From NCBI GenBank assembly GCA_021299375.1, contig JAJTGR010000002.1, positions 62,001-126,000 on the forward strand: a DNA stretch of 64,000 nucleotides. The letters are read 5' to 3'. Positions 1 through 64,000 of the stretch are shown one piece after another. Each line of letters opens with the position of its first letter. The first letter of the stretch is position 1. Source of the stretch: Gemmatimonadota bacterium. Lineage in GTDB: Bacteria > Gemmatimonadota > Gemmatimonadetes > Gemmatimonadales > Gemmatimonadaceae. Below the pieces are notes generated by a model that was given only the letters and a program-made list of their open reading frames with translations, was not told where the DNA came from and did not search any database. The translations under genes and the position numbers were made by a program.

Positions 1-232
1 ATTCGTGCGGCATGCCGCCACCGGCGTAGATGCCGGTCTTGGCGTGCTGCGCCTGCTCCCCCAGGGTGAGGTTGCACGGACTCATCTCGCCGCCGGTGTG
101 GAACACCCCGATGTGCGGGCGGCGGATTTCGTCATCGTCCTGGCCGAGTGCCTGCAGGAAGGCGTGCGTCGTGGCGCGCAGCGTGCCGCTGTAGATGGCG
201 CTCGATCGGAAGCGGCGGGGGGTATCGCTCAT
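1..232 (-). CDS. IlvD/Edd family dehydratase, N-terminal part (cut by window edge)
   Basis: Only about the first 77 codons lie in the window; the gene runs off position 1. The start ATG at 232 overlaps the TGA of the upstream dehydrogenase by four bases (ATGA), so the two are translationally coupled. The visible part carries the family N-terminus: an RSRA-like RFRSSAIYSGT start, the 'IGVFHTGGEMSPCN' block (IGxxxxxxxxxPCN, the first cluster-binding cysteine) and the following NLTLGEQA helix. Members are iron-sulfur dehydratases acting on dihydroxy-acids (IlvD) or sugar acids. Because the neighbours are an SDR and a beta-hydroxyacid dehydrogenase rather than branched-chain amino-acid genes, a sugar-acid dehydratase is more likely than true IlvD. 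The substrate cannot be read from this fragment. Confidence 0.85.
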   Translation of the reverse strand, partial: MSDTPRRFRSSAIYSGTLRATTHAFLQALGQDDDEIRRPHIGVFHTGGEMSPCNLTLGEQAQHAKTGIYAGGGMPHE

Positions 233-1146
233 GGCGTCTCCCGCGAGGTATCCAGCACACGCCGGAGGCGGATGAGCCGTGACGCATCACCCTCGGCACC
301 GATATCGGCACGTGCCATGGCCTCGTCGTACGCGGCCAGAGCGGCCCGGGCGAACGGCACGTCGGCACCGGCCTCGCCGGCGAGGCGCACCACCTGCGCA
401 ATGTCCTTGCGGAACGTGCCGACCGCGCCGAGTCGCGGCCTGTCGACGCCGGTGGCCATGCGCGGCCCGAACACCTGCAGCGGCAGCGAATCGGCCCACC
501 CGCCCGCGAGCGCGGCCGGCACCTGCGCCACATCGATGCCGGTGCGCTCGGCAAAGGCGAGCATTTCGGCGATCGCCAGCAGGTTGCAGGCGACGAGCTG
601 CTGGTTGCAGCTCTTGGTGAGCTGCCCGGCCCCGTGACCGCCCATGTGCGTGACGCGCTGGGCGAGGGCGCTGAACACGGGCGCCGCATGTACCAGATCA
701 TCGGCATCACCGCCGGCAAACACGATCAGCCGGCCCGCGCGCGCCGCCGGCACGCCGCCCGATACCGGGGCGTCGAGCCAGTGGGCGCCGCACTCGGCCT
801 CGAGCCGCGCCGCCATGCGGACCGTGGCGTCGGGGGCAATGCTCGAAAGGTCGATGAGCAGCTGGTCCGGGCGCATCGCCCCCGCGATACCTGCGCCCCC
901 GAACACCACGGCCTCGACGGCGGCGGTGTCGGTGAGGCAGAGACACACCAGGTCGGCGTCACGCGCGCAGTCCTGCGCCGACGCGGCGGCCTGTGCGCCC
1001 GCCGCCACGAGCGGCGCAAGCTTGTCGGCCGAGCGATTCCACACCGTGACGGCGCGGCCACACGCGAGCAGCCGTTCCACCATCGGTGTGCCGATGAGCC
1101 CCGTGCCGATGAAGCCGATCCGCACTGTATCGCCCGCCTCCACCAT
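229..1146 (-). CDS. NAD(P)-dependent beta-hydroxyacid (3-hydroxyisobutyrate-type) dehydrogenase
   Basis: A 305-residue protein of normal length for the family. The N-terminal Rossmann fold shows GFIGTGLIG (dinucleotide-binding GxGxxG at residues about 14-19). The substrate-binding DAPVSGG lies near residue 125, and the catalytic lysine is expected at K178 in GQLTKSCN. Family members oxidise 3-hydroxyisobutyrate, tartronate semialdehyde or similar short hydroxyacids with NAD(P). It sits between an SDR gene (12 bases upstream) and an IlvD/Edd dehydratase (4-base overlap downstream), so the three probably form one catabolic operon for a sugar acid or branched hydroxyacid. The substrate is not determined by the sequence. 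Confidence 0.88.
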   Translation of the reverse strand: MVEAGDTVRIGFIGTGLIGTPMVERLLACGRAVTVWNRSADKLAPLVAAGAQAAASAQDCARDADLVCLCLTDTAAVEAVVFGGAGIAGAMRPDQLLIDLSSIAPDATVRMAARLEAECGAHWLDAPVSGGVPAARAGRLIVFAGGDADDLVHAAPVFSALAQRVTHMGGHGAGQLTKSCNQQLVACNLLAIAEMLAFAERTGIDVAQVPAALAGGWADSLPLQVFGPRMATGVDRPRLGAVGTFRKDIAQVVRLAGEAGADVPFARAALAAYDEAMARADIGAEGDASRLIRLRRVLDTSRETP

Positions 1147-1158
1147 GCGTCGCCCCGG

Positions 1159-1935
1159 TCAGCCGTTCAGGTGGAGACCGTTGTCCATCCGGATGATCTC
1201 ACCGGTGATACCGGCCGGACCATCGATGAGGAACACCGTGAGCGCGGCGACGTCGTCGGGGTGCAGCAGCCGCTTGAGCGGCTGCGTCTCGAGGTACTTC
1301 GCCTCGACGGCGGCCAGCGCCTCCGGGTCCAGCACACGGCTGGGAAGCCCGCCCGCGACGTAGCCCGGGGCGATGGCGTTGACACGAATGTGCGGCGCCA
1401 GCGCGCGGGCCATCGAGAGCGTGAGTGTACTCACCGCGCCCTTGCTCGCGGCATACGCCACCGACGAGCCCACACCGGAGATCCCGGCGATGGACGAATA
1501 GTTCACGATCGCCCCGCGGCCGCTGCGCTCGAGCCCTGCGCGACAGGCGCGAATCATCTGGAAGGTGCCAAGCACGTTCACGTCGTTGGTGCGCGCGAAT
1601 TCGCTGGAGGGCAGCGCGTCCAGGTCGGCGTGCGGAATGAAGCGCGTGACACCGGCGCAATTCACCAGCCCGTCGAGGCGCCCCATGTGCTGCTCGAAGG
1701 TCTGTGCCGCGCTCCGGCAGCTCGCGTCGTCGGTGACGTCCAGCTCGATGACCAGCGCGTGCTGGTTCAGCGCCTCGCACCGGACGGCCACCGCGTCGGC
1801 ATCGGCCCGCGTGGCGGGCAATGTGGCAACACCGACACGCCACCCGGCGCGCGCGAAGGCCAGCGCACACGCCGCGCCGATGCCGGTGGCGGCACCGGTG
1901 ATGAGTACGGTCGGTGATGGGTCGCACGTCATCAT
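1159..1935 (-). CDS. SDR family NAD(P)-dependent oxidoreductase
   Basis: Classical short-chain dehydrogenase of about 258 residues. TGAATGIG (residues 13-20) binds the cofactor, NCAG is at 92-95, and the catalytic Ser-Tyr-Lys set is S147 with Y161-x-x-x-K165 in YAASK. The frame extends upstream to 2031, but the extension is arginine-rich and unlike the family. I therefore start at the tandem ATG-ATG (1935/1932) just before the first beta strand. No good Shine-Dalgarno is visible. It is the first gene of the minus-strand cluster with the hydroxyacid dehydrogenase and IlvD/Edd dehydratase, as expected for an enzyme oxidising a sugar, lactone or sugar acid before dehydration. Confidence 0.88.
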   Translation of the reverse strand: MMTCDPSPTVLITGAATGIGAACALAFARAGWRVGVATLPATRADADAVAVRCEALNQHALVIELDVTDDASCRSAAQTFEQHMGRLDGLVNCAGVTRFIPHADLDALPSSEFARTNDVNVLGTFQMIRACRAGLERSGRGAIVNYSSIAGISGVGSSVAYAASKGAVSTLTLSMARALAPHIRVNAIAPGYVAGGLPSRVLDPEALAAVEAKYLETQPLKRLLHPDDVAALTVFLIDGPAGITGEIIRMDNGLHLNG

Positions 1936-2119
1936 GTGCACGCGATCCGATGGAAGGTTCCGGCAGTTCGAACGGAGTCGGCCGAGTATACGGCGCGAGC
2001 ACCGGCCCCGCGAGCGCCGACGGCCGGCCAACGGGCCGACGTGGCTAGGTCACCCGCTACAGACCGGGCGGATGGCCGCGGGGGCGTCACGCTCCGGCGC
2101 TCCAGCACGTCGGGCACGC

Positions 2120-2125
2120 TAGATT
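2120..2125 (+). promoter_or_regulatory. Putative -10 element (TAGATT) of a leaderless transcript
   Basis: TAGATT ends seven bases before the ATG at 2133 and there is no Shine-Dalgarno between them. A transcript starting 6-8 bases after a -10 box would begin at or next to the ATG. The same TAnnTT arrangement occurs before other genes of this window. No convincing -35 box is seen. Confidence 0.4.
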
Positions 2126-2132
2126 ACTGCCG

Positions 2133-2327
2133 ATGGAACGCCGTGTCGTCATTCACGCCTCGCACGCTGCGGCATCCGAAGCCGACCGCGCCGACCTGCG
2201 GGCACAGCCACCGCAGGTTCGGCTCGATCGACTGCTTCGGATGCAGCAGGCCTACCGGGAGCGCCTGGGAAATGCTGGACGAGGACTTGCGCGAGTTGCT
2301 CGCGTTGTTGATCGCGCACCACGTTGA
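2133..2327 (+). CDS. Small conserved protein paired with a nucleotidyltransferase (possible antitoxin)
   Basis: A 64-residue basic protein starting MERRVVIHASH, with an acidic SEADRADLRAQ stretch, then PQVRLDRLLRMQQAYRERL and a C-terminal FARVxRVV-like segment. From memory this resembles a family of small proteins ('...EADRxYYxxLTPxERLxILLxLxxxYRE...') encoded just upstream of DUF6036/nucleotidyltransferase-fold genes. Its last 56 bases overlap the start of the next gene in another frame, so the two are probably translationally coupled. A TAGATT box lies seven bases upstream. The pairing suggests a two-gene toxin-antitoxin-like or accessory module; which partner would be the toxin cannot be told from sequence. 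Confidence 0.6.
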   Translation: MERRVVIHASHAAASEADRADLRAQPPQVRLDRLLRMQQAYRERLGNAGRGLARVARVVDRAPR

Positions 2328-2727
2328 CTTCCTGGTGGCCGGCGGGCATGCCGTGGCCTTTCACGGCTACCCGCGATTCACCGAGGATCTCGACCTGTTC
2401 GTGCGCGCTGACCGCCTGAATGCCGATCGAATCATGGACGCCCTCGCGGCGTTCGGATTTGCGGATGTCGGTCTTTCGGCCGAGGGTTTCGTGGCCGACG
2501 ATCGTGTCATTCAGCTCGGACGCGCGCCGAACCGTATCGACCTGCTGACGCATCTGTGGGGTGTCGAGTTCGAACACGCGTGGAGTCGACGGGTTCCGGC
2601 GTCGATCGATCACGTGCCGGTGGCGTTCCTGTCGCGCGCCGATCTCCTCGCCAACAAGCGGGCGACGGCGCGCCCTCAGGATCTGGCGGATGTCGCTGCC
2701 CTCGAGGCGATTGGCGACCCCGACTGA
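2272..2727 (+). CDS. Nucleotidyltransferase-fold protein (DUF6036/AbiEii-like)
   Basis: About 151 residues from the ATG at 2272. The upstream in-frame extension to 1936 is low-complexity and overlaps the small partner gene, so I reject it. The N-terminal part shows the minimal nucleotidyltransferase signature: VAGGHAVAFHG, then PRFTEDLDLFV, giving the Gly-Gly turn and the D-x-D metal pair about 15 residues later. The C-terminal part (FLSRADLLANKRATARPQDLADVAAL) matches the helix with K..R..D seen in DUF6036 and AbiEii-like proteins. Several such proteins are toxins that transfer nucleotides to tRNA or partner proteins; that role here is inference. Neighbouring genes are metabolic, so the cassette is an island in ordinary sequence. 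Confidence 0.72.
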   Translation: MLDEDLRELLALLIAHHVDFLVAGGHAVAFHGYPRFTEDLDLFVRADRLNADRIMDALAAFGFADVGLSAEGFVADDRVIQLGRAPNRIDLLTHLWGVEFEHAWSRRVPASIDHVPVAFLSRADLLANKRATARPQDLADVAALEAIGDPD

Positions 2728-2799
2728 CCGCTGTGGCGCTGCGTGCATCGGGCGGCGCGACCGCGGCTGCACCTCACGATGTCGAGTACGGTCAGGCGC

Positions 2800-4455
2800 T
2801 CACGGCATGCGCTCCGACACGAAGTCCCACACCCGCGAGGCGCCGAAGTGCATGCCGGTGACGCGTCCGCGCTTGTCGCGCGTGAACCAGACGGCCTGTC
2901 CGCCCCCCTCGAAGGCATCGCGATAGGTAGCGGTGAGCGTATCGGTGGCCTGCTGGCGCGGACGTACGGTGAGTCGTCCGTCGGACACCGCCACCGTGAA
3001 GGTCACGCCGATTTCATCGTTGCGGTAACGGCCCGTGTAGGCGCCCAGTTCGGCCGCCGTCGGCTTCCAGGCCGATTCGGTGCGCCACGTGTGCACCACC
3101 GAATCGCCGTCGCTGGTGACGGTGCGCAGGGTGCGCGTGCGCCCATCGGCGGCCATGGCCAGGCGCAGGCGCTGACCGCCGGCGAGGTACGTGCCGTCGC
3201 GCAGGGCACGGAGCGGCGCGTTGCCAAGCTTCACGGTGCCGTCGGCGGTGTCGAGCACGGACACACTGTTCCAGCGGCCATCGGTGTACAGGCCGCGCCA
3301 CGGCATCAGCGCTGAGCGGTCGAGCGGCACGGTGTCTGGGGGGGTGGCGCGCGGCAGCGACGGATTGAGCGCGTCGACGAGGGCCCGCGTGTAGCTCGTG
3401 GCGTTGGCGCCGGCGGCGTTGCACATCACGGCAATGGACAGATTGCCGAGGTCGGGGTAGCGGGCGAGGTACGTGCTGTAGCCGGCGGTCGATCCCGAGT
3501 GCGCGATCTCGCGCGTGCCGCGGTAGGTGTTGACCATCAAGCCGAGCGCATAGGCGATCTCGAGGCCATTCGTGAGCCGCATGCGGCGCGGCAACGAATC
3601 GGAAACGGCGGCGCCCAGCGCCTTGCTGGTGAGCGCCTCGTTCCAGCGCAGCCAGTCGCCTACGGTAGTCCAGAGACCGCCGGCCGCGATGATGTTGTCG
3701 TTGGGCATGTCGATGCGCCACCCGTCGGCGGCACGGCGATAGGCCGGCGCGAGCCCGGGCACGATGCGCGTGAAGTCCTCGCGCCACTGCGTGTGGCGCA
3801 TGCCGAGCGGCGCAAAGATGCGCTGCGTGGTGAAGGCGGCGAATGACTGACCGCTCACGCGTTCCACCAGGGTGCGCAACAGGAGGAACCCGGAGTTGGT
3901 ATATGAGTAGTGATCGCCGACCGGGTAGTTGAGCGCCCGCTGCGCCGTGATGAGCGGAACGACGTCGGCCTGCGTGTGCACACGGGTGCCGCGTGGCCAC
4001 CCCTGCCACGCCACGAGGTTGCTCCACTCCCGCAGTCCACTGGTGTGCGTGAGCAGGTGGCGCACCGTGATGGGGCGGTTGTACGCCGGCAGTTCGGGAA
4101 GGTATTTCCGCGCGTCGTCCTCCAGCGCCAGCTTGCCGTCGGCCACCAGCAGCATCACGGCCGTGGCGGTGAACTGCTTGGCCACCGACCCCGACTCGAG
4201 GATGGTGGACGGGGTGATGGGGCGCCCGCCGGCGAGATCCGCCATGCCGTAGCCGCGTTCGAGCAGCGTGGTGCCGTCGCGGGCGATGCCGACGGCACAG
4301 CCGGGGGTGTGGGTGCTGTTCCACGCAGCGAAGACGCGGTCGGTGGCGTTGACCAGCGTGGTCGGTTGGGCAGGGGCGGCGACGGGAGACGCCGCCCCCA
4401 GCATCAGGGCGGCGAGGCGCGTTGCCCTCCGCCGGACGATAGGGAAGGGGGCCAT
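2800..4455 (-). CDS. Exported serine hydrolase, beta-lactamase/class C PBP-like
   Basis: 551 residues from the ATG at 4455, which precedes a secretion-type N-terminus (arginines, a hydrophobic stretch, AQ at about residue 30). The serine beta-lactamase fold is complete: S90-VA-K93 (SxxK nucleophile), Y185-T-N187 (YxN) and H319-SG (KTG equivalent). The C-terminal 200 residues form the beta-rich domain often found behind such esterases and peptidases. These enzymes are usually periplasmic esterases or D-aminopeptidases rather than antibiotic-destroying lactamases. The open frame reaches 4566, but a TACATT box (4464-4469) eight bases before 4455 favours this start. The gene is convergent with the nucleotidyltransferase gene. 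Substrate unknown. Confidence 0.85.
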   Translation of the reverse strand: MAPFPIVRRRATRLAALMLGAASPVAAPAQPTTLVNATDRVFAAWNSTHTPGCAVGIARDGTTLLERGYGMADLAGGRPITPSTILESGSVAKQFTATAVMLLVADGKLALEDDARKYLPELPAYNRPITVRHLLTHTSGLREWSNLVAWQGWPRGTRVHTQADVVPLITAQRALNYPVGDHYSYTNSGFLLLRTLVERVSGQSFAAFTTQRIFAPLGMRHTQWREDFTRIVPGLAPAYRRAADGWRIDMPNDNIIAAGGLWTTVGDWLRWNEALTSKALGAAVSDSLPRRMRLTNGLEIAYALGLMVNTYRGTREIAHSGSTAGYSTYLARYPDLGNLSIAVMCNAAGANATSYTRALVDALNPSLPRATPPDTVPLDRSALMPWRGLYTDGRWNSVSVLDTADGTVKLGNAPLRALRDGTYLAGGQRLRLAMAADGRTRTLRTVTSDGDSVVHTWRTESAWKPTAAELGAYTGRYRNDEIGVTFTVAVSDGRLTVRPRQQATDTLTATYRDAFEGGGQAVWFTRDKRGRVTGMHFGASRVWDFVSERMP

Positions 4456-4837
4456 GACGGGCGAATGTACCGCGCCGCGGCGTTCGCGCCATCTCACGAA
4501 CGTGACCGGAGTCGCGAGAGCGGGGGGCGGTAGCGCGAGCGCCGGGGTGTCCCGTCTCTCCGGCATGCCGATCTCCGCCGACGTCGTGGTCCATGCCGCT
4601 CCGGCTGAGGTGCCCGAGCGGTGCGCGTTGCGGCCGTCGATGCGCGATACGTCCCTGACGGAACATCCGGAGACCGCTGAGCCGGTGCCGCAGGCGTCAC
4701 GTGGCGGGTGTGGCGAGACACAGTGCTGCCGGATGTGAGGGGGACGCGTATGCCGGTGCGGAGGGCGGTAGGCGAGAAGGCGTCAGTCAGGCAATCGTGA
4801 GCCAGGACGGCTGCTCTGCTCCCGCCGTTCGGCGTCG
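4456..4837 (-). other. Intergenic stretch without a convincing gene
   Basis: About 380 bases between two minus-strand genes. Apart from the TACATT box of the downstream gene I see only a widely spaced 8-base inverted repeat (acatccgg near 4673, ccggatgt near 4730). Open frames here are short, arginine-rich and off-frame relative to any family I know. Confidence 0.5.
4464..4469 (-). promoter_or_regulatory. Putative -10 element (TACATT) of a leaderless transcript
   Basis: On the minus strand TACATT ends eight bases before the ATG of the serine hydrolase and no Shine-Dalgarno is present. It fits the TAnnTT-near-ATG pattern found several times in this window. Confidence 0.4.
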
Positions 4838-8147
<3,310 letters not shown>

Positions 8148-8155
8148 CGTGCGCC

Positions 8156-9691
8156 TCACCGGCCGCGCGCCTTGGCCTTGCTCACGATGGCCTTGATCTC
8201 CGAGACGAGTTGCGGCCCGCTGTACGGGATGCCGTCCTTGACGATCCATTCCGGTCCGAGCGTCTGCACCTGCTTGCCGTCCTTGAGCGCACTGGTGCCG
8301 CCGGCGTACAGCACCTTGATGTCCTCGAGCGGATTGCCGTCCACCACGACGAGGTCGGCCAGCCAGCCGGCGCGGATACGGCCAAGATCGTTCTCGCGGC
8401 CGAGGATCTTCGCGTTGTTGCCCGTGCAGTGCTCGATGATCTTGGTGGGGTGGAAGCCTGCTTCGGCGTGCAGCTCCATTTCGCGAATCAGGCCGTAGCC
8501 GTACACCTGGTAGATGAAGCCGGCATCGTCGCCGCAGCCGATGATGCCGCCCTTGCGCTCGAAGTCGCGCAGGGCGCTCATCCAGAGGCGGTAGTTCTCC
8601 TTCCAGTACACTTCGTCGGTGGAGCTCCAGCCAATGAAGTACGAGCCGTGGTTGGCGGGGTCGGGCTTGAAGTAGTTCGCGAGCGACGGATGCAGCATGT
8701 CGGTGAACCAGGGCTGGGTCTGCGCGCGCTGGAGGTCGCGACTGGCTTCGTAGATGTCCAGCGTGGGCACCCACGTGATGCCCTTGTTCACCATGGCGGT
8801 GAGCAGCGAGTCGAGCAGCCGCGGATGCGCCTCACGCCAGAGGCGGCCGGCCCACCGAAAGCGATCGGTCTCGTCGAGGTAGTTGTAGTCGCTCGGGAAG
8901 TGCTGGCGCTTGTCCTCGATGGCGGCGTCGGGCACGCCGTACCAGTGCTCGATGGAGGCCTTGCCGCTCACGCCGAAGGCGATTTCATCCCACGCGTTTG
9001 TCTCTTCGACACCGATGTGGTGCGCCGTGGGGAGCCCCAACTTCTTCGCCTCGTCGTAGGCCGCCGCCATGAGGTCGCGGTCGATGCCGGCGAACTTCAC
9101 GCCATCCGCGCCGAGGGCCTTGAGCCGGCGCATGTGTACCCGGGCGTCTTCGGCGGTCTTCACGAGGCGCCCCTCCTCGCTCCAGAACTGCGGATACACG
9201 AAGATGCGCGGGGCCACGATCTCGTTGCGCGCGGATTGTTCGCGCAGCCGGATGCTCCCGGCATTCGATTCCGCGCCCACTTCGCGCACGGCCGTGATGC
9301 CGTTGGCCAGCTGCAGCTTCATGTAATACTCGAAGCCGTCGAGCGATTCGCCCGAGCGGTTGGACTGCATGTGCGTGTGATTGTTGATGAGCCCCGGCAG
9401 CACGAACTTGCCGGTGGCGTCAATGACCGCTTCGTCCTGCGTCGAGGCCTCGCCGCCGCGCCGCCGCGAGACCGGGTCGGCGGGCACCACGCGGGCGATG
9501 CGGTTGCCCTCCAAATGGATGTCCACGGGGCCGCGTGCCGGTGTGCCGTTGCCATCGACGATGGTGGCATTGCGGATGACGAGGCGCGCCGGGCGGATGC
9601 CGTGCGTGACGCCACGCGTCTGGGCCGCCACGGGAGCGGAAGCAACGGCGAGCGCACCGGCGAGCAGCAGTGAACCGAGACGAACGGACAT
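8156..9691 (-). CDS. Exported amidohydrolase family protein
   Basis: 511 residues from the ATG at 9691, which begins a signal peptide (VRLGSLLLAGALAVASAPVAAQ). The frame is open further upstream, but that stretch overlaps the divergent promoter region. Metal-dependent amidohydrolase features are visible: HTH in LINNHTHMQS near residue 102, a later HH in PTAHHIGVEE, HC in IIEHCTGNN, and the metal-binding aspartate in GCGDDAGF. A C-terminal beta-sandwich strand pattern (LADLVVVDGNPLEDI) completes the composite fold. Substrates of this imidazolonepropionase-like group include imidopeptides and cyclic amides. It leads a two-gene operon with the PQQ dehydrogenase and is divergent from an M20 amidohydrolase, suggesting a shared role in breaking amide or ureido compounds (inference). 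Confidence 0.86.
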   Translation of the reverse strand: MSVRLGSLLLAGALAVASAPVAAQTRGVTHGIRPARLVIRNATIVDGNGTPARGPVDIHLEGNRIARVVPADPVSRRRGGEASTQDEAVIDATGKFVLPGLINNHTHMQSNRSGESLDGFEYYMKLQLANGITAVREVGAESNAGSIRLREQSARNEIVAPRIFVYPQFWSEEGRLVKTAEDARVHMRRLKALGADGVKFAGIDRDLMAAAYDEAKKLGLPTAHHIGVEETNAWDEIAFGVSGKASIEHWYGVPDAAIEDKRQHFPSDYNYLDETDRFRWAGRLWREAHPRLLDSLLTAMVNKGITWVPTLDIYEASRDLQRAQTQPWFTDMLHPSLANYFKPDPANHGSYFIGWSSTDEVYWKENYRLWMSALRDFERKGGIIGCGDDAGFIYQVYGYGLIREMELHAEAGFHPTKIIEHCTGNNAKILGRENDLGRIRAGWLADLVVVDGNPLEDIKVLYAGGTSALKDGKQVQTLGPEWIVKDGIPYSGPQLVSEIKAIVSKAKARGR

Positions 9692-9832
9692 GAGCCGATC
9701 CGGGTGGAGAGGAGGGGCAGCAGGGCGGGGATCGGCCGGATGGACCCGCCGGTCGCCCCACCGAGAATAGCACCGATTCGTCCCGCCGGCTGTATCGTTG
9801 AGGATCGCCCGGATTCTTCTTCCCCCGCCGCC

Positions 9833-11170
9833 ATGCACCGTCGCCAGTTCCTGCAGCACTCCGCTGCCGTTGCCGCCCTGCCGGCCCTCGCTCCGCTTGC
9901 CGCATGGACGCCCGGCGCGGGCCCGCTGCTCCAGTCGGCGCGCACACCGCTGCAGGTCAACGGCGACCGGCTCAACGGCTGGCTGGCCCGCTTCGACCGC
10001 ATTGGCCGTACGGCGGGCGGCATCAACCGCGTCGCCTACTCCGAGGCCGATCTCGCCGGGCGGGCGTTCACCCTCGAGCTCTACACGCAGAGCGGGCTGA
10101 CGGCGCGCGTCGATGCCGCGGGCAACATCATCGCCCGCGTCCCGGGCACCGACCCGTCACTCCCGCACATCCTCATGGGGTCGCACGTCGACTCGGTCAC
10201 GGATGGCGGCAATTTCGACGGCCCGGTCGGCTCGTTTGCGGCGATCGAAGTGGCGCGAACGCTCGCGGAGCAGCGGCGGCGGCTCGCCCACCCCCTCGAG
10301 GTGGTGGTATGGCAGAACGAGGAGGGCGGTACGATCGGCAGCAAGATCACGGTCGGGCTGCTCACCGACGCAGACCTGGACAAGGTGGCGCGGTCCGGCA
10401 AGACCGTCCGCGAGGGCATCGGCCTCATTGGGGGCGACGTCGCGCGATTGCGGGAAGCCCGGCGTACGCGCGGCGACATCGCCTGCTATTTCGAGCTGCA
10501 CATCGAGCAGGGTGGACTGCTCGAGAAGGCCAACCGCCAGATCGGCGTGGTCGAAGGGATCGTGGGGCTGCGCTGGTTCGAGGTCACCATCACCGGCTTT
10601 GCCAATCACGCCGGGGCCACGCCCATGGACCAGCGGCAGGATGCCATGCTGGCGGCGGCGAAGTTCACGGTCGCGGTGAACGAGGCCATCCGGGGTGAAC
10701 CCGGGCGACAGGTGGCCACCGTGGGCCGCGTGAACGTCACGCCCAACACCACCAATGTGATACCGGGGCAGGTCGTGCTCACGGTGGACCTGCGAGATCT
10801 GGATCAGGGCACGATCGACCGCTTCACCCAGCGCTTTGAACAGTTGGGCCGGGAAATCGGCGCCGCCACCCAGACGACGTTCCGCTTCGCTCAGGTGGTG
10901 AACAGCACCCCGGCGATTTCCGACCCGCGCCTCCTGCAGGCCATCGAGACGAGTGCAAGCTCGCTCGGCCTTACGCATCAGCGCATGCCGAGCGGGGCCG
11001 GCCACGATGCACAGGAAGTGGCGCACATCGCGCCGATGGCGATGATCTTCGTGCCGAGTGTCGGTGGCATCAGTCACTCGCCCAAGGAGTTCTCTCGCGC
11101 CGCCGACATCACCAATGGCGCGAACGTGCTGCTCAATGCCGTGGTGACGGCGGACGCGGCGTTGCGGTAA
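9833..11170 (+). CDS. Tat-exported M20 family amidase/N-carbamoyl-amino-acid hydrolase
   Basis: 445 residues from the ATG at 9833. The start is fixed by a twin-arginine signal (MHRRQFLQHSAAVAALPAL); the frame extends upstream but has no family similarity. M20 dinuclear-zinc motifs are complete: GSHVDSVTDGGNFDG (first His and bridging Asp, near residue 116), NEEGG (about 161) and ELHIEQGG. The dimerisation domain follows (TGFANHAGATPMDQRQDA), and GAGHDAQEVA near the C-terminus gives the last histidine. This arrangement is that of allantoate amidohydrolases, ureidoglycolate hydrolases and L-carbamoylases; export is unusual because those are mostly cytosolic. It is divergent from the amidohydrolase-PQQ operon with about 140 bases between starts. 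Confidence 0.88.
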   Translation: MHRRQFLQHSAAVAALPALAPLAAWTPGAGPLLQSARTPLQVNGDRLNGWLARFDRIGRTAGGINRVAYSEADLAGRAFTLELYTQSGLTARVDAAGNIIARVPGTDPSLPHILMGSHVDSVTDGGNFDGPVGSFAAIEVARTLAEQRRRLAHPLEVVVWQNEEGGTIGSKITVGLLTDADLDKVARSGKTVREGIGLIGGDVARLREARRTRGDIACYFELHIEQGGLLEKANRQIGVVEGIVGLRWFEVTITGFANHAGATPMDQRQDAMLAAAKFTVAVNEAIRGEPGRQVATVGRVNVTPNTTNVIPGQVVLTVDLRDLDQGTIDRFTQRFEQLGREIGAATQTTFRFAQVVNSTPAISDPRLLQAIETSASSLGLTHQRMPSGAGHDAQEVAHIAPMAMIFVPSVGGISHSPKEFSRAADITNGANVLLNAVVTADAALR

Positions 11171-11787
11171 GGTGCCGTGCTGCCGGAGCCTGTCACGCAG
11201 GGGCCACGGACATCGCCGAAACCGACGGGGCACTTCGGTATCAACCGGCACATCGTGACGCTCCCGTCCGTTGCCGTCAGCGCCGTGGAAAATTTGAACT
11301 GATTCGCTCGACATTCTCGGCAGAAACTGCCTGTTGACAGGTTCGCCGAACGATTGAACCGTACGGGTAGCCGCCGCGACGAGGCGTTCGCGCAACGCCG
11401 CGGTGGTGAGGGAGGCTGACCGCCTCGGGGACGTCGGTGGTCGCGACGAAGCCACGCTGGAGACAGCGTCCGATGCGAAGTGCCGACGGCCAAGGCATGG
11501 AGCTAGCGCCGCACCACGGCGCGAAACAAGTGGGAGTGAGCACCGGCAGTGCGCTCGGCGCGGTCGCGGTCAGGTCGTGGGCTGCCATGCAGACCTGCGA
11601 ATGGCAGGCCGATCGGGGACAGCACGTTGCGCGCCCTCCAGGTCAGAACGGGTGGTTACGGGGTCGCTCCCCGTAACCGCCCGTTCGTCGTTGGTGGCCG
11701 CCGGCGGTTGCTGCGGGCCCGTTGCGCGCGGACGGGCCCGACCGACCGCTGTACCCGAATGTCGGACCCCCGACACAGATTGTGGGA
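11171..11787 (+). other. Long non-coding leader region upstream of recCBD
   Basis: About 617 bases between the M20 gene and recC. No open frame here looks like a protein: the candidates on both strands are short and rich in Arg/Ala/Cys without domain patterns. The only clear structure is a long hairpin at 11646-11686. A CAGATT box six bases before the recC ATG (11776-11781) is a one-mismatch version of the TAnnTT motif seen elsewhere. The region may also hold decayed coding sequence, which I could not identify. Confidence 0.5.
11646..11686 (+). other. Strong 18-bp hairpin upstream of recC
   Basis: Left arm 11646-11663 and right arm 11669-11686 are complementary over 18 bp with a single T-G (wobble in RNA) position, and the loop is five bases (tcgct). 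No T-run follows on the plus strand, and the preceding stop codon is 470 bases away, so it is a poor classical terminator for the M20 gene. It lies about 100 bases before the recC start. It could be an attenuator, a protein-binding site or a solitary REP-like unit. Confidence 0.6.
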
Positions 11788-14700
11788 ATGACTCCGCTGT
11801 ATGTCACGACCGGCGATTCCCCCCAGTCGCTGCTCGAGAAAATGGATGCCGATCTCACGGCCCACCCGCTCGGGCCGTTCGACGACGAGTACATCGTCGT
11901 GCAGAGCCTCGGCATGGAACGCTGGGTGCGGCAGCAGCTTGCCCGTCGGCGAGGCTGTGCGGCTTCGCTCGTGATGCCGTTTCCGTCCGCGTTCTGCCGC
12001 CGCCTCGCCGCCACGCTGCAGCGGGATCCACGCTTCTCGACAGGCGAGCCGGCCGGACTCGACCTGCGGTTCGAGGAGCCGGCGCTCATCTGGCGGCTGC
12101 TCGCGCTGCTGCAGGATGACGCGCTGCTCGCCGACCCCACCTACGCGCCGCTTCGCACCTTTGCGGCCGGCGCCGCGCCCACCAAGCGCTATGGGCTCGC
12201 ACGCCGGCTGGCCGGCCGGTTTGACGAGTACCGCCTGTATCGGCCGGAACTCGTGTTGGCGTGGGAGACTGGCCAGGACGGCCAGACCGGCAGCCCTCAT
12301 GAGCCGTGGCAGGCGGCACTCTGGCGGCGAATGGTGGCCGGCGAAACCGTCCCGCACTTCGCCCGCTGGCTCACCCACACGATCGCCCGGCTCGAATCCC
12401 TCGATGGGGCGCCGATGGGGCTGCCCACGCGGGTGTCGGTGTTCGGCATCTCCACGCTGCCGCCGTTGTTCGTGCACCTGCTGCAGGCCGTGGCTCGCTT
12501 CGTGCCCGTTCGATTCTACACACTCGTGCCGCGAGGAGATGCATGGCAAACGACGGCGCCACAGCATCCTCTGTTCGATGCCTTCGGTCAGGCGTCACGC
12601 GACCTGCTCCGGTCGCTCACCGCACCGGCCGCTGGTGGCGTCGTTCCTCAGGTGATCCATGTCGCCAGCGATCCGCCGCACCCTGCGGCCACGGCGTCGC
12701 TGCTGCATTGCCTGCAGGACGATCTGCGTCGCGGCGTCGTTCCGACGGTGCCGCACGACGTGGCCGACGACGACCGGTCGCTCAGCGTGCACGTGTGCCA
12801 CGCGCCGATGCGCGAAATGGAAGTGTTGCGCGACCAGCTGCTCGATGCGTTTGCGGCCGATGTGTCGCTGCGTCCGCATGACGTGCTGGTGATGGTGCCG
12901 GATGTCGAAACATATGCGCCGCTCGCCGAAGCCATCTTCGGTCGTGGGCCAACGACCGGTCCCGAGAAGCAGCACGTCATTCCGTATCGCGTCGCCGATC
13001 GGGCCCTGGCGCGTGAGGCCGCCCCGGCCCGCGCGCTGCTGCAGTGCCTCCAGCTCGTGACGGCGCGGTTGACCGCCAGCGAGGTCCTCGAACTGCTGCT
13101 GCTTCCCCCCGTTCGCCGGGCGGCCGGCATCGCCGGCGGCCAGATCGACCAGGTGGTGAACATGGTGCAGCAGGCCGGCATTCGGTGGGGGCGGGACGGC
13201 ACGACCCGTGCCGAGCAGTTCGGGCTGCCGGCGGTGGAGGAGAACAGCTGGCGCTTCGGGCTCGACCGGCTGCTGGCGGGCTATGCAGCCGGCCGCGCGG
13301 ACGCACTCGTCAGCGGTGTGCTGCCGGTCGGAGGCGATCTCGTGGGCGACGTGGCGTTGCTCGGCCAGTTGGTCGCGTGGGTCGATGCGCTGTTCGAGCG
13401 TCTCGACGCGCTGCGTTCACCGAGGCCCCTGCAGGCCTGGAGTACGGCGCTGCTGGAGAGCTTCCGGTGGCTGGTGCGCGCGGAGGGGAACGAGGAGCAG
13501 GCCGCCAGCGACAGGGTGACGCGTGCCCTCGGCGATCTCGTGGCCCTTGTCGACACCACCGGCCACGAGGCCGCGGTCGATTTCGAGGTCGTGCGCGAAT
13601 GGCTCACTGGCACCATGGGGGGCGACGACCATGCCACCGGATTCCTCACGGGCGGCATGACGATCTGCGCCATGAAACCCATGCGTGCCATTCCGCATCG
13701 CGTGATCGCCATGCTCGGACTCGACGACCAGGCGTTCCCGCGGCGCCAGCGTCGCGAGGCGTTCGACCTCATCGGCGCATCAGGCCGGGCCGGCGACCGC
13801 GACCCGCGCCACGATGACCGGCAACTCGTACTCGACACGCTGCTGTGCGCTGGCGACCGGCTGCTGCTGTCGTACGTCGGCCGTTCGCAACGGGACAACG
13901 CCGTCATCGCGCCGTCGATCGTGGTGGCCGAACTGCTCGATCATCTGGACGCGGTCGCCACGATACGGACTGCGACGGGCACCGCGACGCCACGTGCGCG
14001 GCTGCGCGTCGAGCATCCGCTGCAGCCGTTCAGTCCGGCCTACTTCTCGGGTGATGTGGCCCGCCGTCCGCTGCTGTTCAGCTTCGACGAGGCCCTCGCG
14101 CGGAGTGTGCGCGCCGCCGAGGCCCGGCACGACCCGCCCGCGTTCCTCGATGTGGTGCCGGCGATGCCGATACTCGTGCGTGACGTCCGCCGCGCCGCGG
14201 AGGAACCGCTGGTGGTGACCTTCGATGACCTCGTCGAGACGTGGGTGAAACCGGCACGGTACTACTGCCGGCGGGTGCTGCAGCTGGACATCACGGCCGC
14301 CGGTGCGGTGCTCGAGGACGTCGAGCCCATGGCGGTGGATGGGCTGCTGGCATTCCAGGTGCGACAACGTATGCTGGAGACGGCGCTGCAGGGCCGAGTG
14401 GACCCGACCCTCGAGCGTACGCTGGCCGTGGCGTCGGGCGAGTTGCCGTCCGGCCACCTTGGCCCGGCGTGGCACGATGTCCTGCGTCGGTCGCTCACGC
14501 CACTGCTGCACACCGTGGGCACGCCCGCGTTCCGCGAGCCGCTCACGCTCGACATCGCCGGTCCCGACTGGACCGTGGTGGGGCAGCTCGACTTCCAGCT
14601 CGACAACGCCCAGTGGCGCGTGCGGGCCGCCTCACTGAACACGGCTGATACGGTCCGCGCGTGGGTGGCCCACGTCGCGCGTGCGGCAGCCGGCGGGCAT

Positions 14701-15063
14701 GGCGACACGCGTCTGGTGGGCATGCCCAACGAAGAACGGGTCTTTGGTCCGCTCGCCGACCCGCTGTCGGTGCTCGATACGCTCGTGCAGGGGGTCCGCG
14801 CCATGCGTGCGGCGCCACTGCCGTACTTCATCGAGGCCGCCGCCGCGTACCGCGACGCCAGGGCCAGAAACCGGCCGTTGGTCGAGGCCGCCCGCAGCGC
14901 GTATGAAGCCGATGGCAGCTTTGGCAGCAAGCGCGGCGACCTGCTCGATCCGTACGTGCAGCTGCTCTGGCGCGGACGTGATCCCTTCGCCGAGGCCTGG
15001 GACGCGTTCGTAGCCGTGGCCGATGCGTTCTGGACGCCACTCGAGGAGGCAACGCGCCCATGA
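11788..15063 (+). CDS. recC: Exodeoxyribonuclease V gamma subunit RecC
   Basis: 1091 residues. RecC is the Chi-recognising scaffold of RecBCD, which resects double-strand breaks for recombination and degrades foreign linear DNA. The N-terminus carries the family pattern (SLGMERWVRQQLA near residue 41, VMPFPSAFCRRLA), a helicase-like core without a Walker A motif, and the AIPHRVIAMLGLDDQAFPRR block near residue 635, as in genuine RecC proteins. The ATG at 11788 is preferred over the earlier in-frame 11722, because MTPLYVTTG matches the usual short N-terminus. The stop overlaps the recB start (ATGA at 15060). Order recC-recB-recD, tightly coupled, means the three subunits are made together. Confidence 0.93.
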   Translation: MTPLYVTTGDSPQSLLEKMDADLTAHPLGPFDDEYIVVQSLGMERWVRQQLARRRGCAASLVMPFPSAFCRRLAATLQRDPRFSTGEPAGLDLRFEEPALIWRLLALLQDDALLADPTYAPLRTFAAGAAPTKRYGLARRLAGRFDEYRLYRPELVLAWETGQDGQTGSPHEPWQAALWRRMVAGETVPHFARWLTHTIARLESLDGAPMGLPTRVSVFGISTLPPLFVHLLQAVARFVPVRFYTLVPRGDAWQTTAPQHPLFDAFGQASRDLLRSLTAPAAGGVVPQVIHVASDPPHPAATASLLHCLQDDLRRGVVPTVPHDVADDDRSLSVHVCHAPMREMEVLRDQLLDAFAADVSLRPHDVLVMVPDVETYAPLAEAIFGRGPTTGPEKQHVIPYRVADRALAREAAPARALLQCLQLVTARLTASEVLELLLLPPVRRAAGIAGGQIDQVVNMVQQAGIRWGRDGTTRAEQFGLPAVEENSWRFGLDRLLAGYAAGRADALVSGVLPVGGDLVGDVALLGQLVAWVDALFERLDALRSPRPLQAWSTALLESFRWLVRAEGNEEQAASDRVTRALGDLVALVDTTGHEAAVDFEVVREWLTGTMGGDDHATGFLTGGMTICAMKPMRAIPHRVIAMLGLDDQAFPRRQRREAFDLIGASGRAGDRDPRHDDRQLVLDTLLCAGDRLLLSYVGRSQRDNAVIAPSIVVAELLDHLDAVATIRTATGTATPRARLRVEHPLQPFSPAYFSGDVARRPLLFSFDEALARSVRAAEARHDPPAFLDVVPAMPILVRDVRRAAEEPLVVTFDDLVETWVKPARYYCRRVLQLDITAAGAVLEDVEPMAVDGLLAFQVRQRMLETALQGRVDPTLERTLAVASGELPSGHLGPAWHDVLRRSLTPLLHTVGTPAFREPLTLDIAGPDWTVVGQLDFQLDNAQWRVRAASLNTADTVRAWVAHVARAAAGGHGDTRLVGMPNEERVFGPLADPLSVLDTLVQGVRAMRAAPLPYFIEAAAAYRDARARNRPLVEAARSAYEADGSFGSKRGDLLDPYVQLLWRGRDPFAEAWDAFVAVADAFWTPLEEATRP

Positions 15064-18000
15064 CCAGCCGCTCACAGCCGGCCGTGCCCACGATGCCACC
15101 GTTCGACGTTGCCAGGACGCCGTTCGGGCCGGACATGGCGCTCGTGGAGGCCAGTGCGGGTACCGGCAAGACCTTCAACATTGCCATGAGTGTCGTTCGC
15201 CTGCTCCTCGAGGGAGCCACGCCACGTGAGCGGCTCGTCGGCAGTATCGGCAACATCCTCGTGGTGACGTTCACCAATGCCGCGACCGAGGAGCTGGTCA
15301 CGCGCATCCGTGACCTGCTGCAGTTGGCACAGGCGGTCTACTCCGGGGCGCCGGTGAACGAGGGGAGTGCCACCGTGCAGCTGCTGCGCGCCCTGGCCGA
15401 CGGGCGTGAGGCGCTGGCGCGCGAACGCATTGCCGACGCGCGGGCGGCGGTGGATTCGCTGGCCGTGTTCACCATCCACGGGTTCTGCAAGCGGGTGCTG
15501 GAGGAATTCGCGTTGGAGAGTGGGACCCCGTTTGGTGCCGCCCTGGTGGAGGACGACAGCGCGCTGCTCCACGACGCACTGTCCGACTGGTGGCGTCGCA
15601 CGTTCTACCCCGATGCCTCGCTCGCGGCCTATGCGGCGTCGCAGGGTTGGGCACCGACCGTGTTCCTCGGGGACTACCGGACCTGGCAGCGCTTCCCCGA
15701 CGCCGTGCTCAAACCCGCGGAGCCGCTGGCGCCTGCGCGCGCGCGGGTGACGGCCGCCGTGAAGGCGCTGGCGGCCTGCTGGAACGCCGTCACGTTCCGC
15801 GAGCGGGCAGGCGCAATCAAGTGGAACAAGGGAGCCCCGTGCGGTGATCCACTCGCCCTCGATGATCTCGTGGCGCGTGTGTCGGCTGCTGAGGCCGGCG
15901 ATCTGGCGGCGGCACAGGCGGTGGCCAGCGCCATGAGCGTAGCGGCGCTGCAGGACAAGGCCAACAGGCAGAGCCATGCGGCGAAGGCCGCTCGCGCCGC
16001 CATCGCCGATTGGCCGGAGGCGCAGGCGGCCACCGCACTGGCGGGGGCGCTCGACGCGTTGCTGCAGGCACTGCGCGTGGAATGCCTCACACACACCAGG
16101 ACATGGCTCACCAGCGAAAAGGCCCGCCGCAACCTGCTCGGATTCGATGACCTGCTCGCGTCGCTCAGTCGCGTGTTGCGGCGGCAGGGGGCCGACGGCC
16201 CACTCGCACGGGCCATCCGCGGGCAGTTCCATGCCGCGCTCATCGACGAGTTCCAGGACACCGATCGGGATCAATTCGCCATCTTCGAAATCGCATTCAC
16301 TGATCGGCCGCTCTTCCTGATCGGTGATCCCAAGCAGGCGATCTATGCCTTCCGCGGCGCCGATGTGCACGCCTACCTTGGCGCGGCCACACGGGCCCCG
16401 CACCGCTACACGCTCGACTTCAACTACCGCAGCACGCCGGTCATGGTCGACGCGGTCAACGCGCTCTTCATGCGGCCCCGGCAGCCGTTTCTCGAAGCGG
16501 CCATCGGCTTTCATCCGGCCAGCGCCCGCACATACGAGGCGCCGCCTGCCCGGCTCGCCGGCACGCATGCGCTGCACTGGTACCTCGTACCCCCGGACGA
16601 CCGCGGCAAGGGACCCATCCCCACCAGTCGACGCACGGCGGAAACGTTGCTCTTCACGGCGTGCGCCAACGCTCTCGCGCAGCAGATCGACGACGGCTGG
16701 GCCCCCGGGCGGCTCGCGGTCCTCGTGCGGACCACACGCGAGGGGCTCGCAATGGCGCGGGTGCTACTGGACGCCGGCATTCCCGCCGTGGTGTCGGGGC
16801 TCGGCGATGTGATGCAGTCGACGGAAATGCACGAACTGCAGGTGGTGCTCGAAGCGATCGCGTCACCCCGCCATCCGGCACGGCTGCGCGGTGCGCTGGC
16901 CACCCATCTGTGGGGCTGTACGCAGGCCGACCTGGTGCGGCTGGCCAGCCCCGACGCCGAGCGGGAATGGGAGGCGCTGGTCGATGAGGTGGACGGGCTT
17001 CGCGATCTCTGGGTGGCCCACGGTCCGCTGCAGATGCTGCAGGCCCTGTTCACTCGCCGTCGGGTCACCGAGCGGCTGCTGGCCTACGCGGATGGTGACC
17101 GTCGGATGACGAACCTCCGTCATGCCGTGGAGCTGCTGCACGCCGCGGCGAGTGGCGACCAGCTGAACGTCGAGGGCGTGTTGCGCTGGGTGGCCACACA
17201 GCGGCAGGCACGGGAGGAACGCCCGGTCACCGAGCTGCGCCTCGAAACCGATGCCGACGCGGTGCAGATCGTCACGGTCCACAAGAGCAAAGGCCTCGAG
17301 TACGACATCGTGTACTGCCCCACGTTGTGGACGAGCTTCGTGGACACGGACGGCGAGGCGGTGCTCGTGCACGATGGCGATGCGGTGGTCTTCGACCACG
17401 GCTCGCCGGAGCACACCCGGCGCGCGAAACTTGCCGACGTGGAGCGCCTCGCCGAGGAGTGCCGGCTCGTGTACGTGGCCCTGACGCGGGCGCGGTACCG
17501 GACGTATGTCGGGTGGGGACCGATCGGCAGCAAGGGCAGGGCGGGCGCGTGGGATTCCGGGTTGTCCTACCTGCTCTTCGATGGTGACCTCAGCGCGGTG
17601 GCGCTGGAGGAAGTGCCGGCCACGGTCGCCGCCGCGCTGGAAGCGGACTGCACGGCGTGGCGTCCGCGGCTGGAGGCGCTGGTCGCCGCGCATCCGGATC
17701 TCATGCACGCCGAGGTCCTGTCGTCGGCCTTGCCGAGCGCCCTGCGGATCCCGTCACGGCGTACGGCGCCCGTTGCCCTCGCGGCGCGCACGCTGCCCGC
17801 TGACATCCCCGATCGGGAGCGATTCGACACCTTTGCGGTGGCCAGTTTCACGTCGCTGACGTCGGCGATGGGGGGCTTCATCGTGCCCGACGCGGCGCGG
17901 GATGTCGATGACGTGCTGTCGGTGCCCGTGCGCAGCGTACGTGAGCTGCCGGCGCAGGACTTCCGCACGTTCCCGGCGGGGCGTCGTCCAGGCACGGTGC

Positions 18001-18734
18001 TGCATGCGCTCTTCGAAGAGTCCCGCTTCGATGAGGCGCCCGACCTGCGGCGCGAACGTGTGGTACGCCATCTGGTGCGGGAACAGCTCGCCCGCGACGC
18101 TGACGATCCGCGCATCGACAGCGTGTGTGACATGATGGCGCGTGTGCTGGCCACGCCGATGGCCCCGTGGTCACTGGCGCTGGGGCAGGTGGCCCCGTCG
18201 CGCGTCAGGCACGAGTGGGAGTTCCTGCTCCCCTTCGGAGATGCCGACCGCGCCGTGACGCGACACGCGCTCGCCCGCTGTTTCGATCGGTTCGGTGGGG
18301 GCGCCGGTGTACGCTACGCAGCGGCGGTGCGGCACCTTGGCGCGGCACGCCTGCATGGATTCCTGACGGGGTTCGTCGACGTGATCGTCGAACATGAGGG
18401 GCGCTGGTACGTGGCCGACTGGAAGTCCAACCAGCTTGGGGCCGATCCCGAGGCGTACGGCCGCGAGGCCTTGCAGCGCGTAATGGATGCCCACCACTAC
18501 ACGCTGCAGTACCATCTATACGTCGTGGCGCTGCACCGCTTCCTGCGCCAGCGCGTGCCGGGCTACGACTACGACCAGCACATGGGCGGCGCGGCCTACG
18601 CCTTCCTGCGTGGCTTCGGACCGGGTGCCTCGGTCACTGGGCATGGCTGGTTCACCGACCGGCCACCACGTGCGCTCATCGATGCCTTGAGTGCCCTCAT
18701 GGACCCGACACCCTTTGCGCGGACGGTCGCATGA
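15060..18734 (+). CDS. recB: Exodeoxyribonuclease V beta subunit RecB (helicase-nuclease)
   Basis: 1224 residues, close to the 1180 of E. coli RecB. It combines a 3'-5' UvrD-type helicase with a C-terminal RecB nuclease. Visible motifs: Walker A ASAGTGKT (31-38); motif II DEFQDTD near 396, with GDPKQAIYAFRGAD about 25 residues later; motif V/VI region TVHKSKGLEYDIV near 740; and the nuclease signature VADWKSNQLG near 1118, whose Asp and Lys coordinate magnesium and catalysis. All catalytic residues are present, so both activities should be intact. The start overlaps the recC stop and the stop overlaps the recD start by four bases each. Confidence 0.95.
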   Translation: MTSRSQPAVPTMPPFDVARTPFGPDMALVEASAGTGKTFNIAMSVVRLLLEGATPRERLVGSIGNILVVTFTNAATEELVTRIRDLLQLAQAVYSGAPVNEGSATVQLLRALADGREALARERIADARAAVDSLAVFTIHGFCKRVLEEFALESGTPFGAALVEDDSALLHDALSDWWRRTFYPDASLAAYAASQGWAPTVFLGDYRTWQRFPDAVLKPAEPLAPARARVTAAVKALAACWNAVTFRERAGAIKWNKGAPCGDPLALDDLVARVSAAEAGDLAAAQAVASAMSVAALQDKANRQSHAAKAARAAIADWPEAQAATALAGALDALLQALRVECLTHTRTWLTSEKARRNLLGFDDLLASLSRVLRRQGADGPLARAIRGQFHAALIDEFQDTDRDQFAIFEIAFTDRPLFLIGDPKQAIYAFRGADVHAYLGAATRAPHRYTLDFNYRSTPVMVDAVNALFMRPRQPFLEAAIGFHPASARTYEAPPARLAGTHALHWYLVPPDDRGKGPIPTSRRTAETLLFTACANALAQQIDDGWAPGRLAVLVRTTREGLAMARVLLDAGIPAVVSGLGDVMQSTEMHELQVVLEAIASPRHPARLRGALATHLWGCTQADLVRLASPDAEREWEALVDEVDGLRDLWVAHGPLQMLQALFTRRRVTERLLAYADGDRRMTNLRHAVELLHAAASGDQLNVEGVLRWVATQRQAREERPVTELRLETDADAVQIVTVHKSKGLEYDIVYCPTLWTSFVDTDGEAVLVHDGDAVVFDHGSPEHTRRAKLADVERLAEECRLVYVALTRARYRTYVGWGPIGSKGRAGAWDSGLSYLLFDGDLSAVALEEVPATVAAALEADCTAWRPRLEALVAAHPDLMHAEVLSSALPSALRIPSRRTAPVALAARTLPADIPDRERFDTFAVASFTSLTSAMGGFIVPDAARDVDDVLSVPVRSVRELPAQDFRTFPAGRRPGTVLHALFEESRFDEAPDLRRERVVRHLVREQLARDADDPRIDSVCDMMARVLATPMAPWSLALGQVAPSRVRHEWEFLLPFGDADRAVTRHALARCFDRFGGGAGVRYAAAVRHLGAARLHGFLTGFVDVIVEHEGRWYVADWKSNQLGADPEAYGREALQRVMDAHHYTLQYHLYVVALHRFLRQRVPGYDYDQHMGGAAYAFLRGFGPGASVTGHGWFTDRPPRALIDALSALMDPTPFARTVA

Positions 18735-20551
18735 CGGCGCCGCTGGCTGGTGTTGCCCCGGCACCTGCAGACGTCGCGCCCATCGACGTGGCATTGGCGC
18801 GCCTTGCCGCGCGTGGGCTCGAGCCCCCGCATGCCGACCTGCTCTTCCACTCGGCGCTGCTCGTCAGTGCCGAACGCGCGCTGGGCAACAGTTGCATCGA
18901 CCTTGCCGACCACGCCGGGACAGCGTCGCCCTATACCGGGCGGCCCTTCACCTTCCCGGCGGATGGCGAGTGGCGTGACGCCCTGCTGGCCAGCGGTCGC
19001 TGTACCCGGGCATCGACCGGCGGCACGGCCGCGCTGCTCGTGCTCGACGGCACGCGCCTGTACCTGCCGCGCTATCACGCGGCCGAGCGACGATTGGCCG
19101 CCGCCATCCGGGCGCGGGTGGCCGGGCACGACGATCGATCGCTGCCGGCATCGGCGCCGCGCTTTCGCGCCCTCTTTCCGCAGGCGGGTACGGCAACCGA
19201 CTGGCAAGCGATGGCCGCCGCCGCCGCGCTGCGCTCGTCGCTCGTGTTCGTCACCGGGGGGCCGGGCACGGGCAAGACCACGGTCGCCGCGAAGCTGCTG
19301 GCATTGCTGCTCGACCGAGATCCCTCGCTGCGACTGGCGGTGGCCGCGCCTACGGGTCGGGCGGCGGCGCGCCTCGTGGAGGCGATCGGGGCCGCCGCAT
19401 CGCGCGAGGCGCTCGGCGATCTCATCACGCCGCGTCTCCCGACGGTGGGGACCACGCTTCATCGCCTGCTGGGCTATCAGCCCTGGAATGACTGCTTTCG
19501 CCATCATGCGGGGCGACCACTCGCGGACGATGTCGTGGTCGTGGACGAAGCGAGCATGGTGGACGTGCTCCTCATGGACGCCCTGTTCGCCGCCGTGAAG
19601 CCGTCGGCGCGACTGATCGTGCTGGGCGACCCGGATCAGCTCGCGAGCGTGGACACCGGGTTCGTGCTCGGTGACGTGGCGCGGGCGACGCAGCGTGCGG
19701 GTCTCACCACCGAGCAGCCCTCACCGGCGTTGGCGCAGGCCTACGCCACGCTCAGCGGTGCGTCAGTGACGCGACTGGACCCCGATGCCTCGGCGGGCGC
19801 GCTGCGAGACGCCGTGGTGCGGCTCCGGGTGTCGTATCGCTTCGGGCAGCAGCCCGGCATCGGGGCCCTCGCCGAGGCGACCCGGCGCGGCGATGCGGCG
19901 CGGGCGCTGGCGGTGCTCGACGATGCGGCACACCCCGACGTGTCGCGGCAGGACCCGGATGACAGCGCGGTGCCACGGCTCACGGCCATCGCGCCGCTCA
20001 TCGAGGCCTATCTCTCCACCACGGAGCCGGCGGCCGCACTCGAGGCGCTGGCGCGGTTCCGCATCCTGTGCGCGCTCCGTGAAGGGGAGGCGGGCGTGAC
20101 GGGACTCAATGCCAGCGTCGAGCAGTGGCTCCAGCGTCGCGGCGACGTCGTGACCGGGTGGTACGATCACCGGCCCGTGCTCATCACCGCGAACGATCCC
20201 GGCACGTCCTTGTTCAATGGCGACGTCGGGACCACCCTGGCCGTGGACGGGGTGCCGATGGTGCACTTCCCCGTGCCGGGCGGCGGGGTGCGTTCGTTCA
20301 CGCCGTCACGGCTGCCGGCGTACGAGACGGCGTGGGCGATGACGGTGCACAAGAGCCAGGGGTCCGAGTTCGATCACGTGGTGCTGGTGCTCCCCGACAG
20401 CGACACGCGGGTGCTCACGCGGGAGCTCGTGTACACGGGCATCACGCGCGCGCGACGTGCGGTCACGGTGATCGCGACCGCCGAGATCCTGCAACGGGCT
20501 GCCGCGCGCACGGTGGCGCGATCGTCGGGGCTGGTGGAGCGACTCGCCTGA
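18731..20551 (+). CDS. recD: Exodeoxyribonuclease V alpha subunit RecD (5'-3' helicase)
   Basis: 606 residues, matching E. coli RecD. Superfamily 1B helicase motifs are clear: Walker A TGGPGTGKTT at about 175-184, VVDEASMVD (motif II) near 269, GDPDQLASVDTG (motif III) near 298 and TVHKSQGSEFDHV (motif V) near 539, with YTGITRARR at the C-terminus. The N-terminal 120 residues are the poorly conserved RecB-contact region. RecD drives fast 5'-3' translocation and regulates the nuclease. The start ATG overlaps the recB stop (ATGA at 18731). It ends about 96 bases before the convergent PhoD-like gene; only a weak GGGCGC/GCGCCC inverted repeat lies there. Confidence 0.94.
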   Translation: MTAPLAGVAPAPADVAPIDVALARLAARGLEPPHADLLFHSALLVSAERALGNSCIDLADHAGTASPYTGRPFTFPADGEWRDALLASGRCTRASTGGTAALLVLDGTRLYLPRYHAAERRLAAAIRARVAGHDDRSLPASAPRFRALFPQAGTATDWQAMAAAAALRSSLVFVTGGPGTGKTTVAAKLLALLLDRDPSLRLAVAAPTGRAAARLVEAIGAAASREALGDLITPRLPTVGTTLHRLLGYQPWNDCFRHHAGRPLADDVVVVDEASMVDVLLMDALFAAVKPSARLIVLGDPDQLASVDTGFVLGDVARATQRAGLTTEQPSPALAQAYATLSGASVTRLDPDASAGALRDAVVRLRVSYRFGQQPGIGALAEATRRGDAARALAVLDDAAHPDVSRQDPDDSAVPRLTAIAPLIEAYLSTTEPAAALEALARFRILCALREGEAGVTGLNASVEQWLQRRGDVVTGWYDHRPVLITANDPGTSLFNGDVGTTLAVDGVPMVHFPVPGGGVRSFTPSRLPAYETAWAMTVHKSQGSEFDHVVLVLPDSDTRVLTRELVYTGITRARRAVTVIATAEILQRAAARTVARSSGLVERLA

Positions 20552-20647
20552 ATCGGGGGGGGGCGCATGACCGTCACCGCGCCCACCTCCGCGTACGCTC
20601 CGGCGTCCGCCCTCAGGCGCCGCCTGTGCGATCCCATCGCTCATCGG

Positions 20648-22237
20648 TCAATCCGCCGGCAGTTCCACGCTCCACAACCGCTGGCCGGTCACGTCATGCA
20701 GCGCCGCCGTCAGCGTGCGCGTCTTCGCATCGATGTCGAGCGTCCCGTAGAACTGCAGGTTGTCGCTCGGCGGACGGTTGGGTTTGGGGGCGGCGCTGGC
20801 AAAGCGGACGTCGGGGCCGAACGTGGCGTCGAGGGCGTTGGGGCCGAAGGTCCCCGCGTGCATGGGGCCGGCCACGAACTCCCAGAACGGGTCGAACCGG
20901 GTGAACGCCGCGCGCTCCGGTGCGTAGTGGTGCGCCGCGGCATAGTGCACGTCGGCGGTCACCCACACCACGTTGCGCACGCGCTCGCGTTGCAGCGTGG
21001 CCAGCAGCCGCGCGATCTCCAGCTCCCGGCCCAGAGGTACGCCCGGGTGGGCATTGGCCACCGCCTCGTAACTCGGCACACCATCACGCAGGCCATCGCC
21101 CACCACGACACCGATGGGCATGTCGCTGGCGATCACCTTCCAGGTGGCGCGGCTCCCACGCAGTGCTCGTTCCAGCCACGCCAGCTGGGCCTCGCCAAGC
21201 AGTGCGGTGTCTGCCGCTGGCGTTGGCTGCTGATTGCCGGAGTTGGGGCCGCGATGGCTGCGCAGGTCGATCACGAACACGTCGAGCAGCGGACCGTACG
21301 AGAACGACCGGTAGATCCGATCCGGACTGGCTGGCTGGCGGCGAATGGGGAGAAACTCGAACAGCGCCTGCTTCGCCCGCTCGGCGAGTACGCGGACGCG
21401 TTTCTCGGTGTAACGCGGGTCATTGGCCAGCACGAGTTCGTGGAACCAGTTGTTCACCACCTCGTGGTCATCCCACTGGGCAATGACCGGCACGTGGGCG
21501 CCGAACTGTCGGGCGTTGGCATCCAGCAGCGTGTACGCATAGTTGCCGCGGAACTCGTCGAGCGTTTCCGCGACCTTCGACTTGGCCTCGGTCACGAGAT
21601 TTCGCCACACCGTACCATCGTCGAGCGTCACCGTGGGCTGCAACGGGCCGTCGGCGTAGATGTTGTCGCCGGAATGGATGAACACGTCGGGTTCGGCGCG
21701 GCGTAGCGCATCGTACATGCGGATGCCGCCACGCGCCTCGTCGATGCCCCACCCCTGGCCCACCATATCCCCCGACCAAGCGAGCCGCAGCGAGCGCGAC
21801 GCGGTACGCGGTGCGGTGCGGAACTGCCCCACGAGGGGCTCGCTGAAGGCACCGGGCACCTCGAGGCTTTCGTAGCGCAACCGGTAGACGATCGTCTCGT
21901 CGGCTGGCAGCCCGTGCAGGTCCACATGCGACGTGAACGCCGACGCCGCACGCGCCACGCCACCCGCGATGCGCCGCGCATTCCGAAAGCGCTCATTGGT
22001 GGCCCACTCGACCACCAGATTGGCGGGGCGATCGGTACGTCCCCAGACTATCGCCCGATCCTGCAACACATCGCCGACCTGTACCCCACTCGGCATCACC
22101 GGACGGAACCGCTCCGGCGTGATGATCGCCGGGGCCCCGACCGCCGGTGGCCTCCGGGGAGCCGACGGGAAGGCGGCCAAGGCGCCGACCGCAACCGACG
22201 TGGCGAGAAAATCACGGCGCGACAGCAACGGGTCCAT
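20648..22237 (-). CDS. Tat-exported PhoD-like alkaline phosphatase/phosphodiesterase
   Basis: 529 residues from the ATG at 22237. The start is chosen for its twin-arginine signal (LLSRRDFLATSVAVGAL), as in PhoD. An N-terminal beta-sandwich domain (VQVGDVLQDRAIVWGRTD) is followed by the calcineurin-like metal core: SGDMVGQGWG, HSGDNIYADGP, AQWDDHEVVNNW, and later TADVHYAAAHHY. These supply the Asp/His ligands of the PhoD metal site. PhoD enzymes release phosphate from extracellular phosphodiesters and teichoic acids. The sensor kinase gene ends 22 bases upstream, so expression is probably coupled to it. No Pho-box could be identified. Confidence 0.88.
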   Translation of the reverse strand: MDPLLSRRDFLATSVAVGALAAFPSAPRRPPAVGAPAIITPERFRPVMPSGVQVGDVLQDRAIVWGRTDRPANLVVEWATNERFRNARRIAGGVARAASAFTSHVDLHGLPADETIVYRLRYESLEVPGAFSEPLVGQFRTAPRTASRSLRLAWSGDMVGQGWGIDEARGGIRMYDALRRAEPDVFIHSGDNIYADGPLQPTVTLDDGTVWRNLVTEAKSKVAETLDEFRGNYAYTLLDANARQFGAHVPVIAQWDDHEVVNNWFHELVLANDPRYTEKRVRVLAERAKQALFEFLPIRRQPASPDRIYRSFSYGPLLDVFVIDLRSHRGPNSGNQQPTPAADTALLGEAQLAWLERALRGSRATWKVIASDMPIGVVVGDGLRDGVPSYEAVANAHPGVPLGRELEIARLLATLQRERVRNVVWVTADVHYAAAHHYAPERAAFTRFDPFWEFVAGPMHAGTFGPNALDATFGPDVRFASAAPKPNRPPSDNLQFYGTLDIDAKTRTLTAALHDVTGQRLWSVELPAD

Positions 22238-22259
22238 CGGGGGGATGCCGGGCGGTGGT

Positions 22260-24254
22260 TCAGGAGCGGGTGAGCAGGGCCTGGACCGCCTGCTGCAGGG
22301 CCAGCGCGGTGTATGGCTTCTGCAGGAATGTCGCGTCACCGGCGTCGACGATGTGCGCGGCGACATCGTCGGCGTCGAAGCCGCTGACCATCAGCACCGG
22401 TACCGTGCTGCCGCGATTCCGGAGCTGCTCCAGGCACTCGGCACCGCCCATCACGGGCATCGACACGTCGAGCACGATGGCCTTCGGCGGCGAGGGCAGG
22501 GCGGCATAGCGGTCCAGCGCCTCCTGACCATCCCGTGCCTCGACGATCGCAAAGCCGGCGCGTTCGAGGATGCGGCGCGCGGCAGCGCGAGCTCCCGGAT
22601 CGTCGTCGGCCAGCAGGACGGTGCCCGTCTCGCCCCGCTCGAGTGGCGCCTCGATGGCCGGGGAGCTGGGCGGCGTGTACGGGTAGGCGCTCACCGGCAG
22701 AAACACGCGAATCGTGGTGCCCTGCCCCAGAGTCGACTGCACGTCGATGGCGCCGGCGTGGCTCTTGAGGATACCAAGGGTCGCGGCAAGGCCCAGGCCA
22801 CGCCCATTGTGCTTGGTGCTGAAGAACGGATCAAACATGCGCTCCTGTACCTCGGGGGCCATGCCGCGGCCCGTGTCGCGCACGGTGATGATGGCATACA
22901 CGCCTGCCGGGCGCTCGCCTCCGAGGACTCCCCCGGCGATTTGCGCCTCCGCCAGGTCGGCGGTGGTCACCGCGAGCGACACCGAACCCGGCGCATCCCC
23001 GATGGCATCCACCGCGTTCGTGAGCAGGTTGAGCACGACCTGCCGCAGTTGCGCGGCGTCGCCGTCCACGGCGATGGGTGGCCCTTCGGCGACGTGCAGC
23101 GTCACGTGCGGGGGTACGCGTGCGCCAAGGATCGCCGGGAACTCGCGCACGAGGTCCTGCAACGCGATGGGACGCCGCTCGAGGCGGGCGCGACCGGCAT
23201 AGGCCAGCAGTTCGCGCGTGAGTTCGGCGGCCCGCTGGGCCGACGTGACGATGTCGTCGAGCGGCGCACGCGCGACGGCCCCGACCGGCAGGCGTTCGCG
23301 CTCCAGCGAGGCATTGGCCAGGATGCCCACGAGCATGTTGTTGAAGTCGTGCGCGATGCCGCCGGCCAGCAGGCCGAGTGCCTCGAGGCGCCGAGCCTGC
23401 TGGAGCTGGGCTTCGAGTCGGCTCTGCTCCTGGGCCGCCAGACACTCGGCACTGACGTCGAGCACCGAGCCCACATGCCCGCTCACCGCCCCGGTCTTCT
23501 CGTCGTGCAACGGCTCCGAGCGCACCCGGATCCAGCGTGTGGTGCCGTCAACGACAATGCGGTACTGCAGATCCATGGGCAGCTCGTCAGCAGGGCGCTC
23601 GTCGACACCATCGCTGGCCGGCCCGCCCCTGGTCACCCTGGGTGCGTCATCCGGGTGGACGCACTGCCGCCACTCGCCGCGTTGCAACGCCTCGAAGTCC
23701 ATTCCGAACCAGCGCAACAGCCGGCGGTTCGCATACGTCGGTTGCCACGCCGCGTCGACCAGGAACACGCCCAATGGTGATGACTCGGCCAGCGTCCGAA
23801 AGAGCGCCTCCTGCTCACGCAGGGTGGTTTCAGCGGCGCGTGCCGCCGTCACATCCTGCATGGTGCCGACCATGCGCACGGGGGTGCCCTGGTCATCCCG
23901 CTCCACCGCGCCGCGGGTGTGCAGCGTGACGATGCGTCCGTCACTCAGGCGGGCGGGAATCTCGAAGTCGTACGGACGCTCACCGCGCAACGCGGCCTGG
24001 ACATGCTGGACGAACTGCTGCGCCTGGGCCTCATCGATGGCCACACTGAGCACCAGCTCGAAGGAGGGCGGGGTGTCGGGCGACACACCGAGGATGCGAT
24101 ACGTCTCGCGGGACCAGGCGACGGCGCCGGTGAGGAGATCCCATGACCAGCTGCCAATACCGGCAATGCGTTGCGCCTCCTCGAGCTGCTGGCGCAGTTG
24201 CTCGAGGGGCAGGATCATCGGCGGAACGTCGGGCTGCCCGTCCGAGGTGCGCAT
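22260..24254 (-). CDS. Hybrid PAS sensor histidine kinase with C-terminal receiver
   Basis: 664 residues, no membrane segment or signal peptide, so cytosolic. Order: PAS/PAC at about 20-135 (AQRIAGIGSWSWDL; FEIPARLSDGRIV), second PAS at 145-270, a HisKA helix with the phospho-histidine near residue 300 in GGIAHDFNNML, and an ATPase domain with QVVLNLLTNAVDAIG (N box), DTGRGM (G1) and GLGLA (G2). The receiver runs from about 545 (VLLADDDPGARAA) with the phospho-acceptor Asp in VLDVSMPVMGG near 593. The HDFNN form of the H box belongs to a group whose receiver often acts in cis. No DNA-binding output is present. It is cotranscribed with the PhoD-like phosphatase, and what it senses cannot be read. 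Confidence 0.9.
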   Translation of the reverse strand: MRTSDGQPDVPPMILPLEQLRQQLEEAQRIAGIGSWSWDLLTGAVAWSRETYRILGVSPDTPPSFELVLSVAIDEAQAQQFVQHVQAALRGERPYDFEIPARLSDGRIVTLHTRGAVERDDQGTPVRMVGTMQDVTAARAAETTLREQEALFRTLAESSPLGVFLVDAAWQPTYANRRLLRWFGMDFEALQRGEWRQCVHPDDAPRVTRGGPASDGVDERPADELPMDLQYRIVVDGTTRWIRVRSEPLHDEKTGAVSGHVGSVLDVSAECLAAQEQSRLEAQLQQARRLEALGLLAGGIAHDFNNMLVGILANASLERERLPVGAVARAPLDDIVTSAQRAAELTRELLAYAGRARLERRPIALQDLVREFPAILGARVPPHVTLHVAEGPPIAVDGDAAQLRQVVLNLLTNAVDAIGDAPGSVSLAVTTADLAEAQIAGGVLGGERPAGVYAIITVRDTGRGMAPEVQERMFDPFFSTKHNGRGLGLAATLGILKSHAGAIDVQSTLGQGTTIRVFLPVSAYPYTPPSSPAIEAPLERGETGTVLLADDDPGARAAARRILERAGFAIVEARDGQEALDRYAALPSPPKAIVLDVSMPVMGGAECLEQLRNRGSTVPVLMVSGFDADDVAAHIVDAGDATFLQKPYTALALQQAVQALLTRS

Positions 24255-24378
24255 GGGGTCATGTTCCGGCGAAAGCCATTGCTGACGAGGGTCGCGCTAG
24301 GTTAGCACGCGATGCGGGCGCGCGATAGTTTCCCGCGTATCTCTTCTCCGTCATCCCCTCCACGATCCGATCCGCGCC

Positions 24379-26829
24379 ATGACGCCGTTCCGATCCTCCG
24401 CACTTGTCCGGTCTCCGCGAGTGCTCCTGCTGCTGGGTCTCACCGTGGCCGCTGCGGCCACCCCGCTGCGCGCACAGTCCGATCCGCCGTTTCTCCGGGT
24501 GCGCATCGACGAGGCCCGCAATCGGGCCCTGCTGGAGATTCCGCCGGGGCAGCTCAACCGGGACTTCCTGCACCAGGTCGCGATCAGTACCGGTCTCGGG
24601 AACGGGGCGCTCGACCGGGCGCAGTCGGGCCCGGATGGGGTCGTCCGGCTCGAACGCCGAGGGAACCGTGTGCTCATGGTGCGCGACAACTTCGGAGTTC
24701 GCGCGCCTCGCGGCGATGCGGCCAATCAGCGGGCGGCGCGCGATGCCTATCCCCGTTCGATCGTCGCCTCGCTCCCCATCGAGAAGGACACGGCGGGCGT
24801 GCTCACCGTCGACGCGACGTCGGTGTTTCTGGCCGATGCGTACGGCGTGGCCGACGTGCTGCGCGCCGGCGGCAGTGTTGGCGGCACCGCGTCGGGCGCA
24901 GGGATCGGTGCCTACCGGGTCGACCCGGCCCGCAGCTACCTCGACGGCAGTCGCACCGCCGCGTTTCCGCGCAACTCGGAGGTGCACGCGGTGCTCACCT
25001 TCGTGACCGAACAGCCGGTGCGTGGTCGCGGGATCATGGCGCCCGACGCGCGGGCCCTCACCTTCGAGCAGCACCATTCGCTCGTGATGCTGCCGGACAC
25101 GGCGGGATACCGACCGCGGGCCTTCGACCCGCGGTTCGGGTATGGCGGCACGAGCTTCTTCGATCTCTCGCAGGGCCTCGACGGCAACTACCGCGGTGGG
25201 TTCATCAATCGCTGGCGGCTGGTCCCGAAGGATCCCGCTGCGTATCTCCGGGGCGAACTGGTGGAGCCGGTTACGCCCATCACCTACTACCTCGATCCGG
25301 CCATCCCGGCCCCGTATCGCGAAGCGTTTCGCGAGGGCGGGAACTGGTGGGCCAAGGTGTACGAGGCGGCCGGGTTCAAGAACGCCTTCCGGGTGCTCGA
25401 CCTGCCGGCCGATGCCGATCCTCGGGACGTGCGCTACAGCGTGTTGAACTGGGTGCATCGGACGAATCCGGGGCCCAGCTATGCCGGGTCCCTGGATGAT
25501 CCCCGCACCGGCGAGATCGTGCGCGCCATGATCGCCATGGATAGCTGGCGTTCGCTCGTCGATTACAACATCTGGGCGGGCACGGTGCCGGCATCCGGTG
25601 CGAACGGTCCCAACGTGGATGCCGAGACGTTTGCCATGGCGCGCCGTCGCCAGCACACCGCGCACGAGATCGGACACTCGCTCGGCCTGCAGCACAACTA
25701 CATTGCCTCGACCCAGAATCGTGCGAGCGTGATGGAGTATCCGTTTCCCTTCATCACGCTCGACGCGAACCGACGCCCCGACCTGCGCAACGCGTATCGC
25801 AATGGGCCGGGCGCGTGGGACACGCTGGCGATCCGCCTGGGCTATACCTGGTTCCCCGATTCGGCGGCTGAACGCGCGGGGCTGGATGGGATCATGCGCG
25901 ACGGGATCGCGAAGAACGTCCGCTACATCAACGATCGCTACGCCAACGCCAACGGCTCCATTCCCTTCGTGACGCGGTGGGAAGAGGGCGCCACGCCGTT
26001 CGAGGGGGTGCAGCGGACAGCGGGAGTCCGTCGTGTGCTGATCGACAACTTCGATGAGCGCGCCATCAAGCCGGGCGAGCCGATGCATCTGCTCAACATG
26101 CGCTTCGCCCATGTGTACCTGCATCACCGCTATTCGCTGGAGGCGCTGTCGAAGTACATCGGCGGCATGGACTTCACCTTTGCGCTGCGCGGCGACGGGC
26201 AGGTGCCGACGCAGGTCATCCCTGCGGCCGACCAGCGGAAGGCCCTTGCCATGCTGCTGGATGCCATCGCGCCGAAGGAGCTCACGGTGCCGGACCGAGT
26301 GCAGCGGCTCATTCCGCCGCCGCCGCCCGGCTTCAACACCGATCAGACGTGGATCACGGGCAGCGGTGACACGATGTTCGACGCCATCACGCTGGCCGGT
26401 GGCCTGGCGACGGAAGTGATCGGCTATATCCTCGATCGTGACCGTGCGGCACGCGTTGTGCACACCACCGCCATCGATGCCAGCGCGCTGACGCTCACCG
26501 AGGTGACGCAGGCGATCGTGCAGCGCACGTGGGGAGCGCCGCTGCCGGTGTCCCCCTCCGAGCGCGCGGTGCTGCGGGCCTCGCAGCGGGCGGCGCTCGA
26601 CGCCCTGCTCGATCTGGGCGGTGATGCCCGTGCGCTGCCCGACGTGCGGGCCGCAGCGGTTCAGGCGCTCCGGCAGCTCGAGGCACGGATCGCCACGGTG
26701 TTCACGAGCGACGGCATGCAGCTCGCGCACGTCGCCGCGGCCCGCGTGGATCTCGCCCGCTTCTTTGCCGGGGACGACGAGCCGACCAAGCGGCCGCGCT
26801 ATCCCGTGATCACCCTCCCCTGGCCGTAA
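24379..26829 (+). CDS. Large exported zinc metalloprotease (DUF5117/DUF4953-type)
   Basis: 816 residues with a signal peptide (VLLLLGLTVAAAATPLRAQS). The extended metzincin-like site HTAHEIGHSLGLQHN lies near residues 425-439: HExGH supplies the catalytic Glu and two His, and the downstream H the third ligand. A SVMEY 'Met-turn-like' segment follows. N-terminal DUF5117-like and C-terminal DUF4953-like regions flank it, an arrangement common in Bacteroidota and Gemmatimonadota. It is likely periplasmic or surface-exposed and digests proteins; the substrate is unknown. The start is divergent from the hybrid kinase with 124 bases between; a TAGTTT box at 24326-24331 may drive it with a 40-base leader. 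A hairpin follows the stop. Confidence 0.85.
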   Translation: MTPFRSSALVRSPRVLLLLGLTVAAAATPLRAQSDPPFLRVRIDEARNRALLEIPPGQLNRDFLHQVAISTGLGNGALDRAQSGPDGVVRLERRGNRVLMVRDNFGVRAPRGDAANQRAARDAYPRSIVASLPIEKDTAGVLTVDATSVFLADAYGVADVLRAGGSVGGTASGAGIGAYRVDPARSYLDGSRTAAFPRNSEVHAVLTFVTEQPVRGRGIMAPDARALTFEQHHSLVMLPDTAGYRPRAFDPRFGYGGTSFFDLSQGLDGNYRGGFINRWRLVPKDPAAYLRGELVEPVTPITYYLDPAIPAPYREAFREGGNWWAKVYEAAGFKNAFRVLDLPADADPRDVRYSVLNWVHRTNPGPSYAGSLDDPRTGEIVRAMIAMDSWRSLVDYNIWAGTVPASGANGPNVDAETFAMARRRQHTAHEIGHSLGLQHNYIASTQNRASVMEYPFPFITLDANRRPDLRNAYRNGPGAWDTLAIRLGYTWFPDSAAERAGLDGIMRDGIAKNVRYINDRYANANGSIPFVTRWEEGATPFEGVQRTAGVRRVLIDNFDERAIKPGEPMHLLNMRFAHVYLHHRYSLEALSKYIGGMDFTFALRGDGQVPTQVIPAADQRKALAMLLDAIAPKELTVPDRVQRLIPPPPPGFNTDQTWITGSGDTMFDAITLAGGLATEVIGYILDRDRAARVVHTTAIDASALTLTEVTQAIVQRTWGAPLPVSPSERAVLRASQRAALDALLDLGGDARALPDVRAAAVQALRQLEARIATVFTSDGMQLAHVAAARVDLARFFAGDDEPTKRPRYPVITLPWP

Positions 26830-26838
26830 GCCGGACAC

Positions 26839-26880
26839 CGCGCACCGGCGGGACGGGAAGGCCCATCCCGCCGGTACGCG
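26839..26880. terminator. Bidirectional hairpin between convergent genes
   Basis: Perfect 10-bp stem (26844-26853 with 26866-26875) and a 12-base loop, extended by four more G-C pairs beyond one mismatch (26839-26842 with 26877-26880). It begins ten bases after the metalloprotease stop and touches the end of the convergent membrane-protein gene. There is no T-run on either strand, so termination strength is uncertain. Confidence 0.6.
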
Positions 26881-27180
26881 TCACGACGGGCCCGAACTCA
26901 CCCGCGCACGGGCCATGGTGAGCAGCGCCGTGAGAATCCAGGCGCCACTCACGAGGTGCATGATCTCGGTGCTGACCACCGTGGTCAGTGTGAACAGCTC
27001 GGCGCCTGCCCGGTACGGCTCGTAGGCAGCCGCGATGGGGCCGAGCCCGTACCCGCCGATGGTCACGCGGCCGAAGCGCAGCGAGGCGTAGTACACGCCC
27101 ACGTTGCACAGACTGCTCCCCACCGCAGCGACAACCGTCGCGGCGGGAATGCGGGAACGAATGACGCGGTCTTCGAGCAT
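26881..27180 (-). CDS. Small membrane protein of unknown function
   Basis: 99 residues with two clear hydrophobic segments: about 12-32 (IPAATVVAAVGSSLCNVGVYY) and about 62-88 (ELFTLTTVVSTEIMHLVSGAWILTALL), separated by a glycine- and tyrosine-rich loop. The charged N-terminus MLEDRVIRSR suggests an in-to-out first helix. I do not recognise a family. A TAGGTT box ending six bases before the ATG supports this start and a leaderless transcript. It lies 48 bases downstream of the FabH-like gene on the same strand. Codon use is like its neighbours, so it is probably a real gene. Confidence 0.6.
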   Translation of the reverse strand: MLEDRVIRSRIPAATVVAAVGSSLCNVGVYYASLRFGRVTIGGYGLGPIAAAYEPYRAGAELFTLTTVVSTEIMHLVSGAWILTALLTMARARVSSGPS

Positions 27181-27186
27181 GGCGGC

Positions 27187-27192
27187 AACCTA
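27187..27192 (-). promoter_or_regulatory. Putative -10 element (TAGGTT) of a leaderless transcript
   Basis: On the minus strand TAGGTT ends six bases before the ATG at 27180. There is no Shine-Dalgarno. If real, it gives the small membrane protein its own promoter between it and fabH. Confidence 0.35.
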
Positions 27193-27228
27193 ACGGGGTC
27201 GCCATGGGGAACGGTTCCGCGCGACGTG

Positions 27229-28371
27229 TCAGGGCGCTGCGTGGGCGAGCGGGTCGTCGATGAAGTGCGTCTGCAGCAACGCGTCGCGTGACCGGCCGTG
27301 CGGGTCCTGACGCGCACGAATGGCGTTCACCATCTCGAGTGCCGTCTGCGTGGCGGGGGGCAGGGCGGCCTCGCTCTCGCGCCGCGGCGTCACGCGCTCC
27401 CCCCACTTCACGAGCAGCGCGCCGAAGGTGAGCCCCCCACCGAACCCCGGCATGAGCAGCAGGCTGCCCGGTTGCACACGCCCCTCCTTGAGCGCGTCCA
27501 CGAGGCTCACGGGCACGGTGGCGGCGCTCATGTTGCCGTAGCGCTGCACGGTGAGCATCACGCGCTCCATGGGCACCCCGGCGTACTTTGCGACCGCCTC
27601 GATGATGCGCAGGTTGGCCTGGTGCGGCACCACGAGGTCGATGTCGCTCGCCGTGACGCCGGCCGCCTGCATGACGCGGGCGCAGGCGTCACTCATACCG
27701 TGGACGGCCCGCTTGAAGATGGCCTGGCCATCGAAGTCCCAAAGGGTGTCGCCGTAGGTGAGCCCCCCCTTCACGTAGCTGCACCCCATGCCGCGCACGC
27801 GCAGCGTCTGGCGCGCCTCGGCGTCACACCCCAGCACCGTACCGATCACGCCGCTGGGCGTGTCGCTGGCCTGCAGGACGACGGCCGCCGCGCCGTCGCC
27901 GAAGAGCACCGCCACGTTGCGGTTGCTCCAATCCATGAAGGGCGAGATGTACTCCACCCCGATCACGAGCGCGTTCCGCACCATGCCGCTCTGGATCATC
28001 GCGGTGGCGCTGGAGAGCCCGTAGAGGAAGCTCGTGCACGCCGTGTTCACGTCCATGGCCGCGGCGCGCGTGGCGCCGAGGGCGAGTTGCACGCCGGAGG
28101 CGGAGTTGGGGACCTGCTCGTCGGGGGAGCAGCTGCCGTAGACGATGAGCTCGAGCGCTGCCGGATCGAGGTCGGCGCAGGCGAGGGCACGACGGCTCGC
28201 CAGCGTGGCCATGTCGATCGCCGACACGTGCGACACGCGCCGTTCCTTCATGCCGGTGCGCTGGGTGATCCACTCGTCGGACGTCTCGAGGAAGGTCGAG
28301 AGGTCGTCGTTGGTGAGGACGGCGGGCGGGAGCCCTTCGCCCCAGCCGGTGATGGCCGCGTAGCGTTGCAC
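27229..28371 (-). CDS. fabH: Ketoacyl-ACP synthase III (FabH-like)
   Basis: 380 residues. The thiolase-fold catalytic triad is intact: C112 in DVNTACTSF, H250 in PHQANLRI and N280 in RYGNMSAAT. FabH condenses acetyl-CoA or another acyl-CoA with malonyl-ACP to begin fatty-acid synthesis. Typical FabH ends near residue 325; here about 55 extra residues follow VKWGERV, ending in a charged and histidine-bearing tail. No acpP, fabD or fabG is adjacent, so it may be a specialised KAS III rather than the housekeeping enzyme. A TATCTT box about 70 bases upstream (28443-28448, minus strand) could be its promoter. The gene symbol is by family. Confidence 0.85.
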   Translation of the reverse strand: MQRYAAITGWGEGLPPAVLTNDDLSTFLETSDEWITQRTGMKERRVSHVSAIDMATLASRRALACADLDPAALELIVYGSCSPDEQVPNSASGVQLALGATRAAAMDVNTACTSFLYGLSSATAMIQSGMVRNALVIGVEYISPFMDWSNRNVAVLFGDGAAAVVLQASDTPSGVIGTVLGCDAEARQTLRVRGMGCSYVKGGLTYGDTLWDFDGQAIFKRAVHGMSDACARVMQAAGVTASDIDLVVPHQANLRIIEAVAKYAGVPMERVMLTVQRYGNMSAATVPVSLVDALKEGRVQPGSLLLMPGFGGGLTFGALLVKWGERVTPRRESEAALPPATQTALEMVNAIRARQDPHGRSRDALLQTHFIDDPLAHAAP

Positions 28372-28722
28372 GGGGACGGTGCGAGAGGTGGGAGGCGCGC
28401 TGGCGGGGGAGAACGCGACGAGGTCGCCAGAGTGCGGAGGTAAAGATACGCTGGGCGCGTGTCGCAGGTGGGACGAGGCGGCAGGTCGACCACCTCTCGC
28501 GTGATGTTGGTGGCCGCACCCTCGCCCCTGCGCGCCCGGGACGACGGCTGGCGGGCGGCGCTCGACCCCCTGCAGCGCGACGTTGCCAGCCCGGTGCGAC
28601 CCGATCGGCCCGCCGGAATGCGCCCTCTCGGCGGCGTGGCAGCACCCGCATCGGCCGCCGCTGGGGGGCAGGCCACGAAGGACCGCCGTGTGCTCGGCAG
28701 ACGCGTTCCCGCCAGTCGGCGA
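28372..28722. other. Intergenic stretch without a convincing gene
   Basis: About 350 bases between fabH (start) and the TonB receptor (end), both on the minus strand. Apart from the possible TATCTT promoter of fabH I see no hairpin, repeat or protein-like open frame. The plus-strand frame through it is arginine- and alanine-rich without motifs. Confidence 0.5.
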
Positions 28723-30795
28723 TCAGTGCAGCGACATCATCACGCGCAGCGTCCGACCAGGCTGCGGCAGGCCACACTGATCGTACACGGTCACGTTGCC
28801 GACGTTGTCGAATGCCAGCAGCGCGCGCAGAAACCGCAGCGGGCCGCTGCGGGCGACCGCGAAGGTCCGCTGCACGGCCACATCGGTCGCGGTCTTCGCG
28901 CCCAGCGCGTCGAGGCGTGAGGTATCGGCGTTCAGGCAGTACTGCGTACCGGTATAGCGGGCGACGGCAAAGCCGCGCAGACCCGCCGGGAGCGGCAGTC
29001 CCAGTTCGAGACGGCCGCGCTGCTCCGGATTGTTCTCGGCCCGGCGCTGCTGGTCGTTCGCGGTGATGTCGAGGATGCGGATGCGCTGGATGGTGGCGTC
29101 GCCGTTGAGCGATACGGCGCGCTCAGGGTCGGCGCCGAACACGAAGCCTGCGAGAATTTCCGCCCCCGCGCTTTCGATGCGATCGCGGTTGATGCGCTGG
29201 AAGCGCGTCGGGTTGGAGAGCGTGATGCGCACCACGGCGTCGTCGAGGCGATGGCGGAAGCCGATGAGCTGGATCGTCGACTGACCGAGCGCAGGAATGG
29301 CCCGGTCGATCGTCACGCCGCCTTCGAGCCCGTGCAACGACTCCGGCCGCAGGTCGGGGTTCGGACGGAAACGATTGAGGGCGCCGGAGTACAACTCGCG
29401 CAGCGCGGGGAAGCGCGAGCGTTCGCTCGCGTTGGCGTGCAGGCGGACACGCGCGTTGACCTCGTGGGACACACCGAGGCGCCACCCGGTGTTGTCCAGC
29501 GGCACCTGCCCCGGCGTCCGTCCGCCGGTCTCGGGGGTGGTGGCGCGGTCGTGGACGAACCCACCGGCAAGGACGGTCTTCCCGGCCGCGGGGACCTCCA
29601 GTTCGACGGCTGAACTGGCAAGTCGCTGGCGATAGGTCGCGGCCGGCGCCGGCGCGAGCGTCTCGAGGTACCGGATGTCCGCGCCGGTGTAGCTCGCCCG
29701 AAGGGTGGCGAGGCCCAGCGAGTGCGTGAGCAGCGCCCGCGACGTCACCGTGCGTTCATCACCGAGTTCGCTGCCGTTGATCGTGGCGAAGCTGCGGTTC
29801 GTGAACGTCTCGATCTTGAAGTCGCCGCGATTCACGCCAACGCCGACGTCCAGCGAGGCATGCCCGAACGGCGTCCGGAACAGACCGGTGTTCGCCGACG
29901 CCATTGCGATGCTGCGGCGCGCATACGGGTAACGCCACAGGCGCGGCGCCCGGATGTGCTCCTCGGGCGGCACCCCACGCTCCGCGTCGTACGCAGAATA
30001 CAGCACCCCGAGGGAGCTGCCTCGCCGGTTGTTCCAGCGCACCGAGGCGAAGCCATCCGTCTGCTGCAAGTCGGTGCCCGTGCGGAGGCCGTTCACGGCG
30101 GTCGGATCGGGAGCCCCGCCAGGGAGCGCCACGCCGTCGCGCTGGCGGTGGGCCAACCCGGCCTTGATCGACAAGGCCCCGCCGCCGAACTCCGCCACCC
30201 GGCGGCCATAGCCCAGCGTGGCCACCGACGCCTGATACTGATCGACCCCGGCGCCGGCGAAGAGTCGGCCGCCCGCTGGTTGGCCGAACGCGTCGTGGCT
30301 GATCTCGATGGAGCCGCCGAGGGTATTGGGGCCATTGAGCAGCGATCCCAGGCCGCGCACGATCACCATGCGCTCGCTCCCCGTGAGCGGGATGAGCGAC
30401 GGGTCGGTACGGTGGTCCCAGCCGAGCGTGATGGGAACCCCGTCGAGGAGGACGGCCGCCTGCCGCGAATCCGACCCGCGCACCGAAATCTCCATTTCGC
30501 CGCGGGAGTTCTGACGGACCAGCACGAAGGGTGATTCGCGCAGTGCCTGGTCGAGCAGGGGGGCTGGCGACGCCCGCAGCTCGGACGGCTTGACCACCAC
30601 CGCTGCCGCGCCGCCCACGACGCCGGCGGCCCGTGCGGTACTCACCGTCACCGCCCCAAGCGCTTGCGCTGCCGAATCGGCGCGGACCGAGTCGGCGCGG
30701 ACCGAGTCGCGGACGGTTTGCCCGCGAAGCGTCGCCGGTGTGGCCAGCGCACAAGCGGCGAGCAGGATTCGAAGGCGGGCAGGTGAAGCGGGCAT
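28723..30795 (-). CDS. TonB-dependent outer-membrane receptor
   Basis: 690 residues with a signal peptide (LRILLAACALATPATLRGQ). The plug domain follows: DQALRESPFVLVRQNSRGE, ISVRGSDSRQAAVLLDGVPI and VRGLGSLLNGPNTLGGSIEI. About 500 residues of amphipathic strands form the barrel, ending in an aromatic-poor LRVMMSLH strand. Just after the signal there is a short repeat RADSVRADSA encoded by 15-base tandem units. Such receptors import iron chelates, cobalamin or other ligands with TonB energy. The gene is last in an operon with a response regulator and sensor kinase, so its synthesis is probably controlled by them. The ligand is not evident. Confidence 0.9.
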   Translation of the reverse strand: MPASPARLRILLAACALATPATLRGQTVRDSVRADSVRADSAAQALGAVTVSTARAAGVVGGAAAVVVKPSELRASPAPLLDQALRESPFVLVRQNSRGEMEISVRGSDSRQAAVLLDGVPITLGWDHRTDPSLIPLTGSERMVIVRGLGSLLNGPNTLGGSIEISHDAFGQPAGGRLFAGAGVDQYQASVATLGYGRRVAEFGGGALSIKAGLAHRQRDGVALPGGAPDPTAVNGLRTGTDLQQTDGFASVRWNNRRGSSLGVLYSAYDAERGVPPEEHIRAPRLWRYPYARRSIAMASANTGLFRTPFGHASLDVGVGVNRGDFKIETFTNRSFATINGSELGDERTVTSRALLTHSLGLATLRASYTGADIRYLETLAPAPAATYRQRLASSAVELEVPAAGKTVLAGGFVHDRATTPETGGRTPGQVPLDNTGWRLGVSHEVNARVRLHANASERSRFPALRELYSGALNRFRPNPDLRPESLHGLEGGVTIDRAIPALGQSTIQLIGFRHRLDDAVVRITLSNPTRFQRINRDRIESAGAEILAGFVFGADPERAVSLNGDATIQRIRILDITANDQQRRAENNPEQRGRLELGLPLPAGLRGFAVARYTGTQYCLNADTSRLDALGAKTATDVAVQRTFAVARSGPLRFLRALLAFDNVGNVTVYDQCGLPQPGRTLRVMMSLH

Positions 30796-30851
30796 ACGGC
30801 GAGTCGGGTCCGTGGCAGACGGCGCGACGCGCCGACGCGATCATGAATATT

Positions 30852-32342
30852 TCATGAACGTACCAATGTCTCGCGGCGTTGAATCGCCGGCAAGTCGACG
30901 GGAAGCGTCAGCTGGAACGCGGTGTGGCCCGGCCGGCTCTCCACCAGCTCCAGCCGCCCGGCGTGCGCTTCGGCAATGCGCCGGCTGATCGCCAGCCCGA
31001 GACCGGCCCCGCTCGTCCGGGTCGTCTCCTGCCGGGTCCGCGCGGCATCGGCGCGGAAGAAGCGCTCGAAGACGCGCCCCTGGAGTGCGGCCGGGATCCC
31101 TTCCCCCTGGTCCGTGACGGTGACCCGCACCGCGTCACCGTCGCGCTCCATGGTGACTGCGACTTGGCCGCCGGCCGCCGAGTGCTTGATGGCGTTGTCG
31201 AGCAGGTTGAGGAGCAGGCGGCCCAGCAGGTCGGCATCACCCTGCAGCGGGGCCTCGACCACGTTGGTCAGGTCCATCCGGACGCCGCGCGTGTCGGCAA
31301 GCGGGCGGGCGCTGCGGACCGTGTCGTCGACGACATCCTCGAGGTGGATGGTGGCGCGATGCACGACGAGATGCCCGGCATCGGACCGGGCCAGCAGGAA
31401 CAGGTCGTCGACGATGCGGGTGAGTCGGCGAGACGCGTCCTGCATGATGGTCACCGACTCGCGGTACTCGGCCTCGTGCCGCACCGGCTTGCTGAGCGTC
31501 ACGTCCGCTTCCGTGCGCACGATGGCGGTCGGTGTGCGCAACTCGTGCGAGGCATCGGCCATGAACCGCCGCTGCAGCTCGAAGGCCTGTTCGAGGCGGT
31601 CAAGCAGGTCGTTGACGACCCGCGCCAGGCGGACCAGCTCATCGCCGCCCCCCACCGGCAGGCGCTCGTGCAGGTTGGTGGCGGTGATGGCCGCTGCGCG
31701 CTCGGCCATGGTGGCCACGGGCGCCAGGTTGCGGCGCGCAAGGAAGTAGCCGCTCACCGCGGCCGCGACGATGAACAGCGGAATGGCCACCACGAACAGG
31801 CGCCGGACGTCGGCCATCGTCTGCTCCGCTTCGCGCAGTGGATAGCGCCCCGCCAGCACGAAGCCGACCCCGTCGACGTCGAGGCGCTGCGCGCGCACGC
31901 GATAGGCGCCGTCGTCGGCGTCGAGCTGCAGCTGCAGGGGGCCATCCTCACGTGCGGCGGCCGATACGCGGGTGATCACCTGATCGTCGAGCTGCCGTTC
32001 GATCGCCGCCGATCGGTCGGGCAGGCCCGTCGTGTCCGGCGGCGCGGCACTCGCCACCACGCGCCCTGCCGGATCGAGGATCATGATATGCAACTCCCGG
32101 AAGCGCACCTCGTGCACGGTGGTGATCATCGCCTGTTGCGCCGTCAGGCCAGCGCGCCGCTCGGCCCCGAGCTCACGGGTGAACGCCGCCAGCGCCTCGG
32201 CAATGAAGCGATCGGTGCCGCCCACGAGCGCGCGCGAGAAGGCGACGTAGCAGACGATGGCGAAGATGGCCAACGGTAGCCCCACCAACAGCGAGTGCCA
32301 GAGGGCCAGTCGCACCCGCAGCGATGACGGCCAGCCGATCAC
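30852..32342 (-). CDS. Membrane sensor histidine kinase
   Basis: 496 residues, starting with GTG at 32342 inside the regulator's stop (GTGA overlap). TM1 at about 17-38 and TM2 at 182-201 enclose a 140-residue periplasmic sensor. A HAMP linker (203-255) is followed by HisKA with H266 in DASHELRTP and an ATPase domain (LLNLLDNAIKHS, DQGEGIP, GAGLGLAIS). It is built like metal- and antibiotic-responsive kinases of the CusS/BaeS type, but the sensor region has no motif I can assign. Its partner is the OmpR-type regulator directly upstream, and the TonB receptor gene begins 56 bases downstream. Confidence 0.92.
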   Translation of the reverse strand: MIGWPSSLRVRLALWHSLLVGLPLAIFAIVCYVAFSRALVGGTDRFIAEALAAFTRELGAERRAGLTAQQAMITTVHEVRFRELHIMILDPAGRVVASAAPPDTTGLPDRSAAIERQLDDQVITRVSAAAREDGPLQLQLDADDGAYRVRAQRLDVDGVGFVLAGRYPLREAEQTMADVRRLFVVAIPLFIVAAAVSGYFLARRNLAPVATMAERAAAITATNLHERLPVGGGDELVRLARVVNDLLDRLEQAFELQRRFMADASHELRTPTAIVRTEADVTLSKPVRHEAEYRESVTIMQDASRRLTRIVDDLFLLARSDAGHLVVHRATIHLEDVVDDTVRSARPLADTRGVRMDLTNVVEAPLQGDADLLGRLLLNLLDNAIKHSAAGGQVAVTMERDGDAVRVTVTDQGEGIPAALQGRVFERFFRADAARTRQETTRTSGAGLGLAISRRIAEAHAGRLELVESRPGHTAFQLTLPVDLPAIQRRETLVRS

Positions 32343-33013
32343 GCCGGGGCCTCGAGCAGGAAGCCGACCCCGCGCACGGTGGTGAACAGGGCGACCGTCT
32401 CGCCCTCATCCAGCTTGCGGCGCAGCCGGCTGGCATAGACGTCGATGATGTTCGAGTAGCGGTCGGGATGGTCGTCCCAGACGTGCTCCATGAGCTCGGC
32501 GCGGCTCACCACGCGGCCGGCGTGGGCGGCGAGATAGGCGAGCAACGCGAACTCGCGTGCCGTGAGCGGAATGTCGCGGTCGCCGCGTCGTACGGTGTGC
32601 CGTTCCTGGTCCACGACGAGATCACCAACAACCAGGCGCGACGGCGCCCGATCGCCCTGTCGCCGTGTGATGGCCCGCAGCCTCGCCAGCAGTTCGCCGA
32701 AATCGAACGGCTTGGTCAGATAGTCGTCGGCTCCGGCGTCGAGTCCCGCGATGCGATGTTCGACGGCGTCGAGCGCCGTCAGCATCAGGATCGGCACCCG
32801 ATTGCCGCGCTGGCGAATGGCCTCGCACACCGCAAGCCCCGTCATGCCCGGCAGCAGCACGTCGAGGATGATCACGTCGTGCGCCCGCGCCTCGGCGAGG
32901 GCCAGCGCCTCGCGGCCGGTCACGGCCGGGTCGACCTCGTGCGATGCCTCGCGGAGACCGCGGGCGATCGACGTGAGCAGGTGCGGATCATCTTCCGCCA
33001 GCAGGATGCGCAT
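32339..33013 (-). CDS. OmpR/PhoB-family response regulator
   Basis: 224 residues from the ATG at 33013 (MRILLAEDD); an in-frame upstream ATG at 33064 adds residues foreign to the family. The receiver has the acidic pair E7-D8-D9, phospho-acceptor D51 in IILDVLLPG, T79 and K101 in LTKPFD. The C-terminal winged helix (LTAREFALLAYLAAHAGRVVSRAEL; VYASRLRRKLD; TVRGVGFLL) binds DNA. It starts the regulator-kinase-TonB receptor operon. A TACATT box six bases before the ATG points to a leaderless mRNA. It probably regulates its own operon, but no direct-repeat operator could be picked out by eye. Confidence 0.93.
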   Translation of the reverse strand: MRILLAEDDPHLLTSIARGLREASHEVDPAVTGREALALAEARAHDVIILDVLLPGMTGLAVCEAIRQRGNRVPILMLTALDAVEHRIAGLDAGADDYLTKPFDFGELLARLRAITRRQGDRAPSRLVVGDLVVDQERHTVRRGDRDIPLTAREFALLAYLAAHAGRVVSRAELMEHVWDDHPDRYSNIIDVYASRLRRKLDEGETVALFTTVRGVGFLLEAPA

Positions 33014-33019
33014 GTCGGC

Positions 33020-33025
33020 AATGTA
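33020..33025 (-). promoter_or_regulatory. Putative -10 element (TACATT) of a leaderless transcript
   Basis: On the minus strand TACATT ends six bases before the ATG of the response regulator at 33013, with no Shine-Dalgarno. It would be the promoter of the regulator-kinase-receptor operon. Confidence 0.4.
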
Positions 33026-33140
33026 CCGACGGGGCGGCAGGGAGGGAGTTTCCGGCGCGGGCAACGGCTGCGCCGCTCGACGCGCCCTATCGCACGGTCA
33101 GCCGCGCCGCCACCATCCGCGTGAGGGTCCCGTCCTCGAG

Positions 33141-34058
33141 CTACGGGCGCAGGTAGCTCCCGGGGCCGCCGGTGCTGGCATAGTGATAGTGTCCACCGAT
33201 CGCATCCACCGTGAGTCCGTTGGTCCGAATGGCCCACGCCACGAGATCGGCAATCGCGTCGAGCTGCGCCGGCGTGGGCTGCAGCACGTCGTCGTTGCCG
33301 ATCATGCTGATGAGAAAGTGCCCGCTGGGGTCAGAGGTGGTGTTGGTCTCGCTCATAAACCGCCAGTCGCGCCCTTCGTAGACAGTGCCTTCGAGTCCGA
33401 ACAGGAAGTGGTCCGGCACGTCCCACCAGGTGCGCTCGCGCGCGCCCCACGCCTGCAGGTTGCGGAGGCGCTGGGCGGCGTCGTCCCCTGGCAGCAGCGG
33501 GCGTGCATCGCCGGTGTGGTGCAGCGTGACGTGCGTGATGCGGTGCGGAATGCGCAGCCGCAGGTCGGCGCCACCGGCGACCGGCGATGCCGCGACGGAC
33601 GCCGGCAGCGAGGCCACGGTGGCGACTTCGAGGGCTACCAGTCCTGCGCCCAGTTCGCCGGGGCCATAGATGGCGACGACGACATGGAAGCCCTGCCAGT
33701 TGAAGGCGCTGCCCTCGCCCGCCGTGCGCACGTCGCGCGGGCGGCCGAGCGTCAGCTGCAACCGGACGGTGTCGGTGCCCGCCGAAGCCGGCCCACCGGT
33801 CGCGGTGCCCAGCACCGCGACGGTGAGTCCGCGGAAGACGAGCGAATCCCCGGCAGCGATGTTGCGTCGCGCGGCGTCGACGGCGTGGCCGAGCGGGGGC
33901 GTGGCCTGCCACTGCCGGTGAGGGATGAGTGGCGGCTGGGGCACCGCGACGGCCTTTCCCGCGACCGCCTGTTCCGCGATGACCTGCGCCGCGACGGGAC
34001 GCACGAAGGTGAGTCCCGTGAGCCACAGCGACAGGCCATACCACACGCGCATCCTCAT
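33141..34058 (-). CDS. Exported PGRP/N-acetylmuramoyl-L-alanine amidase-like protein with altered zinc site
   Basis: 305 residues with a signal peptide (LSLWLTGLTFVRPVAAQ). Residues about 95-170 form a beta-rich region like the domain found before amidase_2/PGRP folds. The amidase-like domain follows: ITHVTLHHTGD (first zinc His, about 180), WWDVPDHFLFGLEGTVYEGRDW (family core) and GGHYHYASTGGPGSYL at the C-terminus (second His, H290). In active PGRP amidases the last block reads H-x8-(D)C-P-G and the Cys binds zinc; here that position is glycine (G298 before P299). The protein may therefore bind rather than cut peptidoglycan, or use another ligand. It follows the aldo/keto reductase gene by 16 bases. 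Confidence 0.75.
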   Translation of the reverse strand: MRMRVWYGLSLWLTGLTFVRPVAAQVIAEQAVAGKAVAVPQPPLIPHRQWQATPPLGHAVDAARRNIAAGDSLVFRGLTVAVLGTATGGPASAGTDTVRLQLTLGRPRDVRTAGEGSAFNWQGFHVVVAIYGPGELGAGLVALEVATVASLPASVAASPVAGGADLRLRIPHRITHVTLHHTGDARPLLPGDDAAQRLRNLQAWGARERTWWDVPDHFLFGLEGTVYEGRDWRFMSETNTTSDPSGHFLISMIGNDDVLQPTPAQLDAIADLVAWAIRTNGLTVDAIGGHYHYASTGGPGSYLRP

Positions 34059-34074
34059 GCGCCGCCCCGCCGAC

Positions 34075-35034
34075 TCACCCGCGCGTCAGCGGCGGCAGCG
34101 CATCGACGAACTTGACGATGGCCTCGCGCTGGGCGGCCGTGGGCAGGCGCCCCACGCCGCCGGCGACGTTGTCGAGCATGTTCTTCGCCTGGCTCGTCGC
34201 GGGCGTCACCGCGGTGATGGCCGGATGCGCGAGGATGAACTTGAGGAAGAACTGCGCATAGGTGGTGGCGTCGAACTCCTTCGCGAACTCGGGGAGCGGC
34301 GTGCTGCCGGCCCGGCGGAACAGGCTCGTGCGCCCGAACGGCGCGTAGGCCAGCACCGCGATCTTGCGTTCGATCGCCAGCGGCAGGATGACCTCCTCCA
34401 CGCCGCGATTGTCCGCAGCATAGTCGATGCCGATGAAGTCGAGCGGCTCGTTGCGCATGACCTCCACGAGCAGGCCGTACTGGCTGTCGCTGGTGGTGGT
34501 GATGCCCACGTAGCGTACGCGCCCTGCCGCCTTGAACTCGCGCGCCACGGCCAGTTGCGTCGGCGGGTCGCCCATGTTGTGCACCTGCACGAGGTCGATC
34601 TTCGGCTGACGGTAGCGTGCAAACGACTGCTCGATCTGTGCCCGGGCGGCGGCCGGATCGGCCTTGCCGCCGCCGCGGCCGGCGACGTTGACCTTGGTGG
34701 CCCAGAAGAGCCTGTCGGCGATGCCAAGGTCGTTGACGATGCGGCTGGCGACCTCCTCGGAGGCACCGTACGAGGGTGCGGTGTCGAAGACTCGGGCACC
34801 GCGGTCGACCATGGCCTGGAACACCGCCTTGAGTGCCGTCACGTCCTCACTGCGGGCAACGGATGAGAACGTGGCCGAGCTCCCCAGGCCGATGGCGGGG
34901 ATCTTCTCGCCGGTGGAGGGAATGGTGCGCTGGATGAGCTGCCCCTGCGCCAGTGCGTCGAGCAGGCGGGGCGTCAGGCCCAGGGTGGCACCGATACCGG
35001 CGGCAGTGGCGAGGAAATCTCGGCGGGAAACCAT
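34075..35034 (-). CDS. Tat-exported aldo/keto reductase
   Basis: 319 residues from the ATG at 35034, fixed by a twin-arginine signal (VSRRDFLATAAGIGATLGL). The TIM-barrel reductase motifs are present: VFDTAPSYGASEE (catalytic Asp and Tyr), FWATKVN (Lys) and DLVQVHNMGD (His). AYAPFGRTSLF and TPATSQAKNMLDN provide NADPH phosphate contacts. Exported members occur among sugar-modifying or steroid-like reductases; how NADPH would be supplied outside the cytosol is unclear, so a bound cofactor is likely (inference). The peptidoglycan-amidase-like gene follows after 16 bases. Confidence 0.87.
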   Translation of the reverse strand: MVSRRDFLATAAGIGATLGLTPRLLDALAQGQLIQRTIPSTGEKIPAIGLGSSATFSSVARSEDVTALKAVFQAMVDRGARVFDTAPSYGASEEVASRIVNDLGIADRLFWATKVNVAGRGGGKADPAAARAQIEQSFARYRQPKIDLVQVHNMGDPPTQLAVAREFKAAGRVRYVGITTTSDSQYGLLVEVMRNEPLDFIGIDYAADNRGVEEVILPLAIERKIAVLAYAPFGRTSLFRRAGSTPLPEFAKEFDATTYAQFFLKFILAHPAITAVTPATSQAKNMLDNVAGGVGRLPTAAQREAIVKFVDALPPLTRG

Positions 35035-35093
35035 AGCGGGAACCGATTGAAATGGTGGAGACGTGGCGCACGCGGTGACGCACACCCTGCAAG

Positions 35094-35667
35094 CTACTGC
35101 GGCCTCCCGCCGAACGTTCCCGCCATGAGCCCCACCGCAACGCCTGCGGGTGGACTGGCCGGCGGCCGGCCGCCCGTGTGGCGGCGCATGACGACGTATG
35201 CATTGACCGGGCATTCACGTGTCCCGCCACCGGTGCGCGGACTGCCGGGGGCGGGCCACCACCTGCCATCGTGCCCCGCCGAGGGCTGGCGCGGAGTCCG
35301 CGCCCCCATCCAGCGGGCCAACTCGGCACGGGAATGCACCCCGCGCTCGGCGGAGAGCGTCTCGGCGTGCCGGCGGGCCGTGTGGACCGAGAGGCCAAGG
35401 TCCGTGGCGATACGCGGGATGCCACGCCCCGTGGACAGCCGCAACGCCACTGCGCGCTTTCCGTTCGGTCAGCTGGTGCGCGTCGAACACACGGCGGACC
35501 GGGTCCGCCGCATCGTTGCACAGCACGACCGGGCTCTCGACGTCCCCGTGCCGATCGGTGAGCGGCGTAGCGCGGATGCGGAGCGACCGGCGGCGCCGGA
35601 GGCGGACGCCCACGTCGAGGACGCACTGGGCCGGGATCGGCGCCAAGCCGCCGCCGCGCGGAGTCAA
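35094..35667 (-). pseudogene. Remnant of a LuxR-type HTH regulator, frameshifted
   Basis: Two minus-strand frames together spell the C-terminal half of a LuxR-family regulator. The first (from about 35667) encodes RSLRIRATPLTDRHGDVESP and a stretch ending DAHQLTERKA, typical of the sensor-to-HTH junction. The HTH then continues in a different frame from about 35462: VALRLSTGRGIPRIATDLG, LSVHTARRHAETL, VHSRAELARWM. A one-base frameshift near 35460-35468 separates them. No start or N-terminal domain is evident further upstream. I read this as a dead gene; the identification of the HTH is firm, the boundaries are not. Confidence 0.6.
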
Positions 35668-35869
35668 TCAGATGGAGGGGACGCCATACTCCGGCAGCAT
35701 CGGGCTCAGGGTCGGCATGGGTCTGCAAAGACAGCCGATGGGCGACAGCGCGAACGCCGACAACCTGAGCACGTGGTCACAACTCCCGCTCGTGAATCGA
35801 TCAGCTGCTCGCCAATTCCCGGAATCCGACAGTCAGATCGGCGTCACGATACCGTTCGAGACCGGATCT

Positions 35870-36600
35870 CCATCGCCGTCGGATCGCATGGCCGAAAACA
35901 CAGCCGTACCGACCCTGCGATCTGCAGCTGTTCGACGGGGCGCCTCTGGTTGGGGCTGGTGAGGCGCTGCGCGGTCGCGCCGCGCCGGAATCTCGACGCA
36001 GCCCTCTATGTCATCCGGCGCGCGTTGGGGTCTGAGGGGGGCGTGAACGGTTCGCCCGCCGGTTTGCCACGCTCGTACAACAGGCCGCCTCCGCGCCGGC
36101 TGACCGGAGAGCTTGGGGAGCGTGCACCGCGCTCCACGCGCGGCTGCGGCAGGCCGATCCGCACCGACTGACGGCGGTGGAAGGGGAGGCCCGGGCGCCG
36201 GCGCGCTGCGGGGGTCGGTTCGCCGGGTTCGGCTTCGGCTCCGGCCCCGGCCCCGGTTCCCACATCGTCGCCACGCCTGACTCGGTCCTGATGACCGCAA
36301 TGTCCAGCGAGCCAGCGCATGCGCCTGGCGTGGTGGCTCGGTCCACGTCACCGACTGCCGCGGCGACCGGCGAGCCCACCGTCCGTAGTGGCCGGCCGAG
36401 CCGGACGCGCCGTTCGCTTGCGGCCGTCGCGCTGCTCGCCATGGTGGGAGCGTTTGCCCAGCGTCGCTCGGGCAGCGCCGACGCGCCTCCGGCCGCGGCT
36501 CCCTCGGCGCGCGTGGCTCGAAGCCGCCGTTCGCCCACACCGTGTGCGTGCACACCGACGTCACGCCGTGATCGGCTCACGGCGCGGGCCACTGGGCGTG
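35870..36600 (+). pseudogene. Degraded SARP/BTAD-type regulator remnant (tentative)
   Basis: Several plus-strand frames carry fragments in the order expected for a bacterial transcriptional activator-domain protein. LQLFDGAPLVGAGEALRGRAA lies near 35920-35985, NLDAALYVIRRALGSEG near 35990-36030 (the ALYVIRRALG helix is typical), TALHARLRQADPHRLTAVE near 36125-36185, and a C-terminal transmembrane helix (RRSLAAVALLAMVGAFA near 36405-36455). Stops and frame changes separate them, and the helix-turn-helix segment between the first two appears deleted. Low-complexity GGCTCCGGCCCCGG runs occur near 36230. The assignment rests on my reading of short fragments and is uncertain. With the LuxR remnant it fills 35.1-36.6 kb, which has no intact gene. 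Confidence 0.4.
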
Positions 36601-36607
36601 CCCACCG

Positions 36608-38359
36608 TCAGCGCCGGCTCAGCAGCACCCGCCCGCGCGCGGTGATCGCCTCGGCCATGCCGCCGGTGAACACGAGCCGCACCCCGCTGTTGGTGCGCGG
36701 GTCCCAACTGCGGAACTCGCCGTCGGTGGTCCACGCCAACTCCGCGGGTGCGAACGGTCGAGCGCCGATGTCCACGATCGACCCGTCGGGCGCCCAGGTG
36801 TAGAGGTTGGTCGCGGCGCCTCGCGTGAAGTTCAGGCGCACGGTCGTGCGCGCGAGGCCCCCCGGGCCGGTGGACGTGCCGAGGACCTCCACAGAGCGCA
36901 GGTCGCCGAAGCGCTGGCGCCGGCCCTCCATGAGCTGCCGCTCCTGCGTGGCGACCTCGCTGGAATCCGGACCGTCCGGACCGAGCGCGACACGCAGCGG
37001 TCCGATGTCGCCGCGCCCGAGCGCCTCCACGATCTGCCCGGCCCGTGCGTTCAGTGAGGCCGCACGCGGCAACGACGCCGTATCGCCGGTGGCCAGCAGC
37101 TGCCACGCCTGCTGGCCGATCGCGTCGGCGTGCAGCACGCCCTCGTGCCCCTGCAGGCTGAGTCGGCTGCCGTCGGCCAGCACATAGGTGCCAGCGGCGG
37201 CGGCGAGCGCCTCGGCCGAAGCCACTCGGCGCGTCGGCGGCAGCTCGTACGGTTCACCGAACGCGATGTGTTCAAGGGTGCGTACCGCCATTGAGGCCGT
37301 GAGCTCGGCGACGGTCGACGCCGCGAAGATGGTGACGCCTTCGTCGACGAAACGCAGCAGTTCGGCCACGTACACGCCGTTGCCCCCGTTGTGCGTCACG
37401 AGGCGTGAGCCGCGTGGCGTACGCATCACCGCCCAGCCATACGCGTACTGTGATCGCGCCCCAGGCCCTTCGTCCACATGGCCGGTCATGAACTTGGTGC
37501 GGCTCGAGTCGGTGAGCACGCGCCGGTCCCGCAGCGCAACATCCCATCGCGCCATGTCGCCGAGCGTGGTGTGCAGGCCGCCGTTGCCGCGCAGCGCCCA
37601 GAAGGGGGCCCCAGGCACACCGATGCGCTCGACGATGGTGCCCCAGTCACGCCCATCCTGGTACCCATGGGCGATCTGTGCCGCCGGCCACTGGGGGGCC
37701 GTGTAGCCCGTGGCACGCATGCCGGCCGGCTCCAGGACGAGGGTGCGCAGGGCAGCTTCGTACTCCCGACCCGTGACCATCTCGATGATGGCGGCGAGCA
37801 GCGAGTAGCCGGAGTTGGCGTACTCGTGGGCGGCGCCGGGCGGCGTGCGCAGCGGCGCCGAGAACATGCGTGCCACGTACTCGGCGCGCGTGGTGGGTTC
37901 GTAGTCGGTGGGCGAGTAGTCGGAGCGGAAGCCCGCCGTGTGCGTGAGCAGCTGATGCAGCGTGATGTGCCGCTTGTCGGCCGGCGCGTCGGGGAAGAAG
38001 CGGGCAAGGCTGTCGGTGGTGCGTAGCCGCCCCAGCTCCTCGAGCCGGAGAATGGCGGCTGCCGTGAACTGCTTGGTGATCGAGCCGAGGTTCCAGACGG
38101 TGTTGGTGTCGGCGGCGATGCCACGCGTGCGATCGGCGAGCCCATAGCTCTTCGCGAACACGGGGCGGCCGTTGCGCACGATGAGTACGCCGCCAGTGAA
38201 CCCGCGGCTGGCGAGGCGCTGCAGGTACTCGTCGGCTCGGGCGACGAGCTGGGCGTTGGTGGGAGGTGTGCGTGGCGCGGCCGGCTGTGCGTCGGCGGTC
38301 GCGACCACGGCGGCGAGTGCGATCGCCTGCCAGATGGCGCATGTACGACCGCGTTGCAT
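36608..38359 (-). CDS. Exported serine hydrolase, beta-lactamase/class C PBP-like
   Basis: 583 residues from the ATG at 38359, which overlaps the upstream hydrolase stop (TGATG). The N-terminus is a signal peptide (AIALAAVVATADAQ). Catalytic motifs: S93-IT-K96 (SxxK), Y180-A-N182 (YxN) and a late HNGGNG (KTG position). The C-terminal 200 residues form a beta-barrel extension (YVLADGSRLSLQG; WAPDGSIVDIG). It is a paralogue in type, not close in sequence, of the hydrolase at 2800-4455. The open frame continues far upstream over the next gene, which is an artefact. It is probably a periplasmic esterase or peptidase; substrate unknown. Confidence 0.86.
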   Translation of the reverse strand: MQRGRTCAIWQAIALAAVVATADAQPAAPRTPPTNAQLVARADEYLQRLASRGFTGGVLIVRNGRPVFAKSYGLADRTRGIAADTNTVWNLGSITKQFTAAAILRLEELGRLRTTDSLARFFPDAPADKRHITLHQLLTHTAGFRSDYSPTDYEPTTRAEYVARMFSAPLRTPPGAAHEYANSGYSLLAAIIEMVTGREYEAALRTLVLEPAGMRATGYTAPQWPAAQIAHGYQDGRDWGTIVERIGVPGAPFWALRGNGGLHTTLGDMARWDVALRDRRVLTDSSRTKFMTGHVDEGPGARSQYAYGWAVMRTPRGSRLVTHNGGNGVYVAELLRFVDEGVTIFAASTVAELTASMAVRTLEHIAFGEPYELPPTRRVASAEALAAAAGTYVLADGSRLSLQGHEGVLHADAIGQQAWQLLATGDTASLPRAASLNARAGQIVEALGRGDIGPLRVALGPDGPDSSEVATQERQLMEGRRQRFGDLRSVEVLGTSTGPGGLARTTVRLNFTRGAATNLYTWAPDGSIVDIGARPFAPAELAWTTDGEFRSWDPRTNSGVRLVFTGGMAEAITARGRVLLSRR

Positions 38360-39177
38360 CAGCCTTCCCCTGCCAGCTCGAGGAGCATGGCCGTCAACCG
38401 TTCCGGCTCGCTGATCATCACGTCGTGCCCCCCGCCGAAGAGCGTGCGGTTGGTGTATCCGCGCCGGGTGGCCCGGGCCGCCGCCTCGTCGAACCAGGGC
38501 TCGTGCGTGCAGTGGATGTAGGCGGCGCGCAGCGTGGCGGGAATCGCGGGGGATGCGGGTAGTGGTTGGCCGAATGTCTTGCCGGATTGTGCGGTGAGCC
38601 GCGCACGCGCCCACGCGATATCTGCCGCATCGCGCACGCCGAACTCCTCGGCCGTCGAACGCGGCGGGACGCGCCAGTCCGGTGCGGGCGTCGAGGGGCG
38701 CGCGGCCACCGCGGCGCCGGTGGGACGCGTATAGTCGGCGAGCGACTTGCCCGGTTCGGGGAGGAACGCATCGAGGTACACGAGCTGCGCGAGACGCTGC
38801 GGCACCCGCTGCGCCACCCCGGCGATGACCATGCCACCATAGCTGTGTCCCACCAGCACCACGTCGGTGAGCTCCTCGAACTCGAGCATCGCCACGACGT
38901 CCTGAATGTGCGTGTCGAGCCCGACGTCGGCGGTGAGCAGGTGCGCCCGTTCGCCGAGCCCGGTGAGCGTGGGCGTGTACACGTCGTGTCCGGCGGTCGC
39001 GAGTCGTGTCCGCACCTTCTTCCAGCACCAGCCGCCGTGCCAGGCGCCGTGCACCAGCACGAAGCGCCGCGGTGTGCGTGGCAGCGGTGCAGGCAACGGC
39101 ACCGGCAGCTGCCTCATGCCGGCAAAGGGCAGCGCAGCGAGTGCGGTCACGGCCTCGCGTCGGGACAGCACGGACAT
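38359..39177 (-). CDS. Alpha/beta-fold hydrolase, probably exported
   Basis: 272 residues. LSRREAVTALAALPFAG at the N-terminus looks like a Tat-type signal, followed by a proline-rich linker. The fold begins RFVLVHGAWHGGWCW (oxyanion HG); the nucleophile is S111 in VGHSYGGM, with Asp in VYLDAFLPEPGK and the catalytic His in FGGGHDVMISEPE. It resembles the salicylate/methyl-ester esterases of the MES/EstC group. The stop overlaps the start of the downstream serine hydrolase, so the two hydrolases are made together. Substrate not determined. Confidence 0.87.
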   Translation of the reverse strand: MSVLSRREAVTALAALPFAGMRQLPVPLPAPLPRTPRRFVLVHGAWHGGWCWKKVRTRLATAGHDVYTPTLTGLGERAHLLTADVGLDTHIQDVVAMLEFEELTDVVLVGHSYGGMVIAGVAQRVPQRLAQLVYLDAFLPEPGKSLADYTRPTGAAVAARPSTPAPDWRVPPRSTAEEFGVRDAADIAWARARLTAQSGKTFGQPLPASPAIPATLRAAYIHCTHEPWFDEAAARATRRGYTNRTLFGGGHDVMISEPERLTAMLLELAGEG

Positions 39178-39280
39178 GGCAGGATGGCGGTGAGGAGTGC
39201 AGGGAGCGCCGGGCAGCGAATTGTGCAGCCCGAGGGCGTCGATCGCGAGGGTGACCAGCCCCAGCGGCGCACCGGCGCAC

Positions 39281-39286
39281 TAAGTT
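39281..39286 (+). promoter_or_regulatory. Putative -10 element (TAAGTT) of a leaderless transcript
   Basis: TAAGTT ends seven bases before the ATG at 39294 with no Shine-Dalgarno, matching the TAnnTT pattern. The divergent alpha/beta hydrolase starts about 105 bases away. Confidence 0.4.
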
Positions 39287-39293
39287 GTGCACC

Positions 39294-39992
39294 ATGAAGC
39301 CGCTCGAAAAACTCGGGGAAGCCACGACCCCCGATGGCACCCGGATGGTGCTCTACCGTCACGATGGCGCCTACCTCATCCGCGCCGACGGGGTGGAGCT
39401 CATGTCCACTCGCCGGCACCTCTCCGAGGACCGGCTGGCCGAGGTGGCGTGCGAGCCGCTGCGGGAGGCAACGGGCGCACGGGTTCTCATCGGCGGACTG
39501 GGGCTGGGCTTCACCATGCGCGCTGCACTGCGGCAGCTCGCGGCCGATGCCGAGGTGGTGGTGGCTGAACTCCTGGCCGAGGTGATCGCGTGGAACGCGA
39601 ACCCGGCGTACGACCTCAGCGCCGAGGCCATGCAGGACCCGCGCGTACGCATCGTGCATGACGATGTGGTTCGGGTGCTGCGCGACAATCCGGCGGGGTT
39701 CGATGCGATCATGCTCGACACCGACAACGGGCCCGAGGGGATGATCATGGCCGAGAATGGGCGCCTGTATGCACAGCGCGGCATCCGCGACACGGTAGCC
39801 GCGCTGCGCCCCGGCGGGCGCATCGTGTACTGGTCGGTGGCCGACGATCCGCGCTTTGCCGGGCAATTGGAGTACGCCGGGCTCGTGGTGCAGGTGCTGC
39901 GCGTGCGCGCCCACGACACGTCGGGCCCCATGCACACGCTGTATGTGGCGACTCGCCGAACCCCCAAGCGCGCGCGCGAGCCGCGCGGGTGA
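39294..39992 (+). CDS. Spermidine-synthase-like SAM-dependent methyltransferase fold
   Basis: 232 residues from the ATG at 39294 (an upstream in-frame TTG at 39285 is less likely). The Rossmann core shows VLIGGLGLGFTMRAAL (GGxGxG-type SAM loop), an acidic strand end AEVVVAELLAEVIAWN, VRIVHDDVVRVL and FDAIMLDTDNGPEG. This arrangement is that of spermidine synthases. It lacks the N-terminal beta-hairpin domain of true SpeE, so a methyltransferase-fold relative without polyamine synthase activity is likely. The C-terminus is basic (TPKRARE). It stands alone between a divergent hydrolase and a repeat region. Confidence 0.82.
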   Translation: MKPLEKLGEATTPDGTRMVLYRHDGAYLIRADGVELMSTRRHLSEDRLAEVACEPLREATGARVLIGGLGLGFTMRAALRQLAADAEVVVAELLAEVIAWNANPAYDLSAEAMQDPRVRIVHDDVVRVLRDNPAGFDAIMLDTDNGPEGMIMAENGRLYAQRGIRDTVAALRPGGRIVYWSVADDPRFAGQLEYAGLVVQVLRVRAHDTSGPMHTLYVATRRTPKRAREPRG

Positions 39993-40311
39993 GCGGTGCG
40001 TCGGGGGCACGGCACGCGGATCGCGGGGGATCACCACCCGCGGACCGCGACAGGCAGCGGATGGCTGCGATCAACAGCGAGGAAACACGGAGACCGGCAA
40101 ATCCTGCGGATCACCCCTCGTGAAGCACGGAAACCGCGGACATCCCAGACCTCACGGATACGGCATGGTGTCTCCGTGAAGTCCGCAGGGTTCGTTGGGA
40201 TTGGTGTTTCAGGCGGCGGTGATCCGTGACATCCGCCACCCCTGCCGCCATGCCCAGGTTCACGACAAGACGCCGAGCTCCCCTCGCAGCTTCACACCCT
40301 CCACGCCACGC
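39993..40311. repeat. Mosaic of short direct and inverted words (intergenic repeat region)
   Basis: About 320 bases without a gene and visibly less GC-rich than its surroundings. It is built from repeated words such as cacgga, ccgcgga, cctgcgga, tccgtga and tccgcagg. The left half reads cacgga...cctgcgga (about 40095-40112) and the right half tccgtga..tccgcagg (40173-40190), so the halves are partly inverted copies. The look is that of the degenerate dispersed intergenic repeats known in several GC-rich phyla. It precedes the yjbQ-like start at 40312. Confidence 0.5.
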
Positions 40312-40740
40312 ATGCGCATCCTCACCCACCAGCTGACGCTGACCACCTCGGCTCCCATCGAGGTCGTGGACATCACCGAGGCCGTGCGGGAATGGCTGCA
40401 GGTGCAGCCGGTGCGGGATGGGCTGCTGACCGTGCGTTCACCGCACACGACCGCGCGCATCAACCTCAACGAGCGCGAGTCTGCCCTCCAGCGGGACATG
40501 GTGGCATTCCTCGAGCGTCTCGCGCCCAAGGCCGGGGACTACGGCCACAACCTGAACACGGTCGATGGTCGCGACAACGCCCACGCGCATCTGCTCGGCC
40601 TGTTCCTCAATGCGTCGGAGTCCGTCGCGGTCGCAGGCGGCGCGTTGCTGATGGGTCACTGGCAGTCACTGTTCTTCATCGAGCTCGACGGCCCACGCGC
40701 GCAGCGCACCGTGCAGCTGCACCTCCTTGGCGAGGCGTGA
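40312..40740 (+). CDS. YjbQ family protein (secondary thiamine-phosphate synthase type)
   Basis: 142 residues from the ATG at 40312 (MRILTHQLTLTTSAPIEVVDIT). The frame extends back into the repeat region, which I reject. The conserved YjbQ features are present: SPHTTARINLNE, a DGRDNAHAHLLGL block with the histidines of the metal-like pocket, and the C-terminal GHWQSLFFIELDGPR. E. coli YjbQ has weak thiamine-phosphate synthase activity in genetic complementation; the physiological role is open. The RuBisCO-like gene starts five bases after the stop, so the two form an operon. That pairing suggests a role linked to a sugar-phosphate rather than to thiamine (inference). Confidence 0.88.
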   Translation: MRILTHQLTLTTSAPIEVVDITEAVREWLQVQPVRDGLLTVRSPHTTARINLNERESALQRDMVAFLERLAPKAGDYGHNLNTVDGRDNAHAHLLGLFLNASESVAVAGGALLMGHWQSLFFIELDGPRAQRTVQLHLLGEA

Positions 40741-40744
40741 CCAC

Positions 40745-42049
40745 ATGGTGCCAGACGATATCGCCGGCTTCTTCGCGCGTCGCGCCGAACTCGACGCCGA
40801 GGCGCACCTCGAGCTCGACTTCACGTTCGAATGCGTGGGCGATCCCCGACTCGCCGCGGCGCACCTGTGCAGTGAACAGTCCACCGCCCAGTGGCGCCGC
40901 GTGGGCGTCGATGAGGACTTCCGTCCACGCTTCGGCGCCAAGGTGCTCGACCTCGAGGCCACACCGCGTCCGTCTGGCTTCTCCTACCCCGTGCCCAATG
41001 CGCCCTCAGGCGCCGTGCATGCCTGCCGCGTCACGATTGCGCATCCGCACGGCAACTTCGGGGCGCGCCTGCCCAACCTGCTGTCAGCCGTGTGCGGGGA
41101 GGGCATCTTCTTCGCGCCGGGCATCCCCATCATCCGCCTCGAGGACATCCGGTTTCCCGAGACGTTTCTGGCGGCCTTCGACGGCCCGCAGTTCGGCGTG
41201 GCTGGGCTGCGCGCGCAGCTGCAGGCGTTCCATCGCCCGATCTTCTTTGGCGTCGTCAAGCCCAACATCGGGTTGGCGCCGGAGCCATTTGCCGAGCTTG
41301 CGTATCAGGGCTGGCTCGGTGGGCTCGACATCGCCAAGGACGACGAGATGCTGGCCGATGCGCCGTGGTGTCCGCTCGAGCAGCGGGCAGCCGCGGTCGG
41401 TGCGGCGGCGGTGCGCGCGGCGCGCGAGACCGGCGTACCCAAGGTGTACCTCGCGAACATCACGGACGAAGTCGACCGGCTGGTGGTGCTGCACGACCTC
41501 GCGGTCGCGCGCGGCGCCGGTGCGGTGATGGTGAACACCATGCCTGTGGGGCTTGGCGGCATCCGCTTGCTGCGACGGCAGGCGCGTGTGCCGCTGGTGG
41601 CGCACTTCCCGTTCATCGCGTCGTTCAGTCGGCTCCCTGGTTACGGCGTGCACTCACGCGTCATCACGCGCCTGCAGCGTCTCGCAGGCTACGATGTGAT
41701 CATCATGCCCGGCTTTGGCGCCCGCATGATGATGCCGGAAGGGGAAGTCCTGGACTGCGTACGCGCCTGCCTGGAGCCCATGGGGGGGCTCAGGCCAAGC
41801 CTGCCCGTGCCGGGCGGGAGTGATTGGGCCGGCACCCTCGATGGGCTGCATCGTCGCCTGCAGACGGTGGATTTCGGCTTTGTACCGGGGCGCGGCGTGT
41901 TCGGACATCCCATGGGACCCGCCGCCGGTGCAGCGAGCATCCGGCAGGCGTGGGAGGTGATCGCGCAGGGAGGCGTAGTGGCCGAGCACGCGGCCACACC
42001 AGTCGAACTCGCGGCAGCGTTCGCGGCGTTCGGCCCACGCACCTCCTAG
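40745..42049 (+). CDS. RuBisCO-like protein (form IV large-subunit homologue)
   Basis: 434 residues from the ATG at 40745. The barrel keeps some but not all carboxylase residues. K172 in VVKPNIG matches catalytic Lys175, but Lys177 is replaced by Asn. K198-D-D200-E201 in DIAKDDE matches the carbamylated Lys and metal Asp/Glu. H287 (VAHFPF) and H303 (GVHSRV) match His294/His327, while Arg295 is Phe. The loop-6 GKxEG with Lys334 is absent, and the phosphate site reads VPGRGVFGHP. This is the pattern of form IV proteins, which act as enolases, isomerases or decarboxylases on sugar-phosphate-like substrates, not CO2-fixing RuBisCO. It is cotranscribed with a YjbQ-type gene; no methionine-salvage gene is nearby. 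Confidence 0.9.
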   Translation: MVPDDIAGFFARRAELDAEAHLELDFTFECVGDPRLAAAHLCSEQSTAQWRRVGVDEDFRPRFGAKVLDLEATPRPSGFSYPVPNAPSGAVHACRVTIAHPHGNFGARLPNLLSAVCGEGIFFAPGIPIIRLEDIRFPETFLAAFDGPQFGVAGLRAQLQAFHRPIFFGVVKPNIGLAPEPFAELAYQGWLGGLDIAKDDEMLADAPWCPLEQRAAAVGAAAVRAARETGVPKVYLANITDEVDRLVVLHDLAVARGAGAVMVNTMPVGLGGIRLLRRQARVPLVAHFPFIASFSRLPGYGVHSRVITRLQRLAGYDVIIMPGFGARMMMPEGEVLDCVRACLEPMGGLRPSLPVPGGSDWAGTLDGLHRRLQTVDFGFVPGRGVFGHPMGPAAGAASIRQAWEVIAQGGVVAEHAATPVELAAAFAAFGPRTS

Positions 42050-42063
42050 CGCACCGCAGCCCC

Positions 42064-42133
42064 CGCGCAGTCCCGCTCGCGCAATGCGGTTCGCGCAATG
42101 CGGTTCGCGCAATGCGGTTCGCGCAGTCCCGCT
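42064..42133. repeat. Tandem array of five 14-bp units in A-B-B-B-A order
   Basis: Starting 15 bases after the RuBisCO-like gene there are five adjacent 14-base units. Unit A (cgcgcagtcccgct) is at 42064-42077 and 42120-42133; unit B (cgcgcaatgcggtt) fills 42078-42119 three times without change. Another cgcgcg begins a sixth, broken unit. There are no spacers, so this is not CRISPR. It may be an iteron-like binding site or a replication-slippage array. Confidence 0.85.
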
Positions 42134-42596
42134 CGCGCGTAGCAGCGAGTACGTGCCACGCCATCATCACGGGCTCAGCGTCTCACCCCCATCTCCCACG
42201 CGCGCCGCAGTGCCCAGCCATGCCGTCGCCCGGTCTGGGGTCGTGGCCGGGCCACCCCACGCGTCGCCGTGGGTGCCGAACGCCCGACCCGTCGGCGCGG
42301 ACCACACCGCCGGTCCCTTCCACGGCTACGGTCGGCGCATGGCACCCAGCGCGAGTCCGTAGTCAGGCCAGCCGTCCCGGTGGCTCGGGGCATTGGTCAC
42401 CGGCGCGTCGGAGAGACGCACCGTGCGCCCGCGGCCGTCGCGGCGGGGTGGCATTCCTCGAGGCGATACACCACCAGGACCACCGCCTCGAGGCCGTGCA
42501 CCCGGAGGCATGCCGTGCTCGCGGTCTCCACGGTCGCTCGCCACGCGCTGGCGACCATCGACAGTCGCGACTCCGACCCCCGGCCGCGACGACGCG
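42134..42596. other. Intergenic stretch without a recognisable gene
   Basis: About 460 bases between the tandem array and the end of the esterase gene. Open frames exist on both strands, but their products are Arg/Pro/Gly-rich and I recognise no domain. A minus-strand frame ending near 42326 (APVTNAPSHRDGWPDYGLAL) looks slightly more protein-like than the rest and could be a decayed 3' end. I found no hairpin or promoter I would defend. Confidence 0.4.
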
Positions 42597-43385
42597 TCAG
42601 GAGGGGGGTGGCCACGCGTGCCGACGGACCGCCGTGTCGGCCAGATGTGTTGTTGGCACTGCGCCGTCGCCCGCGCCCGCCGTGTGCGCCAGCAGCGCGC
42701 GCAGCAGCGGTGTGTCGAGCCGGTGCCCACCGGCGAAGGTGTGGGTGGAGACGGCCTGACCGAGATCGACGAACCGCGCCTGTGTGGCCGCGCGCGTGGC
42801 GTCGTCTGCGAATCGGTCTCGCTCACCTCGCACGAGATGGACGGCCGTCTGTCGCCAAGCCAGCCGCAGCGCCTCGTCGGCCACGTCGTGGGCAAGGCCG
42901 CCCGCCCACAGCACGTGCGTGGTGACGGGTGAGGCCGGCGCCACCACGGCCGTGCGCTCCACCACGTACCGCATGCTCATCGCCACCCCCTGGGAGAAGC
43001 CGAGCAGGTGCAGCGTGGGCTCGGTGCCACAGGCTGCCGTGACCGCCCCGATCTCTCGGCCAACCACGGCGTGCAGCATCGCCAGGGCGTCGCGCAGTTC
43101 ATCCTCGCGGTCATCGCGGGTGAGCCACGTGGCGCCAGTGCGGGTCAGGTGGCCGCCGTCTGGTCGTGGCAACTCCAGATAGAACCGTGACAGACCTTCC
43201 GGCGCGATGATCCGCACCCCTGGGGGCGCCGCGTCAGCGAAGGGCGCAATGAAGTCGGCCGCCCGCTGCCCATACCCGTGAAACGCCACCCAGAGACTGT
43301 TCGTGTGGGCGGCAGCGGCACCGGTGGTGGCATAGCGTGCCGTACGGGACACGGTGACCCGGTGCGTGGTGATGTCGAGCGACAT
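42597..43385 (-). CDS. Phospholipase/carboxylesterase family alpha/beta hydrolase
   Basis: 262 residues from the ATG at 43385 (MSLDITTHRVTVSRTARY); the upstream extension in frame is not conserved-looking. The family order is clear: WVAFHGYGQRAADF (oxyanion turn), IIAPEGLSRFYLE, the long GATWLTRDDREDE helix region, the nucleophile in HLLGFSQGVAMSMRY near residue 130, Asp in VRGERDRFADD and His in FAGGHRLDTPLL. The GFSQG form is typical of small soluble carboxylesterases/lysophospholipases. There is no signal peptide. A strong hairpin separates it from the chemotaxis receptor upstream on the same strand. Confidence 0.87.
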   Translation of the reverse strand: MSLDITTHRVTVSRTARYATTGAAAAHTNSLWVAFHGYGQRAADFIAPFADAAPPGVRIIAPEGLSRFYLELPRPDGGHLTRTGATWLTRDDREDELRDALAMLHAVVGREIGAVTAACGTEPTLHLLGFSQGVAMSMRYVVERTAVVAPASPVTTHVLWAGGLAHDVADEALRLAWRQTAVHLVRGERDRFADDATRAATQARFVDLGQAVSTHTFAGGHRLDTPLLRALLAHTAGAGDGAVPTTHLADTAVRRHAWPPPS

Positions 43386-43425
43386 GGGCCGTCGATGGCG
43401 AGGAGAGACCGTGACCGGGAAACGG

Positions 43426-43466
43426 GACGGCGCGACCTCGGGAAGCTGTCCCGTGGTCGCGCCGTC
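43426..43466 (-). terminator. Strong two-tier hairpin after the chemotaxis receptor gene
   Basis: A perfect 12-bp stem (43426-43437 with 43455-43466), a single T-T mismatch, then a 5-bp stem (43439-43443 with 43449-43453) and a five-base loop. It starts 24 bases beyond the receptor stop on the minus strand. The following minus-strand bases are CCGTTTCCC, a weak T-run. It is most likely the receptor's terminator. Confidence 0.65.
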
Positions 43467-43490
43467 TGCCACTCACCACACGATCGGTGG

Positions 43491-45461
43491 CTACACGGTT
43501 GCCAGCTCGGGTCGGCGCCGTGCCCGCCCGTTGGCACTTGCCGCCGCGGGCGGTGCGACCCGACGAACGGTCCGCGAGGACACGACGAACGCACCCATCA
43601 GCTCGTCGAGCGACCCACTCTGTCCCCGCAGCTGTTCCGACGCGGCCGCGGTCTGTTCAGCACTCGCGGCGTTCTGCTGGGTGACGATGTTCAGTCCACC
43701 GACCGCCTCGGAAATCTGGTCGATCTGCCGCAGCTGCTCCACACAGCGCGCCGTGACGGTGTCCATGATTCCGGCGAGCGACGTCACATGGTCGCTGATA
43801 CCGCTGATGCCGGAGACGGCGCGATCACCAGCCGCCACCCCCTCGAGGACGGCCTGCACATTCTCCTCGATCAAGGTCCCGGCCTGGCGCGCGGATTCGG
43901 CTGCCCGAATGGCCAGCTGCCGTACCTCATCGGCGACGACCGCGAAGCCACGGCCGGCGTCTCCGGCTCGAGCGGCCTCCACTGCCGCATTGAGCGCCAG
44001 CAGGTTCGTCTGGAAGGCGATTTCGTCGATGGATTTCACGACGCGCGATGTAGCCTCGGCCCGGTCCTTCATCGTACCGAGCATGCTGGCCAGCGATCGC
44101 AGCACCTCGGTGCCCGCGGTCGTGGCTGTCCGCACATCGGCGGTCGTGCGGTGGCCGAGTTCGGCCTCCTCGGTGATGCGCCGGGCATCGCTCCGCAACT
44201 CCGTCGTGCCTGCCGCCACCTCCTGCAGCCCCGCGGCCTGACGTGCCGCGCCGCTGGCGCCTTGCTCCGCCGCAGTGGCGATCTCGCGGCTTGCCGAACT
44301 CACCTCGGCCGACGCGGCCTGCACCGCACTCATCGTGGCCTCGAGGTTCGCGATCGCCGAGGCAAACTCCTCGAGCAACGGGGCGTGGTGACCCGCCTGA
44401 TCGGCGGCGGGGCGCACGGTGAGGTCTCCGGCCGCGAGGGCGGTCACGCCGCGCCGGACCTCCGACACAGCCACCACCATCGGGTCGACGACGCCACCGA
44501 GCGCGTGATTCACGGCCTGCGCGGCGTCGAAGTAGGCGCCGGCGAATTGCGATGCATCGATGCGGCGCTGAATGTTGCCGGCGGCCATCTCCGTGCCCAG
44601 CGACTGGACCTCGTCGGCGAGAGCGCGGACCATGCGCCGCGTCACGTCGTACGACTGGGTGGATTCATGCACCCGCTGAATCATCGTGTTGATGGACTCC
44701 GCAAGGTCGCCGAGTTCGTCGCGCCGGGTCCACGGGATCAGCTCCGTCTTCGACTCCACCTTATGGCTGACGTCACCATCCGCCAGCGCCCGGAGGCCCT
44801 GGGTCATCTCGGCGATGTCATGCGAGCTCAGCGTGGTCGCCCGCTGCTGCAGGCTTGCGAGGCCACGAATGATTCCGCGGGACACGTACCACCCCGTCGC
44901 GATGGCAACGACTCCCACCATCAGGAGGATGATCCACGCCAGGGCCGTGGCGCGGGTCGCACTGCGCTCGGCGGCCTCCATTTCCTCGCGGGCCACCCTG
45001 ACCTGCAGGTCGAGATTCTTCCGGATCAGCGGCTCGAGCTTCGTGGCGTGTGCCTCGAGGGCGGCAATCCAGGCCGCCCGGTCACCCCTCGGGCCCTCGG
45101 CTGTCGCCGCCAGCCACGCCGACATCGGCGCGCGCATCCGGTCGACGAGTTGCGTCTCCTCTGGCGTCAACCAGGTCTTGAGATACGCCGTCCAGACGGA
45201 GTCCAATTCATGCCGGTTGGCGGCCATCTCGCGCGAGGCCGAGTCGGGCGACGCGGTCCGCAGCGCCGCCCCCGTCGCTTCGATGTCGTGCAGGATGGTG
45301 CTCATTTGGTGTAGCGGCACGACCCGATCCGCAAACACCGTGGCGAAGTGCGCCTGGGATTCCTTGAGCGCCTGGATCGGCTCGATCGCCCCGAACGAGG
45401 CGAGAGCCACCACCGCGACAAACGTCGCAATGAGCTTCGTGGAGATGGAGATTCGAGGCAT
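43491..45461 (-). CDS. Methyl-accepting chemotaxis protein
   Basis: 656 residues. TM1 at about 9-24 and TM2 at 172-193 enclose a four-helix-bundle sensor of about 145 residues. A HAMP linker follows, then a long coiled coil whose hairpin tip [19 protein letters not shown] with [15 protein letters not shown] is the universal CheA/CheW contact, near residues 478-512. The C-terminus is basic ([14 protein letters not shown]) and has no NWETF-type CheR tether. The protein should feed a chemotaxis array, but no other che gene is in the window, so it is an orphan receptor. The ligand is not predictable from the sensor. Confidence 0.93.
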
Positions 45462-45516
45462 CGTCGCCTATGTCGAGGAGGTGTTCGGGGCGGACCAGGC
45501 CGCCTGCGGCGTGGAC

Positions 45517-45539
45517 GGGCGGTGTCCGGAACACCGCCC
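45517..45539 (-). terminator. Hairpin downstream of the outer-membrane protein gene
   Basis: Perfect 9-bp stem (45517-45525 with 45531-45539) and a five-base loop (ccgga). It lies about 100 bases beyond the stop of the outer-membrane protein on the minus strand and before the chemotaxis receptor start. No T-run follows on the minus strand, so it is a possible rather than certain terminator. Confidence 0.45.
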
Positions 45540-45636
45540 TTGTCCGAGGAGTTTCGGCACGCGGCGTCCCGCCTGAAGGCGTGCGTGGTACGACGTTGGT
45601 CTCATGGTCGGTGCGTCAGGTCACGCCAACGCCCAA

Positions 45637-46386
45637 TCAGAACGTCAGGCCCGTGGACAGCTTGTAAAAACCGCCCTTGGCGCCGTCGAGCACGTTGTTG
45701 CCCATCGTCATGCGGGCGAACGCGTGCGAGCCCGGCAGGGCGAACTGCACGTAGCCACCCACCCACCGGTACGTGTCGCTGGGGCGGCCACCCACGGCGG
45801 TGGTGCGCGCATTGCGCAGCTGTTCCACGTGAACACCAGCGGACGCGATCGAGGCGAACTTGAACCCCGCATTGGCCCAGTAGTGCAGGAAGTCGAGCTG
45901 AACGGGGCCCACCTCGCGGGCGGCGCGATAGTAGCCGCCGTACACTTCGCCCTCGGTACGCGCGTCGGCGTAGTTCACCGTCAGGCTGGGTACGATGCCA
46001 TCGAGCACGTTCGGCTGCCCGCCCGTCGGCGCTCCGGAGAGCAGCGACCCGTGCGTCACGCCGATCTGCGGCTTCAGCGCGAGCCGATCATCCGCGAGGC
46101 GAATGCGTGCTCCGACCCCGAACTCGGTCCACAGGTTTGCCCCGTTGGCGGGGCCGCCCACGTTGAAGGCGGGGATGGTCCACAACGTTCCGTAGAACGC
46201 GAAATCCACCGGGCGCGTCTTCGACGGGGTGTAGGTACCGGCGAAGGTGGGATAGAAGCCGAAGAAGTTGTCCTGGTTCAAGGCGACGGTGAACGACGCG
46301 GCACTGTCCTGCGCCATGAGCGGCGAGGCCGCGAAGGCAGCAAGGGCGAGGGCCCGGCGAGTCATGGCGGAAATCGTGGTCGGCAT
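45637..46386 (-). CDS. Outer-membrane beta-barrel protein of unknown function (DUF6733-like)
   Basis: 249 residues from 46386, or 242 from the internal ATG at 46365, whose MTRRALALAAFAASPLMAQ is a cleaner signal peptide. The mature part is a run of alternating amphipathic strands (FTVALNQDNFFGFYPTFAG; ADARTEGEVYGGYYRAA; YVQFALPGSHAFARMTMG) and ends in aromatic FKLSTGLTF-like sequence with the terminal Phe that the BAM complex recognises. No catalytic motif is seen. It lies upstream of the chemotaxis receptor, separated by a hairpin, and is divergent from the PH-domain gene. Confidence 0.75.
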   Translation of the reverse strand: MPTTISAMTRRALALAAFAASPLMAQDSAASFTVALNQDNFFGFYPTFAGTYTPSKTRPVDFAFYGTLWTIPAFNVGGPANGANLWTEFGVGARIRLADDRLALKPQIGVTHGSLLSGAPTGGQPNVLDGIVPSLTVNYADARTEGEVYGGYYRAAREVGPVQLDFLHYWANAGFKFASIASAGVHVEQLRNARTTAVGGRPSDTYRWVGGYVQFALPGSHAFARMTMGNNVLDGAKGGFYKLSTGLTF

Positions 46387-46605
46387 GAAGCGATCTCAGT
46401 GTCGGAGGAGGCCGTGCGTCCGAACAGGGCGGTGCACGGTTGGGTTGGGGCAGGTGGTACCGAACAAGTGTCGGCCTCCAACGGCGAATCTTGAGCGCCC
46501 ATTGTTTTCCAAAAAGTGGACAGGTCCGCTGGCCGCTATTGTCTACGTCATCCTGCACCGGCGTGGCATCGCCGGCATTCCCCGGCATTCCCATACGGAG
46601 CCTGC

Positions 46606-47214
46606 ATGTTCAAGAAGTTCGCTGCCGAGGCCCTCGGCCTCAGCGACATCGGCATCATCGTCCAGCCCAAGGACTTCGACAAGGTCGACGCCGACGACTA
46701 CCTGTTCCATGAGGATCAGGAGAAGATCTACTTCCTGATCAAGTCGAAGAAGGACGAGTACTGCTTCACCAACCTCGCCCTCATCCATGTCGACGGCGAG
46801 TCGGCGATCTCCAGCAAGCGGACGATCAAGCGCTACGATTACGCACAGTATGCCATTGGTGAGGTGAGCATCGAGACGGCGGGTACCATCGACCTCGACA
46901 TCGAGCTCAAGTTCACGATCGGTGACAAGCTGTTCAGCATCGACGTGCGGAAAGACTATCTCGAGGCGCTCAAGGACATCTACAAAGCCCTGCACACCAT
47001 CGGGAAGCTGCAGCAGCGCGACGAGGTGGCGCGCAGTCACGCGATCTCGGCCGCCTCGGTGCTTGGCTCCATGCTCAAGCTCGGCAGCGCGGTCGACCCG
47101 AGCGCCGTGGTGGCGCACTACCAGGCCGTGCTCGGGGCCATGAACAGCGCCGTACTCGACACGCACCTGCGCAAGGACTACAGCAGCATCTTCGAGAAGT
47201 ACATCCACGCCTGA
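46606..47214 (+). CDS. PH-domain protein with YvbH-like C-terminus
   Basis: 202 residues from the ATG at 46606, with a GGAG five bases upstream (cggagcctgc). The first 130 residues form a bacterial pleckstrin-homology domain (MFKKFAAEALGLSDIGIIV; DYLFHEDQEKIYFLIKSKKDE; YDYAQYAIGEVSIETAGTI). The rest is the helical YvbH-like oligomerisation region (DYLEALKDIYKALH; LDTHLRKDYSSIFEKYIHA). Such proteins form oligomers of unknown function; eukaryotic PH domains bind phosphoinositides but bacterial ones usually do not. Its amino-acid use is notably lysine-rich for this genome (KSKKDE, SSKRTIKRYD). It is divergent from the outer-membrane protein gene with a 219-base gap. Confidence 0.85.
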   Translation: MFKKFAAEALGLSDIGIIVQPKDFDKVDADDYLFHEDQEKIYFLIKSKKDEYCFTNLALIHVDGESAISSKRTIKRYDYAQYAIGEVSIETAGTIDLDIELKFTIGDKLFSIDVRKDYLEALKDIYKALHTIGKLQQRDEVARSHAISAASVLGSMLKLGSAVDPSAVVAHYQAVLGAMNSAVLDTHLRKDYSSIFEKYIHA

Positions 47215-47221
47215 GCGTAGT

Positions 47222-47249
47222 GCCGGGCCCCGATGCCCAGGGGCCCGGC
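47222..47249. terminator. Bidirectional hairpin between convergent genes
   Basis: Perfect 10-bp G/C stem (47222-47231 with 47240-47249) and an eight-base loop. It begins eight bases after the PH-domain gene stop and ends seven bases before the convergent hypothetical gene's stop. No T-run on either side. Confidence 0.65.
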
Positions 47250-47255
47250 GGCCAT

Positions 47256-47528
47256 TCACGCGAGGAAGCGCCGTGCCAGCTGTTCGAGGCGGTCGTCGCG
47301 GTCGCGCTCGGCCTCGGCCCGCAGTACTTCCACGAAGGGGCGGAGCGCCGGCTCTCCCCAGTAGTAGCCGGTGGCCCGCTCGGCCAGCTGCGTCTCACCC
47401 ACACGCGCCGCTTCGAGCAACGCGCGTGCAGCAACCCGGTCGTACTCCGGGTCGTCCCGGGCGGGCAGCCCGTAGTGGCGGCGGGGCATTTCCCCTTCCG
47501 CATCGTCGCGCAGAAACGCCCTCGACAT
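47256..47528 (-). CDS. Conserved hypothetical protein, 90 residues
   Basis: The start at 47528 is supported by an AAGGAG site seven bases upstream; the longer open frame to 48200 is an antisense artefact of the lipase gene. The sequence is helical and charged: MSRAFLRDDAEGE, RHYGLPARDDPEYD, then VGETQLAERATGYYWGEP and a C-terminal AEAERDRDDRLEQLARRFL. I recall similar small proteins of unknown function in GC-rich soil bacteria, with the ATGYxWGxP segment conserved. No motif for catalysis or DNA binding is visible. It is divergent from the lipase gene. Confidence 0.7.
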   Translation of the reverse strand: MSRAFLRDDAEGEMPRRHYGLPARDDPEYDRVAARALLEAARVGETQLAERATGYYWGEPALRPFVEVLRAEAERDRDDRLEQLARRFLA

Positions 47529-47705
47529 GCTCGCTCCTTCTTCGGCGACGCAGGTGCCGCCGCGGCGGGGGACGTCCGGTGGTCGGAATCGCGCCGGACG
47601 CGGGTGATGGGAGAAGATAGCAGCGTCAACCCGTTGCGGCGGCCGCGAGGGGCTGGTGAAGGCGCGCGATCGCGTCGGCGTCGGTCTCCGTGCACCTTTC
47701 GACCC

Positions 47706-49106
47706 ATGACCCCCCCGACGACACGGCTCCCGATAACCGTCTGCCTGCTCACGGCGGCGACCCTGCTGGTGTGCCTCGTGGCGCCGACGGAGCCGGTCCG
47801 GGCTCAGCCGCCGCGGCCTGGCGTGGCCCGTGCCGCCACTGCGGGGGCACCGGTGCCCATCATCTTCGTGCACGGCAATGGCGACCACGCCGGTCTGTGG
47901 GACAACACGCTCTGGCGCTTCGAGAGCAACGGCTATCCGCGTGACCGCCTGTTCGCCGTCGACCTTCCCAACCCGCAGGCCACCAGCACCCTCGCGGCGC
48001 GCGAGACCAATCGCAGCACCCCGGACGACCAGGCGGCGGCGCTGGCCGCATTCGTGACGCGCGTGTTGGTGCGGACGGGCGCCCCGAAAGTGGCGCTGGT
48101 GGGCAGCTCCCGTGGCGGCCTCACCATCCGCCACTACGTGCGCTTCGGCGGCGGGGCGGCGCACGTGTCGCACGTCATCACCTGTGGCACACCCAACCAT
48201 GGTGTCATGGCCCTGCCCACCATGCAGACCGAGAGCGAATTCAACGGGCTGTCCCCCTACCTGCGCGCCCTGAACGGCGGCAGCGAGGTGGTACCGGGCG
48301 TACGCTTCCTCACGCTCCGCTCCGATTCACTCGACAAGTATGCGCAGCCCACCGGCGCCGCGCTCGGGGCACCGGGAATGCAGACGGGGGTCGATGTACG
48401 CTCGCCGGAGCTCGCGGGCGCGCGCAATGTCGTGCTGCCAGGCACCGACCATCGCGAAGTGGCCTTCGGTCCGGAAGCGTTCGCGGCGCAGTACGAGTTC
48501 CTCACCGGGCGCGCGCCGCGCACCACCGTCATTGCTCCGGACAGTGCCATCGTGCTCGATGGCATGGTCAGCGCCAGCGTGGCCGGTGCGCCGACCAACC
48601 TGCCACTCGCGCGCGCGGCGGTAACCGTGCACGAGGTGGACGCGACCACGGGGGAGCGGACAAAGGCCGCCGTGCATCGGACCGTGACGCGCGACGATGG
48701 CCGGTGGGGGCCGTTCCGCGGTCGCGCCGGGGCGCACTATGAGTTCGAGATCGCCGCGCCCGACAGCAGTGTCATGCTGCACCTGTACCGCTCGCCGTTC
48801 CCACGATCGAGCCCATACGTGCACTTCCGACTGCCGGCGCCGTCCCGTCCCCTCGGCGATAGCGTGAGCGTGCTGATCATCCGGCCCCGTGGGTATCTGG
48901 GCGTCGGGCGGGACACCGTGCTGTTCAACAACGCGCCCGCGGTCGGCATCACTCCCGGTGTCCCCTCGGCCGACCGGGCACTGCGCTGGTATCCGGCCGA
49001 TGCGGCGCGCAGTGTGCGCACACAGATCAATGGGGAGGTGCTCGTGGTGCGGACGCACCCCCAGGACAGGCGGAGGCTGGTGGCAGCGGAGTTTCAGCGC
49101 GAATAG
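47706..49106 (+). CDS. Exported lipase-like alpha/beta hydrolase with C-terminal beta domain
   Basis: 466 residues from the ATG at 47706, which opens a signal peptide (ITVCLLTAATLLVCLVAPTEPVRAQ). The catalytic domain shows IIFVHGNGDHAGLWDNTL (oxyanion region), the nucleophile in ALVGSSRGGLTIRHYV near residue 134, HVITCGTPNHGV and a late VLPGTDHREVAFGPEAF with the catalytic His. From about residue 280 a second, beta-rich region follows (LARAAVTVHEVDATTGE; YEFEIAAPDSSVMLHLYRSPF), as in two-domain bacterial lipases or polyhydroxyalkanoate depolymerases. A CACCTT box seven bases before the ATG is a one-mismatch TAnnTT. Substrate: probably esters or lipids, unproven. Confidence 0.84.
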   Translation: MTPPTTRLPITVCLLTAATLLVCLVAPTEPVRAQPPRPGVARAATAGAPVPIIFVHGNGDHAGLWDNTLWRFESNGYPRDRLFAVDLPNPQATSTLAARETNRSTPDDQAAALAAFVTRVLVRTGAPKVALVGSSRGGLTIRHYVRFGGGAAHVSHVITCGTPNHGVMALPTMQTESEFNGLSPYLRALNGGSEVVPGVRFLTLRSDSLDKYAQPTGAALGAPGMQTGVDVRSPELAGARNVVLPGTDHREVAFGPEAFAAQYEFLTGRAPRTTVIAPDSAIVLDGMVSASVAGAPTNLPLARAAVTVHEVDATTGERTKAAVHRTVTRDDGRWGPFRGRAGAHYEFEIAAPDSSVMLHLYRSPFPRSSPYVHFRLPAPSRPLGDSVSVLIIRPRGYLGVGRDTVLFNNAPAVGITPGVPSADRALRWYPADAARSVRTQINGEVLVVRTHPQDRRRLVAAEFQRE

Positions 49107-49217
49107 CGCCCATGGCCGTTCGCCCACGGCCCGGGCATCCCCCCAGCATCACACCGTGCGCTGGGTTGTTAGGCGTCCCCTGAATCCGCCCCTGCGCTGG
49201 CGGTGGCACACTGGGGT

Positions 49218-50921
49218 ATGCCCCGCCCCGCCCCACTTCGTCGCGCCGACGTCATCGCGCTCCGTCGGGCCGTCTCGCATGGCGGTGACGAGCGTACCGC
49301 ACTCCTGCACGAGGCGGCCGCCCGTCCACTGCGGACCGCCACCGCCCTGCGCGAGTGGCACGACCTGCTGTTGTTCGTCGTGGCGCATCCGCGCAGCGTC
49401 AGCGAATGGAAGTGGGCGCAGGCGGAACTCGATCGGGTGCCGGCGGGCGCAGCGGCGCTTCCGGTGGGAACGCGACCCGGGCTGCTGAACAGCGGGGTGG
49501 CCGGCGCCCCCGTTGAGGGGAGTTTCTCCCTCGCGCTGGTGCGCTGGTTGGTGGGACGCTGGCCCGGTCAGGTCCTCCTGACGCAGGTGGACGCCCCGCT
49601 TGACGACGTGCGCGACGTCTTGCGGGCGTTGGTGCTGCCGGTGGAGCGCGAGTTGGTGGACGCCCCCGTGCATGACGCCGACGCGATGCTGTCGATGCTC
49701 TTCGGCGCGAATCGATCACGCTGGCTCCCGCTGCTGCTCGACCGGTTCGACGCGCTCCCGATGCCGGAGGCCCACCGTGCGCAGTGGTTCGCACGCCTGC
49801 ACGCCTGGGTGCAGGTGGCGGACCCCGTCACCGACGGCGCTCTCGCCATCCCCGCCGCGACGTGCGCCGTCACGCAGGCGCGGGCGCCGTCGGCGCCGCC
49901 GTTCACGCACCCTGACGGCCTGCAGCGTGGTGTTGACCTGGCCACTATCATGGCGCAGCCGGCGCCACCGCCCCTGCGGCTGGCTCCGTCGGCCGCGCAG
50001 CAGCTCATTGATACGGCACGTACCGTGCTCGTCACGCTGGCGCGCGAGACCGACCCCATCACGTACGCCAGTGCCGTGACGCTCCACGACATGGGGCGCG
50101 GTCTGCGCATTGCGCTCTTCTCCCTCGACGTGCCGCATCGCCTGCCGTTCGACAGCTACGTCGGCTTCATGGCGTTTCGCAACGGCGTGCCGCTGGCCTA
50201 CGGTGGCGCGTGGATCGTTCCGGGCCGCTCCAAGGTGGGGATCAACGTGTTTCCCGCGCAGCGCGGCGGCGAGTCGGCGTGGTTCTTCGCCCAGCTGTTG
50301 CGGCTCTATCGGGGCCGCCACCACGTGGATCGCTTCGAGGTGGAGCACTATCAGCTCGGCTACCGCAATCCGGAGGGGCTGCGATCTGGCGCCTACTGGT
50401 TCTACTACCGGATCGGCTTTCGCCCGCCCACGCCGGCGCTGCGGCGCGTCGCCGAACGGGCATTCACCCGCCTGTCGCGGCGGACCGACCACGTGGTGCC
50501 GCGGCGTGAGTTGCTGACGCTGGTGGAGGCAGGGTTGGAGCTCGTGATGGCCGGTGCGGCGAGTCCGACCGTCGATGCGGGAGAACTCACGGCAGCGGTA
50601 TCACGCCACGTGGTGAGGCGCCATGCGGGTGATCGGCACCGCGCTCTTGCACGCGCACGCCAGCGCGTGCATGCCGTACTCCGGGATGTGTTACCGACCG
50701 GCGGCCTCGCCACCTGGTCCACCGCGTCGCGGGCCATGCTCGACCAGTGGCTGCTCGCACTCGATCTGGTGGACGATCTCGAGCGGTGGCCCCGAACGGA
50801 ACGCCGCCGCCTCGCCGAGGTGATCCGTGCCAAGGGCGAGGCGGACGAGACACGACACCAGCAGCGGCTCCGCGCACACACGCGACTGCTGGCCTGCTGG
50901 GCGCGGACCATCAGCGACTGA
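49218..50921 (+). CDS. Conserved protein of unknown function, 567 residues
   Basis: From the ATG at 49218 (a GTG at 49203 is possible). No signal or membrane segment. The N-terminal half is helical. The centre has LPFDSYVGFMAFRNGVPLAYGGAWI, the short motif SKVGINVFPAQRGGESAW, and then FEVEHYQLGYRNPEGLRSGAYWFYYRIGFRP. I recall this block from proteobacterial proteins annotated hypothetical. The GNAT-like flow (strand, GGxS helix, YxLGxxNxEGLxSGAYWFYxRLGF) suggests an acyltransferase-type or ATP-grasp-free transferase fold, which is inference only. The C-terminal 150 residues are helical and basic. psd starts 27 bases downstream, hinting at a role in envelope lipid chemistry. Confidence 0.7.
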   Translation: MPRPAPLRRADVIALRRAVSHGGDERTALLHEAAARPLRTATALREWHDLLLFVVAHPRSVSEWKWAQAELDRVPAGAAALPVGTRPGLLNSGVAGAPVEGSFSLALVRWLVGRWPGQVLLTQVDAPLDDVRDVLRALVLPVERELVDAPVHDADAMLSMLFGANRSRWLPLLLDRFDALPMPEAHRAQWFARLHAWVQVADPVTDGALAIPAATCAVTQARAPSAPPFTHPDGLQRGVDLATIMAQPAPPPLRLAPSAAQQLIDTARTVLVTLARETDPITYASAVTLHDMGRGLRIALFSLDVPHRLPFDSYVGFMAFRNGVPLAYGGAWIVPGRSKVGINVFPAQRGGESAWFFAQLLRLYRGRHHVDRFEVEHYQLGYRNPEGLRSGAYWFYYRIGFRPPTPALRRVAERAFTRLSRRTDHVVPRRELLTLVEAGLELVMAGAASPTVDAGELTAAVSRHVVRRHAGDRHRALARARQRVHAVLRDVLPTGGLATWSTASRAMLDQWLLALDLVDDLERWPRTERRRLAEVIRAKGEADETRHQQRLRAHTRLLACWARTISD

Positions 50922-50932
50922 GTCCGGCGCAC

Positions 50933-50938
50933 TATATT
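50933..50938 (+). promoter_or_regulatory. Putative -10 element (TATATT) before psd
   Basis: TATATT ends ten bases before the psd ATG, in the 27-base gap after the preceding gene. There is no Shine-Dalgarno. A transcript starting six to eight bases downstream would be nearly leaderless, giving psd its own promoter. Confidence 0.4.
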
Positions 50939-50948
50939 TCGCGGCAGC

Positions 50949-51806
50949 ATGTTCGACCGATTGCTGATCCTCCTGCTCGCGGCGCTGCCGAAGCACCTGC
51001 TCAGCCGCGCCGCGGGATTCCTTGCCGCTCGGCCGGTGCCGGTATCGTGGCGTGTGTCGCTCTACCTGGCCTACAGTCGCTACTTCGGCGCCAAGGCCGA
51101 GGAGGCGGAGCTCTCCCTCGATGCGTATCCCACGCTCAATGCGTTCTTCACGCGCGCGCTCAAGCCGGGGCTGCGGCCGGTGGCGCCGGATGCGATCGTG
51201 AGCCCCGTCGACGCCGCCGTCGGGGCCTACGGCGTCGTGACCCACGATACCCTGATCCAGGCCAAGGGACGCTCCTATTCGCTCGCCTCGCTGCTTGGCG
51301 ATCGTGACCTCGCCCAACGCTTCGACGGCGGATCCTACACGACGCTGTACCTCGCCCCCAAGGACTACCACCGCATTCACGTGCCGGTTGATGGCGACAT
51401 CACCCGGGCCGTGTACATCCCGGGGGCGCTGTGGCCGGTGAACACCGCCGCGGTGTCGCATGTCCCCGATCTGTTTGCCGTCAACGAGCGGCTCGTGATC
51501 ACGCTGGAGCGGCAGGGCGGCATCATGGCGCTCGTCGCCGTGGGCGCCACAATGGTCGGCATGACACGGGTGGTGTTCGATGACCTGCACACGAACGCAC
51601 GCCGCCGCACGGTGCAGGACCGGTGTTACTCACCAGCCATCCCGGTGCAAGCCGGCGGGCCGTTGGGCCACTTCGAGTTCGGGTCCACGGTGATCCTCAT
51701 CTGCTCGAGCGCATGCGGCATGATCGAGCCGCTGGCGCTTGGGGCGACGGTGCAGATGGGACAGCGGCTCGGTCCTCTTGCGGTTGAGAGGACCGTGTCG
51801 AGATAG
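50949..51806 (+). CDS. psd: Phosphatidylserine decarboxylase proenzyme
   Basis: 285 residues, the usual length of the E. coli-type enzyme. Psd makes phosphatidylethanolamine from phosphatidylserine at the inner membrane and uses a pyruvoyl group generated by self-cleavage. The triad is visible: D88 in IVSPVDAAVG, H144 in DYHRIHVPVDG and S246 in FEFGSTVIL. Cleavage is expected between G245 and S246, S246 becoming the pyruvoyl. The usual LGST reads FGST here, a conservative change. The N-terminal hydrophobic LLILLLAALPKHLL gives membrane association. No phosphatidylserine synthase gene is adjacent. A palindromic element begins 14 bases after the stop and may end the transcript. Confidence 0.94.
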   Translation: MFDRLLILLLAALPKHLLSRAAGFLAARPVPVSWRVSLYLAYSRYFGAKAEEAELSLDAYPTLNAFFTRALKPGLRPVAPDAIVSPVDAAVGAYGVVTHDTLIQAKGRSYSLASLLGDRDLAQRFDGGSYTTLYLAPKDYHRIHVPVDGDITRAVYIPGALWPVNTAAVSHVPDLFAVNERLVITLERQGGIMALVAVGATMVGMTRVVFDDLHTNARRRTVQDRCYSPAIPVQAGGPLGHFEFGSTVILICSSACGMIEPLALGATVQMGQRLGPLAVERTVSR

Positions 51807-51819
51807 TCAGCGCGGCGTG

Positions 51820-52008
51820 GGAGAACCGGGATGATGAGAGAGGATGGAGATGGTGAGCCACTCACGAACCGATCGCCAGAGCACGTCACGTGCAGGGGGG
51901 GTAGCGGGCACCGCCCGTCGACAACCCGCCGTGCAGGTCAAGCCCTCGGCATTCTCGACGTCGTGCATGGCTCACCGTCTCCATCCTCTCTCGTCGTTCC
52001 GGTTCTCC
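51820..52008. repeat. Palindromic MITE/REPIN-like element, copy 1
   Basis: Left arm 51820-51860 and right arm 51968-52008 are inverted copies at 37 of 41 positions, enclosing 107 bases. The inner arm ends (ggtgagcca / tggctcacc) and the first 25 or so bases inside each end resemble those of copy 2 at 53292-53489: cgatcgccag.gcacgtca on the left, ctcgg.a.tctcg on the right. The centres differ. It encodes no protein. It fills the gap between psd (14 bases away) and the convergent DUF2231 gene (20 bases away), so its hairpin could also act as a two-way terminator. Confidence 0.85.
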
Positions 52009-52028
52009 GGCCCACGTCTCACCGTCTC

Positions 52029-52523
52029 TCACTCACGATCGCCCGCACCGGCGGTCGGTGCCGCTGCCGCCGTGTAGGCCGCGCCCGCATTGTGCTCGTA
52101 GACCAGCTTCCCGCCGCTGTGCCCGACGTTCCAGCCCGCACCGAGTACACCGAGGGTGCCGATGGCACCTGCCACGCGCATCGCGCTGCCGATGCGATTG
52201 GGGAGCAGGCCACCGGCGGCTACCACCAGCACCCCCCCGGTCACCAGCACGAAGAGTTCGGCGGCCTCTTCGTGGGTGTGAATGGCCCCCTCCGGCACGA
52301 TCTTCTCCACCCGATCTTCCTCCTCCTCGCCGGTCTTCTCGGCCACGAGGCCGCTCATGAGCAGGAGGGCCAGGCCTCCCACGGGCAGAAACCAGGCCTG
52401 ATGCGGCTTCATCCACCGGGAGCCGGCGACCAGGGCCCCGAGCATCAGCAGGGGAACGAGTACGGTCAGTGCGATCGGCATGTGCACGATCAGCGCATGC
52501 AGGGGAAGGTTCTGGAACGTCAT
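52029..52523 (-). CDS. DUF2231 membrane protein
   Basis: 164 residues with a GGAG eight bases before the start (ccggagtgagcc). The DUF2231 signature is at the N-terminus: LPLHALIVHMPIALTVLVPLL, in which two histidines sit in the first membrane helix. Hydrophobic segments lie at about 12-34, 45-62, 90-107 and 115-133, with an acidic loop (EEEEDRVEKIVPE) and a histidine pair (HTHEEAAELF) between. Related proteins are found near cytochromes and are suspected haem or redox membrane proteins; function is unproven. It is divergent from the membrane-anchored LuxR-type gene with 183 bases between starts, and the pair is bracketed by two palindromic elements. Confidence 0.85.
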   Translation of the reverse strand: MTFQNLPLHALIVHMPIALTVLVPLLMLGALVAGSRWMKPHQAWFLPVGGLALLLMSGLVAEKTGEEEEDRVEKIVPEGAIHTHEEAAELFVLVTGGVLVVAAGGLLPNRIGSAMRVAGAIGTLGVLGAGWNVGHSGGKLVYEHNAGAAYTAAAAPTAGAGDRE

Positions 52524-52706
52524 GGCTCACTCCGGTTGAACAGTGCGGGCGGCGTGGTGCGCGCCCTTGAGTCCAATGATCAGCACATCATGCCGTGCAC
52601 TCTATCCGGCATGTGTCGCGCATCGCGTCCCGGGACATCCGACATCCGCACCACCAGTGCAGCCTGCAGCCACTTTAACGCCCGTCACCATGTTGGATAA
52701 GTCAGC

Positions 52707-53285
52707 ATGACCGATTTTGACTCAGGCAACTCCGTGCCGATGACCGGGCCGCTGCCGGTCGTGCTCGCCACGTTCCTCTTGCTCGTAACCGTAGGGGGCA
52801 TCGTCGATCTCGCTTTCGACCGGCCGAGCACGTGGCGGTCCTGGCATGTGGCCGTCGAGCTGCTCCTCGTGGTGGCGAGCTTCGGCTTTGCCGTGTTGCT
52901 CTTTGGGTACTGGCGCCAGTCCGTTACCGCCTTGGCCGATGCGCAGGCATCACTCGCCTCGGCCTCCCAGGCGCTGGCCGAGCGCCAACGGGAGCGCGAC
53001 GCGTGGCGGGCGAACGCGGAGCAGGCCCTTGCCGGGTTCGGGGCCGCCATCGACCGGCAGTTCGCGCAGTGGCAACTGACGCGCGCCGAACGGGAGGTGG
53101 CCTTGTTGCTGCTCAAGGGACTTGGCCACAAGCAGGTGGCGGCCCAGCTCGGCCGGTCGGAGCGCACCGTGCGGCAGCAGGCCGTGGACGTCTATCGCAA
53201 GGCAGGCATTCAGGGGCGCGCCGAACTGGCGGCCTTCTTCCTGCAGGACGTGGCGCTTCCGTCAGAGTCGAGGGGGCAGACGTGA
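52707..53285 (+). CDS. Membrane-anchored protein with LuxR-type HTH
   Basis: 192 residues. Two membrane helices (about 15-35, VVLATFLLLVTVGGIVDLAF; and 47-68, HVAVELLLVVASFGFAVLLF) are followed by a coiled coil (LADAQASLASASQALAERQRER) and a C-terminal LuxR/GerE helix-turn-helix: WQLTRAEREVALLLLKGLGHK, VAAQLGRSERTVRQQAVDVYR and IQGRAELAAFFL. There is no sensory or receiver domain, so the DNA-binding domain would be tethered to the membrane by a dimerising coiled coil. Possible signals are membrane state or a partner protein, the obvious candidate being the divergent DUF2231 protein. A palindromic element begins seven bases after the stop. Confidence 0.85.
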   Translation: MTDFDSGNSVPMTGPLPVVLATFLLLVTVGGIVDLAFDRPSTWRSWHVAVELLLVVASFGFAVLLFGYWRQSVTALADAQASLASASQALAERQRERDAWRANAEQALAGFGAAIDRQFAQWQLTRAEREVALLLLKGLGHKQVAAQLGRSERTVRQQAVDVYRKAGIQGRAELAAFFLQDVALPSESRGQT

Positions 53286-53291
53286 GCGTTC

Positions 53292-53489
53292 GAGCTCAGA
53301 CGGCGATAGATCATTGAGACGGTGAGCCACACACGAGTCGATCGCCAGCGCACGTCATCCGCTCGGCGAACGGCGGCCAGTGGGAGCTGAAGGGCCCACC
53401 GCGCGATGCGCCCCGTGCGGATGGAGTGCTCGGTACTCTCGTGGTCTTGCGTGGCTCACCGTCTCAATGATCTCTCGCTGCCTGAATTC
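53292..53489. repeat. Palindromic MITE/REPIN-like element, copy 2
   Basis: Left arm 53292-53330 and right arm 53451-53489 are inverted copies at 34 of 39 positions, including 23 uninterrupted, enclosing 120 bases. The inner arm ends match copy 1 at 51820-52008, but the outer arm sequence differs (gatcattga here, aggatgga there) on both sides in a compensating way. It begins seven bases after the LuxR-type gene and ends 37 bases before the NUDIX start. Confidence 0.85.
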
Positions 53490-53526
53490 TCCCACGCGCC
53501 TCTCGCCGCTCACCCTCTCCCCTCTC

Positions 53527-53946
53527 GTGACTCAGCGTCCCTCCGTCGGCGTCGCCGTCCTGGTGTTCCGCGATGATCGCGTCCTGCTCGGCCGCCGCCG
53601 CGGTGCACACGGCGACGGCACCTGGCAGTGTCCCGGTGGCCATCTCGAATGGGGCGAGACGGTCGAGGCGTGCGCCGAGCGTGAGGTGCTCGAAGAAACC
53701 GGTCTCGTCATCAACGGCACGCGACCCGGCCCCTTTACCAACGACGTGTTCGAGGCCGAGGCGAAGCACTATGTCACGCTGTTCATGCTCGCGGACCACC
53801 TGACAGGCGAGCCCGAGGTGCGCGAACCGGAGAAGTGCGAGCGTTGGGACTGGTTTGCGTGGGACGCCCTCCCCGAGCCGCTGTTCCTGCCGCTGCAGCA
53901 TCTGCGCGAGACAGGCTGGTGCCCGCCCGGGGCTACGGCACGATGA
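53527..53946 (+). CDS. NUDIX hydrolase
   Basis: 139 residues, starting at GTG 53527 (VTQRPSVGVAVLVFRDDRVLL), which matches where NUDIX proteins begin. The only in-frame ATG upstream (53467) lies in the arm of the palindromic element and adds an unrelated peptide. The Nudix box is complete near residues 38-60: GGHLEWGETVEACAEREVLE followed by ETG, fitting Gx5Ex7REUxEExGU. The enzyme should hydrolyse a nucleoside diphosphate derivative; the length and WQCPGGHLEWGE form resemble MutT/NUDT15-like nucleotide pyrophosphatases. Its last 14 bases overlap the 3' end of the convergent alcohol dehydrogenase gene. Confidence 0.87.
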   Translation: MTQRPSVGVAVLVFRDDRVLLGRRRGAHGDGTWQCPGGHLEWGETVEACAEREVLEETGLVINGTRPGPFTNDVFEAEAKHYVTLFMLADHLTGEPEVREPEKCERWDWFAWDALPEPLFLPLQHLRETGWCPPGATAR

Positions 53947-54970
53947 CCGTGCGGACCGGCGCGGCGTGGCGGTCGAGGGCGTCGAGCACGGCATTGATTG
54001 CGCCCGCCGTGAGGGGCACCGTGTGGGTCACCACCGGGCCCAGGTCCAACCGGCCGTCGGCGGCGAACGCCATGAGCTCCTGCAACTCGCTCAGCAGGTG
54101 ATCGTTCGATCCGATGAGTTCCGCCTCGCGGCCGATCAGGTCGCGATAGGTGTCGATCGACACCGGCACGTCGTTGAGCCCCACCACCACGGCGCGCCCC
54201 TGCGGTGCCAGTGACTGCAGGGCGATCTGTACGGTATCCGCGTGCCCGACCAGTTCGAGCGCCACGTGCACACCGCGCCCACCCGAGCTCGCGCGCACGG
54301 CCATCGCGACGTCATGGGGACGGAGTCCACTCGCATTCACCGTGTCGGCACCGAAGCGCGCCGCCAGCGCCAGCTTTCCCTCGTCCCGATCGACGGCGAT
54401 CACCTGCGCCGCGCCCAGCAGTCGGGCGAGCTGGATGGCCGACATGCCAAGCCCACCGGCGCCGATCACCAGCACCGACTCGCCGGCGGCCAGGCGCCCT
54501 TTCCGCAGCGCATGCAACGACGTGGCCGATGAGCACATCATCACCGCTGCATGTGCGTACGACGTACCGGGGGGCAGGCGCACTGCATTCTGCGCGGGCA
54601 CCACGATGTACTCGGCCCAGCCCCCGTCGCGGAAGTGGCCGAGCATGGACCCCTCGGCGCAGAACATCTCACGCCCGTGGTGGCAGTCGTCGCAGCGGCC
54701 GCACGTCGTAAGGTAGTGCAGGGCGACCGCGTCACCCACGGCGATACCCTGCACCTCGGCACCGATCGCCGCGATCTCGCCGGCCACCTCGTGGCCCAGC
54801 GTGAGCGGTAGCGGCTCCACCCGCGAGCGCCCCGCGCGGTAGTGCACATCGGAATGACAGATCCCCGCCGCGCGCACCCGCACGAGCACGTCGCGCGGAC
54901 CGCAGGGCGGGGTCGGGATCTCAGCGTCCTCGACGGGACGCCCGGGAGCAAACAGGCGGACGGCGCGCAT
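53933..54970 (-). CDS. Zinc-dependent alcohol dehydrogenase (MDR family)
   Basis: 345 residues from the ATG at 54970 (MRAVRLFAPG). Catalytic zinc ligands: AGICHSDVHY (Cys) and LTLGHEVAGE (His-Glu). The structural zinc has its four cysteines in CGRCDDCHHGREMFC. The Rossmann motif is VLVIGAGGLGMSAIQLA, followed by IAVDRDEGK whose Asp favours NAD. The protein oxidises alcohols or polyols; the exact substrate is unknown. A TACTCT box six bases before the ATG is a one-mismatch TAnnTT. The 3' end overlaps the convergent NUDIX gene by 14 bases, so there is no room for separate terminators. Confidence 0.91.
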   Translation of the reverse strand: MRAVRLFAPGRPVEDAEIPTPPCGPRDVLVRVRAAGICHSDVHYRAGRSRVEPLPLTLGHEVAGEIAAIGAEVQGIAVGDAVALHYLTTCGRCDDCHHGREMFCAEGSMLGHFRDGGWAEYIVVPAQNAVRLPPGTSYAHAAVMMCSSATSLHALRKGRLAAGESVLVIGAGGLGMSAIQLARLLGAAQVIAVDRDEGKLALAARFGADTVNASGLRPHDVAMAVRASSGGRGVHVALELVGHADTVQIALQSLAPQGRAVVVGLNDVPVSIDTYRDLIGREAELIGSNDHLLSELQELMAFAADGRLDLGPVVTHTVPLTAGAINAVLDALDRHAAPVRTVIVP

Positions 54971-55045
54971 CAATGCAGAGTACGCGTCACACCGGGGGCA
55001 TGTCGAGGGGCGTGCCGTGGGCACACCCGCGGGCCGCCGGCGCTG

Positions 55046-55261
55046 CTACTTGTGGCGGAACGTGATGCGCCCACGGTTCAGGTCGTACGGCGACACTTCG
55101 ACCGTGACCTTGTCGCCCGCGAGGATCCGAATGCGGAACTTGCGCATCTTGCCGGCGACGGTGGCCAGAATCTCGTGGCCGTTTTCGAGATTGACGCGGA
55201 ACATCGTGCTGGGCAGGACGTCGGTGACGGTGCCTTCGAACTCGATCATATCTTGCTTCAC
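55046..55261 (-). CDS. infA: Translation initiation factor IF-1
   Basis: The GTG start at 55261 gives 71-72 residues (first residues [14 protein letters not shown]), the standard IF-1 length, and follows a GGAG with a five-base spacer; an ATG at 55249 would remove the first strand. The OB-fold sequence is close to consensus: [51 protein letters not shown]-1 occupies the ribosomal A site during initiation. It is not next to secY or ribosomal-protein genes here, unlike in many bacteria. It ends about 75 bases before the alcohol dehydrogenase start on the same strand, downstream of the unknown gene at 55284. Confidence 0.95.
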
Positions 55262-55283
55262 GCACACTCCGGGCTACGGGGGA

Positions 55284-55844
55284 TCAGAGCGCCTCGTCGC
55301 CGGCCGAGAGGGCGTCGATGGGGCGATGCTGCTCGAAGGCCTGCTCCAGCTGCACGATGCAGCGTTCGGCCAACTCGATGGAAGTATAGCCTTCCCGCTC
55401 CAGTCCGCGGGGGTGCCAGTGCCAGCTCGACTCGTTGTCGGCAGACACGGTGAGGGACTCTTCCCAGACCGACACCGGGGGGACAGGTACCTGGCGGGCA
55501 CCCAGGCGCTCCGGTATGTGCTCCCCGCGAGGGGCGATGGTCCCCTTCCAGATGATGCAGAGCAGCTGACCGCCCGGCGGTACGTCGTTGCCGGTCTTGA
55601 TATGGGCAGCGGTCAGGGCGACCGGGCCAAGCTGGATGATGCACCGCTCGGGGGCCATCCGCAGGACGGGGGCCGCCAGAGCATTGAGCGCGGCGATACG
55701 CTTGGCCTGAGCGATGAGGGTGTCGGTGAAGCGGCCGAACTCGCGAACGCCGACGGACTGGGCGCGGTGCGAGGAAAGAAAGGCGGTCCGGTCCGGACCA
55801 AGGCGGGACTCCAGCACCTGTTCGGGCGACGCCTGTTCGATCAT
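55284..55844 (-). CDS. Protein of unknown function between cold-shock and infA genes
   Basis: 186 residues from the ATG at 55844, which has an AAGGAG six bases upstream, one of the best ribosome sites in the window. No membrane segment or signal. The N-terminal half is helical (ASPEQVLESRLGPDRT; GRFTDTLIAQAKRIAALN). The middle is beta-like (ERCIIQLGPVALTAAHI; GGQLLCIIWKGTIAPRGEH), then SADNESSWHWHPRGLEREGYT and a final helix (IELAERCIVQLEQAFEQH). I do not recognise a family. It lies between infA and a cold-shock gene, all on the minus strand, so it may be expressed with translation or cold-stress functions (inference). Confidence 0.7.
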   Translation of the reverse strand: MIEQASPEQVLESRLGPDRTAFLSSHRAQSVGVREFGRFTDTLIAQAKRIAALNALAAPVLRMAPERCIIQLGPVALTAAHIKTGNDVPPGGQLLCIIWKGTIAPRGEHIPERLGARQVPVPPVSVWEESLTVSADNESSWHWHPRGLEREGYTSIELAERCIVQLEQAFEQHRPIDALSAGDEAL

Positions 55845-55871
55845 GAGATCTCCTTTCCAGAGGGACAACGC

Positions 55872-55904
55872 CACGTGGGAGCAGCGGACGGCTGCTCCCA
55901 CGTG
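55872..55904 (-). terminator. 14-bp perfect hairpin after the cold-shock gene
   Basis: Arms 55872-55885 and 55891-55904 match perfectly with a five-base loop (ggacg). It lies 23 bases beyond the cold-shock gene's stop on the minus strand and 28 bases before the next start. There is no long T-run, but stem strength and position fit a terminator. Confidence 0.7.
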
Positions 55905-55926
55905 TGGAACGGTCGAACGGTCGCGG

Positions 55927-56136
55927 TTAGCGCGAGCGCGTGACGTTCTCGGCGGCCGGGCCCTTCTGCCCCTGCACGATGTCGAATTCGACGGTCTCGC
56001 CTTCGGTGAGCGACTTGAAGCCGTTACCCTGGATGGCCGAGTGGTGCACGAAGCAATCCTTCTGGCCGTTCGACGGCGTGATGAAGCCGAAGCCCTTCGC
56101 GTCGTTGAACCACTTCACGGTGCCGGTCGTACGCAT
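55927..56136 (-). CDS. Cold-shock domain protein (CspA family)
   Basis: 69 residues, full-length for the family, with AGGAG seven bases before the ATG at 56136. The OB fold carries both RNA-binding motifs: RNP1 KGFGFI (14-19) and RNP2 in CFVHHSAI (28-35). The rest follows consensus ([34 protein letters not shown]). It should bind single-stranded RNA/DNA as an RNA chaperone. The frame is open upstream to 56376, but this is leader sequence: about 140 bases separate the start from the hairpin at 56283, so a structured leader, as in other csp genes, is likely. A perfect hairpin follows the stop. Confidence 0.95.
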
Positions 56137-56282
56137 GGTAGTACTCCTGAATGTTGGATCGATCTCTGGATCTGTCGGAGCACTGGTCCTGGGGACACGC
56201 ATGCAAAACGAAACCGACTTCCACGTGCTCGTGATCGCCCTCACGACGGGCGCCATCACCCGATGGCTACGGTGCAAACAGA

Positions 56283-56312
56283 AACGGGCCCGCTCGCTTT
56301 GGCAGGCCCGTT
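56283..56312 (-). terminator. Terminator-like hairpin downstream of the tricorn-type gene
   Basis: On the minus strand an 8-bp stem (56305-56312 with 56283-56290) and a 14-base loop are followed directly by TCTGTTTGC, a partial T-run. It lies about 117 bases after the protease stop and about 150 before the cold-shock start, so it could end the protease mRNA or act in the cold-shock leader. Confidence 0.5.
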
Positions 56313-56428
56313 CAGTCGGAACATGTCCACGCGCCCGGGGGCGCATGCATCGCTGAGGTAAACTTAGGGCAAGCACCGGCGGAATGCAATCGGATCCTGA
56401 AGAAATCCTCAGGCAGCGCCGCCGCGCC

Positions 56429-59400
56429 TCACCGCCCGAGCTTGTCGAGCAAGGCCCGGACCGCGGCGTCCAGCTGGCTGTCGGCGCCCGAATACGACTC
56501 GCCGACCGGACGCGTCACGCGCACGTCCACCGGCCGGGGCACCAGCTCCATGTTCTTGCCGTCGGCACCATCCACCCGGATGAACGGCACCCGCAGCGAG
56601 GTTCCGTCGATGAGGGTCACGTTCGAGGTGTAGATGATCCACCCCGCCGTCGGCTCGCCCACGACGGGGCCCAGCCCCAGCGCTCGGTAGCCCTCGGTGA
56701 AATCCTCGCCGTCGGACAGCGTATGCTGGTTCACGACCAGCACCGTGGGCTTTTCCAGCGAGCGCTGCCCCAGCTGCGTGCGCGCCGGCACCGCCACTGA
56801 CCCCCGGGTGGTCATGGTCATGTAGCCGCGCCGGGCGAAGACGTCGAGGGCGTAGGCGTTCACGAAGCCGCCGTTGTTGTTGCGCAGGTCGATCACCACG
56901 CCCTCCCGGCCGAAGTTCTCGGCGTCCAGGTCGAGGTGCAACTGGTCGAGGGCCTCGGCGCTCATGTCGTTCATGTGCACGTAGCCAAGGCGTCCATTCG
57001 ACACCCGCGCCACGTACGCGCGCCGCTCGGTCACCCACTGGCGGTAGAGCAGCCCCTTCTCGCTGTTGGTGCTCACCGGACGCACTGCCACGCGGCGCTC
57101 GGTGCTACCGGTGGCCACCGTGAGCTCCACGCGCCGCCCCACGGTGTTGAGCAGCCGGGCGTCGAGGTTGTCGGTGCGCGTGAGCGGCTGGCCGTCCACC
57201 GCGACGATCCGGTCGCCCACGGCGAGACCGGCGATCGCGGCCGGGCCAAGCGCGATGACCTCGCGTACCCGCAGCGTACCGTCCTCTTCGACTGCGGTGC
57301 GGTCGAAGCGCAGGCCCAGCTTGCCCACCGGCGCCGCCGGGGCGCCGCTCGCGCCACTGGCGCCGGAGTGCGATGCGTTCAATTCGCCCACCATGAGCTG
57401 CAGCAGCCGCCGCAGTTCATCGGGGGTCTGTGCCGCGCGCACGTAGGGGGTGAACCGCTCGCGCACGCCGCTCCAGTCCACCCCATGCATGGCCGGATCG
57501 TAGAACTGGTCGCGCTGCGTCGCCCAGGCCTGTTCGAAGGCCACCAGCTTGTCGGCATGGAAGTCGGTGTCGAGTTCCGCCGAGAGGGCAACGGCTCGTG
57601 CGGCGCCACCGGCGAGCGGCACGATGGACACGCGCCCTCCGTCGCTCACCCACACGTCGCGCGAGTCCGGGGAGAACCCGATCACGCTCTTGGCGCCGGC
57701 CGTACTGGTGATCTGCCGCGGCGTGGCGGGTTCGCGTGCCGTTTCGTCGAGCGCCCACGTGTAGAGGTTGGGCTGCCCGCCGCCGGCGCTCACGAGGACC
57801 AGCGTCTTGCCATCCGGCGTGAGCGCGATACTGCCGACGGGAATCCCCGGCTCGAGTACCGTGGCCCGCTGACGCAGCCCGTCGAACTCGATGCGGGTGG
57901 CCGGCGCGCCGGCACGGGCGCTGCCGGCGCGGCTGGCTGTGTCCGTGCGCGCGGCGGCTGGTGGGGCGCTGCTGTCACGCGCCGGTGCCGTGGTGAACAA
58001 GTCGCGGAACCGGTCCTCGCGGAACTTCGGCGTGCGGGGTACGAGGTCCACGCGAATCAGCCGGGCCGGCTCGGTGCGCTGCGACGTCACGAACAGCAGC
58101 GCCGTGCCGTCGGGGGTCCAGAGCAGGTCGCCGCTGCTGGAGCTGCCAAGGAAGCTCACCGGGCGCGCGTCGCCGCCCGCGACCGGCACGACATGGGCGT
58201 TGGTGAAGCCACGCGCGCCGCGCGTGAGGAACGCCACCCACTGGTCGTCCGGTGACCACGCCACCACCCGCCCCCCGTCGAACGGCGCCCGAGGGAAGAT
58301 GCCGGCGGCGAGCTGCCGGTCGTTGGTACCGTCGGCGTTCACCGCGCGCAGCTCCTTGCCGTCCCGCAGGTACGCGATCGTGCGCCCATCGCGCGACGGC
58401 GTGGGTTGGGTGGCATCGCCCTCGCGCGTGAGTGCCCGCGTGGTGCCCGCCGCTATGTCGTGCACCATCAGGCGGCCGCCCTCGGCGCTCCAGGCCACGA
58501 ACACCACCGCGCGGTCACCGCGCAGCCACCGCGCCTGCGTTTCGAGCGCAGGCGTGCGCGTGAGGCGCACCGCGTCGCCGCCGTCGCGCGCATCGGCAGC
58601 CCACAGTTCGCCGCGGCCGATCAGCGCCAGCTTGCGCGCATCGCCCGACAGCGAGGCGCCGAGACCCTGCGTGAGCGTCTGGCGCTCAATGCCCCGCGAC
58701 ACATTGGCCCCCCGCAGCGTAATCGCAACGGCCTGTGACTGCCGCGAGACCACATCGTAGCGCCAGATGCCGAAGTCCCGCTCGAACACGACCGTGCGGC
58801 CGTCGGCGCTCATGCTTGGCCACAGCAGCCGCCCGTTCGTGAAGCGTGTCTGCTGGGTGGCCGCGCCACCCGCTGCCGGCCGCGACCACAGGTTCTCGGC
58901 GCCGCTCCGATCGCTCATGTAGTACAGGGTCTCGCCGTCCGGCGTCCACAGGGGCCACAAGTTCTTGCTGCCGCCATCTTCTGACAGCCGCTCGTAACGC
59001 GGGGCCGTGCCCGCCACGCTCCCGTTGCGCACCAGCCACAGTTCGGCTTCGTCGAGGTGGGACCGGCCCTTGCGCCACCATTGGCCGCTGGCCGTGCCGC
59101 GCGCTGAGATGGCGAGTGTCCGGCCGTCGGGAGATGGGGCACCGAAGAACTCCGTGGCGTAGCGGTCGGCCGCTACGGTCATCGGGGTGCCTCCGCTCAC
59201 CGATACGCGGAAGACGTCCTGCATGCCGGAGATGTCCTGCGCCGAGCTGTGGAAGTACAGCCAGCGCCCATCGCGCGACCATGCGGACAGTGTTTCGGGC
59301 GCGTCGTCGACGGTGAGACGCCGCAGCGCGCCGGTGCGCAGCTCCAGCACGTAAATGTCGCCATTGCCCGTGCGAGTGCTGGTGAAGGCCAGCGCCGAGC

Positions 59401-59647
59401 CGTCGGGCGAGTACAATGGCCGCGACTCGGTGGCCGGGTGGGCCACGAGCAGGCGGGCCTCGCCGCCGGTGCTGGGTACGGTCCAGATGTCACCACCACT
59501 CACCAATGCGATCTCGCGCCCATCCGGGGACACACCCGGTTCAGCCAGGGCGGCGAGGCCTGCCGCGGCCTGGGCGGCGGCGGTGGCGGGGAGGGCCGCG
59601 AGGGTCAGGTACACCACCGCGGCACGGAATGAGGAGATGGGTTGCAT
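56429..59647 (-). CDS. Exported tricorn-type S41 protease with TolB/WD-like propellers and PDZ domain
   Basis: 1072 residues from the ATG at 59647, with a signal peptide ([17 protein letters not shown]). Residues about 30-650 are repeated beta-propeller blades of the TolB/tricorn kind ([54 protein letters not shown]). A helical domain, PDZ ([21 protein letters not shown]) and the S41 core follow. The tricorn catalytic set is recognisable: His in NASHSG near 757, Ser in TLSDGEDF near 976, Glu in NMELVP near 1030. Tricorn enzymes chop peptides; the signal peptide puts this one in the periplasm. A CAAGTT box six bases upstream is a near-match to TAnnTT. Confidence 0.9.
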
Positions 59648-59692
59648 GTCCCAAACTTGCCTCACCACCGACCGCCGTCTAGCTCTCACCGC

Positions 59693-60277
59693 ATGACACC
59701 GACTGTTGCCGCCGCGGTGGACCGCGGCCTCTGGCACCTCGCCCTGCTGCGCGGCGTGAACGTGGGCGGCGGCAAGAAGGTCCCCATGGCCGCGCTCAGG
59801 CGCATCGCGGCCGACGTGGGGTTCACCGATCCGATGACGCTGCTCAACAGCGGCAATCTGGTGTATCGCGCCTCCGGGTTGGCGCCGCAGCGGGCCGCCA
59901 CGCTGTTGCGCGCCGCCATCGCCACCGAACTGCAGGTGGACACGGCTGTGTTCGTGCGCACCCGTGACGAGCTGACGGCGATCCTTGCCGCGAATCCACT
60001 GGCGGCCGAGGCGGAGGCGGAGCCGTCGCGCCTGCTGGTCGCCCTGTGGGATGAGGCCACCACGCCGGCCCAGTTGGCGCAGGTTGCCGACGCGCCGGTG
60101 GTGAGGGAACGGTTCGTGGTGGGGGATCATGCCATCTACCTGTGGCTCCCCGACGGGGTCTCGGCGAGCGTCCCGTACGAGAAGACGGCGCGCGCCCTTG
60201 GCGATCACCTCACGGCCCGCAATTGGAGCACCATGCAGAAGCTGCTGGCGCTCATGGGGTCGACGGTGGCGGCATGA
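59693..60277 (+). CDS. DUF1697 domain protein
   Basis: 194 residues from the ATG at 59693; 45 bases separate it from the divergent protease start. The DUF1697 pattern is clear: HLALLRGVNVGGGKKVPMAALRR, then TLLNSGNLVYRAS and the C-terminal VPYEKTARALGDHLTARNWSTM with KLL. Family members are small cytosolic proteins of unknown function with an alpha/beta sandwich fold. TAGCTC seven bases before the ATG is a one-mismatch TAnnTT. Its stop overlaps the next start (ATGA at 60274), beginning a run of coupled genes. Confidence 0.9.
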   Translation: MTPTVAAAVDRGLWHLALLRGVNVGGGKKVPMAALRRIAADVGFTDPMTLLNSGNLVYRASGLAPQRAATLLRAAIATELQVDTAVFVRTRDELTAILAANPLAAEAEAEPSRLLVALWDEATTPAQLAQVADAPVVRERFVVGDHAIYLWLPDGVSASVPYEKTARALGDHLTARNWSTMQKLLALMGSTVAA

Positions 60278-61173
60278 ACGCCCACCTGATGCACCACGCG
60301 CAGCCGTTGGTTCGGCCGCTGGCCCTGTCCTACGACGCACTCATCGACCGGCACCACGCCATCCTGTTCGATGCCTATGGTGTGCTGGTCGACGCAGCCG
60401 GTGCCCTGCCGGGCGCGGCAGAGGCGGTGGCCACGCTGCTTCGTCGCGAGCAGCCATTTCTGGTGGTCACCAACGATGCCTCCCGCTCGCCGGAACGCGC
60501 CTCGCGACGCTTTCGCCGATTGGGCATTCCGGTGGCGCCGGAGCACGTGTTGTCGTCGGGCATGCTCATTGCGCCCGCCCTGCAGGAGCGCAACATGGCC
60601 GGGCGGCGTGTGGTGGTGCTCGGCACCGGTGACTCGGCCGACTATGCGCGCGCGATCGGTGCCGTCGTGGTGGAGCCGAGCCTCGACGAACCAGCCGATG
60701 CCGTGGTGATCGCCGACGAGGGATTCCTCGACCCGCTCGGCACCCTCGACCTCGTGCTCTCGATGCTCCTCGCTGCTCACGCGGCCGGTCGTGAGACGCC
60801 GCTGCTGCTGGCGAATCCTGATCTCGTGTATCCGGCGGGCAATGGGACGTTCGGTTTCACGGCTGGATCGCTGGCACGCATGCTGGACCAGGCGCTGGCG
60901 CTGCTGCTGGGGGCCGAGGCGCCGACGTTCGAGGTGCTGGGCAAGCCGGCGGCGCGGCACTTCGAGGCCGCACTGCAGCGAGTGGGCACGCGTGATGCGG
61001 TGATGCTGGGCGATATGCTGCACACCGACGTGGCGGGGGCACAGGCGGTGGGTATCGCGTCGGCGATCGTGCTCACCGGTGTGACGACGGAGGCGCAGGT
61101 GCGCGATGCCGGACGGCACGGGCCCACCTACGTGCTGGCAGGACTGCAACAGTCAATCGAAAAGGAATCATGA
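60274..61173 (+). CDS. HAD-IIA family hydrolase (NagD-like)
   Basis: 299 residues. HAD motif I is AILFDAYGVLVDAAG: the nucleophilic Asp is present, but the second Asp of DxD is Tyr, as in the DVWGV-type branch of HAD-IIA, so phosphatase chemistry may be weak or altered. Motif II is LVVTNDASRS, Lys is in FEVLGKPAARHF and motif III is MLGDMLHTDVAGA (Asp pair). The C2-type cap lies between. Members dephosphorylate sugar phosphates or nucleotides. It overlaps DUF1697 upstream and DUF3179 downstream by four bases each. Confidence 0.87.
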   Translation: MNAHLMHHAQPLVRPLALSYDALIDRHHAILFDAYGVLVDAAGALPGAAEAVATLLRREQPFLVVTNDASRSPERASRRFRRLGIPVAPEHVLSSGMLIAPALQERNMAGRRVVVLGTGDSADYARAIGAVVVEPSLDEPADAVVIADEGFLDPLGTLDLVLSMLLAAHAAGRETPLLLANPDLVYPAGNGTFGFTAGSLARMLDQALALLLGAEAPTFEVLGKPAARHFEAALQRVGTRDAVMLGDMLHTDVAGAQAVGIASAIVLTGVTTEAQVRDAGRHGPTYVLAGLQQSIEKES

Positions 61174-62327
61174 CACGCGTGCTGTTCTATGCCGGAGCCG
61201 TGCTGCTCACGCTCTTCGAGATGGCCAACGTCTACTTCATCATGCCCATGCCGGGCAGCCAGCGCATGCGCAGCATCGAGTTGGCCTATGCGCTGTACTC
61301 GTGGCGCTGGGCGGTGCGCGGAGGGGCTGGTGTCCTGATGCTCGCCGGGGCGTGGTCCGCGTGGCGGGCCACCGGGTGGCGCCGCTGGCTGGCGCCGGCC
61401 CTGCTGGTCGTCGTGATGGGTGTATCGTACGTGTTCAACTTCCGCATGTCCGCCGACCACATGTTCCTGCAACCGACGGTGGTGCGCATGGAGCCGACCG
61501 CGCGCAACCGAGTGGCGATGGATCGCCTGGTGGTGGGGATCGAGGTCGACGGCGAGGCCCGTGCGTACCCGCTGCAGTTCATCGGCTATCACCATCAGGT
61601 GCGTGACACGGTGGCCGGGCGCGACGTGCTGGTGAGCTACTGCACGGTGTGTCGCACCGGGCGCGTGTTCTTGCCGGTGGTGGAGGGGGCGACGGAGACG
61701 TTCCGCCTGGTCGGGATGGATCACTTCAATGCCATGCTCGAGGATCGCACGACCGGAAGCTGGTGGCGGCAGGCCAACGGTGAAGCGGTGATCGGACCGC
61801 GCCAGGGCGTTACCATGCCGGAGCTCCCCAGCCGACAGGTCACCCTGCGGCAATGGCTCACGCTCTACCCGCACTCGCTGGTCATGCAGGCCGACAGCCT
61901 CTTCCTCGACGAGTACAGCAAGGACTATGCGTACGAGCGCGGCACCAGCCGCAAGGCGCTCACCGGCACCGACACGTCGTCGTGGGCGGACAAGTCGTGG
62001 GTGGTGGGCATGACGATCGGCGGGAGGAGCCGCGCCTACGATTGGAACCAGCTCGAGCGCGTGCGGGTGATCAACGACGTGATCGGTACCACGCCCGTGG
62101 TCCTGGTGCTGGCGTCGGACAGCGCCAGCTTCTTCGCCTTCGAGCGGCCGGACGCGGCGATGCAGTTCGGTGTCGAGGGTGATTCACTCACCGCGGGCGC
62201 CGTGCGGTACGCGTTCAATGGCAAGGGGACCGCGGGCGCCCTCGTGGCGCTCAACGCCAGCCAGGAGTTCTGGCACAGCTGGCGCACCTTCCAGCCGGCC
62301 ACGGACCAATACCCTCGTCCGGAGTGA
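61170..62327 (+). CDS. DUF3179 membrane-anchored protein
   Basis: 385 residues. Three hydrophobic segments occupy about 5-25, 45-63 and 72-90, putting the rest outside the membrane. The DUF3179 region starts near residue 120: AYPLQFIGYHHQVRD, then VLVSYCTVCRTGRVFLP with two conserved cysteines, and SWWRQANGEAVIGPRQG; a second half shows VVGMTIGGRSRAYDW. The conserved His and Cys pair suggest a metal or redox site, but the family has no proven function. It overlaps the HAD gene start-to-stop (ATGA) and its own stop overlaps the next GTG start. Confidence 0.88.
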   Translation: MTRVLFYAGAVLLTLFEMANVYFIMPMPGSQRMRSIELAYALYSWRWAVRGGAGVLMLAGAWSAWRATGWRRWLAPALLVVVMGVSYVFNFRMSADHMFLQPTVVRMEPTARNRVAMDRLVVGIEVDGEARAYPLQFIGYHHQVRDTVAGRDVLVSYCTVCRTGRVFLPVVEGATETFRLVGMDHFNAMLEDRTTGSWWRQANGEAVIGPRQGVTMPELPSRQVTLRQWLTLYPHSLVMQADSLFLDEYSKDYAYERGTSRKALTGTDTSSWADKSWVVGMTIGGRSRAYDWNQLERVRVINDVIGTTPVVLVLASDSASFFAFERPDAAMQFGVEGDSLTAGAVRYAFNGKGTAGALVALNASQEFWHSWRTFQPATDQYPRPE

Positions 62328-62890
62328 GGGCCCGGGAGTGGGTGACCGGAACGCCGCGGTCGCGGCATCTGCTAGCGATCGCGCTGCTGACGGGCTGTGC
62401 AAGAGCGGATAGGCCGCACGTACCCACCACGGCGTCGGCGCACGAGACGGCGGTGATCAGTGCCGCCCTCACCGAGCTGTTCGCCCGCCGGGAGCACGCC
62501 CAGGCCATCACGATCTGGGAGGATGGGCGCGAGTTCGCCCCGACGCTCGCCGCGTTCGGCGGTGTGTCCGATGACACGGACACCATGGCGCTCGTGTCCA
62601 CGCGCGCACAGACGCTCGCGGTGCCGTTCCGCGTGGAGCGTACGACGCTGCGCGACATGGAGGCGTTCTTCCGCACCGACCCCGAGGGGTGGGACGCGTG
62701 GTTCGAGGCGCACCCCGGCAACGCCGGCGTGGTGGAGATCGTGCGGCCGCGCGTCACCGGTGACTCGGCGGAGATGATCGTCGGGCGGGTGTGCGGTGAG
62801 CATTGCCGCACCGCGTGGCGGCTGCAGCTCGGACGCACCGGCGACCGGTGGACCGTGCGCACGGTGGCCGTCGTGCGCGTGCCGCGATAG
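62324..62890 (+). CDS. Putative lipoprotein of unknown function
   Basis: 188 residues from a GTG at 62324 inside the previous stop (GTGA). The N-terminus SRHLLAIALLTGCARADRP has a lipobox (LTG-C near residue 25), so the protein should be lipid-anchored in the envelope. The remainder is a single small alpha/beta domain (ISAALTELFARREHAQAITIW; MEAFFRTDPEGWDAWFEAHPG; VVEIVRPRVTGDSAEMIVG) with a late CGEHC pair that could form a disulfide. It has a SnoaL/NTF2-like flow but no confident family. It is coupled to the DUF3179 membrane gene, and both probably act at the same envelope site. Confidence 0.7.
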   Translation: MRAREWVTGTPRSRHLLAIALLTGCARADRPHVPTTASAHETAVISAALTELFARREHAQAITIWEDGREFAPTLAAFGGVSDDTDTMALVSTRAQTLAVPFRVERTTLRDMEAFFRTDPEGWDAWFEAHPGNAGVVEIVRPRVTGDSAEMIVGRVCGEHCRTAWRLQLGRTGDRWTVRTVAVVRVPR

Positions 62891-62970
62891 CACGGGCCGC
62901 ACACGACCCGTACACGGCCCGCAGGTGTGCGCGCTGGCCCACTGCGGCGCATACCGCGAGATTCCTCCGC

Positions 62971-63579
62971 ATGACCTCGCCTCCGTCGTGGACTCATGCC
63001 CTGTGGGACTCGGCAGACGCCGGAACGTGGTACGCCGCGCGCGACGCGTACGCCGCGGCCATCGCCCTGTTGCCCGGCACTCGCCTGGCCGAACACGACG
63101 TGTGGTACCGGGACACCCTGCCGGCGTTGGTGACCTCGCGCACACCCATGCACGTGACACACGAGGAGATGGTGCGCATCGCCGTGTGGAAGATGGCGCG
63201 TGGGGTGTGGCGCGCGCCCAACCTCGTGCTGGTGCGCAACAATGCGCCCGGCGCGGTGGAAGCGGCGACGGCGCGCGCGGCGGGACTGCTCGACCTGCCG
63301 GGGAAGGCGCTGGCCGCCGTGTGCGAGCTGGGTGGGGTGGGGCCGGCTACGGCGTCGGCCGTGCTGGCGATCATGGCGCCGGAACGGTTTCCGTTCTTCG
63401 ACGAGATCGTGGCGGGACAGGCCCGCGCACTCGGGCCGGTGGCGTGGACAGCGAGCTACTATCGCAAGTACGCGGCGGCACTGGTGGCGCGCGCCGCCGT
63501 TCTCGGCGAGGGCTGGACCGCCACGATGGTCGAGCGGGCGTTGTGGGCGCACGGCGTGCACGCCGGAGCGCGAGGATGA
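62971..63579 (+). CDS. Helix-hairpin-helix-like protein of unknown function
   Basis: 202 residues from the ATG at 62971; a longer frame back to 62803 overlaps the lipoprotein gene. Middle region MHVTHEEMVRIAVWKMARGVWRAPN is followed by an HhH-like hairpin ALAAVCELGGVGPATASAVLAI and APERFPFFDEIVAG. This reads like the helical glycosylase-type HhH, but without the catalytic Lys/Asp signature of DNA glycosylases. I recall similar proteins, mostly eukaryotic and uncharacterised, with the KLARGxxRP...GVGPATAS pattern. GAGATT seven bases upstream is a one-mismatch TAnnTT. The stop overlaps the next start (ATGA at 63576). Confidence 0.7.
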   Translation: MTSPPSWTHALWDSADAGTWYAARDAYAAAIALLPGTRLAEHDVWYRDTLPALVTSRTPMHVTHEEMVRIAVWKMARGVWRAPNLVLVRNNAPGAVEAATARAAGLLDLPGKALAAVCELGGVGPATASAVLAIMAPERFPFFDEIVAGQARALGPVAWTASYYRKYAAALVARAAVLGEGWTATMVERALWAHGVHAGARG

Positions 63580-64000
63580 GCGTGCGGGGCGGTGTGCGCC
63601 GAGCCCACGTGGTGGCCGATGCCGTGGTGTGCGGCGCCGGCATCGCCGGCGTGGCAGTGGCCCAGGCGCTGGCGGTGCAGCATGGTGTGCGGCGCGTGGT
63701 GCTGGTGGACGATCGCGCACCACTCACGCTCACCAGCGACAAGAGCACCGAAGCGTACCGCAACTGGTGGCCCGGGCCCGACGACGCGATGGTGCGGCTC
63801 ATGAACCGCAGCATCGACCTGCTGGAGCAATGGGCCGAGGCCAGCGACAACCGCTTCCTGCTCAACCGGCGCGGGTACCTGTACGCCACCACGCGTCCCG
63901 AGCGGGCGGCGCAATTCGAGGCCGAGGCGGCGCTGGCCAGCAGCCAGGGCGCGGGGCCGGTGCGCGTGTATCGATCGGTGGCTGAGGCGTCGGCGTATCG
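63576..64000 (+). CDS. FAD-dependent oxidoreductase, N-terminal part (cut by window edge)
   Basis: The first 141 codons are present; the gene leaves the window. The start ATG overlaps the upstream stop. The dinucleotide-binding fold is visible: HVVADAVVCGAGIAGVAVA (GxGxxG), then an acidic strand end VRRVVLVDDRAPLTL, and an ARG-poor SDKSTEAYRNWWPGPDDAMV segment typical of DadA/glycine-oxidase-like enzymes with bound FAD. RFLLNRRGYLYATTRPE continues the family pattern. It probably oxidises an amine or hydroxy acid; the substrate domain is out of view. Confidence 0.85.
   Translation, partial: MSVRGGVRRAHVVADAVVCGAGIAGVAVAQALAVQHGVRRVVLVDDRAPLTLTSDKSTEAYRNWWPGPDDAMVRLMNRSIDLLEQWAEASDNRFLLNRRGYLYATTRPERAAQFEAEAALASSQGAGPVRVYRSVAEASAY

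Follow-up and report, generated by a model that had tools for sequence, protein, structure and literature searches.

Long quasi-palindromic repeats behind genes in a Gemmatimonadaceae genome: a dispersed family, paired arm changes and signs of DNA copying

Described stem-loop repeats and the two elements of the window

ERIC and other families of bacterial stem-loop repeats are dispersed between genes, each unit forming a single imperfect stem-loop 100-200 bp long (PMC2267715). The likeness of the elements described here to these families is one of size, shape and location. The ERIC-type families belong to another bacterial group, and that text does not contain the name Gemmatimonas. REP/BIME sequences and REPINs with their RAYT are likewise palindromic and extragenic, and they occupy mostly convergent or tandem spacers (PMC3733652; see also PMC3116915). 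REP units are 20-40 bp long and carry a GTAG or CGTC tag, whereas the copies studied here are longer, spanning 152-262 nt by their model matches. Near the arm start, one of the 26 arms of this genome has GTAG and two have CGTC; in the 117-nt family introduced below, none of the 140 arms has either tag there. Membership in the REP/RAYT group was rejected, as the Y1_Tnp transposase was not found in this genome and neither unit length nor tags fit.

A different precedent is provided by quasi-palindromes that are remodelled when replication switches template. In the literature this process is recognised by arms homogenised tract by tract and by a spacer turned round in place (PMC8604942; PMC8794818). 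The repeats described here resemble these cases in paired changes along one tract at an orthologous locus and, in draft assemblies of a separate family, in apparent tip inversions. The cases reported there are short inverted repeats in yeast genes, with arms of about 7-16 bp, and rRNA and microRNA hairpins, in which arm change accompanied by loop inversion is very rare; the present repeats differ in being bacterial and dispersed, with arms of about 50 to more than 150 bp, at many loci. As the short inverted repeats of proteobacteria have been taken to indicate recurrent template switching (PMC8604942) and loop inversions are described in bacterial rRNA (PMC8794818), bacteria already offer precedents for the process. 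A limited literature search returned no report of routine template switching in a dispersed bacterial repeat family, and the titles and abstract openings of open-licence papers did not report such repeats in Gemmatimonas. The family described below is a genus-specific form of the known "dispersed intergenic stem-loop repeat"; what is unexpected is its mode of change.

The window is the whole stretch of 64,000 nucleotides that was analysed. It contains two long quasi-palindromes, W1 and W2, whose surroundings are as follows (model matches are in contig coordinates).

50949-51806, plus strand: phosphatidylserine decarboxylase (PSD) gene (PF02666, E 1.6e-55)
51820-52008: W1, whole element, long quasi-palindrome, starting 13 nt past the PSD stop codon
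51820-51867, no strand: W1 left arm, 48 nt, 88% complementary to 51961-52008
51868-51960, no strand: W1 inner stem and tip, 93 nt separating the arms
51961-52008, no strand: W1 right arm (model match 113934-114008, E 1.1e-16)
52029-52523, minus strand: DUF2231-like membrane protein gene (PF09990, E 4e-4, under the Pfam cut-off), with its stop codon 20 nt beyond W1
52707-53285, plus strand: LuxR-type HTH protein gene (PF00196, E 3.6e-8), with its stop codon 4 nt ahead of W2
53290-53492: W2, whole element, long quasi-palindrome
53290-53336, no strand: W2 left arm (model match 115290-115362, E 3.7e-18)
53337-53444, no strand: W2 inner stem and tip, 108 nt separating the arms
53445-53492, no strand: W2 right arm (model match 115417-115492, E 1.3e-18)
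53527-53946, plus strand: NUDIX gene (PF00293, E 3.9e-24), called start 34 nt beyond W2

The first-pass annotation had reported two long palindromes here, and both are present: a self-palindrome scan of the window gave W1 87 bits and W2 81 bits (best core 53296-53485), compared with 52 for the third-ranked palindrome, and the base-shuffled window produced one match over the 36-bit floor. Its claim that the arms of each element still pair is borne out by the inspected alignments, which over about 41 bp contain 4-5 mismatches in W1 and 5 in W2. The pairing of W2 at its widest involves 67-nt arms (53270-53336 and 53445-53511) that are 75% complementary. Each element had been placed within 7-14 bases of an upstream stop codon; the gaps are 13 nt for W1 and 4 nt for W2, the latter measured to the model match. 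The inner portion of W1 is similar to the family consensus and its tip is variable; its left arm matches the sequence model at G000:C109:113820-113891 with E 9.9e-16, a value to be read with the fact that this arm is among the 15 used to build the model. Assignment to a known Rfam family was discarded, since a search of positions 51500-53800 with Rfam 15 gave 6 matches at E <= 1, none of which reached its gathering score (best 47 versus 168 bits).

A dispersed family and its position behind genes

The sequence-only arm model, R1, built from 15 arms, was searched against the 4.48-Mb genome to which the window belongs. It found 26 arms at E <= 1.3e-7, the 15 used to build it included, every one with an inverted partner at a distance of 13-111 nt, which makes 13 pairs; as 150 of 3707 first-look candidates were scored, 13 copies is a minimum. 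The significant matches in this genome include no solo arms, and the weaker ones (E >= 0.02) are unpaired; three of these were folded and none gave such a hairpin. W1 and W2 are two members of a dispersed family of long quasi-palindromes with at least 13 copies here. The relatedness of the two, proposed earlier from their shared inner sequence, therefore stands as membership in a family with at least 11 additional copies, and the local duplication that had been named as the refuting alternative is ruled out by the genome-wide search with the arm model.

Diverged relatives of W1 and W2 occur in the same-genus genomes G048, G086 and G127, with paired matches in G086 and G127. At E <= 1 the R1 matches were most numerous in G048 (22), G086 (13) and G138 (11), with 9 in G127; all 30 of the 30 genus genomes match at this threshold, so these counts include noise. 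Folding revealed long hairpins at most inspected places in G048, G086 and G127, and none at the inspected R1-match places in G146, G154, G157 and G161. Across the wider bacterial family, 12 of 148 genomes have an R1 match at E <= 0.01, and the five of them outside the genus that were folded (G020, G029, G009, G128 and G137) gave no hairpins. A profile made from the arms of this genome matches elements of G086 and G127 at E 3e-4 to 5e-3, values that are flattering because those loci were chosen for their R1 matches. Pattern searches of public genome-contig and viral-contig collections, from which near genomes may be absent, returned 0 matches.

By our own count G048 carries copies in at least 26 distinct places, from 26 of 67 candidates scored. 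Its contig 1 is almost empty of listed copies from about 1.1 to 3.1 Mb, with one near 1.85 Mb; an interpretation as clustering on the chromosome was dropped because only those 26 of 67 candidates were scored. Three G048 copies (L159, L165 and L166) lack most of the left arm and have GGGTTATGGGTTATCGGGT-type sequence in its place, and sequence similar to GGGTTATGGGTTATCGGGT makes hairpins of its own (L227).

A separate family of shorter elements is common to the related drafts G154, G157 and G161, and in a sample of 70 copies 53 measure exactly 117 nt, with nearly invariant ends. Matches spanning fewer than 80 query bases were dropped from this sample, not every match was fetched, and the 17 copies of other lengths were left out of the column analysis. 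Profile comparison with W1/W2 gave a single in-element match, at E 7.9; as homology is not demonstrable in this way, the 117-nt family is used as a model of the same kind. In G157, a common sequence (CTTGTATCTAGCACTCACGCGATC...) directly follows three different copies (L325, L352 and L353), two of which lie within about 100 nt of contig ends; it may be an assembly or adapter artefact. The flanks of G048 and 117-nt copies carry degenerate repeats of 8-10 nt (GAGATCTGAGATCTGAG, GAACTCAGAGCTCAG) on both sides, which are broadly complementary across the element. Copy-specific complementarity was not detected in the 8 nt flanking the 117-nt copies (4.28 of 8 versus 4.27 when shuffled).

The position of these elements relative to genes is uniform. 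According to a codon-usage gene caller of our own, with doubtful ORFs at C51, C31 and C61, each of the 13 copies in this genome has a stop codon facing it from one side or both, and none lies between divergent starts. The same is true of 25 of 25 G048 copies, one of which has a single flank called, and of 62 of 62 classifiable 117-nt copies, with eight more unclassified. A de novo hairpin scan of about 400 kb each from this genome (four contigs already known to carry copies), G048 and G022 found 27 long hairpins, several of them apparently unrelated to W1 in sequence: 12 in convergent spacers, 13 in tandem spacers, 2 inside called genes and 0 in divergent spacers. The samples contained 115 convergent, 495 tandem and 122 divergent spacers, and by nucleotide share the probability of 0 of 25 intergenic hairpins falling in divergent ones is about 4e-4; the control, shuffled by base and not by dinucleotide, produced 0 hairpins.

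W1 and W2 had been described as bracketing a DUF2231/LuxR pair. They do so, and the arrangement is incidental: the order PSD-DUF2231-LuxR is found in G069, G109, G154 and G161, on which ground a composite unit carrying the two genes was rejected. The adjacency of PSD and NUDIX in G149, a hint toward such a unit, was dropped with it. In G154 and G161, LuxR and NUDIX are almost adjacent and W2 is absent between them, so that copies have been gained or lost over deep time. At the PSD/DUF2231 junction these two genomes carry a 102-nt element related to the 117-nt family; G048 has a different hairpin beside DUF2231, after an additional coding-looking stretch, and weaker hairpins occur in the PSD/DUF2231 region of G069 and G109.

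Further hairpins were noticed at other gene ends. On the 3' side of rpoC (loci L251-L271), long hairpins are found in this genome (C12a), G142, G154 and G157, further on from the gene; most other genomes have only a shorter, terminator-like hairpin close behind it, and in G086 the best inverted repeat after rpoC has its arms about 540 nt apart. This genome also has hairpins of 107-150 nt at gene 3' ends with arms unlike those of W1 (L209:237-368, L198:2995-3144 and L201:18236-18342), the former two having GATCACGCAGAGGC in common, and two very similar 108-nt hairpins, L025:8897-9004 and L025:9130-9237, lying 233 bp apart.

Paired arm changes and tip orientation

Covariation between the arms, noted at first from W1 and W2 by themselves, is real in part: the outer half of the stem shows more of it than re-paired arms do, and the inner half has no excess. 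In the outer half of the copies in this genome, arm identity is 0.78 within a copy versus 0.73 between copies, a difference equalled in 4 of 20,000 permutations; the inner half has no such within-copy excess. The outer arms contain 28 double changes versus 16.6 when shuffled (1 of 2000 shuffles as high), and those of G048 contain 212 versus 140 (0 of 2000), while the corresponding counts for the inner arms are 21 versus 19.7 and 47 versus 56. In G048 the excess is confined to the outer 75 of 140 columns, as judged from 24 copies with both anchors. The covariation is thus limited to the outer stem. Arm matches in G048 run in tracts, with a lag-1 value of 0.036 compared with 0.019 for mispaired arms; the tract signal in this genome is weak, 799 of 5000 column shuffles being as high at lag 1. 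In both genomes the left and right arms form one pool, with nearly equal identities for left-left, right-right and left-right comparisons.

One clean orthologous pair in the W1-like family, G127_L374 and G146_L373, is 91.9% identical over 3.1 kb. Its 81 arm columns comprise 53 unchanged pairs, 11 unchanged mismatches and 8 gapped columns, together with 5 columns changed in one arm only and 4 changed in both arms yet still paired. The double changes, 4 of the 9 changed pair columns, all lie inside 17 columns. This one locus is direct evidence that a single tract can be altered in both arms at a fixed site; paired tract changes between orthologs are what a template-switch site is expected to show. 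The tip of this pair is not flipped; it is also the sole clean comparison in the W1/W2 family, in which no tip inversion was seen.

The 117-nt family provides more orthologs. Matching of flanks gave 54 ortholog pairs at 24 loci common to two or three species, with flanks 92.9% identical in the 44 two-sided pairs; seven copies are partnerless in this sample, for which not every match was fetched. Both copies are 117 nt long in 40 of the 54 pairs (18 loci), and these were used for the flip analysis. The tip is in register in 26 pairs and inverted in place in 14, at 7 of the 18 loci, all in draft assemblies. Tip identity in the inverted pairs is 94.6% when flipped versus 66.0% in register, and the flanks remain in register (0.86 versus 0.69 flipped); the stem adjacent to the tip tends to follow the flipped orientation and the outer stem is mixed. 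When other lengths are counted, a flip is seen at 9 of 22 informative loci, of which eight are three-species loci with a single odd copy and the ninth is a weak two-species case. All eight three-species loci are parity-consistent, as they would also be if a single copy were wrong.

The clearest flip is at a 104-nt locus, where G154 and G157 agree and the tip of G161 is inverted. The G161 copy has an identical arm run of 42 bp, compared with 12 and 9 in G154 and G157, and it is closer to its flipped orthologs (0.933 and 0.942) than to the best other copy (0.846 and 0.856, values lowered by differences in copy length). In most flipped trios the arms of the odd copy are no better than those of its partners (mean 0.875 versus 0.863 in 8 trios), several flipped copies are matched by some other copy just as closely as by the flipped ortholog, and some orthologs are no more alike than non-orthologs (mean 0.83). 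Variable columns of this family contain the same alleles in both arms and many G-G and C-C mismatches, pair 40/78 being Watson-Crick in 18 of 53 copies. Overall, the arms vary mostly independently, with 87 double changes versus 75.3 (sd 6.9), which is non-significant; the ten outermost pairs, with 14 versus 7.6, are the exception.

Competing explanations and significance

Taken together, the orthologs suggest copying at the DNA level, and the account that we consider somewhat more probable than not is that these are old dispersed palindromic repeats, placed after genes and remodelled by replication template switching. DNA polymerase would occasionally switch template between the arms, as in other quasi-palindromes, and the arms would stay paired because such switches copy one arm into the other. 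The same switching could sometimes turn the tip round in place, probably accompanied by some exchange between copies. The spacers at gene 3' ends would be places that tolerate such structures, and the hairpins may incidentally halt transcription in both directions. Of the options listed in the first-pass annotation, a mechanism that copies the folded form gains support from the paired tract in G127/G146 and the tip inversions in the 117-nt family. Its other options fared less well, as the tests below indicate.

Exchange between copies deserves serious consideration, either in place of template switching or alongside it. Ectopic gene conversion, or recombination of arms, acting in place of template switches within a copy would account for the single pool of arms, for the identical alleles in both arms of the 117-nt family, and for orthologs that are as distant as non-orthologs or no closer than other copies; as the whole explanation it is possible without being likely, given that the 104-nt copy was inverted in place with no other copy in the set as close and that the excess of paired changes in the outer arms is copy-specific. 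We hold it improbable that the tip flips are assembly artefacts. The genomes G154, G157 and G161 were assembled as drafts, in about 50, 290 and 320 contigs, and misassembly could account for some of the flips: short-k graphs are confused by arms that are nearly identical, an exact 31-mer is shared within a genome by 37 of 70 copies (12 of 24, 15 of 25 and 10 of 21), and the flipped copy of the clearest locus, with its 42-bp identical arms, is the most error-prone case. Against this, no two copies within a genome have an exact 55-mer in common, and identical arm runs have a median of 17; the parity of the three-species loci agrees, with the reservation made above, and the paired changes of G127/G146 are independent of orientation. 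An explanation by non-autonomous mobile elements (REP/REPIN or MITE) that move still or have moved recently, their arms kept similar by transposase binding, seems less probable again. The copies are dispersed, W2 has been gained or lost relative to G154 and G161, and the 117-nt family has a fixed length in 53 of 70 copies and nearly invariant ends. A Y1 transposase (PF01797, the sole transposase family searched) is present in 8 of 30 genus genomes, with one match each in G154, G157 and G161, but it was not found in G048, G086, G127 or this genome, whose assembly is 96% complete, which speaks against the REP-type transposase first proposed. The lack of solo arms among significant matches also argues against mobility, and the 24 loci common to two or three species mean that recent movement is not evident.

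Selection on an RNA, in the form of 3' UTR hairpins or U-less two-way terminators whose pairing is kept by compensatory mutation, is in our judgement unlikely, though it ranks above the artefact and mobile-element explanations. The stop-facing position of all classified copies, the 0 of 25 hairpins in divergent spacers and the hairpins of other sequence near DUF2231 in G154/G161, G048 and, in weaker form, G069/G109 are in its favour. No G-U bias is seen: in transcript sense, tandem copies have 85 G-U to 107 A-C mismatches (p 0.13, including four G048 copies, L159, L165, L117 and L123, aligned over just 8-33 nt) and tandem 117-nt copies 61 to 61. Convergent 117-nt copies have 58 to 34, on an arbitrary contig strand. 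A control of 61 T-tailed terminators gave 15 to 13 and did not discriminate, so the test carries little weight. An excess of double changes, which compensatory mutation would produce, is present in the outer arms and non-significant in the 117-nt family overall, whose variable pairs include many G-G and C-C mismatches. The elements do not look like intrinsic T-tailed terminators: in a scan that detects few anyway (15 of 131 ordinary G048 3' ends), none turned up within the element in 50 stop-side flanks of 35 copies, and six flanks have one between the stop codon and the element. A U-less form of the paired terminators suggested earlier is conceivable, though unlikely.

A broader reading, that the genus harbours several families of giant hairpins at fixed 3' spacers that are routinely rewritten and flipped in place, is offered tentatively and is doubtful at present. 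If it is true, many copies would flip within about 7% flank divergence, and the genus would serve as an ongoing assay, set up by nature, of template switches during replication; there might also be a host activity that favours switching, or hairpins that are used as two-way transcription barriers.

Covariation between the arms of a stem is usually read as evidence for a functional RNA. The paired arm changes at one orthologous site and the tip inversions in a similar family suggest that DNA copying can mimic RNA covariation in long stems and at many sites, and where arms are rewritten in this manner, matching arms need not imply a working RNA. If template switching is confirmed as the process that remodels these repeats, it would become measurable in nature, and the family would stand as a warning against equating stem covariation with RNA function.
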